34,377 nt of DNA from positions 1 to 34,377 of the forward strand of contig NZ_JAAQPH010000035.1 of NCBI RefSeq assembly GCF_011683915.1, given 5' to 3'. Each line of letters opens with the position of its first letter. The stretch's first letter is position 1. This stretch comes from Pelagibius litoralis. GTDB lineage: Bacteria > Pseudomonadota > Alphaproteobacteria > Kiloniellales > Kiloniellaceae. This document shows, piece after piece, positions 1 to 34,377 of this stretch. A program made the position numbers and the translations under genes. The notes below the pieces were generated by a model. It was not told the origin of the DNA and searched no databases. It saw only the letters and a list, made by a program, of their open reading frames with translations.

Positions 1-51
1 CTCAATGCGCGCCCATTCCTCCTCACTCAACCAAAACAGCTGCCTTGCCAT
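1..51 (-). CDS. IS5-family transposase, N-terminal fragment (runs off the left edge)
   Basis: Read on the minus strand, the first 51 bases give an ATG and 17 codons, MARQLFWLSEEEWARIE, with a GGAGG-type ribosome-binding site just upstream (AGGAGGCTTGA before the ATG). The pattern of Phe-Trp-Leu-Ser, acidic residues and Trp-Ala-Arg-Ile-Glu is the usual start of IS5-family DDE transposases. The rest of the gene, including the catalytic DDE residues, lies outside the window, so it is not known whether the element is intact. The assignment rests on memory of the family start and on the end-like sequence at 113-124. Confidence 0.6.
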   Translation of the reverse strand, partial: MARQLFWLSEEEWARIE

Positions 52-124
52 TCAAGCCTCCTATCCTTGGAAACTTGAATCACAAATCCAACTCAACTGG
101 AATCCCCTAATTGGGTACAGACCC
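1..124 (-). mobile_element. End of an IS5-type insertion sequence
   Basis: The transposase start at 51 is followed by a short leader that ends, reading outward, in GGGTCTGTACCC at 124-113. This is a plausible terminal inverted repeat. The next bases are TA (125-126), which would fit a TA-type target duplication of this IS group. The other end of the element is outside the window, so the terminal repeat cannot be confirmed by pairing. Confidence 0.5.
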
Positions 125-200
125 TAGAGCAGATCCCGGTCGGATGGAATCGCCGGAAGCGATCCCCTGGGATATCTGGCGACCGGGTGAATCTGCTCTA
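125..200. repeat. Large imperfect palindrome next to the IS end
   Basis: The outer arms TAGAGCAGAT (125-134) and ATCTGCTCTA (191-200) are perfect complements. The pairing continues inward (CCCGGTCG against CGACCGGG) after a small offset, so roughly 20 bp can pair on each side. The left arm starts exactly where the IS appears to end. It looks like an intergenic repeat element rather than a terminator, as there is no T-tract and no gene ends here. Confidence 0.55.
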
Positions 201-210
201 ACTGTTTGAT

Positions 211-280
211 GGCGATCGGATTCACATGTTTTGGCGCAACCACAAAGTGGTTCCGTCAAAACATGATCCGATCTAGCGCC
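211..280. repeat. 70-bp imperfect palindrome (REP/MITE-like)
   Basis: GATCGGAT...CATGTTTTGgCGcAACCAC (to 243) pairs with GTGGTTcCGtCAAAACATGATCCGATC (from 247) around an AAA loop, with only a few mismatches. The outer GGCG and GCGCC bases extend it. No reading frame uses it. Long palindromes of this kind with ATGATCCGATC-like arms are common dispersed repeats in alphaproteobacterial genomes; that this one is dispersed is inference. Confidence 0.55.
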
Positions 281-301
281 TCGTATGTCGGCGGCGGGGG
301 T

Positions 302-329
302 GGCTGGCTGCCTTTTCGGACAGCCAGCC
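302..329 (-). terminator. Hairpin after the 115-residue exported protein
   Basis: GGCTGGCTG (302-310) and CAGCCAGCC (321-329) form a perfect 9-bp stem with a 10-base loop, 25 bases beyond the stop of the minus-strand gene at 354. There is no T-tract, so it may only be a stabilising 3' hairpin. Confidence 0.4.
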
Positions 330-353
330 GAGGCGCTTAGCCCATAGGGCTGC

Positions 354-701
354 TTACTTGGGTCCCGTGTAAGGTCCACTGCAGGTGTGGGTGCCGTTGG
401 GACTCGTCGACATTGTGCCGCCGTATTTTTTACAGGCTTTTATGAGGGCTTCGGGACAGACACCGGGCAGGTAGTCGCTCGGATGGCAGCTGACGCTGTG
501 ATTGGCGGCATTGCTGGCCTGTCCGGCTTGGATCCTGCCTACGAGTTCCCGAGCCTGCTGCGATGCTTTGATCCTGTCGCCTGTCGATGCGGCCTGGCCG
601 TCGACGGCCAGGCCGGCCGTCAGCGCACAGGCAATGCCCAGGGCGAAGAGAGCGACCTTGGCGGTGGGTTTCCGTTGAGAAGTATTCTGCATAAAAGGCA
701 T
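354..701 (-). CDS. Small exported protein of unknown function
   Basis: This 115-residue protein starts at an ATG preceded by GGAGTAAGAC. Residues 1-37 form a signal peptide: a Lys/Arg-containing start, a hydrophobic stretch (VALFALGIACALTAGLAV) and an Ala-rich exit before AAS. The mature part is about 75 residues with four cysteines (in SCHPSDYLPGVC, ACKK and HTCSGPY), consistent with two disulfides in the periplasm. I do not recognise the family. It lies downstream of another exported protein on the same strand with a 90-base gap and may be co-transcribed with it. The exact start could instead be Met-4. Confidence 0.6.
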   Translation of the reverse strand: MPFMQNTSQRKPTAKVALFALGIACALTAGLAVDGQAASTGDRIKASQQARELVGRIQAGQASNAANHSVSCHPSDYLPGVCPEALIKACKKYGGTMSTSPNGTHTCSGPYTGPK

Positions 702-791
702 GTCTTACTCCGTTTGTTTAACACTTAACGGTAGTAAGTCGAATGTCACGTCAACTTGGTTCAATGCCTCTATGACGCCTGGGCAGGCTGC

Positions 792-1337
792 TCACTCGGT
801 TGCGCTGACTTTCTTCTCGCGGGCTTCCTGGGCCAGCCTGAGGGCGCGGATCAGGGCCGGCGGCATGTCTGCTTTGGCGGCGTCCTGGGCCGGGGTCAGG
901 TTAAGTTTCCTAAGTTGCTCCTGTGCCTCCAGCGCCAGGATCTCGGCCCGCAAAGCGGCGATCCGGGATTCAAAGGCCGGTACGCTGCCGAAGCGCTTGG
1001 GGGTCGCAACGCCGCGGTAGGTTCGGGGCTGGGCCAGGCCGCGGCTCGGCGCGCCGCGAATGACCGAGGTGCGGGGCGGCGAGCCGGTGACGGCGAAGTT
1101 GCCCAGGCGCTGCCCGGCCGGCCCGTTGTTGAAGATCAGGGTATTGCCGACGGTGTTGTGGGAGCCGCGGGTACCGCAGAACACCGAGGAACCGATGCTG
1201 GTGCAGGCGGCAGCCGTTTCCGCGCCCAGGGTGACTGTCATCAAGGCCGCGGCGATCAGGGCCGGGGCCGCGGACCGGGCGATCCGCACTTGGCCGATCC
1301 GCACGGGGCCGATCCGCCATAAAGCAGGTTTTCTCAT
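792..1337 (-). CDS. Exported protein of unknown function with a charged C-terminal helix
   Basis: The 181-residue frame starts at an ATG preceded by AGGGAGAAAGACC. The N-terminus is unusual: a basic stretch with a repeated IGxVR pattern (residues about 10-18), then a hydrophobic segment (APALIAAALMTVTLGA) and an Ala-rich exit before ACTS, so a signal peptide of about 44 residues is likely. The middle is rich in Gly, Asn and Pro. Residues about 120-178 are predicted to be helical (FESRIAALRAEILALEAQEQ). Two cysteines follow the signal (TACTS and VFCGT). No family was recognised. The repeated n-region reflects a 15-bp DNA repeat at 1281-1319. Confidence 0.55.
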   Translation of the reverse strand: MRKPALWRIGPVRIGQVRIARSAAPALIAAALMTVTLGAETAAACTSIGSSVFCGTRGSHNTVGNTLIFNNGPAGQRLGNFAVTGSPPRTSVIRGAPSRGLAQPRTYRGVATPKRFGSVPAFESRIAALRAEILALEAQEQLRKLNLTPAQDAAKADMPPALIRALRLAQEAREKKVSATE

Positions 1338-1587
1338 GGTCTTTCTCCCTTGGTCGTCGGGCTGACACTAGAGATACGGCCGGGCCGGCGGTTTGGCTTC
1401 ATGCCCAACAGTCCGCCCCTTCGATAAGGCCGTGTTTCCAATATGGCGGCAGGGGCGGCCAGGTCCAAGGCACGACTTTGCGAGCGGCCCGTTCCACCGC
1501 AGCCCGCCTCCGCCTGGATTGCGAATCCCGGGCGTCTGGGACAGGATAGTCCGGCACGCGAGAATGCAGCAGACAGGGATAAAAACG

Positions 1588-1800
1588 ATGGGTTCCGGGG
1601 ATTGGCGCTGGTTGCGGGAGTGGGCCGTGAAGATCGGCGGCACGGCCTACATGCTGTTCCTCTTCGCTTTTGTGGCAAGCCATCCCCGTCCGGGCAGCAT
1701 GGAAAGCCTGATCCACGCACTGCCGCTGGCGGCGGTCCCGGCGCTGATCGGCACCCTGGCCGTCCTCGGCATCATGCTCTACCTGAGACGCCGTCAATAG
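1588..1800 (+). CDS. Small two-helix membrane protein
   Basis: A 70-residue protein starts at the ATG at 1588 (MGSGDWRWLREW), with a weak GGGAT-type site 7 bases upstream; an in-frame ATG at 1564 is the alternative. Two hydrophobic stretches, at about residues 17-31 (AYMLFLFAFVAS) and 44-64 (AAVPALIGTLAVLGIMLYL), suggest two membrane helices. The C-terminus is basic (RRRQ), which favours a cytoplasmic end. No family was recognised and nothing nearby suggests a role. It ends against a hairpin that separates it from the convergent cyclase gene. Confidence 0.45.
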   Translation: MGSGDWRWLREWAVKIGGTAYMLFLFAFVASHPRPGSMESLIHALPLAAVPALIGTLAVLGIMLYLRRRQ

Positions 1801-1820
1801 CGCCGGCGCAGGGCAGCCTC

Positions 1821-1842
1821 AAGGCCCGCCATGGCGGGCCCC
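1821..1842. terminator. Hairpin between convergent genes
   Basis: AAGGCCCGCC-AT-GGCGGGCCCC has 8-bp perfect arms around the centre at 1831. It lies between the + strand membrane protein and the minus-strand cyclase and belongs to the same AAGGCCCGCC/GGCGGGCC type as the hairpins at 15912, 16958 and 21311. The T-run is poor. Confidence 0.5.
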
Positions 1843-1864
1843 GGGCTTATCCGCTGCCCCCCGG

Positions 1865-2950
1865 TCAGGTGACCGCCAGGGGATTGCCGGGTGAGCCGGT
1901 TGCCCCCTTGATCGGCAAAGGCGCGAAGATGTAGGCAAAGCGCCAGCTTGCGTCGGCGGTCAGGCTCTCCAGGTTGAGGTTTTCGTGCAGGTAGATGCCG
2001 TGACGCACCAGCAGTTCCTGGTGGGCCGGGAAGACCTGGGTACTGTCCGGATTGGGCACCACCTCGACGCCCCAGCAATCGGCGCCGACCAGGGATACCT
2101 GTTTTTCCGCAAGGTAGCGGGCCGCTTCAAGGCCGATGCCCGGCTCGCCGCTGTTGTAGCGCTCGTTGTCTTCCTTCCACAACAGGCCCCAGCCGCTGCG
2201 GATCACCACCACATCGCCCGGTCTGATGGCATCGCCGGAAAGGCCCTGGCGTTCCAGCGCCGCTTCCAGGTCGGCCACGGTGATCTCGGTGCCGGCCTCC
2301 AGCATCGCGCCTTTCAGGCCCATCACGTCGATCAGCACACCCGGGGTGAAAAAGGGTTTTACGTGCTCGATGCCCAGTTTCTTCAGGCCGTAGGGCGAGG
2401 CGGCTTCGGCCATGGTGACGCCGTTATAGAGGCGCTTTTCGGTGTGGTCGCCGGGTTCTCCGGTCACTACCCCGATGTGTCCCAGACCGTCGAACTGGGT
2501 GCCGACCTGGCCGATCTCGGTGGCCAGGAACTCGTCGTTCCAGATGATCTTGTTGTCGCCGAAGGTGCCACCGGTGGGCATGCCCGGGGTGCGCAGCGCA
2601 AAGACGCGCTGGCCGAACAGGGGCATGTCGGCTTCATAGACATGGCCCAGGCTGTGGACCTTGCCGGTTTTGATGTTCTGAACCGCTTCCAGGGTTTTTT
2701 GCGGCCCCATATGGTTGGAGGCGCCGGCCTGATCCTCCGCGCCCCACTTCGATGGCCACCACTTGTCGCCGATCGGGGTTTCCGCCGCCTGGGCGGCTGT
2801 GCCGGAAAGCCCGGCCAGGGTGGCGCCGGCCAGCCCCAGGCCCGCCGATTTCAGAAATCCGCGGCGCGATGCCGCGACTTTCTCGTCCGCAACAATATTC
2901 TCAGCCCTGTGCCGAACCGGGGCGTCATGCCCATCTCCCTCATAACCCAT
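1865..2950 (-). CDS. Cyclase-family (kynurenine formamidase-like) hydrolase with Tat signal
   Basis: This 361-residue protein belongs to the cyclase superfamily, metal-dependent hydrolases related to kynurenine formamidase. The signature GTQFDGLGHIG is at residues 150-160, a version of the usual HxGTHxDxxxH metal site in which Gln replaces the first His of GTH. This variant occurs in the large cyclase-family subgroup, so activity is not excluded. A twin-arginine motif, SRRGFLK (28-34), followed by a hydrophobic Ala/Gly stretch and AQAAE near residue 56, indicates Tat export. Members often act on aromatic or cyclic amides or lactones; the substrate here cannot be told. The gene follows tldD on the same strand after about 115 bases. 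The start codon has GAGG nine bases upstream. Confidence 0.85.
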   Translation of the reverse strand: MGYEGDGHDAPVRHRAENIVADEKVAASRRGFLKSAGLGLAGATLAGLSGTAAQAAETPIGDKWWPSKWGAEDQAGASNHMGPQKTLEAVQNIKTGKVHSLGHVYEADMPLFGQRVFALRTPGMPTGGTFGDNKIIWNDEFLATEIGQVGTQFDGLGHIGVVTGEPGDHTEKRLYNGVTMAEAASPYGLKKLGIEHVKPFFTPGVLIDVMGLKGAMLEAGTEITVADLEAALERQGLSGDAIRPGDVVVIRSGWGLLWKEDNERYNSGEPGIGLEAARYLAEKQVSLVGADCWGVEVVPNPDSTQVFPAHQELLVRHGIYLHENLNLESLTADASWRFAYIFAPLPIKGATGSPGNPLAVT

Positions 2951-3065
2951 GCTTGTCTGCCTCGCTTTTGCTTCTCGGTGGAAGGGTTTGCGTCAGGCAG
3001 CCTGATGTCCGGGCCGTCTTCTCCTCTCTGGTTTTCGCCGGGTTCCCTATCCCCGGATTGGGGCC

Positions 3066-4499
3066 TCAGGCTGCCGTGCCGCCTACGGTGATTGCGTCGA
3101 TCAGCATGGTCGGCTGGCCGACGCCAACGGGCACGCCCTGGCCGTCCTTGCCGCAGGTGCCGATGCCGTCATCCAGCTTCAGGTCGTTGCCGATCATCTT
3201 CACCTTGGTCATGACGTCCGGCCCGTTGCCGATCAGGGTCGCGCCTTTGACCGGTGCGCCGAGCTTGCCGTTCTCGATCAGATAGGCCTCGGTGCAGGAG
3301 AACACGAATTTGCCGGAGGTGATGTCGACCTGGCCGCCACCGAAGTTGACGGCAAAGAGCCCGCGGTCGACCGAGGAGAGGATCTCTTCCGGGTCCTTGT
3401 CGCCGGCCAGCATGACCGTGTTGGTCATGCGCGGCATGGGGATGTGGGCATAGCTCTGGCGGCGTCCGTTGCCGGTCGGCGTCATGCCCATCAGGCGGGC
3501 GTTCTGGCGATCCTGCATGTAGCCGCGCAGGATACCGTCCTCGATCAGGACGGTTGCCTGGCTCGGCGTGCCTTCGTCGTCGATGGTGAGCGAACCGCGG
3601 CGGTCCTGCATGGTGCCGTCGTCCATCACGGTGACGCCCGGCGAGGCGACGCGTTCGCCCAGCAGGCCGGAGAAGGCGGAGGTTTTCTTGCGGTTGAAGT
3701 CGCCTTCCAGGCCGTGGCCGACGGCTTCATGCAACAGGATGCCGGGCCAGCCGGAACCGAGCACCACCGGCATCTCGCCGGCCGGGGTGTCGACCGATTC
3801 GAGGTTGACCAGGGCGCGGCGCAGCGCCTCTTCGACGCCGGGCTGCCAATAGGCGGGGTCGAGCAGCATGTTGTAGGCCAGGCGTCCGCCGCCGCCGTAG
3901 CCGCCGGCTTCCATGCGATCGCCTTCGCCGACCACGACCGAGATGTTGAGCCGCACCAGCGGGCGGATGTCGGCGGCGCGCTCGCCGCCGGCGCGCAGGA
4001 TCTGCACCGCCTGCCACTCCCCGGCCAGGGAGGCGCTGACCTGCTTGATCCGCGGGTCCTTGGCGCGGGCGAAGGCGTCGATCTCGGCCAGCAGCTTCAC
4101 CTTGTCTTCGAAGGGCACGGCGGAAATCGGATTGTCGTCGGCATAGAGAATACGGTTGGTGCGGCTCGGCCCTTCGGCCATGGTGCCGGAATGGCCGGAT
4201 TGGACCGCGCGCACCGTCTGCGCGGCGCGGGCGACGGCCTCTTCGGAAAGCTCGCTGGCATGGGCGTAGCCGGCGGCCTCGCCGGAAATGGCGCGCAGGC
4301 CGAAGCCCTGCGAGGTATCGAAGCTGGCCGACTTCAGTCGCCCGTCGTCGTAGGTCAGGGCCTCCGACTGGCGGTACTCCACGAACAGCTCGCCGTCGTC
4401 GGCCCCGGCCAGGGCGTCGTCCACCGCCGCTTCCAGGCGGTTGCGGTCGAGGCCGGCCTTTGCATAAAAAAGCGCGTCGGTTTCGGCGAGATGTGACAT
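3066..4499 (-). CDS. tldD: Metalloprotease TldD
   Basis: This 477-residue protein is full length for TldD, the zinc protease half of the TldD/TldE pair that trims linear peptides such as microcin and antitoxin precursors. The HEAVGH motif is at residues 257-262 within a glycine-rich context (GWPGILLHEAVGHGLEGDFN), as in the family. The C-terminal Gly-rich part (GGGQVDITSGKF, GTCGKDGQG) is also typical. The ATG has CGGAG eight bases upstream. No tldE (pmbA) is in the window. tldD is divergent from the DUF3422 gene across 188 bases, which should hold both promoters. Its closeness to coxB matches the arrangement in many alphaproteobacteria. Confidence 0.95.
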   Translation of the reverse strand: MSHLAETDALFYAKAGLDRNRLEAAVDDALAGADDGELFVEYRQSEALTYDDGRLKSASFDTSQGFGLRAISGEAAGYAHASELSEEAVARAAQTVRAVQSGHSGTMAEGPSRTNRILYADDNPISAVPFEDKVKLLAEIDAFARAKDPRIKQVSASLAGEWQAVQILRAGGERAADIRPLVRLNISVVVGEGDRMEAGGYGGGGRLAYNMLLDPAYWQPGVEEALRRALVNLESVDTPAGEMPVVLGSGWPGILLHEAVGHGLEGDFNRKKTSAFSGLLGERVASPGVTVMDDGTMQDRRGSLTIDDEGTPSQATVLIEDGILRGYMQDRQNARLMGMTPTGNGRRQSYAHIPMPRMTNTVMLAGDKDPEEILSSVDRGLFAVNFGGGQVDITSGKFVFSCTEAYLIENGKLGAPVKGATLIGNGPDVMTKVKMIGNDLKLDDGIGTCGKDGQGVPVGVGQPTMLIDAITVGGTAA

Positions 4500-4687
4500 C
4501 AGGATTCTCCGGATTCGGCTTCAGGTCTGGCAATCGGCTGCCAGCATGTTTCAATATAGGCCCAGAAATTGATATGGGTTACCGGTCGACAGGATACATC
4601 CCTTTGTGAGGATGGCGCCAGGATCGGAGTTGTGCCAAGTCCGGACGGAGCGACTGCAGAGCTGCGGCCAGCGGGGGAAAGAAACAG

Positions 4688-5995
4688 GTGATTGACGGTT
4701 TGCGGGATCACCCGCTGCGCGCGGCCTTGAATGCGGAGGTGCACTCAAGGCCGTTTGCCAGTTTGCAGGCGCCGGAGCGCATCAGCCATCTGGCTCTGCT
4801 GTCGGGCGAGCGCGGGGCGGAACGCGACCGCCGCCACGTCGCGGCGCTCTGCGAGCGGTTTGCGGTTGCCGCCCCGACCGCCGGGGATAACCACTTCATG
4901 GCCGATTTCGGGCCTTTCCGCCTGAAGTGGGAGCGCCATACCGAGTTTTCCACCTACACGTTCTTTCAGAACGGTGCCTTCGATCCGGCGGCCTTCAGCG
5001 GCTTCGCCGTCGATCTGGTGCCGCGGGACTGGGTGATCGGTCTGCCGGGCGACCTGCTGGTCGGTGTCCACCTGGATCTGCTCGATCACAAGATGCCCCT
5101 GCCCGATGCGGCGGCGCTGGCCCGGTTGTTTGGCCACGACAACATCGTCGGCAGCCTGGTGTCCGGCGGTTCGGCCGAGGTCTGGATGGATTTCACGGTC
5201 CAGGACGACGGCTTTGCGCGGATTATGCTGCGTGACATCAGCCTGCATCCACGCCAGGCCGGCCGCCTCGTTCAACGGTTTCTGGAGATCGAAACCTACC
5301 GGATCATGGCCCTGCTGGCTTTCCCGGCGGCCAAGCGCCACGGCGGGGTGCTGGCGGCAACCGGCGAGCGGCTGACCGGCATCACCGGGCGAATGACCGA
5401 GATCGAGGGGATGGGCGAGGAGCGCGCGCTGCTCGACGAACTGACCGCGTTCTCCTCTGAGATCGAGGACGTGGCCGCGGCCACCAACTACCGATTCGGC
5501 GCGGCCAGCGCCTACTATGCCCTGGTGCGGCGGCGTGTCGAGGAACTGCGCGAGCAGCGCGTCGAGGGTATGCAGACGATCGGGGAGTTCATCGACCGCC
5601 GCCTCGCCCCGGCCATGCGCACCTGCGAAGCGGTCTCCGAGCGCCTGGAGGTTCTGTCGCGCCGGGTCGCCCGGGCCAGCGAGCTTCTGCGTACCCGGGT
5701 CGACATCCAACTGGAGGCGCAAAACCGGGACCTGCTGCAGTCCATGGACCGCAGGGCACGCGTGCAGCTGCGCCTTCAGGAAACCGTCGAGGGGCTGTCG
5801 GTCGCTGCCATCACCTATTATCTGGCCAGTCTGGTGGGCTATCTGGCCAAGGCCGCCAAGGCAACGGGCTTGCCGCTGGACGCCGATATTGCCACCGGCG
5901 TCTCGATCCCGGTCATCGCCTTGTTGGTCTGGGCGGCGGTGCGGCGGCTGCGGCGGATCGTATCGCGGGAAAACGCCGCCGGCGGCAAAACCTGA
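4688..5995 (+). CDS. DUF3422 family protein, C-terminal membrane anchor
   Basis: A 435-residue protein starts at GTG with GGGGGAAAG upstream. It matches DUF3422: the N-terminal HPLRxxLNxEVHSRP block (residues 7-21), FMADFGPFRLKWERHTEF (68-86), and RDWVIGLPGD further on. Residues about 240-370 are mostly helical and charged, probably coiled coil. The C-terminus has two hydrophobic segments (AAITYYLASLVGYLA and GVSIPVIALLVWAAV) that form a membrane hairpin, followed by basic residues. The function of the family is unknown; the tail suggests a cytoplasmic protein anchored to the inner membrane. It lies just before the cox operon, but a 268-base gap with its own promoter-like sequence separates them. 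Confidence 0.85.
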   Translation: MIDGLRDHPLRAALNAEVHSRPFASLQAPERISHLALLSGERGAERDRRHVAALCERFAVAAPTAGDNHFMADFGPFRLKWERHTEFSTYTFFQNGAFDPAAFSGFAVDLVPRDWVIGLPGDLLVGVHLDLLDHKMPLPDAAALARLFGHDNIVGSLVSGGSAEVWMDFTVQDDGFARIMLRDISLHPRQAGRLVQRFLEIETYRIMALLAFPAAKRHGGVLAATGERLTGITGRMTEIEGMGEERALLDELTAFSSEIEDVAAATNYRFGAASAYYALVRRRVEELREQRVEGMQTIGEFIDRRLAPAMRTCEAVSERLEVLSRRVARASELLRTRVDIQLEAQNRDLLQSMDRRARVQLRLQETVEGLSVAAITYYLASLVGYLAKAAKATGLPLDADIATGVSIPVIALLVWAAVRRLRRIVSRENAAGGKT

Positions 5996-6114
5996 GGCCG
6001 CTCCGGCAGGGTTGCGGCATTCGGTCGCACCCGGAAACGCGGGCGCTGCTTTACGCTATTCTTGGTTCAGATTCAAAGGTGCGAAAGGCGCGGCTTTCGG
6101 CGGCTTTCCGGACC

Positions 6115-6142
6115 CTTGTGGAGCAAAGATGCTTGGTATAGT
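6115..6142 (+). promoter_or_regulatory. Candidate sigma-70 promoter of the cox operon
   Basis: CTTGTG (6115-6120), a 16-base spacer and TATAGT (6137-6142) lie about 120 bases ahead of the coxB start, inside the 268-base gap after the DUF3422 gene. The -10 is good and the -35 is moderate. The long leader that would follow is not explained. Confidence 0.4.
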
Positions 6143-6263
6143 TTGCGCGCGCAGTGGCAGCTATGGTGCCCGGGCAGGGGATGCATGCAGATGGTTTGAT
6201 GTCTGTGTGTGGCGTTTGGGGGGCTGCCGCCGGCCTTCGCAGGACAGATTGGGATTGCTTGCT

Positions 6264-8740
<2,477 letters not shown>

Positions 8741-8783
8741 GAGCGCGGAGAGAGCATGTCAGGGCGAGAGAGGAAACGACAGG

Positions 8784-9767
8784 GTGAGTGACGCCTCGCT
8801 CAGTCTTGCAGGGGCGGAGGTTTCCTTTACGGAAGCTCCCGCGGCTGCGCGCCGTTCCGGTGCGCGGGTTTCCGACTACTTTGCCCTGCTGAAGCCGCGG
8901 GTCATGTCGCTGGTGGTGTTCAGCGGTTTTGCCGGGCTCTACGCCGCGCCCGGCGATATCCATCCCTTCCTGGCCGCCGTCGCGGTGCTTTGTATCGCCG
9001 TCGGCGCCGGTGCCGCCGGGGCCATCAACATGTGGTACGAGCGCGATATCGATGCGGTGATGGAGCGTACCCGCGGGCGGCCTTTGCCGCGCGGCAGGAT
9101 CGCCCCGCAGGAGGCCCTGGCCTTCGGTGTGATTCTCAGCCTGCTGTCGGTCATGCTGATGGGGATCGCGATCAATTGGGCGGCGGCGGCGCTATTGGGC
9201 CTGGCCAATGCCTTCTACGTCTTCGTCTACACCATCTGGCTGAAGCGCCGCACGCCGCAGAACATTGTGATCGGCGGTGCCGCCGGCGCCTTTCCGCCGA
9301 TGATCGGCTGGGCGGCGGTCACTGGCGGTGTGGAGCTGCAGTCGATCGCCCTTTTCGCGCTGATCTTCATCTGGACGCCGCCGCACTTCTGGGCGCTCGC
9401 CCTCTATCGCCGCATTGACTATACCAAAGCCAGGGTGCCCATGTTGCCGGTGGTGGCGGGCGCGGCGGCGACCAAGCGGCAGATCCTTCTCTACAGCCTC
9501 GTCCTGGCACCGCTCGGCCTTGTGCCGGCCTTCCTGGGAACCGCCGGGGTCGTCTACGGCCTGGTGGCGGCGGTGATGGGCTTGTGCTTTGTACTGCTGG
9601 CGTTGCGGGTACAGCGCGAGGAAGGCGATAAGGCGGCCAAGCAGCTGTTCGGCTTTTCCATCCTCTATCTTTTTGTGCTCTTCGGGCTCATCATTGTCGA
9701 CCGGGCGCCCGGCCTTCTGACCGAGGCGGCGCCGGTTCTGGCCGCCGTTTCCTGGATTGTGGGCTGA
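8784..9767 (+). CDS. ctaB: Protoheme IX farnesyltransferase (heme O synthase)
   Basis: The GTG at 8784 is preceded by AGAGAGGAAACGAC and starts a 327-residue protein; the frame upstream overlaps coxA and is not coding. CtaB adds a farnesyl group to heme B, giving heme O for the oxidase. The UbiA-type prenyltransferase motif is present as [20 protein letters not shown], and a second conserved loop as [13 protein letters not shown]. Both lie on the cytoplasmic side between helices; about nine membrane helices are expected. The stop codon overlaps the start of the small CoxF-like gene (TGATG). No heme A synthase (ctaA) is in the window. Confidence 0.95.
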
Positions 9768-9901
9768 TGGCGATGACAGACGACGAGGAGAAAGAACGGT
9801 TGCGCCAACAAAGACGCAAGAACTGGGCGCTCTTCGCGATCCTGATCACCTTTATCGTGGTCGTTTATTTCGTCTCCATCATTCGCATGGGCGGAGGTTG
9901 A
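9767..9901 (+). CDS. coxF: CoxF-like small membrane peptide of the oxidase operon
   Basis: A 44-codon frame starts at the ATG overlapping the ctaB stop codon and ends two bases before ctaG. The product has a charged N-terminus (TDDEEKERLRQQRRKN) and one membrane helix (WALFAILITFIVVVYFVSII), so the N-terminus should be cytoplasmic. A small gene in exactly this place between ctaB and ctaG is known in alphaproteobacteria as coxF. Its tight overlap on both sides supports translation. An alternative start is the third codon (ATG at 9773). Its molecular role is not established; it probably assists oxidase assembly. Confidence 0.75.
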   Translation: MAMTDDEEKERLRQQRRKNWALFAILITFIVVVYFVSIIRMGGG

Positions 9902-9903
9902 AA

Positions 9904-10530
9904 ATGGCGGATCAAAAGAACGATGCTGGACAGCAGACCCGCGCGAACGGGCGCGTTGCCTTTGCGCTGGCGGGCGTCGTTGTCGCGATGGGCGGCCTCG
10001 CCTACGCATCGGTGCCGCTCTACGAGCTGTTCTGCCGTGTTACCGGCTACGGCGGCACCACCCAGGTGGCGGAAAGCCTGCCCGAGAGTGTCGGCGAGCG
10101 GATGGTCACGGTGCGCTTCAACGCGGATGTGAACCCGGACCTGCCCTGGGCCTTCCAACCGGTCGAGCGGGAAGTCAGCCTGCGGGTCGGCGAATCCGGC
10201 CTCGCCTTTTACCGGGCGACGAACACATCGGCCCGCCGCACGGCGGGAACAGCCACCTTCAACGTCACGCCGTTGAAGGCCGGCCAGTATTTCAACAAGG
10301 TGCAGTGCTTCTGCTTTACCGAACAGCAGCTCGCACCCGGCGAGTCCATGGACATGGCGGTCAGCTTCTTCGTCGATCCGGCGATCGAGGAGGATCCCAA
10401 CCTGGCCGAAGTGAAAACCATTACCCTCTCCTATACCTTCTTTCCGGACCTGGACGCTGCGGTGGAGGAGCCGCTTGCGAGCCTTTCCCGGACGGAAGAA
10501 GATTCGGAGCAGGGATCTGTAGTGAACTGA
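9904..10530 (+). CDS. ctaG: Cytochrome c oxidase assembly protein CtaG/Cox11
   Basis: The 208-residue protein starts at the ATG at 9904 and delivers copper to the CuB site of subunit I. It has an N-terminal membrane anchor (about residues 18-38, VAFALAGVVVAMGGLAYAS), then the conserved PLYELFCRVTGYGGT segment and a periplasmic Ig-like domain. The copper-binding pair is C135 and C137 in VQCFCFTEQ. FFVDP and YTFFP near the end are also typical of Cox11. The start is only 2 bases after the CoxF-like stop, so translation is likely coupled. Confidence 0.95.
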   Translation: MADQKNDAGQQTRANGRVAFALAGVVVAMGGLAYASVPLYELFCRVTGYGGTTQVAESLPESVGERMVTVRFNADVNPDLPWAFQPVEREVSLRVGESGLAFYRATNTSARRTAGTATFNVTPLKAGQYFNKVQCFCFTEQQLAPGESMDMAVSFFVDPAIEEDPNLAEVKTITLSYTFFPDLDAAVEEPLASLSRTEEDSEQGSVVN

Positions 10531-10602
10531 TTGCAGTTGATTGACTGCGAGAGCCAAAGGGTGCCGGCCGTGTTTCGCCGGTAGCAATAAGCGGGGAATA
10601 CC

Positions 10603-11424
10603 ATGAGCGCAGGCCACGAACAGAATCATCCCTACCACCTGGTAGATCCCAGCCCCGTACCGTTTTTCGGGGCCATCTCCGGTGGTGTGCTCGCCCTCGG
10701 CATGGTGTTTTTCATGCACGATGTCACCACCTGGGTTCTGCCGGTCGGCGTTTTGCTGGTCGCGGCGACCATGGTTTTCTGGTGGCGCCAGGTGATCAAC
10801 GAGGCGACCCATCAGGGCCACCACAACAAGGTGGTGCAGCTCGGCCTGCGCTACGGCATGGTCTTGTTTATCGCCTCCGAGGTGATGTTCTTCGCCGCCT
10901 TCTTCTGGGCCTTCTTCGATGCCAGCCTGTTTGCCGGGGAAGTCCAGCAGTTCGAGCGTGTCGAGCACACCGGGGGTGTCTGGCCGCCGGCCGGCGTGGA
11001 GGTCTTCCCGGCCTTCCACCTGCCGTTGCTCAATACCATGATCCTGCTGCTGTCGGGCTGCACCGTGACCTGGGCCCATCACGCACTGATACACGGCGAC
11101 CGCCAGGGGCTGCTGCAGGGACTGGGGCTGACCATTTTTCTCGGCGCGGTCTTCACCGCCGTCCAGGCCTATGAGTACGGCCACGCCGCCTTCGGTTTCA
11201 CCGATGGCATCTACTCATCGACTTTCTATATGGCGACCGGCTTCCACGGCTTTCATGTGCTGGTCGGCACCATCTTCCTGATTGTCTGCTGGTTCCGCGC
11301 CTACTACGGCCACTTCAAGCCGGACCATCATTTCGGTTTCGAGGCGGCGGCCTGGTACTGGCATTTTGTTGACGTGGTATGGCTGTTCCTCTTCATCTGC
11401 GTTTACTGGTGGGGCGGCAACTGA
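10603..11424 (+). CDS. coxC: Cytochrome c oxidase subunit III
   Basis: This 273-residue protein is full length with about seven membrane helices. Characteristic blocks are HPYHLVDPSPVPFFGA at the N-terminus, RYGMVLFIASEVMFFAAFFW (carrying the conserved membrane Glu), TGFHGFHVLVGTIFL and the end WYWHFVDVVWLFLFICVYWW. Subunit III stabilises subunit I and protects proton uptake. The ATG has GGGGAATACC upstream. A 72-base gap separates it from ctaG, and a short GGCCCG/CGGGCC hairpin (11440-11456) follows it; the operon probably continues into the DUF983 gene. Confidence 0.96.
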   Translation: MSAGHEQNHPYHLVDPSPVPFFGAISGGVLALGMVFFMHDVTTWVLPVGVLLVAATMVFWWRQVINEATHQGHHNKVVQLGLRYGMVLFIASEVMFFAAFFWAFFDASLFAGEVQQFERVEHTGGVWPPAGVEVFPAFHLPLLNTMILLLSGCTVTWAHHALIHGDRQGLLQGLGLTIFLGAVFTAVQAYEYGHAAFGFTDGIYSSTFYMATGFHGFHVLVGTIFLIVCWFRAYYGHFKPDHHFGFEAAAWYWHFVDVVWLFLFICVYWWGGN

Positions 11425-11482
11425 TCGATCTCGCCGCCGGGCCCGATTTCCGGGCCGGCCCAGAAGCTTGGGGGGCGCTGTC

Positions 11483-11950
11483 GTGACGGCGCCCCGCCGA
11501 ACCCCAGAAGACTCCGCTTCCGACGACGCCTATGCGCCGCTCTCGCCGCTTCGGACCGGCCTGACCTGCCGCTGTCCGCGTTGCGGCAAGGGCAGGCTGT
11601 TCGCCGGCTTTCTGACCGTGGCGGCGCGCTGTGCCGTCTGCGGCTTCGATCTCAGCGAGCAGAACAGCGGCGACGGACCGGCCGTGTTCATCATCTTCAT
11701 CCTCGGCGCGGTCGTGGTCCCGCTGGTCTTCTGGTTCGAGTTTGCCTACGAGCCGCCAATTTGGCTTCATATGCTGATCTGGGTGCCGGTGATCCTGGGT
11801 GGCGCGCTGGGTATGCTGCGCCCCATGAAAGGTGTGATGATCGCCCTGCAGTACCGCAACAAGGCCAGCGACAGCGGCACGGTGGATTACAGCCTCACCG
11901 CCGATGACAGGAAAAATGGTTCAAAAGACGACCGGGAAGACGAACGATGA
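11483..11950 (+). CDS. DUF983 family zinc-ribbon membrane protein
   Basis: The likely start is the GTG at 11483, giving 155 residues; the longer frame upstream overlaps coxC. The protein has a small zinc-ribbon (C31, C34, C50 and C53 in RCPRCGKG and RCAVCGFD) followed by two membrane helices (FIIFILGAVVVPLVFW and LIWVPVILGGALGML). DUF983 genes sit between coxC and surf1 in many alphaproteobacteria, which suggests a role in oxidase assembly, but no function is proven. Its stop overlaps the SURF1 start by four bases (ATGA). Confidence 0.85.
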   Translation: MTAPRRTPEDSASDDAYAPLSPLRTGLTCRCPRCGKGRLFAGFLTVAARCAVCGFDLSEQNSGDGPAVFIIFILGAVVVPLVFWFEFAYEPPIWLHMLIWVPVILGGALGMLRPMKGVMIALQYRNKASDSGTVDYSLTADDRKNGSKDDREDER

Positions 11951-12714
11951 GCGCACCTGAAAGCCATGGCATCGCTCGGGGCAGGCGGCGCTTCCGCCCG
12001 ACTTTCTGGGCGACGTTCTGTGCGGTGCCTGCCCTGATCATCCTGCTGGGGCTTGGCACCTGGCAGGTCCAACGGCTGCACTGGAAAGAAGGCGAGATCG
12101 CCAAGCGCGAAGAGCGTTCGCAGGGGCCCGGTATTCCACTGCCCGGCGCCTTCCCCGACCCGGCGGCCGTCGAGTTCACCCGCGTCGCCCTGGCCGGCAG
12201 CTTTCTGCACGATCAGGAATTCTACCTCGGCGCCCGCACCGAAAAAGGCCGGGTTGGTTTCAATGTGGTGACGCCCTTCCGGCTCGACGACGGCCGCATC
12301 CTGCTGATGAACCGTGGCTGGGTGCCGGAGAACCGCCGCGACCCGGCAACCCGTGCGGAGGGCCAGCTGGCCGGCCCCCTGGAGGTCGAGGCGCTGCTGC
12401 GCACCGACGGCTGGAAAGGCGTCGACTTCGCCAAACCGCCCAACAAGCCGGAGGAGCGCTTCTACTTCTGGCTCGACCTGCCGGTCATGGCTGAAGGCGT
12501 GTCAGCGGGGCCGATCATCACCGAGATCTATGCCGACGCCGTGTTTTCAGAGATGCCCGGCGGTATGCCGTTCGGCGGGCAGACCCGCATCGCCCTGAAG
12601 AACGACCACCTGGAATACGCCATCACCTGGTACTCCTTCGCGCTCATCCTGGCGGTGATTTATTTCCTCTTCCACTATCGCCCGGAAGAAGAAGGACCCG
12701 ACGACGCGGCCTGA
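11947..12714 (+). CDS. SURF1 family oxidase assembly protein
   Basis: This 255-residue protein has the SURF1 layout: an N-terminal membrane helix (about residues 20-38) running into GTWQVQRLHWKE, a periplasmic domain with LNRGWVP-like (LLMNRGWVPENRRDP) and GGQTRIALKNDHLEYAITWYSFA motifs, and a C-terminal helix ending in the basic HYRPEEE tail. SURF1 binds heme a and assists its insertion into subunit I. The start overlaps the preceding gene by four bases, and it is the last gene of the oxidase operon. Confidence 0.92.
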   Translation: MSAPESHGIARGRRRFRPTFWATFCAVPALIILLGLGTWQVQRLHWKEGEIAKREERSQGPGIPLPGAFPDPAAVEFTRVALAGSFLHDQEFYLGARTEKGRVGFNVVTPFRLDDGRILLMNRGWVPENRRDPATRAEGQLAGPLEVEALLRTDGWKGVDFAKPPNKPEERFYFWLDLPVMAEGVSAGPIITEIYADAVFSEMPGGMPFGGQTRIALKNDHLEYAITWYSFALILAVIYFLFHYRPEEEGPDDAA

Positions 12715-12791
12715 TCGGGTGACTTGATAACCTGGGCCCGCTCGGTCATCTATCTTGGTGATGATCAATTCGATGTCATGAAGGGATCGGC

Positions 12792-14282
12792 ATGACCGCT
12801 TACGACCAGCTTTCCCGCAAATTCAAGCGCCTGCACGCCCTGCAGGAGGCGGCGGGCATTCTCTCCTGGGACATGTCGACGGTAATGCCGTCCGGCGGGG
12901 CGGAGGCGCGTACGGAGCAGCTGGCGACCCTGGACGTGGTCTGCCACGAGACCCTGACCGATCCGGCGATGGACGAGCTGTTTGACCGGGCCTCGGCCGA
13001 GGCGACCGGCCTGTCCGACTGGGCCCAGGCCAATCTCACGGAGATGCGCCGCCGCTGGCTCCATGCCACGGCCCTGGAAAGCGACCTTGTGGAGGCGCTT
13101 TCGAAAGCCTGCAAGCGCTGCGAGATGATCTGGCGTGAGGCGCGGCCGAAGTCGGATTTCGCCGCCGTGCTGCCGGCCATGACGGAGGTGCTGAACCTGA
13201 CGCGCCAAGCCGCCGCCGCCAAATCGGAAAAGCTGGGCTGCTCGCTCTATGATGCGCTACTGGACGAGTACGAACCCGGTGGCTCTTCGGCGCGCATCGA
13301 TACCGTCTTTGCCGACTTGGCCGACTTCCTGCCCGGCTTTCTGGACGATGTGTTGGCACGTCAGGGCCAGCAAACCGCGACCCTGCCGCTCGCCGGGCCG
13401 TTCCCGCGCGCGCAGCAGGAGGCGCTGGGGCGCAGACTGATGGCCGCCGTCGGCTTCGATTTCGATCACGGCCGGCTCGATGTTTCCCTGCATCCTTTCT
13501 GCGGCGGTGTGCCCGACGACGTGCGCATCACCACGCGCTACGACGAGGATGACTTCATGACCGCCCTTATGGGCGTGCTGCACGAAACCGGGCACGCGAT
13601 GTACGAGCGTGGCCTGCCGCAGGACTGGCGCCTGCAGCCGGTGGGCGAGGCGCGCGGCATGGCGATGCACGAAAGCCAGTCCCTGATGGTGGAGATGCAG
13701 GCCTGCCGCTCTGCCGAGTTCGTGTCTTTCCTGGCGCCCCTGGCGCGCGAGGCCTTCGGCGGCAGCGGCCCGGCCTGGGAGGCGGATAACCTGTTGCGCC
13801 ATTACAACGCCGTGAAGCCGGACTTCATCCGCGTCGATGCGGACGAGGTAACCTATCCGGCGCACGTCATTCTGCGCTACCGGCTGGAGAAGGCGCTGAT
13901 CGCCGGGGAGATGGAGCTGGAGGCGCTGCCCGATGAATGGAACCGGGGCATCAAGGGCCTCTTGGGCATCGCCCCGCCGGAGGATCGCCTGGGCTGCCTG
14001 CAGGACATTCACTGGTACGACGGCGCCTGGGGGTATTTTCCGACCTATACCTTGGGGGCGATGACGGCGGCGCAGCTCTTCGCTGCCGCCAAACGGGCGC
14101 GGCCGGAAATCCCGGCGGCCCTGGGCCGGGGCGATTTCGCGCCGCTGATGGGCTGGCTGCGCGAACACGTCCATGCCCAGGCCTCTTCCGCCGGCTTCGA
14201 GACGATTCTGGAGCGCGCAAGCGGTGAGGCACTCAACCCCGAGATCTTCAAGGCCCACCTGAAAGCGCGCTATCTTTCCTAA
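12792..14282 (+). CDS. M32 family carboxypeptidase (carboxypeptidase Taq)
   Basis: The 496-residue protein is full length for the M32 family of cytoplasmic zinc carboxypeptidases. Motifs occur in the family order: HPF (LHPFCGG), DVRITTRY, the zinc site HETGH at 264-268, HESQS at 293-297 (third ligand Glu), IRVDADEVTYPAH, and LQDIHWYDGAWGYFPTYTLG. The enzyme removes C-terminal residues with broad specificity. The ATG has AAGGGATCGGC upstream. It follows SURF1 by 77 bases and could be read through from the oxidase operon or have its own promoter. It is the first gene of what looks like a block inserted between SURF1 and thrC. Confidence 0.94.
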   Translation: MTAYDQLSRKFKRLHALQEAAGILSWDMSTVMPSGGAEARTEQLATLDVVCHETLTDPAMDELFDRASAEATGLSDWAQANLTEMRRRWLHATALESDLVEALSKACKRCEMIWREARPKSDFAAVLPAMTEVLNLTRQAAAAKSEKLGCSLYDALLDEYEPGGSSARIDTVFADLADFLPGFLDDVLARQGQQTATLPLAGPFPRAQQEALGRRLMAAVGFDFDHGRLDVSLHPFCGGVPDDVRITTRYDEDDFMTALMGVLHETGHAMYERGLPQDWRLQPVGEARGMAMHESQSLMVEMQACRSAEFVSFLAPLAREAFGGSGPAWEADNLLRHYNAVKPDFIRVDADEVTYPAHVILRYRLEKALIAGEMELEALPDEWNRGIKGLLGIAPPEDRLGCLQDIHWYDGAWGYFPTYTLGAMTAAQLFAAAKRARPEIPAALGRGDFAPLMGWLREHVHAQASSAGFETILERASGEALNPEIFKAHLKARYLS

Positions 14283-14330
14283 GGCGGCGTTCGGCACGAC
14301 CTGGCATTCTTTTCTTCTGCTGCGCGGAAG

Positions 14331-14522
14331 CCCCCTCACCCCGACCCTCTCCCACGGAGGGGAGAGGGGGAAACAAATAAGGTCGAGTCGGCTCTATTTC
14401 CCTCTCCCCTTTGTGGGAGAGGGAGGGGCCCGCGTAGCGGGAGGGTGAGGGGGAAATCAGTTTCCCGCGTATCGGGAGGGTGAGGGGGAAATCAGTTTCC
14501 CGCGTAGCGGGAGGGTGAGGGG
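14331..14522. repeat. Repeat-rich spacer with inverted repeats and a 35-bp tandem repeat
   Basis: The gap from 14283 to 14621 has no gene. Two G/C-rich palindromes (CCCTCTCCCacggaGGGGAGAGGG near 14344 and CCCTCTCCCctttgtGGGAGAGGG near 14400) are followed by a tandem repeat with a 35-bp period: unit 1 at 14429-14463, unit 2 at 14464-14498, and a partial unit 3 at 14499-14522. Each unit begins CCCGCGTAGCGGGAGGGTG and ends GGGGGAAATCAGTTT; unit 2 differs by one base (T for G). It may form part of the termination of the M32 gene, but it mainly resembles a dispersed GC-rich repeat. Confidence 0.7.
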
Positions 14523-14621
14523 CTGGTTCCGACAATCCGGCGCACGTAGCCTTTGTTGAACCCTTCGCCGTCAGCCGCCACATGAGCTTCGAAGCATTTC
14601 AATCACGCGAGGAGAAGCACC

Positions 14622-14882
14622 ATGGCAATCGGCGGACTGGGCGGCGGCATTGGCCGCATGGGGGCGAAAGCGGCTGAAAGCGCCGTCAACCTGGTACAGG
14701 ACCTCACCGGCGCTGGCGTCTATCCGGCCAATGACTATGCCCTGGCGGCCTATCTTTTCGAGCGTATTGCCCAGGCGGAAAAAGAGACTGCCACACAGGA
14801 TCGGGCTTACTACCTCTCTCTCATGGCGAGTTGTCTCGAAACCGTGCGGAAGGCTGGCATGGCGGACAAACCGGCCTCTTAG
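14622..14882 (+). CDS. Small protein of unknown function
   Basis: This 86-residue protein starts at an ATG preceded by GAGGAGAAGCACC, a strong ribosome-binding site. The first 22 residues are rich in Gly and Ala (MAIGGLGGGIGRMGAKAAES) and the rest is helical with Tyr and Leu (YALAAYLFERIAQAEKE, YYLSLMASCLETVRKAG). There is no signal peptide and no clear membrane helix. I do not recognise a family. It lies between the repeat spacer and the duplicated exported proteins, which have their own leader, so it is probably transcribed alone. Confidence 0.5.
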   Translation: MAIGGLGGGIGRMGAKAAESAVNLVQDLTGAGVYPANDYALAAYLFERIAQAEKETATQDRAYYLSLMASCLETVRKAGMADKPAS

Positions 14883-14970
14883 ACTGCGATTCTGGACGTC
14901 GGATGGCTTTCCCGCGCGCCTCGGCCTAACCCCAAGTCTTACTGAGTTAACCTTGGAAGTTCGTCCGCTA

Positions 14971-15024
14971 ACCTTAGTTAGGGGTGACTAAGGTATTGCT
15001 CAGGTTGGATATTTTTCTACCTGA
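14971..15024. promoter_or_regulatory. Two inverted repeats upstream of the first duplicated gene
   Basis: ACCTTAGT (14971-14978) and ACTAAGGT (14987-14994) form a perfect 8-bp inverted repeat with an 8-base gap. TCAGGT (15000-15005) and ACCTGA (15019-15024) form a second one. Both lie in the AT-richer leader before the gene at 15107 and could be operator sites. The second gene copy lacks them. Confidence 0.35.
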
Positions 15025-15106
15025 AAAATTTATCTTGTTTTTGAACTAACCAGGATCTCTCCGCGACAAATGAGCAACCTAACGATTGGTGCAAATGGAG
15101 AGAGTT

Positions 15107-15871
15107 ATGATCAAGGAACAGATTACGAAGGGTCTGCTGGTTTCGGCCATCGCCCTGACCCTGGGGTCCGGCGTTGCCGCCGCCCAGCAGAATTCGTCCG
15201 ATGGATTGATCGGCGATGTCGCCGCCGTGCTTGCCGCGCGCAGCGATGTTTTCCAGGCGACTTCGGCCAATCTCGATGTCGTGCCGCTGAATATGGCCGG
15301 TTCCTGCCCGCAGGCTTATGCCTTCAACATCCGGGTCGGCGCCCAGTCCCCCGGCAAGCTGACCTATCAGATCGTCACCGAAGACGGGCGGGCCTCGCAG
15401 GTCTTCGAAGCTGAGGCCAGCGCCACCGAAGACGGGCTTTTCGCTGTCAAGGCAAGCCACAAGCTGGCCCTGGCGCAGAGCGAACAGACCGCCGAAGACT
15501 CCTCGATCGTGGTTTTCGATCAACTGGAGAACTTCAAGCAAATCCGTGAGCCTGACTTCTTCGAGCGGCTCTTCGGCACCGGCCCGGCGGCTGAGGACGA
15601 CGATGTCCAGGGCCTGCGTAACCAGGCCTTCATGGTGAAGGTTCTCGCCCCGAACCAGGTGGCCTCCAGCTTTGACCGCCATTCGGTGAGTTGTGAGCCT
15701 CAGCGCGAGACGCGCATCATTCCGGCCTCCATGGAGAGCCAGCGTGATCCCGGCGACCGCGACCGTGGCGGTAGAGACCGTGGTGGCAGAGGTGGTGGTG
15801 ATTCTTCCAGCACCGATGGTGGTGGCCGTGACCGTGGCGACCCCAGCGGCGGCACGGCGGGGGGGATCTGA
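15107..15871 (+). CDS. Exported protein of unknown function, tandem copy 1
   Basis: The ATG at 15107 is chosen because its paralogue at 16169 starts at the same place behind the same GGAGAGAGTT site; the frame 21 bases longer upstream is less likely. The 254-residue product has a signal peptide (MIKEQITKGLLVSAIALTL, cleaved near AAAQQN). A folded region with two cysteines (SCPQAYAF and SCEPQRE) runs to about residue 210, and a tail of DRDRGGRDRGGRGGG repeats follows. No family was recognised. The protein is similar to the product of the next gene over its whole length, so it arose by duplication. A hairpin terminator follows at 15912. Confidence 0.7.
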   Translation: MIKEQITKGLLVSAIALTLGSGVAAAQQNSSDGLIGDVAAVLAARSDVFQATSANLDVVPLNMAGSCPQAYAFNIRVGAQSPGKLTYQIVTEDGRASQVFEAEASATEDGLFAVKASHKLALAQSEQTAEDSSIVVFDQLENFKQIREPDFFERLFGTGPAAEDDDVQGLRNQAFMVKVLAPNQVASSFDRHSVSCEPQRETRIIPASMESQRDPGDRDRGGRDRGGRGGGDSSSTDGGGRDRGDPSGGTAGGI

Positions 15872-15911
15872 ACCCTGCAGCCAGGTTTGCTTTGAAGAAT
15901 ACAACAATGGG

Positions 15912-15936
15912 AAGGCCCGCCTGACGGCGGGCCTTC
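15912..15936 (+). terminator. Rho-independent-like terminator after copy 1
   Basis: AAGGCCCGCC-TGAC-GGCGGGCCTT has a perfect 10-bp stem with a 4-base loop 40 bases past the stop, followed by CTGCTGTCTCACC. The T-tract is short. It is the reverse complement of the hairpin after copy 2. Confidence 0.7.
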
Positions 15937-16168
15937 TGCTGTCTCACCGGGAAGAAATCGATGAATGCCCCCGACCGCGGCGGCTTCCATCGCACCCCGC
16001 TTGATCGCCCTCCGGACCAGGGCCGCGCTGTTGATCATGGCTGCGCGCTTTAGCTTTCAGTTAACCAAGATCTCCGGCAAGCCAAAGACCCCCCCCTGTT
16101 TTTGAACTCCGCCAGCCCTCCTTGCGACCTATGGGCAACCGAATGATTGGTGCAGATGGAGAGAGTTC

Positions 16169-16915
16169 ATGATTAAGGAACAGGTTGCCAAGGGTCTGCT
16201 GGTTTCGGCCATCGCCCTGACCCTGGGGTCCGGCGTTGCCGCCGCCCAACAGAATTCGTCCGATGGATTGATCGGCGATGTCGCCGCCGTGCTTGCCGCC
16301 CGTAGCGATGTCTTCCAGGCGACCACGGCCAGTCTTGATGTCGTGCCGATGAACATGGCCGGCTCCTGCCCGCGGGCCTTTGCTTTCAATGTCAGCGTCG
16401 GTGCCCAGTCCCCCGGCACGCTGTCCTATCAGATTGTCACGGACGACGGCCGCGAGTCCCAGGTCTTTAAGGCCCAGACACGCGCGACGGAAGACGGTCT
16501 CTTTGCCGCCCAGGCCAGCCACAAGCTGGCCCTGGTGGAGAGCGAGCAGACCGAAGCCGATGCTTCGATCGTCGTCTTCGACCGGCCGGAGAATCCGACA
16601 CCGGCTCGTGAGCCTGACTTTTTCGAGCGGCTTTTCGGCACAGGTCCGGCCGCCGAGCCGTATGACCCCCAGGGTCTGCGCAATCAGGCCTTCAAAGTGA
16701 AGGTGGTGGCGCCGAACGAAGTGGTCTCGGCCTTCGACAGCCTCTCGGTCAGTTGCGAGCCGCAGCGCACACCACGGGTCGTTCCGGCCACGGAGAGCCA
16801 GCGTGATCCCGGCGACCGCGACCGTGGCGGACGTGATCCCGGTGGGCGTGATCCCGGCGGACGTGATTCCGGTGGAACCGGCGGTGGGGGCAGCGGACCA
16901 TCAGGTACCCCCTGA
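16169..16915 (+). CDS. Exported protein of unknown function, tandem copy 2
   Basis: This 248-residue protein is a paralogue of the gene ending at 15871. The signal peptide is near identical (MIKEQVAKGLLVSAIALTL) and so is the next stretch (SSDGLIGDVAAVLAARSDVF). It has the same two cysteines (SCPRAFAF and SCEPQR). Conserved EPDFFERLFGTGPAAE and VSCEPQR segments suggest a common fold. The tail of GGRDPGGRD units is longer than in copy 1 and is built from 15-bp DNA repeats at 16829-16873. The leader shares TGTTTTTGAACT and GATTGGTGCA blocks with copy 1, so the duplication includes about 85 bases of upstream sequence. The function is unknown; the tail may bind nucleic acid or a surface, but this is speculation. 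Confidence 0.7.
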   Translation: MIKEQVAKGLLVSAIALTLGSGVAAAQQNSSDGLIGDVAAVLAARSDVFQATTASLDVVPMNMAGSCPRAFAFNVSVGAQSPGTLSYQIVTDDGRESQVFKAQTRATEDGLFAAQASHKLALVESEQTEADASIVVFDRPENPTPAREPDFFERLFGTGPAAEPYDPQGLRNQAFKVKVVAPNEVVSAFDSLSVSCEPQRTPRVVPATESQRDPGDRDRGGRDPGGRDPGGRDSGGTGGGGSGPSGTP

Positions 16916-16957
16916 GGCATACAGCAAGAGTTCAGTTTTGAGAGTGTAAAGATGAAG

Positions 16958-16983
16958 AAGGCCCGCCGTCAGGCGGGCCTTCT
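16958..16983. terminator. Bidirectional terminator between copy 2 and the symporter gene
   Basis: AAGGCCCGCC-GTCA-GGCGGGCCTT, with a perfect 10-bp stem, lies between the convergent genes ending at 16915 and 16990 and can serve both. Confidence 0.7.
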
Positions 16984-16989
16984 GCTATC

Positions 16990-18573
16990 TCACCAGAAGC
17001 CGATGAGCACGGCCAGCATGGCCAGGATCAGGAGGCCGGCCTGGATCTTCAGGTTCCTGTACCAAGCCCCGCCCAAGGTGCCTTCAGCGATCGCGATTTC
17101 GGGCCGCCAGGTGGTGCGCTCGATCTGTTCAGCATCCGGTGCCGCCGTCGCCAGACTGACGACCACGAAAACCACCGTGCTGAACAGCGCCATGATGCCG
17201 ACGTTGATGGTGAAGTGGATCGGCCAGTAACCGAACTGGCCGGCGAAGAAAACCACCAGGCCGACGCTGTGACCGACCACCAGCGACCAGAACGCCCCGT
17301 CGCCGTTTCCGCGCCGCCAGAAAACGCCGATCAGGAAGATTGCGGCGATCGGCGGCACCAGGATCGAAAAGGCCTGCTGCAAGTACGACCAGAGACCGCC
17401 GAAGTTGGAGATCATCGGCGCCCAGGCGATGGCGACGACCATCAGGATCAGGGTCGTGACCTGGCCATAGCGGCCGACCTTCTCGGGCTTGAACTCCGGG
17501 TGGTGCGGTTCGATGAAATCGTGCACCACCAGCGTCGATGCCGAGTTCAAGGTCGAATCCACACTCGACATGATGGCGGCCACCAGGCCGGCCAGAACCA
17601 GACCGGTGATGCCGACAGGCAATACGGTCGTGACCAGGGTCGGGAACACCATGTCGGCGTTGGGCAGGTCGGGCAGCAGCACGATTGCCATGGCGCCGGG
17701 CAGGACCATGGTGAACAGCGGAATCAGTTTCAGGAAACCGCCAAGCATGGCGCCCCACTGGGCGTGCTTCAGGTCTTTGGCGCCGAGCACGCGTTGCACG
17801 ATGTACTGGTTGGTCACCCAGTACCAGAATCCGAGCAGCGAGACGCCCATGATGATGCCGAGCCAGGGCAGTTGCGGATCGTCGAGCGGCTGGATCATCG
17901 ACAGGTGCCCGGCCGGCGCGGCCTCCACCACCCGGGCCCAGGAATAATCCAGTTCGCCGAACATGATGATGGTCATCAAGGTGCTGCCGAAGATCAGTAC
18001 GACGGCCTGCAGCACGTCGGTGTAGACCACGGCCTTCAGGCCGCCTGCGGCGGTGTAGATGCCGGCGAAGAGGCCGAGGCCGAGGCAGACCTGCCAGATC
18101 ACCAGGTCCGGGAAGAAGGTCTTCAGAACCACCGAGCCGGCATAGAGCCCGCCGGCGGTATCGACGATGATGCTGAGCAGGATCGTCACCAGCGAGAAAT
18201 AGACCCGCGAGCGCCGGTCGAAGCGCAGTTCCAGAAACTCGGGGATCGTCGTGATGCGCGAGCGCAGATAGAGCGGCGCAAAGACGAAAGCCAGAATGAT
18301 CAGCGGCACCCCCGACATCCACTCGTAGGTCGATACCGAGATGCCGGCCGAGTAGGCGGCGCCGGCCAGCCCGATCAGGGTGGTGCTGGAAATGTTCGAA
18401 GCAAAGAGTGAAAAGCCGATCACGCCCCAGGTGAGCGCGCGGCCGGCGAGAAAGAGATCGTCGCCGGTCTCCGTCGTTTTCGCGACCCAGACACCGATGA
18501 TGATCGTGACGACAAAATAAGCGATCAGCACCGCAATATCGATGCCGCTGATGGCTGCGCCAACCTCTGACAT
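16990..18573 (-). CDS. Sodium:solute symporter (SSS family), probably sugar
   Basis: The 527-residue membrane protein has the LeuT-type fold of the SSS (SGLT) family, with about 13 to 14 helices. Family signs are FLAGRALTWGVIGFSLFASNISSTTLIGLAGAAY (split here as FLAGR...SNISSTT) near residues 40-70, the sodium-site segment SSVDSTLNSASTLVVHDF, and VYTDVLQAVVLIFG. The ATG is preceded by CTGGGGGGAAAT. It lies downstream of the GH4 gene on the same strand, with the AraC regulator divergent, so the cargo is most likely an alpha-galactoside such as melibiose. This takes the place of MelB in the E. coli system. The substrate is inferred from context only. Confidence 0.88.
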   Translation of the reverse strand: MSEVGAAISGIDIAVLIAYFVVTIIIGVWVAKTTETGDDLFLAGRALTWGVIGFSLFASNISSTTLIGLAGAAYSAGISVSTYEWMSGVPLIILAFVFAPLYLRSRITTIPEFLELRFDRRSRVYFSLVTILLSIIVDTAGGLYAGSVVLKTFFPDLVIWQVCLGLGLFAGIYTAAGGLKAVVYTDVLQAVVLIFGSTLMTIIMFGELDYSWARVVEAAPAGHLSMIQPLDDPQLPWLGIIMGVSLLGFWYWVTNQYIVQRVLGAKDLKHAQWGAMLGGFLKLIPLFTMVLPGAMAIVLLPDLPNADMVFPTLVTTVLPVGITGLVLAGLVAAIMSSVDSTLNSASTLVVHDFIEPHHPEFKPEKVGRYGQVTTLILMVVAIAWAPMISNFGGLWSYLQQAFSILVPPIAAIFLIGVFWRRGNGDGAFWSLVVGHSVGLVVFFAGQFGYWPIHFTINVGIMALFSTVVFVVVSLATAAPDAEQIERTTWRPEIAIAEGTLGGAWYRNLKIQAGLLILAMLAVLIGFW

Positions 18574-18897
18574 ATTTCCCCCCAGTTGTTTGTTTTTTGG
18601 GTCGATCCGATGTTGCGAACCGCCAGCCCTATCGCGTGATCTGCGCTTTTCTGCGGTTTATCTGTTGAGCGGTGGTGACGCTCTCCAGGCCCCGTGCCTC
18701 GGGTTCCACTGCGTAGGTGGCACAATTTGATCGTGTTTCGTTTGGCAGGGCATCCCGCAGACCGACAAAATAATCCGGGATGCTATGGCTCAAGCCGCCT
18801 TTTTTCCGGTATTCCTCTGTGACTTTGCTGTGGCGCGCGTATCTGCCGCCGTGGTTTTGACGCCACGGTCGCAAGCGGGCGGGCTGCTGCAGACCTT
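18574..18897 (-). other. 324-base gap between the GH4 and symporter genes, with a hairpin
   Basis: No gene was found on either strand. The only clear structure is the inverted repeat GCATCCCG (18750-18757) / CGGGATGC (18776-18783), with an 18-base loop. It may mark an operator, a weak terminator or an mRNA processing site that sets different expression for the two genes. No T-tract follows it. Confidence 0.5.
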
Positions 18898-20226
18898 TCA
18901 GGCGAGCGGCGGCAGCCAGTCGCCGTGCGCCTCGATGAGCGCGTCGACCAGCTGCCAGATTTCATCCAGCGACAGCTCGGCGCCGGTGTGCGGGTCGAGC
19001 ATGGCGGCGTGATAGACGTGCTCGCGTTTGCCCGTCACCAGGGCTTCCACCACCAGGGTCTGCACATTGATCTGGGTCTGCATCAGGGCCGCCAGATGTG
19101 GCGGAATGCGGCCGACCTGTATCGGCGAGATGCCATTGTGGTCGACCAGGCAGGGGACCTCGACACAGGCATCGGATGGCAGGTTGGCGATACAGCCGGC
19201 GTTTGGCAGGTTGGCGTTGATTACGGTCTCTTCGCCGGTGACAACGGCGTGGATGATCCGCGCGGCATATTCCTGGCTGCGCTCGCAGACCAGTTTCTCA
19301 TCACTCAGCAGCGCACGCTTCTGTGCCTCCCAATCGGCGGCCAGCGCCTCGCAGCGCGCCGGATAGGCATCCAGCGGAATCTCGAATTTTTCGATGAGGT
19401 CGGGCCGGTCACGCTTGATGAACCAGGGCACGTATTCGGCGAAATGCTCGCTGGACTCGGTGAGGAAGTAGCCGAGGCGCTGCAGCATTTCATAACGTAC
19501 ATGGTTGGCGCAGCCGTGCTCGTTGCTGGCGTAGCTGCGCGCTGCGGCGAGGGCGTGCAGCCGGGGATAGAGGTCCTCGCGCGTCCCGTCCGCATGCTGC
19601 TTTTCAAAGCGGTCGTAGAAAGCGACATGATTGATTCCGGCGCAGTGGTAGCGGATCGCCGAAGGGTCTTCGCCGAGATCTCTGGCGAGTTCCAGAGCGG
19701 TGCCCTGGACGGAATGACAGAGGCCGATGACGGTTATCTCCGGCATCATCCGTGCCAGCGCCATACAGTTGATCGCCATCGGGTTTACATACTGCAGCAT
19801 GATTGCATCGGGGCAGCATTCGGCCATGTCCCCGGCGATGTCGCCCAGCACCGGAACGGTCCTGAGGCCGCGCATGATGCCGCCGATCCCCAGGGTATCG
19901 GCGATGGTCTGGCGCAGGCCGAACTTTCTGGGAATATCGAAATCGATCACCGTGCTGGGCCGGTAGCCGCCGACCTGGATCATGACGATGACGAAATCGG
20001 CCCCGATGAGCGCCTCGCGCCGGTCGAGCGTGCTGACAATCGTCGGCTGGCAGTCCGTGCTTGCGGCAATTTTCCGGGCCACCGCCTCCGAGACCTTCAG
20101 CCGCTCGGCGTCGATGTCGTGGAGGGCGATGTGACAAGACTTGAAGGTCTCGTCGAGCATGATGTCGGTTACGATGTTGCGCATGAAAACCGTACTGCCG
20201 GCACCAATGAAGCAGATGCGTGTCAC
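18898..20226 (-). CDS. melA: Alpha-galactosidase, GH4 family (MelA-like)
   Basis: The 442-residue protein, close in length to MelA, starts at GTG with AAGGATCC upstream. GH4 enzymes hydrolyse alpha-glycosides by a redox mechanism using NAD+ and Mn2+. Visible are the Rossmann loop IGAGS (residues 7-11), MLQYVNPMAI, the metal-binding Cys in GLCHSVQGT (C170-H171) and the CAGINHVAFY segment (metal ligand H200), which is the MelA type of motif. Together with the MelR-like regulator this points to melibiose or other alpha-galactosides; an alpha-glucosidase or galacturonidase remains possible. It is cytoplasmic and probably in one operon with the symporter. Confidence 0.85.
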   Translation of the reverse strand: MTRICFIGAGSTVFMRNIVTDIMLDETFKSCHIALHDIDAERLKVSEAVARKIAASTDCQPTIVSTLDRREALIGADFVIVMIQVGGYRPSTVIDFDIPRKFGLRQTIADTLGIGGIMRGLRTVPVLGDIAGDMAECCPDAIMLQYVNPMAINCMALARMMPEITVIGLCHSVQGTALELARDLGEDPSAIRYHCAGINHVAFYDRFEKQHADGTREDLYPRLHALAAARSYASNEHGCANHVRYEMLQRLGYFLTESSEHFAEYVPWFIKRDRPDLIEKFEIPLDAYPARCEALAADWEAQKRALLSDEKLVCERSQEYAARIIHAVVTGEETVINANLPNAGCIANLPSDACVEVPCLVDHNGISPIQVGRIPPHLAALMQTQINVQTLVVEALVTGKREHVYHAAMLDPHTGAELSLDEIWQLVDALIEAHGDWLPPLA

Positions 20227-20430
20227 TGCTCGGATCCTTACTCAAGACAAAAGGGAGGCTGTCCGGTCATTGATAGCCGGTCCGGCGCCTCCGGCGCTGC
20301 TACAAAATTCATTCGATTTGACAGCGCTTTGCCGGTCCCGGCGTCCCGCCTAGCCATAAAAGATTCCATGATCCTATGGCCGAGGGTACAGTTCTTCCGG
20401 TTTTCCCTTGGTGATGGCAAGGATGAAACG
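20227..20430. promoter_or_regulatory. Divergent control region of the alpha-galactoside genes
   Basis: The 204 bases between the GH4 start and the AraC start must contain both promoters. A TTGACA (20318-20323) faces the regulator, but no convincing -10 lies 16-18 bases behind it. GC-rich short inverted repeats (GCCGGTCCGGCGCCTCCGGCGC, 20274-20296) may be regulator sites. No confident operator can be assigned. Confidence 0.4.
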
Positions 20431-21303
20431 ATGGTGCGCTTTGAGACCGACAACGTTCTTACGGAGGATCTGCCGGATCGCTTCTTCGTGCAGCGGCACC
20501 GCCCCACGGCGATGGCCGCGACCCACATCCATGGCCACATCGAGATCAACTATCTCGAAGGTTGCTCCATTACCTACCTGACGGCGGGCGGGACCGTTGT
20601 CGTGCCGCCGGACCGGATCGTCGTGTTCTGGGGGCAGCTGCCGCACCGCGTCGTCCAGGTCGAGGGCGAGGGTCTGACCACGGTTGTCTATGTTCCCTTC
20701 GGCGATATCGTGCGCTGGCCGCTGCCCGACCGTTTCTCTCAGGCCCTGATGAACGGCGCCTTTCTCTATGCGCGCGACGGCGACCCGGTCGATGCCGGGC
20801 GGTTCCGCCGCTGGTTCGACGACGCCTGTTCGGGCGATGAGGTGCTCAGCGCCATTACCCAGGACGAGGTTCAGCTTCGCCTGCGCCGTCTCGCCCACAG
20901 CGGTTGGGAGGAGACCAGGGCGGACACCAACGGCAAGCCGCGGATTCCGCTGCGCAGCCTCGGGCGTGTCGAATCCATGACCCGCTTCATCGCCGAGCGC
21001 TACACGGAATCGATTACCGTGGACGATGTAGCGGGGCACGCGGGCGTATCCAGCGCCTATGCCATGGCGCTGTTCAGCAAGAGTATGGGTATTCCCATCG
21101 GGCGTTATATTGCCCGGCTGCGCCTCGGCCATGCCCAGGCCCTGCTTGTCGATACCGATGCGACCATAACCGCCATCGCCATGGACTCGGGCTTTCGTTC
21201 GATATCGCGCTTTTATGAGGCCTTCAATGAAGAGTTTCAGACAACGCCGCTGGCGCATCGCCGCGCTGCCCGCCACCGCGTAAGCGCAATCCGCCGCCGA
21301 TAA
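20431..21303 (+). CDS. AraC-family regulator, MelR-like
   Basis: The ATG at 20431 has AAGGATGAAACG upstream and gives 290 residues; an in-frame ATG at 20368 would add 21. Residues 1-105 form a cupin-like sensor (HIHGHIEIN, FWGQLPHRVV, RWPLPDRF), and HSGWE at 156-160 precedes the linker. These blocks follow E. coli MelR closely (SHWHGQVEVN, FWACTPHQL, WPL, LSGWE) from memory of that protein. Residues about 182-280 are the double helix-turn-helix (ESITVDDVAGHAGVSSAYAM and ATITAIAMDSGFRSISRFYE). It is divergent from the GH4 gene and is expected to activate it with a sugar ligand. A terminator follows eight bases after the stop. Confidence 0.85.
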   Translation: MVRFETDNVLTEDLPDRFFVQRHRPTAMAATHIHGHIEINYLEGCSITYLTAGGTVVVPPDRIVVFWGQLPHRVVQVEGEGLTTVVYVPFGDIVRWPLPDRFSQALMNGAFLYARDGDPVDAGRFRRWFDDACSGDEVLSAITQDEVQLRLRRLAHSGWEETRADTNGKPRIPLRSLGRVESMTRFIAERYTESITVDDVAGHAGVSSAYAMALFSKSMGIPIGRYIARLRLGHAQALLVDTDATITAIAMDSGFRSISRFYEAFNEEFQTTPLAHRRAARHRVSAIRRR

Positions 21304-21310
21304 GACGAAG

Positions 21311-21336
21311 AAGGCCCGCCGGGTGGCGGGCCTTCT
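21311..21336. terminator. Bidirectional terminator
   Basis: AAGGCCCGCC-GGGT-GGCGGGCCTT, a 10-bp perfect stem directly after the regulator stop and 57 bases before the convergent flotillin stop, is the third copy of the same terminator stem in the window. Confidence 0.7.
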
Positions 21337-21392
21337 GATCTATCCGGCCCCGGGAGGGGTAGGGGCTGGACGGGTTGGCGCTGCTGTCGCGG

Positions 21393-23144
21393 TCAGGCCG
21401 TTTCCTCGGTGCCGGTTTCCGGAGAGCCCTTCGTCTCCGCCGTGCGCTTCGCCAGCGCGGCGGCCTTTGCAACGGCCGGTTTTACCGTCTCCTTGGCGGC
21501 CGCTTCATCGGCAACGATGCCCTGGGACAGGCGGTGCAGCATGTTGTTCGGATTTTCCTTGGCATTGAAGCCCAGGTCCGTCAGCAGCTCGTCCACCATG
21601 GGTGCCTGCATGCGATAGTTCAGCAGGGACTGCACGATGTTGTCGGGCAGGCTGCCGCCGCCCAAGGCGGCGCCACCGGGTGCCGCAGCACTGCCACCGT
21701 TCCCGCCGGCACCGGCCAGGCCTGGCATCAGTGCGCCGCCGCCCGTCATACCACCGCCGAAGTCGATGACGCGGATGTCCTTGATCTTCTCCACCGCCTT
21801 CATGGAGGCGGCCATGACCTCGGGCATCACCTCGATCAGTGCCTTCTTCAGCTCCAGGGCGATGATGCGGTCGTCCAGCACGTTGCGGGCGGCGTTGATC
21901 GCCTCCTGGCCGTCGGCTTCCACCTTATAGCGGGCCGCGTCGGCCTCGGCGTTGATCTTGGTCGCCTCCGCCTCGGCGCGGGCGGTGATCAGGGTGGCTC
22001 CCGCCTCATCCTCGGCGGCGGTACGCTCGGCCTCGGCGGCCACGGTGATGCCGACCGCGTTCTTCTCGGCGTCCTCTTTGGCGGCGACGATGGCGACCGC
22101 TTTCTGGCGTTCGGCCTCGGCCACCCGGGCCACGGTCTTCACTTCTTCTTCCTCGCGCACCGCGGTGGCGCGGGCCTTGTTGGCCTCGGCCGCGGCGAGC
22201 GATTCTTCCTGCGACTTGGTGGCCACCGTGATCGCCTTGTCCTGGCGCGTCAGCTCCACGTCGCGGTCGGATTCGATCTGCCTGCGCTCCACCGCCAGCT
22301 TGGCCTGGATCGCCGCCTGTTCCTCCAGACGCTTGGCTTCGGCCTCTTTTTCAGCGGTCTGGGCCCGGGTCTCGGCGGCATAGTTGGCCACGTTGCGCTC
22401 GGTATCCAGGCGTGCGTAATCCTTCTCCTGATTGATCTCGTAGGCGCGGCGGTCGGCTTCGAGATTGCGCTGCTCGATGGCGATGCGGGTTTCCTGCTCG
22501 ATCTCGTTGCGCTCTTTAGTCTTCAGCTGGGTGATCTCGGTGAGCCGCGTCAAACCCTCCGCATCGAAGGCGTTGTTGGGGTTGAAGAACTCAGAGGACG
22601 TCTGGTCCAGCGTGGTCAGAGAAACCGATTCCAGCTCCAGGCCGTTCTGCTCCAGATCGCCGGCGACCGCGTTCTGAACCTTCTGAACGAAGTCGGTGCG
22701 CTTTTCGTGCAGGTCATTGAGATTCATCTGCGCGGCGACACCGCGCAGGGCATCGACGAACTTGGCCTCGACCAGTTCGCGCAGCTGTTCACCCTCCAGG
22801 GTGCGTTCGCCCAGGGTCTGGGCGGCCAGGGCGATGGATTCCCGGTTGGGCTTCACGCGCACATAGAACTCCACGCCGATGTCGACGCGCATGCGGTCGA
22901 AGGTGATCATCGCCGCCTCGCGCTGGCGGTTCACCTCCAGGCGCAGGGTGCGCAGGTTCACCCAGGTGATGTCGTGCAGCACCGGCAGCTTCAGGGCGCC
23001 GCCGTCCTGGACGACCTTCTGGCCTCCCAGACCGGTCTTGACGAAGGCCAGGTCCTTTGGCGCGCGCACGTAGAGGCGGGCGAAGATGAAGCAGACCACG
23101 ATGAAAGCGATTGTGCCGAAACCGGCCAGAAAGATGATCTCCAT
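21393..23144 (-). CDS. Flotillin family protein (YqiK-like)
   Basis: This 583-residue protein has an N-terminal membrane segment (FLAGFGTIAFIVVCFIFARL), an SPFH domain over about residues 28-210, and a very long Glu/Ala-rich coiled coil (about 215-430: EKEAEAKRLEEQAA, AAEANKARATAVREEEE). A Gly-rich spacer (about 470-505) and a short C-terminal region follow. This is the layout of YqiK-type flotillins, which form oligomeric membrane microdomains. It lies directly after yqiJ (3 bases between the stop and this start), with GGGGATTAAGAC acting as its ribosome-binding site. In other bacteria these genes go with PspA/IM30 in a membrane-stress unit, as here. Confidence 0.9.
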   Translation of the reverse strand: MEIIFLAGFGTIAFIVVCFIFARLYVRAPKDLAFVKTGLGGQKVVQDGGALKLPVLHDITWVNLRTLRLEVNRQREAAMITFDRMRVDIGVEFYVRVKPNRESIALAAQTLGERTLEGEQLRELVEAKFVDALRGVAAQMNLNDLHEKRTDFVQKVQNAVAGDLEQNGLELESVSLTTLDQTSSEFFNPNNAFDAEGLTRLTEITQLKTKERNEIEQETRIAIEQRNLEADRRAYEINQEKDYARLDTERNVANYAAETRAQTAEKEAEAKRLEEQAAIQAKLAVERRQIESDRDVELTRQDKAITVATKSQEESLAAAEANKARATAVREEEEVKTVARVAEAERQKAVAIVAAKEDAEKNAVGITVAAEAERTAAEDEAGATLITARAEAEATKINAEADAARYKVEADGQEAINAARNVLDDRIIALELKKALIEVMPEVMAASMKAVEKIKDIRVIDFGGGMTGGGALMPGLAGAGGNGGSAAAPGGAALGGGSLPDNIVQSLLNYRMQAPMVDELLTDLGFNAKENPNNMLHRLSQGIVADEAAAKETVKPAVAKAAALAKRTAETKGSPETGTEETA

Positions 23145-23147
23145 GTC

Positions 23148-23846
23148 TTAATCCCCATTCTGTGAATGACTGCTCGAAAGGCTGCTTGGCGGCGTGATCA
23201 CCTCGAAGAGGGAACGCTTATGGCCGACCAGCAGCACGGCCGCGTCCGTCTGAAATGTCTCGCCCCGGTTGGCCGCGCGGACGCGCACGAAATGCAGGTT
23301 GCCGTGTTGGTCGGCGACCTTGGCTTTGCCGGCCGCCCGTCGGGTGACGGGCCCCAGGGAGATGGTCGCAATGCGACCGATAAGGTCTTCATTCCCGGTG
23401 GCATAGGTTTCCTCCCGCGGTACCACGCGGCCCAGGCCGCGGCTGGTCCAGCGGGTTACCGGGATCGCCGCCGCCAGGGCGGCAGGGGCGGCGAGCAGGC
23501 TGGGCAGATAAAAGCCCAGGGTCCCGCCCACCAGCATCTGCAGGGCATAGCCGCCGACCGTGAAGACTGTAAGGAAGGTCAGCAGCAGCACCAGGAAGGG
23601 CACCCGCCCGACATTGAGCCAGGAAAGCGCATCGCCCAGGATGGTGCCCTCGGCCTCGGGGGTCTCTGCATCGATGTCGGCGCTGGTGCCGGGGCCGATA
23701 TCGGGCAACACGTCGTCGACCAGATCGGAAAGGCCAAGGCCAAGAAGAACGCTCAGAATCTCTACCGCGGCAATGACCAGGGTGATGACCGCGGTCGCCA
23801 GGAACGGGCTGTTCTGGTCAGCGAAGAAAAATCCGACCGATGTCAT
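23148..23846 (-). CDS. YqiJ/NfeD-like membrane protein with C-terminal OB-fold
   Basis: The 232-residue protein starts behind a strong GAGGGGAG site. Its hydrophobic N-terminal segments (about residues 15-40, 80-100 and 105-132) form three or so helices. A loop rich in Asp and Pro (DDVLPDIGPG) separates the first two. The last 90 residues, beginning near GRVVPREETYATGNEDLIGRIA, form a small beta domain of the NfeD/YqiJ OB-fold type. Such proteins pair with flotillins and are thought to anchor or regulate them. The order PspA, YqiJ, flotillin, with short gaps, makes one operon. No NfeD serine-protease part is present. Confidence 0.8.
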   Translation of the reverse strand: MTSVGFFFADQNSPFLATAVITLVIAAVEILSVLLGLGLSDLVDDVLPDIGPGTSADIDAETPEAEGTILGDALSWLNVGRVPFLVLLLTFLTVFTVGGYALQMLVGGTLGFYLPSLLAAPAALAAAIPVTRWTSRGLGRVVPREETYATGNEDLIGRIATISLGPVTRRAAGKAKVADQHGNLHFVRVRAANRGETFQTDAAVLLVGHKRSLFEVITPPSSLSSSHSQNGD

Positions 23847-23910
23847 GGTGCAGGCTCCCCTCTGTTGATCCTTTCACGCTTGCTGAGGCGGCGGTGCCGC
23901 GGCGTCGTAT

Positions 23911-25083
23911 TCAGTTCCCGCCTTTCAGGCGTGCCTTATGCTTGGCGAGGCGTTCCTGGATCGCGTGTTGGCGGTGCAGCTCCGCCAAGTCGTCCAGATC
24001 GCGATTGCTGATGTGGCTTTCCTCCGCCGGCAGGCCGGTGAATTTCTCGCCCAGGCGCTGGGCGGCGTTCATCGCCGCATCGGCCTGGCTTTGGGCCTTG
24101 CTGCCGCCGGCGATGTCGCCTTCGGGAACGGCCGGGGCGGCGGCCTTCAGGTCGCGCAGGCGGCCCTGGGCCTCCCGGCGGCTGGCCTGCAGGGCGGCCA
24201 GGGAGTCGGTCAGCTTGGCGACTTCCTCGTCCTCCTCGCCCAGGGTGCGCTCCAGCAGGGCGAGCTGGTTTTCGATGTCGAGCTGGCGGCCGACGCCGGC
24301 CTCCGCCAGATCCTCCTTGGACTCCTGGACGGCCAGCGCGATCTTTTCGCTCAGCGAATCGTGCTCCTGCTGCAGCTCGGTGATGCGGCGGCGCGCGTTA
24401 TGCTTGGTGGCTTCGTGCTTGCCGACCTCGCTGCGCACTTCCTTGACCGCGTCGTCGATGTCGCGGATGGCCTGTTCCATGATCGGCACCGAAGCGGCCT
24501 GCTCGGCCTGCTCGATGGCGTTGTGGGTCAGCCCGGAAACCAGGCGGGTGATACGGTTCAAAAGACTATCGGGCATGAACTGCTCCTTTCCCAATCGGTG
24601 ACGGTGCAACAGGGCTTCGCTCAGCGCGGTGCGCAGGATGAAAACCCAGTCCCCGTCGAAACGGCAGAGCTCGGCGCTGCCGACGAGAAACTCTCCTTCG
24701 GCGTAGGTGGTCAGGGTGCAGGGCACCACGACACGCCCGCCAAGCGTGGAGAGAGAAACCGCATCGACCGATTTCATCGAATAAAGATGCCGGTCGAAGG
24801 GCACCGGGCCCCCGGGGGAAACCTGGGGAACCACGACCGCCTTGCGGCAGAGGCGCGCAATGTGCTTGAGGCACAGCACCGCTGCCTGGGACGGCAGGCC
24901 GAAACGCTCCCTCAGGCGGCTGTAGTAAAGGCGATGCAGTCGGACCTGGTCGGAAATTCCGGCATCGAAGACCAGCTGCGACAGCCAGTTTGCCGCCTCG
25001 GCATAACGCTCGGCATAGGCACGCAGCTGATCGGATTGTTCCCCCGATGGATGTAGCTGCAGAACCGCTTCAGTTGAATGCAT
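23911..25083 (-). CDS. TnpB N-terminal-like domain in frame with a PspA/IM30 domain
   Basis: One open frame of 390 codons starts at an ATG preceded by GGAGAAAGAG (GTG at 25095 is an alternative). Residues about 5-155 match the N-terminal half of IS605/IS607-type TnpB: AEAANWLSQLVF, LYYSRLRERFGLPSQAA, PFDRHLYSMKSVDAVSLSTL and GGRVVVPCTL in the usual order, ending in FDGDWVFILRT just before the RuvC-I motif would start. No RuvC, DED residues or zinc finger follow. From Met-170 the protein is PspA/IM30-like: SLLNRITRLVSGLTHNAIEQ, then a long helical coiled coil, and a less conserved end. PspA normally binds the inner membrane under stress. The inner Met-170 has its own perfect ribosome-binding site, so a 221-residue PspA is surely or probably made; whether the long form is made is unknown. 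The similarity to TnpB is by recall. Confidence 0.8.
   Translation of the reverse strand: MHSTEAVLQLHPSGEQSDQLRAYAERYAEAANWLSQLVFDAGISDQVRLHRLYYSRLRERFGLPSQAAVLCLKHIARLCRKAVVVPQVSPGGPVPFDRHLYSMKSVDAVSLSTLGGRVVVPCTLTTYAEGEFLVGSAELCRFDGDWVFILRTALSEALLHRHRLGKEQFMPDSLLNRITRLVSGLTHNAIEQAEQAASVPIMEQAIRDIDDAVKEVRSEVGKHEATKHNARRRITELQQEHDSLSEKIALAVQESKEDLAEAGVGRQLDIENQLALLERTLGEEDEEVAKLTDSLAALQASRREAQGRLRDLKAAAPAVPEGDIAGGSKAQSQADAAMNAAQRLGEKFTGLPAEESHISNRDLDDLAELHRQHAIQERLAKHKARLKGGN
24574..24589 (-). promoter_or_regulatory. Internal ribosome-binding site and start of PspA
   Basis: On the minus strand AAAGGAG (24589-24583) lies six bases before the ATG at 24576-24574, which is the first codon of the PspA domain (MPDSLLNRITR). 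This is the best ribosome-binding site in this operon. It means PspA (23911-24576, 221 residues) can be made on its own. The preceding frame has no stop before it. Confidence 0.75.
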
Positions 25084-25106
25084 CTCTTTCTCCACGCTTC
25101 ATGGTT

Positions 25107-25136
25107 ATATAAGGGGATGATTTGTCCTTTCGTCAA
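25107..25136 (-). promoter_or_regulatory. Candidate promoter of the TnpB-like/PspA operon
   Basis: On the minus strand TTGACG (25136-25131), an 18-base spacer and TTATAT (25112-25107) end 23 bases before the ATG at 25083. It is a good sigma-70 type promoter, so the operon does not need a sigma-54 promoter of the E. coli psp type; I saw none. Confidence 0.55.
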
Positions 25137-25163
25137 GGGACTATATATGACCTTTTGACGAAA
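25128..25163. promoter_or_regulatory. Inverted repeat overlapping the -35 element
   Basis: TTTCGTCAA (25128-25136) and TTGACGAAA (25155-25163) are perfect 9-bp inverted arms with an 18-base spacer containing ACTATATATGA. The left arm includes the -35 of the operon promoter, so a dimeric regulator bound here could act as repressor or activator. The regulator is unknown. Confidence 0.5.
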
Positions 25164-25234
25164 TTGTCACCGCAACACTGCGGCAACCCTTGGAAAACTG
25201 CCGAAATTCTGTGGATTGGCGAGAATTCTCCGGC

Positions 25235-25264
25235 TTGCGGCGGGGGCCTCCTTACGTCTAGATT
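25235..25264 (+). promoter_or_regulatory. Candidate promoter of thrC
   Basis: TTGCGG (25235-25240), 18 bases and TAGATT (25259-25264) end 56 bases before the thrC start. This is a moderate match. No Thr/Ile-rich leader peptide or attenuator was seen. Confidence 0.35.
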
Positions 25265-25320
25265 GGCGGTTTGCACAGCAAGCCGTTGTGATTTCGGCAT
25301 TCTGATTCGAGGCCTTTGCC

Positions 25321-26766
25321 ATGCGTTACCTTTCCACCAGGGGCAAGGCCCCGGTGCTTTCGTTCGACGAAGCCCTGTTGACGGGCTTGGCGCGCGACGG
25401 CGGCCTCTACCTGCCGGAAAGCTGGCCGAGCTTTTCTCCCCAGGAAATCCGCGCCCTTGCCGGCAAGCCCTATGCCGAGGTCGCTTACGCCGTGATCAAG
25501 CCCTTTGTCGGCGACTGCATCGCGGATGCCGACCTGCGGCGCATCCTGACGGAAACCTATGGCGTCTTCGGCCACCGGGCGGTTGCGCCCCTGAAGCAGC
25601 TCGACGAGCGCACTTGGCTGATGGAGCTGTTCCACGGGCCGACCCTGGCCTTCAAGGACTATGCCCTGCAGCTTGTCGGCCATCTCTTCGATCATGTCCT
25701 GCGCCAACGCGGCGAGCGGGTCACGGTGATCGGTGCGACCTCCGGCGATACCGGCTCCGCGGCGATCGAGGCCTGCCGCGACCGCGACCAGGTCGACATC
25801 TTCATGCTGCATCCCAAGGGGCGCACTTCTGAGGTGCAGCGCCGGCAGATGACGACGATCCTGTCTTCCAATGTGCACAACATCGCCGTGGAAGGCACTT
25901 TCGATGACTGCCAGGATCAGGTGAAAGCGATGTTCAACGACATCGGCTTTCGCGACGCCATGAACCTCTCGGCGGTGAACTCCATCAACTGGGCGCGCAT
26001 CATGGCCCAGATCGTCTACTACTTCGTCGCCGCGGTGGCGCTGGGTGCGCCGGACCGCGCGATTGCCTTTGCCGTGCCGACCGGCAACTTCGGCAACATC
26101 TATGCCGCCTATGCGGCCGGGCGCATGGGCCTGCCGGTCAGCCAGTTGATCGTCGGCTCCAACAGCAACGACATTCTGACCCGCTTCTTCAACAGCGGCA
26201 CCATGGAGATGGCGCCGGTCAATCCGACGATTTCGCCGTCGATGGATATCCAGGTTTCCTCGAACTTCGAGCGGCTGCTGTTCGATGTGCTGGACCGTGA
26301 CGGCGACAAGGTGAGCGCCACGCTGACAGGATTCCGCGAAACCGGGCGTTTCGATGTGACGGCGGAACAACTGCAGCGTCTGCGCCGGCTTTTTGACTGT
26401 CATCGTCTGAGTGACGAAGAGACCATGGCGGAGATTGCGGCGCGGCTGCAAACCAGCGGCGAATTGCTGGACCCCCATTCCGCCATCGGCACGGCCGCCG
26501 CGGCGGCGGCCCTGCGCGACGACGTTGCCGTGGTGGTGGCCCTGGCCTGCGCCCATCCGGCCAAGTTCCCCGATGCGGTCGAGAAAGCCTCGGGCGTCCG
26601 CCCGCAACTGCCGGCCCGTCTGGCCGATCTCTATGAACGTGAGGAGCGTTGCACCGTGCTGCCCAACGATCTCTCGGCCCTGCAGGGTTACATCAGCGGC
26701 AACCGCCCGCCGGCGGATGCGCCCTCGTCTGATACGTCGGCGTCTTCAGTCAGGGGCGCCGCATGA
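25321..26766 (+). CDS. thrC: Threonine synthase
   Basis: This 481-residue PLP enzyme converts O-phosphohomoserine to threonine. The N-terminus MRYLSTRGKAPVLSFDEALLTG (split: MRYLSTRG, FDEALLTGLARDGGLYLPE) is typical of the longer bacterial/fungal ThrC type. The PLP lysine is K112 in LAFKDYALQ. Also conserved are the phosphate-binding ATSGDTGSAA, AVPTGNFGNIYA and NSNDILTRFF. The protein lies in the cytoplasm. The stop overlaps the next start by four bases (ATGA), so the M16 gene is translationally coupled. The start lacks a strong ribosome-binding site (GAGG is 10 bases away), but the N-terminal homology fixes it. Confidence 0.96.
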   Translation: MRYLSTRGKAPVLSFDEALLTGLARDGGLYLPESWPSFSPQEIRALAGKPYAEVAYAVIKPFVGDCIADADLRRILTETYGVFGHRAVAPLKQLDERTWLMELFHGPTLAFKDYALQLVGHLFDHVLRQRGERVTVIGATSGDTGSAAIEACRDRDQVDIFMLHPKGRTSEVQRRQMTTILSSNVHNIAVEGTFDDCQDQVKAMFNDIGFRDAMNLSAVNSINWARIMAQIVYYFVAAVALGAPDRAIAFAVPTGNFGNIYAAYAAGRMGLPVSQLIVGSNSNDILTRFFNSGTMEMAPVNPTISPSMDIQVSSNFERLLFDVLDRDGDKVSATLTGFRETGRFDVTAEQLQRLRRLFDCHRLSDEETMAEIAARLQTSGELLDPHSAIGTAAAAAALRDDVAVVVALACAHPAKFPDAVEKASGVRPQLPARLADLYEREERCTVLPNDLSALQGYISGNRPPADAPSSDTSASSVRGAA

Positions 26767-28019
26767 GCGTGGAGGTAACACGGCTTCCTTCCGGCCTGAC
26801 CATCGCCAGTGACGCCATGCCGGGCACCGCGACGGTTTCGCTGGGCGCCTGGGTCGGCGCCGGCACCCGCCATGAGGCGCCGGAGGTGAACGGGATCGCC
26901 CATCTGCTGGAGCACATGGCCTTCAAGGGGACCGAGCGGCGTTCGGCCCGCGATATCGCCGAGCAGATTGAGGCCGTGGGCGGCCACCTCAACGCCTATA
27001 CCAGCCGGGAGAACACGGCCTTCTACGCCAAGGTTCTGTCGCAGGACGCCGACCTCGCTCTCGACATCGTCGCCGACATTCTTCAGCACCCGACCTTTCT
27101 GGAGGAGGAACTGGAGCGCGAGCGGGCGGTGGTCCTGCAGGAGATCGGCCAGGCCAACGATACGCCCGACGATATCGTCTTCGACTACTTTCAGGAAACC
27201 GCCTATCCGGCGCAGGCCATCGGCCGTCCGGTGCTGGGCGACAGCGCAACGGTGTCGGCGCTCAGCTCTACGGTGCTGCGGGACTACATGCAGAGCCATT
27301 ACGGCCCGGCCCAGATGGTTGTGGCGGCCGCCGGCGACGTTGAACACGCGCGCTTTGTCGAACAGGTGACGGAGGCTTTTCAGGCATCGCGCTTCACCAC
27401 CAACGGGGCGACCGATCCGGCGGCCTACCGCGGCGGCGACCGGCGCGAGGAGCGCGACCTGGAGCAGGTTCACCTGCTGCTCGGCTTTGATGCGCCGGGC
27501 TACCTCGACGATGACTATTACGGGCTTTCGTTGCTGTCGATGCTGTTCGGCGGCGGCATGTCTTCGCGGCTGTTCCAGGAGGTGCGTGAGAAGCGCGGAC
27601 TGGTCTATTCGATCTATGCCTTTCACTCGGCCTTTCTCGATGGCGGCGTCTTCGGCATCTACGCGGGCACCGGCGAGCGTGAAGTGGAGGAGTTGGTCCC
27701 CGTCGTCTGCGACGAGATGACCAAGCTGAGCGGCGCCATCGGCGAGGACGAAGTGGACCGCGCCCGCGCCCAGGTAAGGTCATCGCTGCTGATGAGCCGG
27801 GAGAGCAGCGCCTCGCGGGCCGAGCAACTGGCCCAGCAGCTCCTGATCTACGGCCGGACGGTGCCGGTTGCCGAAGTCCTGGCGAAGATCGACGCGGTGA
27901 CGACGGCGGATCTGCAGCGGATCGCCGCAAAACTGGTGACCTCGCCGCCGACCGTTACGGCAATCGGCCCGCTGGCCCACCTGGAGAGCGCCGAGCGGAT
28001 CGCCGCGCGCCTGGCCTGA
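26763..28019 (+). CDS. M16 family zinc peptidase (processing peptidase-like)
   Basis: This 418-residue single-chain M16 peptidase has the inverse zinc motif HLLEH (H47, E50, H51) followed by MAFKGT and the third ligand E127 in VVLQEIGQAND, with spacing like mitochondrial processing peptidase beta. The C-terminal half carries the substrate-handling FGGGMSSRLFQEVREKRGLVYSI block (split: FGGGMSSRLFQ, REKRGLVYSI). The genomic place after thrC is the same in many alphaproteobacteria. It is probably a peptidase that degrades small peptides or signal fragments; the substrate is unknown. There is no signal peptide. Confidence 0.94.
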   Translation: MSVEVTRLPSGLTIASDAMPGTATVSLGAWVGAGTRHEAPEVNGIAHLLEHMAFKGTERRSARDIAEQIEAVGGHLNAYTSRENTAFYAKVLSQDADLALDIVADILQHPTFLEEELERERAVVLQEIGQANDTPDDIVFDYFQETAYPAQAIGRPVLGDSATVSALSSTVLRDYMQSHYGPAQMVVAAAGDVEHARFVEQVTEAFQASRFTTNGATDPAAYRGGDRREERDLEQVHLLLGFDAPGYLDDDYYGLSLLSMLFGGGMSSRLFQEVREKRGLVYSIYAFHSAFLDGGVFGIYAGTGEREVEELVPVVCDEMTKLSGAIGEDEVDRARAQVRSSLLMSRESSASRAEQLAQQLLIYGRTVPVAEVLAKIDAVTTADLQRIAAKLVTSPPTVTAIGPLAHLESAERIAARLA

Positions 28020-28032
28020 GGGGGCGGCGGCC

Positions 28033-28620
28033 ATGCTCTTCACGGTATTCCGCGGCGATGGCCCGCTGTCGGTCCGCCTGGAAGGGCCGCGGGTCTATCT
28101 CTGTCCACCGCGCATGGCGGATTGGAAGGCCTGGGCCGAGCTGCGTGAAGAGAGCCGCGAGTTCCTTGTGCCCTGGGAGCCGACCTGGCCTCACGATGCG
28201 CTGGCCCGTGCGGCATTCCGCCGCCGCCTGAAGGCCTATAATCATGAGTGGCGGCGCGGCACCGGCTTCAGTTTCCTGGTCTACCGCCTGAACGACCGCG
28301 CCTTGATGGGCGGCGTCACCCTTTCCAATCTGCGCCGCGGCGTGGCCCAGGCCGCCAGCATGGGCTATTGGATCGGCGCGCGCTTTGCCCGTCAGGGCTA
28401 CATGACCGAAGCGGTGGCCTCGGTTGTCGAATTCGCCTTTGAGGAGCTGGGTCTGCACCGCATAGAGGCGGCTTGCCTGCCGAACAACGATGCCAGCCAG
28501 GCGCTGCTGCTGAAGGCCGGATTCCGGCAGGAGGGTTACGCCCGCCAGTACCTGCGCATCAATGGCAAGTGGCAGGACCATCTGCTGTTCGAAATGCTGC
28601 GCGACGACGCGCGGCTTTAG
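28033..28620 (+). CDS. GNAT N-acetyltransferase, RimJ-like
   Basis: This 195-residue protein belongs to the RimJ/RimL acetyltransferase group. Residues about 17-28 (EGPRVYLCPPR) are the standard start, and the acetyl-CoA loop is ARQGYMTEAV (119-128). HRIEAACLPNNDASQALLLK (split: HRIEAACLP, NDASQALLLKAGF) and the end GKWQDHLLFEML match the family. It may acetylate the N-terminus of a ribosomal protein or another small substrate, but the target is not known. It starts 13 bases after the M16 stop, with GAGGGGGCGGCGGCC upstream, so it belongs to the thrC operon. Confidence 0.9.
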   Translation: MLFTVFRGDGPLSVRLEGPRVYLCPPRMADWKAWAELREESREFLVPWEPTWPHDALARAAFRRRLKAYNHEWRRGTGFSFLVYRLNDRALMGGVTLSNLRRGVAQAASMGYWIGARFARQGYMTEAVASVVEFAFEELGLHRIEAACLPNNDASQALLLKAGFRQEGYARQYLRINGKWQDHLLFEMLRDDARL

Positions 28621-28694
28621 ACTCTTTTCAGTTTGGACGGCACCGATGCGCGCTAACGGGCGGCGTATGCCACTCTGGATATCACTTTCTTTTT

Positions 28695-28800
28695 CGCCAT
28701 CCCGGGCTTGGCCCGGGATCCATGGTGTGTCCAGGTCCGGCATTCGCTGGAGAGGCCCCTGCGCAGGGAGAGATGGACCCTGGATCAAGTCCGGGGTGAC
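28695..28800. repeat. REP-like palindromic intergenic element
   Basis: This 106-bp unit begins CGCCATCCCGGGCTTGGCCCGGGATCC and ends GGATCAAGTCCGGGGTGAC. The left part folds as ATCCCGGGcttgGCCCGGGAT, and the ends also pair with each other in part. The pattern of GGATCCA and CCCGGACTTGATCC sequences is common in intergenic repeats of alphaproteobacteria. It lies between convergent genes and has no coding potential. Confidence 0.6.
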
Positions 28801-28894
28801 AAGGAATATGAAAATCCTTACGCAATCTTGGTCAAGCGGCTACGACCCTCAGTCCGCTTCGACGTAAGGCGAGAACACCAAAGTTGCCGGTTCG

Positions 28895-29458
28895 TCAGGC
28901 GTGGCCGGCGTCGCTGGAAAGCATGGAAACGTCGACGCCCAGCTTGGCGATGGCCCGTTCCCACTTGTTGTCGAGGTCGGCATCGAAGACGAGATCCTCG
29001 TCCGGCGAAACGTGCAGCCAGCCGTTTGCCTGGATCTCGGAATCGAGCTGCCCGGGCCCCCAGCCGGCATAGCCCAGGGCCAGCAGCCGGCGGCGCGGGC
29101 CGGCGCCCCCGGCGATGTCGCGCAGGATGTCGGTGGTTGCGGTCAGCGCCACCGTGTCGTTCACCTGCAGCGTCGAGTCCTGATTGTATTCGCCGGAGTG
29201 CAGCACAAAGCCGCGGCCGGATTCTACAGGGCCGCCGAAGTGAACGCGGATTTCCTCGTCTACTTCAGGGCGCTCGATGCCCAACTGGGTCAGCAGATCC
29301 GGAAAGGTGATGGCGCCCACCAGGCGGTTGATGACCAGGCCCATGGCCCCGTCGGGGTGGTGGGCGCAGACATAGATCACGCTGCGGGCGAAACGGGAGT
29401 CGCGCATGCCGGGCATGGCGATTAAGAGCTGGCCGGTCAGGAATTCTTGGTTATCCAT
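28895..29458 (-). CDS. YqgE/AlgH family protein (UPF0301)
   Basis: This 187-residue protein matches YqgE/AlgH (DUF179): LTGQLLIAMPGMRDSRFARSVIYVC (split: TGQLLIAMPGM, FARSVIYVCAHH), DGAMGLVINR, FGGPVESGRGFVLHS and LGYAGWGPGQLDSEI are all in place. The biochemical function of the family is not known. The ATG lies behind a weak ribosome-binding site. It is on the minus strand, convergent with the GNAT gene, and divergent from the DsbD-like gene across 273 bases. Confidence 0.9.
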   Translation of the reverse strand: MDNQEFLTGQLLIAMPGMRDSRFARSVIYVCAHHPDGAMGLVINRLVGAITFPDLLTQLGIERPEVDEEIRVHFGGPVESGRGFVLHSGEYNQDSTLQVNDTVALTATTDILRDIAGGAGPRRRLLALGYAGWGPGQLDSEIQANGWLHVSPDEDLVFDADLDNKWERAIAKLGVDVSMLSSDAGHA

Positions 29459-29502
29459 GCGATATGAGCAATTCGGTCCACTGGTGATCGTTAGGAAGGT
29501 CC

Positions 29503-29620
29503 GATGCTTCGAGCATCAGCCTTTTGTAATATCTAGTTCCCGCCGCGGGTGGGCTCAAGGCTCATAGTTGAGCCGATCTGCCGGTCAGGCGATCCGCCTG
29601 CCACACGATATTGTGAGTGC
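29503..29620. other. Cluster of short hairpins in the gap before the DsbD-like gene
   Basis: The 273-base gap contains no gene. It holds the hairpins GATGCT-tcg-AGCATC (29503-29517), GGCTCAA...TTGAGCC (29552-29574) and CAGGCG-atc-CGCCTG (29586-29600), one after another, and GGCCA-tct-TGGCC-like pairing near 29625. They may be part of a structured leader or degenerate repeats. I cannot assign a role. Confidence 0.35.
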
Positions 29621-29731
29621 GGCCATCTGGCCACTGGATATTATGACCGGGCCCGTCTATATGCCGGGTGCTTCGGTGTCCGCCTGTCAGTTGCCGGGTT
29701 CTGCCGGGCACACAACCGCTAGTGAGTGAGA

Positions 29732-31891
29732 ATGCCATTTAAGCGTGCAAGATTAAAGCACTTTGCTGTCGGCTTACTGGTTCTGGCCGGACTTTCCCTG
29801 GATCCGCAGAGTGCTTCGGCGGCTGCCAGCGACTGGGCGGTGGAGGAGCAGGTGAAGGTGCGTCTGCTCTCGGCCGGGCAGACTGTACCCCAGGATGCCG
29901 TGGCAGGGGATACCGTGAAGCTGGGCCTGGAGTTCGATCTGAAGCCCGGTTGGAAGATCTACTGGCGTAGCCCCGGGGATGCCGGTTTTCCGCCGGCCAT
30001 CGATTGGGCCGGTTCGCGCAACCTTGCCGCGGGCGAGATTGCCTGGCCGGTGCCGCATCGTTTCTCGCTCTTCGGCCTGGAGACCTTCGGCTATGGCGAC
30101 CAGGTTGTGCTGCCGGTCGACGTCCGCCTGGAGCAGCCGGGGGAGGCGCTGTCCCTGACCGCCGCTGTCGACTATCTGATCTGTGAAGAAATCTGCATTC
30201 CCTATCGCGCCAATCTGGCCCTCGACCTGCCGGCCGGACCGGAAAGCCGCGCGCCTCAGGCTTTTCTCATCGACAGTTTCAGCCGCCAGGTGCCGGGTCG
30301 GGGCGCCGAGCGCGGCCTGAGCCTGGAAAGCGCGGTTCTGACCGGCAGCCTGGAGGCGCCGGTCCTGGAGGTTACGGCACGCTCCGAGACGCCCTTCACC
30401 GCCCCGGACCTGCTGGTCGAAGGACCGCCCGGCTTCGGTTTTGCCAAGCCCGAGGTAACGCTCTCCGACGGCGGCCTGCTGGCCAACATCAGCGTGGAAA
30501 CGTCGCGCCTTCTGGATCATCAGGTACTGGAAGGCAAGCAACTCACCCTGACCGTGACCGATGGCGCGCGCGGCCTGGAACAAGGCAGTGTCGCGCGCTT
30601 CGCCGCCATGCCGGCTGCCGCGGGCATCGAGCCGCTGGCGTTGCTGGGTATCCTGGGCCTGGCGCTGCTGGGCGGGCTGATTCTCAACCTGATGCCCTGC
30701 GTGCTGCCGGTGCTCTCCATCAAGCTGCTGTCGATTGCCGAGCAGGGCGGGCGTGAGAAACGTCATATCCGCGCCAGCTTTCTCGCCTCGGCGGCGGGTA
30801 TCCTGTTCTCCTTCCTGTTGCTGGCCTCCGCCGCCGTCGCGCTGAAAGCCGGCGGCATGGCGGTCGGCTGGGGTATCCAGTTCCAGCAGCCGCTGTTCCT
30901 CAGCGCCATGGCCCTGGTGATGGCGCTTTTTGCTTATAACCTGATGGGCTTTTTCGAGGTGCCGCTGCCGTCTTTCGTGGGCAATCTTGCCGCTGGTGGT
31001 TCGGACAAGGGGCTGCTGGGGAACTTCGGCACCGGTGCCCTGGCGACGCTTCTGGCGACACCCTGCTCGGCGCCTTTTCTGGGCACCTCGGTCGGCTTTG
31101 CCCTCTCGCGCGGCGCCTTTGAGATCTATTTGATTTTTACCGCCCTGGGCGTCGGTCTGGCGCTGCCTTACCTGCTGGTCGCCGTGGCGCCCGGCCTGGC
31201 GTCCTGGCTGCCGCGGCCCGGGCGGTGGATGATCACCCTGCGGCGGATTCTGGGCCTGCTGCTGGCGGCTACCGCGGTCTGGCTGTTGAGCGTGCTGGCG
31301 GCCCAGGTCGGCATGATCGCCGCCTTGCTGGCCGGCGGCCTGCTTTTCGGCCTGGGCCTGGTGCTCTGGGCCGGATCGACCCTCAGGCAGAAGTACCGTC
31401 TGGCCACGCCGGCGGCGGCCAGTCTGCTGGCCCTGGCCGCTTTGGCGCTGCCTTCCGGGCTGCCGCTGGAACAGTCCGGCGGTAAGGCGGTTTCGGCTGA
31501 GAGTGTCTGGCGCGCACTGGATACCGGCGCTATTGGCCGGCTGGTCGGCGAGGGTCAGGTGGTTTTCGTCGATGTGACGGCGGATTGGTGCATCACCTGT
31601 CAGGTGAACAAGAAACTGGTGCTCGACACCGCTGCCGTCTCGGACCGGCTGTCGGACCCGGGCGTTGTCAGGATGCAGGGTGACTGGACCCTGCCGAGCG
31701 ACGCGATCTCGGCCTATCTGGCGAGCTTCCAGCGCTACGGCATTCCCTTCAACGTTGTCTACGGCCCGGCTGCGCCTGACGGCATCGCCCTGCCGGAGCT
31801 GCTGACGACCGATGCGGTCATGGCGGCAATTGAAAAGGCGGCAGGGACCGGTATCGCCGAAGCCGGGCCGGCCGACGGTGGCGGTTCCTAA
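29732..31891 (+). CDS. DsbD/ScsB-type thiol:disulfide reductase
   Basis: The ATG at 29732 (or GTG at 29726) starts a 719-residue protein. It has a signal peptide (residues 1-28, ending ASAAAS), a periplasmic N-terminal domain with a cysteine pair (LICEEICIPY), a membrane domain with about eight helices whose redox cysteines are C323 (LMPCVLPVL) and C445 (ATPCSAPFL), and a C-terminal thioredoxin-like domain with WCITC (C620, C623). Electrons pass from cytoplasmic thioredoxin to periplasmic disulfides through these three pairs. The longer N-terminal domain resembles ScsB more than E. coli DsbD. The neighbour is a peroxiredoxin, which may receive reducing power in a redox network, though it has no export signal. 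Confidence 0.93.
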   Translation: MPFKRARLKHFAVGLLVLAGLSLDPQSASAAASDWAVEEQVKVRLLSAGQTVPQDAVAGDTVKLGLEFDLKPGWKIYWRSPGDAGFPPAIDWAGSRNLAAGEIAWPVPHRFSLFGLETFGYGDQVVLPVDVRLEQPGEALSLTAAVDYLICEEICIPYRANLALDLPAGPESRAPQAFLIDSFSRQVPGRGAERGLSLESAVLTGSLEAPVLEVTARSETPFTAPDLLVEGPPGFGFAKPEVTLSDGGLLANISVETSRLLDHQVLEGKQLTLTVTDGARGLEQGSVARFAAMPAAAGIEPLALLGILGLALLGGLILNLMPCVLPVLSIKLLSIAEQGGREKRHIRASFLASAAGILFSFLLLASAAVALKAGGMAVGWGIQFQQPLFLSAMALVMALFAYNLMGFFEVPLPSFVGNLAAGGSDKGLLGNFGTGALATLLATPCSAPFLGTSVGFALSRGAFEIYLIFTALGVGLALPYLLVAVAPGLASWLPRPGRWMITLRRILGLLLAATAVWLLSVLAAQVGMIAALLAGGLLFGLGLVLWAGSTLRQKYRLATPAAASLLALAALALPSGLPLEQSGGKAVSAESVWRALDTGAIGRLVGEGQVVFVDVTADWCITCQVNKKLVLDTAAVSDRLSDPGVVRMQGDWTLPSDAISAYLASFQRYGIPFNVVYGPAAPDGIALPELLTTDAVMAAIEKAAGTGIAEAGPADGGGS

Positions 31892-31897
31892 GGACTT

Positions 31898-31914
31898 AAG
31901 GACGGTCTGTCCTT
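31898..31914 (+). terminator. Short hairpin after the DsbD-like gene
   Basis: AAGGAC-ggtct-GTCCTT is a perfect 6-bp stem seven bases after the stop, without a T-run. It is a weak terminator candidate. Confidence 0.3.
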
Positions 31915-31987
31915 CGCAGCCCTTGGAATGCAACGGCTGCGGGCCTATCTTGTGGATCAGGGCCGGGTTCCCCGGCGCTTCACAGAT

Positions 31988-32018
31988 TTGACACATCCGG
32001 CCCCGGCATTCCTATCGC
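31988..32018 (+). promoter_or_regulatory. Candidate promoter of the peroxiredoxin gene
   Basis: TTGACA (31988-31993) with CTATCG (32012-32017, 18-base spacer) or TATCGC (32013-32018, 19-base spacer) lies about 50 bases before the start at 32064. The -35 is perfect and the -10 weak. Confidence 0.4.
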
Positions 32019-32063
32019 AAGCAAGCTGGAACCGGCGGGCATCAATTCAGGGGACATCTCAAG

Positions 32064-32546
32064 ATGACAATTAAGGTTGGCGACAGCGTTCCGAACGGAT
32101 CTTTCAAGCACATGACGGCCGAGGGCATGGAGGAACTCTCCACCGGCGAGCTCTTCGGCGGTAAGAAAGTGGTTCTCTTCTCCCTGCCCGGCGCCTTCAC
32201 GCCGACCTGCTCGGCCAAGCATCTGCCCGGCTTTGTCCAGCACGCCGGCGATCTTAAAGGCAAGGGTGTCGATACCATCGCCTGCATGTCGGTGAACGAT
32301 GCCTTCGTCATGGACGCCTGGGGCAAGGACCAGTCGGTCGGTGATTCGGTCGTGATGCTGGCCGACGGCAACGCCGAGTTCGCCAAGTCCCTGGGCCTGG
32401 ACTTCGATGCCAGCGGCTTCGGCATGGGCACCCGCGCCCAGCGCTTCGCCATGATCGTTGACGACGGCAAGGTGACCACGCTGAACGTTGAGGAACCCGG
32501 CGCCTTCGAAGTCTCCAGCGCCGAGGCGATGCTCGCCGCCTTGTAA
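32064..32546 (+). CDS. Peroxiredoxin, Prx5 type
   Basis: This 160-residue protein is a full-length Prx5/AhpE-like atypical peroxiredoxin. The peroxidatic cysteine is C49 in PGAFTPTCSAKHLPGF, and the active-site Thr (T46) and Pro (P42) are in place. A second cysteine, C74, is in TIACMSVND; it may not be placed to act as the usual resolving Cys, so glutathione or glutaredoxin may complete the cycle. The end QRFAMIVDDGKVTTLNVEEP is typical. It reduces hydrogen peroxide and organic peroxides in the cytoplasm. A strong terminator follows the stop. Confidence 0.95.
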   Translation: MTIKVGDSVPNGSFKHMTAEGMEELSTGELFGGKKVVLFSLPGAFTPTCSAKHLPGFVQHAGDLKGKGVDTIACMSVNDAFVMDAWGKDQSVGDSVVMLADGNAEFAKSLGLDFDASGFGMGTRAQRFAMIVDDGKVTTLNVEEPGAFEVSSAEAMLAAL

Positions 32547-32570
32547 ATGCGCGGACCGCAGAACAACAGA

Positions 32571-32604
32571 CGGCGGCCCCGGACAGGGGCCGCCGTTTTT
32601 CTTT
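32571..32604 (+). terminator. Rho-independent terminator after the peroxiredoxin gene
   Basis: CGGCGGCCCC-ggaca-GGGGCCGCCG has a perfect 10-bp stem directly followed by TTTTTCTTT. It lies 24 bases past the stop and is the clearest terminator in the window. Confidence 0.9.
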
Positions 32605-32755
32605 GTACGAAACCGCGGCTCCGGTCCTGCTCCAAGGTCTTTTGAACCTTCGCCCTCCCGATGGTGCCCCTTCGCGGTTGTGCCTTCCAATCGAAACCGC
32701 GGGATGCGACAAAAGCCGGCCGAAGGGGTTCGGCATCTGGATTAAAGGGGCATCA

Positions 32756-33925
32756 ATGACGTTTGATTTCGATGAGGTTATCGACCGGCGCGGCACGGAC
32801 TGCGCCAAATGGGATCTGATAGAACCGCTTTTCGGCGTCGATCCCGCCGACGGTCTTTCCATGTGGGTCGCGGACATGGATTTCAGGGCGCCACCGTCGG
32901 TCCAGCAGGCTTTGGCGGAGGCGCTGGATCGCGGCGTCTACGGTTATCACGGCCCCGCCACGGCCTATAAGGACGCCGCTATCGACTGGCTGGAGCAACG
33001 TCACGGCTGGGCTGTCGATCCGGATTGGATCACGATTGCCCATGGTCTGGTCTCTGGCCTCGGCCTTTGCATCCAGGCGTTTTCCGAAAAGGGCGACGGG
33101 GTAATCGTCTTCTCACCGGTCTACCATGCCTTTGACCGGGTCATCGCCGCCAACGAAAGGCGCACGGTCGAATCGGAACTGCGGGAAGTGGAGGGGTGCT
33201 ATGTCATGGACCTGGAGGCGCTTGGCGAAAGTCTGGACGGCTCCGAGCGCATTGTCATCCTCTGTTCGCCGCACAATCCCGGTGGCCGTGTCTGGACGGC
33301 GGAGGAACTGCGCGACCTCGCCGAGTTCTGCGAGAAGCACGATCTGATTCTGGTTTGCGACGAGGTGCACCACGATCTCGTCTATCCCGGCCACCGCCAT
33401 GTGGTCACCCCCCTGGCGGCGCCGGCGCAGCGCGACCGCATGGTGATCTGCGCGGCGGCGAGCAAGACCTTCAACCTTGCCGGCGGCATGACCGGCAGCG
33501 TGATCATCGAGAACGAAGACCTGCGCAGCCGCTATCGCAAGGTCCAGGCAGCGGCCGGTCTCAGCCCGATCCACATGGGAATGCTGATGACCACGGCGGC
33601 CTATCGCGGCGGCGCCGACTGGCTGGAGGCCCTGATCGTCTATCTCGACGGCAACCGGCGCCTCTTCGATGAGGCCATCGCCGCCATTCCCGGCCTGCGC
33701 TCCATGCATCTGGAGGCGACCTATCTTGCCTGGGTGGATGTCTCGGCATTGCAGCTTGAACAGGCGAAGATCGAGCGGTTGATGTCCAAGGAAGCGCGGA
33801 TTGCGGCGAACTACGGGCCGACCTTCGGAAAGGGCGGCGAGGGCCGGCTGCGCTTCAACCTGGCAACGCCCAGATCCCGGGTGGAAGAGGCGGCGAGGCG
33901 GCTGGAGCGGACTTTCGCGGAATGA
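32756..33925 (+). CDS. PatB/MalY-type aminotransferase or C-S lyase
   Basis: The ATG at 32756 follows AAAGGGGCATCA and gives 389 residues; the frame upstream of it is not conserved-looking and runs through the terminator. The protein is a fold-type I PLP enzyme of the MalY/PatB group: FDFDEVIDRRGTDCAKWD at the start, WVADMDF, YGYHGP, CSPHNPGGRVW, VCDEVHHDLVYPG, and the PLP lysine K237 in ASKTFNLAGG. Such enzymes act as cystathionine beta-lyase/cysteine desulfhydrase, or more rarely as other aminotransferases. It forms homodimers in the cytoplasm. It follows the peroxiredoxin terminator and is a single gene. Confidence 0.9.
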   Translation: MTFDFDEVIDRRGTDCAKWDLIEPLFGVDPADGLSMWVADMDFRAPPSVQQALAEALDRGVYGYHGPATAYKDAAIDWLEQRHGWAVDPDWITIAHGLVSGLGLCIQAFSEKGDGVIVFSPVYHAFDRVIAANERRTVESELREVEGCYVMDLEALGESLDGSERIVILCSPHNPGGRVWTAEELRDLAEFCEKHDLILVCDEVHHDLVYPGHRHVVTPLAAPAQRDRMVICAAASKTFNLAGGMTGSVIIENEDLRSRYRKVQAAAGLSPIHMGMLMTTAAYRGGADWLEALIVYLDGNRRLFDEAIAAIPGLRSMHLEATYLAWVDVSALQLEQAKIERLMSKEARIAANYGPTFGKGGEGRLRFNLATPRSRVEEAARRLERTFAE

Positions 33926-34062
33926 CTGTCTTCGGCCACTAGCGGTCATTCATTCTCGGAAGGGCAACGACCGCATTGAGCCCGGAACATACCTTTGCGC
34001 AAACGCTGCCGCCTTCGTGATGGGATGCTGACGCGAGCCACGGTACATGCTACTCACCTTTG

Positions 34063-34377
34063 ATGCCTCGCCAAGGTTCAGCGAATGCACCGTCTTCAGC
34101 CTCCCTTCACGCAAGGGCGTGGGCGCAGATATATGAGCTTATCGACCTCCAGCTCTCTCCGCTTGGCCTGAGAGCTATCGAATCGTTACCCCTGCGCTTG
34201 GGAGATGGTGTCCTCGATGTCGGGTGTGGAGCCGGGCAGACCCTTCTCCAGCTTGCTGAGCGGGTCGGAACCGGAGGCCGAGTGATCGGAGTGGACGTGG
34301 CGCCGCTGCTCCTCGAAATCGCAAAGCGGAGAATTGGATCACTCGGTCAAGTCGGGCTGATTGAGGCGGACGCGCAG
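34063..34377 (+). CDS. Class I SAM-dependent methyltransferase, N-terminal part (cut by the window edge)
   Basis: Frame reading from 34063 gives MPRQGSANAPSSASLHARAW and continues without a stop for 105 codons. Near residue 53, LDVGCGAGQTLLQLA is motif I of class I methyltransferases, and VIGVDVAP supplies the acidic residue that binds the ribose of SAM. The substrate is unknown. No good ribosome-binding site is seen; a TTG precedes the ATG. The codon use (AGG, ATA, AGA, TTA and many GGA) differs from the GGC-rich neighbours. The 137-base gap before it holds an inverted GCGGTC/GACCGC pair (33942-33974). Confidence 0.75.
   Translation, partial: MPRQGSANAPSSASLHARAWAQIYELIDLQLSPLGLRAIESLPLRLGDGVLDVGCGAGQTLLQLAERVGTGGRVIGVDVAPLLLEIAKRRIGSLGQVGLIEADAQ

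What the first reader, a model, noticed from the sequence alone, without database searches (positions are those of the whole stretch)
23911..25083. Nuclease-less TnpB N-terminal domain in frame with PspA
About 155 residues match the N-terminal half of an IS605/IS607-type TnpB (REC/WED region) and stop just before the RuvC-I motif. They run in an uninterrupted frame into PspA/IM30 and then the YqiJ and flotillin genes. A gene fragment drifting after transposon loss would be expected to gather stops over 500 bases, so selection on this part is likely. A TnpB-derived nucleic-acid-binding domain tied to a membrane-stress operon is, to my knowledge, not described; dead TnpB repressors have been described in other contexts. 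It could be a regulator of the operon or of mobile RNA.
Basis: partly seen in the sequence, partly recalled or inferred. Interest (0 to 1): 0.85.

Follow-up and report, generated by a model that had tools for sequence, protein, structure and literature searches.

The report
Half a transposon nuclease regulating PspA
Some alphaproteobacteria, rhizobia among them, carry a gene in which the DNA-reading half of a transposon nuclease (TnpB), with its cutting half gone, is joined to the membrane-repair protein PspA; comparative evidence suggests that the joined protein controls its own operon.

Summary
Confirmed and extended. Window 23911-25083 (-) is one open frame: about 160 residues homologous to the TnpB REC lobe (WED+REC, which reads the TAM duplex), ending before RuvC, then PspA/IM30; YqiJ and flotillin genes follow. 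TnpB homology is firm through relatives (profile-profile 99.4%, E 5e-22; full-length TnpB found at E 5.5e-19; model resembles TnpB/Cas12f/Fanzor2). It is not a decaying remnant: in frame in 33 of 33 loci examined, from at least eight alphaproteobacterial families, Rhizobium and Agrobacterium among the named hosts; dN/dS 0.05-0.32; one clade. All 33 keep an internal Shine-Dalgarno and ATG for PspA. The new clue is a 21-bp palindrome (consensus AAARNAC-N7-GTNYTTT) at the fusion promoter: arms vary symmetrically between clades, 25 of 33 lie at -31 to -33, and the site is nearly unique per genome; in the window it is degenerate. Four sampled psp operons without the domain have another short gene in that slot and no such palindrome. 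Best reading: a TAM-reading lobe exapted, without guide RNA or nuclease, as the DNA-binding half of a one-piece autorepressor whose PspA half senses membrane stress. Binding is untested.

The parts
23911..25083 (-). Fused gene: TnpB REC-lobe domain + PspA (390 aa, ATG start)
   Evidence: Open frame; the same frame in 33 of 33 loci; annotated as one CDS 'PspA/IM30 family protein' in R. leguminosarum, R. daejeonense, Bosea, Shinella and A. fabrum plasmids
24577..25083 (-). TnpB-derived WED+REC (REC-lobe) domain, no RuvC/TNB
   Evidence: hhalign 99.4%, 5e-22; TIGR01765 in 6 of 12 members; AlphaFold/Foldseek to TnpB, Cas12f, Fanzor2; dN/dS
23911..24576 (-). PspA/IM30 domain with its own ATG at 24576
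   Evidence: PF04012; internal start with Shine-Dalgarno in 33 of 33 loci
24583..24588 (-). Internal Shine-Dalgarno AAGGAG for free PspA
   Evidence: Anti-SD pairing energy -8.2 in the window; internal start stronger than the fusion start in 30 of 33 loci
25090..25093 (-). Shine-Dalgarno GGAG of the fusion start
   Evidence: Sequence; energy -6.4
25110..25130 (-). Operator site 2 (AAAGGACAAATCATCCCCTTA, imperfect) between the putative -35 and -10
   Evidence: Same place between -35 and -10 as the palindromes of other clades; the only match of its pattern in this genome
25135..25155 (-). Operator site 1, upstream copy (AAAGGTCATATATAGTCCCTT, 2 arm mismatches)
   Evidence: 10 of 12 consensus positions, 0 of 500 shuffles; as a bare 7-7-7 palindrome not significant, 542 of 1000 shuffles; present in 4 of 4 Pelagibius-type loci
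25131..25136 (-). Putative -35 (TTGACG)
   Evidence: By eye and by position against relatives; the consensus scan did not report it
25107..25112 (-). Putative -10 (TTATAT)
   Evidence: By eye; not reported by the scan
23148..23846 (-). YqiJ-like inner-membrane/OB-fold protein, same operon
   Evidence: PF21001, PF07290; present in exactly the 4 of 8 genomes of the genus that have the fusion
21393..23144 (-). Flotillin/SPFH protein, same operon
   Evidence: PF15975, PF01145

Best explanation
A TnpB lost its whole nuclease lobe (RuvC+TNB) and with it the 3' part of the gene. The remaining REC lobe, which in TnpB reads the TAM duplex base by base, was joined in frame to PspA and now acts as a guide-free, sequence-specific DNA-binding domain. 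As a dimer or oligomer (perhaps through PspA) it binds a dedicated palindrome, consensus AAARNAC-N7-GTNYTTT, that in most loci fills the spacer between -35 and -10 of its own promoter, and represses the pspA-yqiJ-flotillin operon. When the membrane is stressed, the PspA part goes to the membrane, takes the DNA-binding part off the operator and the operon is induced; PspA alone, made from the internal start, is the bulk membrane-repair product. Shown here: TnpB homology, absence of the nuclease lobe, in-frame fusion, purifying selection, one clade, internal SD+ATG, a palindrome with symmetric changes, its place and near-uniqueness. Inferred: that this protein binds the palindrome, that it represses, that both isoforms are made, and release by membrane binding.
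For: TnpB homology. In TnpB the WED and REC domains read the TAM duplex (PMC10097598, passages); that is the part kept. Fusion in frame and internal SD in 33 of 33 loci. dN/dS 0.046-0.321 over 18 pairs. One branch for 33 fused domains, 96/98, against 9 TnpBs and 3 stand-alone domains; N-domain and PspA distances correlate, r=0.91. Palindrome: 22 of 33 loci fit AAARNAC-N7-GTNYTTT exactly; 19 of 33 have exact 7-bp arms, 26 of 33 at most one mismatch, 25 of 33 lie at -31 to -33 from the start. Against 1000 shuffles of each upstream region (23 loci) the 11 exact ones are reached 2-8 times. Arm positions 4-6 agree in 32 of 36 over 12 distinct arm pairs, reached by 1 of 5000 shuffles (relatedness not removed). 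AAAGNAC-N7-GTNCTTT occurs in 6 of 23 genomes, one place each, every time the fusion promoter. A pattern for the GGAC type hits the fusion promoter in 8 of 8 fusion genomes, and nothing else in 5 of those 8, this genome included. Of the 7 sampled yqiJ loci with pspA next to them, 3 have the fusion and 4 another short gene overlapping (3) or 5 nt before (1) the pspA start; these 4 lack the palindrome (best 6-8 of 12, 204-500 of 500 shuffles) while the 3 fusion loci have it (10-11 of 12, 0-1 of 500). No annotated regulator gene is common to the five named neighbourhoods. 6 of 6 full-length TnpBs show no significant upstream palindrome.
Against: No binding data. Net charge of the N-domain is about zero (window +2, mean 0.0, range -7 to +4), unusual for a DNA binder. 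In the window the operator is imperfect, lies farther from the start than elsewhere, and is not significant as a bare palindrome (542 of 1000); 5 of 23 loci are like that and 7 of 23 with one mismatch are reached by 54-100 of 1000. The consensus was taken from these same promoters. The promoter scan found no consensus promoter. TAM-contact residues could not be mapped. In 3 of 8 fusion genomes the GGAC pattern has one further match, and 1 of 9 genomes without the fusion has two; the reversed control patterns match in 3 of 23 and 5 of 17 genomes, so single chance matches occur. The full-length model has pTM 0.42 and says nothing on domain arrangement. Foldseek E-values are no better than 1.1e-3.
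Confidence: 0.58

Rival explanations
1. The palindrome is bound by another dedicated regulator encoded elsewhere; the TnpB-derived domain is an adaptor or oligomerisation module of PspA with no DNA role.
For: Net charge about zero; no binding data; other PSP systems use separate regulators such as PspF or ClgR (PMC11237479, passages).
Against: The site is nearly unique per genome and goes with the fusion in the families sampled; no annotated regulator is common to the five named neighbourhoods (unnamed neighbours were not compared); the domain descends from the TAM-reading lobe.
Confidence: 0.17
2. RNA-guided or RNA-binding regulator, as in TldR: the lobe still binds a guide or its own mRNA and acts through RNA.
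For: In TnpB the WED domain also contacts omega-RNA (PMC10097598, passages); TldRs are RNA-guided (PMC13418256, passages).
Against: No RuvC, which also binds the scaffold; no Rfam match in the window; little non-coding space in the operon (64 nt between fusion and yqiJ here, 4 nt in R. leguminosarum); 26 of 33 fusion starts have hardly any Shine-Dalgarno pairing and look leaderless (inferred); the conserved site is a symmetric DNA palindrome.
Confidence: 0.08
3. The lobe binds DNA for another purpose: tethering nucleoid or mobile DNA to the membrane, or interfering with transposons at TAM-like sites, with autoregulation secondary.
For: Fusion of a TAM reader to a membrane-associated protein is compatible with tethering; not tested.
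Against: Near-unique site at its own promoter; the operon slot is taken by a different short gene elsewhere.
Confidence: 0.1
4. Accidental or decaying transposon remnant read through into pspA.
For: None beyond descent from TnpB.
Against: 33 of 33 loci open; simulated neutral change leaves the frame open in 6.9%, 2.3%, 0.15%, 0% and 0% of 2000 runs at the divergence of five relatives; dN/dS 0.046-0.321.
Confidence: 0.01

Closest known systems
TldR, TnpB-like nuclease-dead repressors
   Same: TnpB exapted from transposons as a transcription regulator without nuclease activity (regulation inferred here)
   Different: TldRs arose by RuvC inactivation and keep guide RNA and DNA binding (PMC13418256, passages); here the whole nuclease lobe is gone, no guide is seen, the site is a DNA palindrome, and the domain is fused to PspA
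TnpB (IS200/IS605 and IS607 RNA-guided nucleases)
   Same: N-terminal WED+REC lobe, 147 aligned columns
   Different: No RuvC, TNB or transposon; part of a conserved operon on chromosomes and non-mobilizable plasmids
PspA/IM30 with PspF (phage shock response)
   Same: PspA family domain coupled to control of its own operon (inferred here); flotillin and YqiJ neighbours
   Different: PspF is a separate AAA+/Fis-HTH enhancer-binding protein (PMC11237479, passages); here the putative DNA-binding part is covalently joined to PspA and proposed to repress. That PspA inhibits PspF is recalled
Other alphaproteobacterial pspA-yqiJ operons with an unnamed ~172-aa first gene
   Same: Same operon slot, overlapping or 5 nt before the pspA start
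   Different: Unrelated gene, not fused, different promoter repeat (by eye); ribbon-helix-helix by eye only, not confirmed

Membership tests
TnpB | WED+REC lobe homologous to TnpB | tested here: met
   hhalign 99.4%, 5e-22; profile hit on a TnpB with RuvC motifs, 5.5e-19
TnpB | RuvC nuclease domain with catalytic residues and TNB zinc finger | tested here: not met
   Homology ends at TnpB profile column 161, before RuvC-I; PspA follows
TnpB | Encoded in an IS200/IS605 or IS607 element with omega-RNA | tested here: not met
   Conserved pspA-yqiJ-flotillin operon; no Rfam match in the window
TldR | TnpB-like protein with mutated but present RuvC domain | tested here: not met
   RuvC absent
TldR | Guide RNA directing binding | tested here: inconclusive
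   No Rfam match and little non-coding space; no RNA data
TldR | Represses transcription | not testable with these tools
   Needs an experiment
PspA/IM30 | PspA/IM30 coiled-coil domain | tested here: met
   PF04012, 47.3 bits against a gathering score of 33.9
PspA/IM30 | Equivalog-level phage-shock PspA (TIGR02977) | tested here: not met
   43.8-46.2 bits, curated cut-off 242.95
One-component autoregulator | Own promoter carries a dedicated operator-like site | tested here: met
   Palindrome at the fusion promoter, nearly unique per genome
One-component autoregulator | The protein binds that site | not testable with these tools
   Needs EMSA, footprinting or ChIP

The most novel reading that the evidence does not exclude
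The REC lobe of TnpB is a transcription-factor fold in its own right: freed of nuclease and guide RNA it has been turned, at least three times (the PspA fusions, a stand-alone gene ahead of type I secretion-like genes in genome G646, and a Paenibacillaceae plasmid lineage), into a regulator; G646 too has a perfect promoter palindrome. In alphaproteobacteria it is fused to PspA, making a one-protein membrane-stress switch.
Probability: 0.45. Interest if true: 0.92.

Novelty: new variant of a known kind. Interest (0 to 1): 0.82.

Why it matters
If true, the TAM-reading lobe of the Cas12 ancestor can work as a plain DNA-binding domain without guide RNA, a route of exaptation different from TldR and Cas12. 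It would also give a PSP stress response in which sensor, effector and DNA binder are one polypeptide, present in rhizobia and other alphaproteobacteria and annotated in public records only as 'PspA/IM30 family protein'. The operator and its natural symmetric variants make it directly testable.

Tried and rejected
Decaying remnant: rejected (33 of 33 open). GTG start at 25095: disfavoured, a Pelagibius relative has a TAA between that position and the ATG. Profile A4 against PDB sequences gave no TnpB, phmmer of the domain none, Pfam none for the window domain: the TnpB assignment rests on TnpB sequences, profiles and fold. Rfam: nothing in the window. Promoter/terminator scan of 24900-25400: nothing. 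TnpB elsewhere in this genome: one PF07282 match below the cut-off. Stand-alone N-halves: the G646 palindrome is strong (0 of 300 shuffles), Thermobacillus is not (28 of 300), Paenibacillus is not (224 of 300); the Allomeiothermus and Rhodothermus 'hypothetical' hits look like broken or truncated TnpBs. Full-length TnpB controls: 42, 45, 300, 63, 90 and 187 of 300 shuffles; one of the six lies directly behind tnpA, so its upstream stretch is not a promoter. Weak hits L050, L051, L052 and L112 are other proteins and were dropped. TAM-residue mapping failed: the two Deinococcus TnpBs fetched do not carry the ISDra2 residues at those numbers. The ribbon-helix-helix label of the alternative first gene was not confirmed. 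A first scan for the palindrome in loci without the fusion was too strict: it also missed it in the two fusion loci it contained; it was replaced. The start of L032 was one codon off and was put right; starts of L033, L045, L067, L105 and L107-L111 were chosen by me among alternatives. Literature: TnpB with PspA, nuclease-dead TnpB, PspA/flotillin/YqiJ, domesticated TnpB, TAM recognition, TnpB truncated/fused and PspA/rhizobium gave no description of this fusion in the listings; passages only were seen of PMC11237479, PMC9239133, PMC8987985, PMC13418256, PMC11844463 and PMC10097598. Altae-Tran 2023 and Wiegand 2024 are not held and were not read; supplements were not read.

Full report
WHAT IS THERE. 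On the minus strand one frame runs from ATG 25083 to the stop at 23911. Its second part, with its own ATG at 24576, is PspA/IM30 (PF04012, 2.5e-12); it is followed by YqiJ (23148-23846) and flotillin (21393-23144) genes. The first part, 169 residues, has no Pfam match and only a weak NCBIfam match to a TnpB N-terminal model, TIGR01765, E=0.023. The window's genome shares its genus with genomes whose contigs have the same lengths as records named Pelagibius sp., Rhodospirillales bacterium and Pelagibius marinus.

IS IT TnpB? Yes. Six of 12 relatives match TIGR01765, best 1.2e-5. A 12-row profile finds, in another class, a 375-aa frame with RuvC motifs (by eye) at E=5.5e-19 over positions 3-157 of 163. 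hhalign against seven TnpBs, that one included, gives 99.4% and 5e-22 over 147 columns, ending at TnpB column 161, before RuvC-I. A plain tblastn of the window domain against plasmids finds an annotated TnpB at 1e-5. The AlphaFold model of the domain (best of five, mean pLDDT 79.7; the others 62-69; seven rows) has a strand, three long helices, then further strands. Its ten best PDB matches are all of the TnpB/Cas12/Fanzor kind, among them dCas12f, ISFba1 TnpB, Fanzor2 and ISDra2 TnpB (TMq 0.56-0.59, prob. 0.98-1.00, E 1.1e-3 to 0.12). In ISDra2 TnpB the WED (1-12, 117-176) and REC (13-116) domains together bind and read the TAM duplex (PMC10097598, passages). The part kept is therefore the TAM-reading lobe; the nuclease lobe is absent.

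IS IT SELECTED? The arrangement was followed in 33 loci: the window, 17, five of the 11 plasmid records (six records were not fetched), and ten from two family searches. Unrelated weak hits (L050, L051, L052, L112) and two other TnpB-type hits (L048, L049) are not among them. In 33 of 33 the domain runs into PspA without a stop; the search tables give open frames of 375-519 aa for these hits, the single stop noted lying upstream of the ATG. They cover at least eight families by handle (f1, f2, f36, f44, f73, f77, f177, f180), and named hosts Rhizobium leguminosarum, R. daejeonense, Bosea, Shinella, Agrobacterium fabrum, Dongia mobilis and a Kiloniellales genome. It is patchy: 6 of 385 genomes of the class, 6 of 149 and 11 of 199 in two families, two of the eleven being false. 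Within the window's genus YqiJ is in 4 of 8 genomes, exactly the four with the domain. dN/dS of the domain in 18 pairs is 0.046-0.321, and of PspA in the same pairs 0.017-0.629; the pair with the highest values is near saturation. Simulated neutral change leaves the frame open in 6.9%, 2.3%, 0.15%, 0% and 0% of 2000 runs at the divergence of five relatives. In a tree of 45 rows the 33 fused domains are one side of a branch (96/98; 98% of bootstrap trees), so one origin is possible; the program warns of long branches. N-domain and PspA distances correlate at r=0.91.

TWO PRODUCTS. Because no stop ends the domain in any of these loci, it can be made only as a fusion (frameshifts aside). But 33 of 33 keep a Shine-Dalgarno just before the PspA ATG (in L106 and L107 two or three ATGs stand close together). 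Its pairing energy averages -9.7, against -1.6 for the fusion start, and is the stronger in 30 of 33; L024, L026 and L008 are the exceptions. In 26 of 33 loci the fusion start has hardly any Shine-Dalgarno pairing (above -3) and lies just after the apparent -10, so the mRNA looks leaderless (inferred); the window and its close kin do have one. A scarce fusion and abundant free PspA are the likely outcome.

THE OPERATOR. Upstream of the fusion lies a 21-bp inverted repeat of consensus AAARNAC-N7-GTNYTTT, fitted exactly by 22 of 33 loci. 19 of 33 have perfect 7-bp arms and 26 of 33 at most one mismatch; 25 of 33 have it at -31 to -33 from the start codon, between -35-like and -10-like boxes read by eye. 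Against 1000 shuffles of each upstream stretch (23 loci), the 11 exact ones are reached 2-8 times, the 7 with one mismatch 54-100 times, and the 5 with two mismatches (the window among them) 541-589 times. Scored against the family consensus, the window's site has 10 of 12 positions, reached by 0 of 500 shuffles (the consensus comes from these promoters). Arm types differ between clades but stay symmetric: GGAC, GTAC, GCAC, ACAC, TCAC. Over 12 distinct arm pairs, 32 of 36 of the variable positions agree, reached by 1 of 5000 shuffles (relatedness not removed). AAAGNAC-N7-GTNCTTT was found in 6 of 23 genomes, one place in each, every time this promoter; 11 of the 23 carry a fusion, the other five having different arms; the reversed control matched in 3 of 23. 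A pattern for the GGAC type hits the promoter in 8 of 8 fusion genomes (it was written from them) and nothing else in 5 of 8, this genome included (25110-25130); among nine genomes without the fusion one has two matches; the reversed control matched in 5 of 17. Six full-length TnpBs show no significant upstream palindrome (42 to 300 of 300 shuffles).

THE SLOT. Among 190 genomes of the class, 11 have YqiJ. Three have the fusion; four have pspA preceded by another short gene that overlaps the pspA start (three) or ends 5 nt before it (one); in four no pspA was seen in the stretch fetched. The palindrome is absent upstream of those four first genes (best 6-8 of 12, 204-500 of 500 shuffles) and present in the three fusion loci (10-11 of 12, 0-1 of 500). 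Their promoters share TGTATNCA-like repeats (by eye). The first gene looks like a ribbon-helix-helix regulator by eye, which no library confirmed. So in this small sample the promoter element follows the first gene. No annotated regulator is common to the five named neighbourhoods.

MECHANISM. The simplest account is a one-piece switch: TAM-reading lobe on a dedicated palindrome, PspA as membrane sensor, operon repressed until the membrane calls PspA away. The steps from operator binding onward are inferred. Points against: neutral charge of the domain, no mapped contact residues, no promoter by consensus scan, a degenerate site in the window itself, no experiment. RNA guidance is not excluded, but there is no Rfam match in the window and little room for a guide (64 nt to yqiJ here; 4 nt in R. 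leguminosarum).

COMPARISON AND NOVELTY. TldRs are TnpBs with inactivated RuvC domains that keep guide RNA and act as RNA-guided transcription factors (PMC13418256, passages); this protein fails the first feature by lacking RuvC. The large PSP survey (PMC11237479, passages) describes PspA with flotillin and YqiJ-like partners; TnpB and transposase do not occur in its main text. The searches listed no account of the fusion; two key TnpB papers are not held. I therefore call it a new variant of a known kind (exapted TnpB), with a real chance that the guide-free use is a new kind of transcription factor.

Noticed in passing
L079 4822-5478 (-), genome G646: A stand-alone 219-aa TnpB N-half without RuvC stands ahead of ABC/type I secretion-like genes (named by eye), its frame overlapping the next one, with a perfect 10-bp-arm palindrome just before its start (0 of 300 shuffles). 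In the tree it lies apart from the PspA fusions.
   Followed up: partly
L069 2495-3025 and L086 2989-3531: Stand-alone TnpB N-halves on Thermobacillus composti and Paenibacillus rhizovicinus plasmids, 53% identical, annotated hypothetical; a third nuclease-less lineage in the tree. Upstream palindromes not significant.
   Followed up: partly
L053, L054, L055, L057: pspA-yqiJ operons of the same class that begin with an unnamed ~172-aa gene (TPSDKIRA-like motif) overlapping or just before the pspA start, with TGTATNCA-like promoter repeats; no family match for the three scanned.
   Followed up: partly
window 15086-15871 and 16169-16915: Two tandem paralogous ORFs with near-identical N-terminal stretches and GGRDRGG-type repetitive tails.
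   Followed up: no
window 25321-26766: Threonine synthase-like gene (named by eye) divergent from the fused operon; a similar gene start is its neighbour in loci L007 and L008.
   Followed up: no
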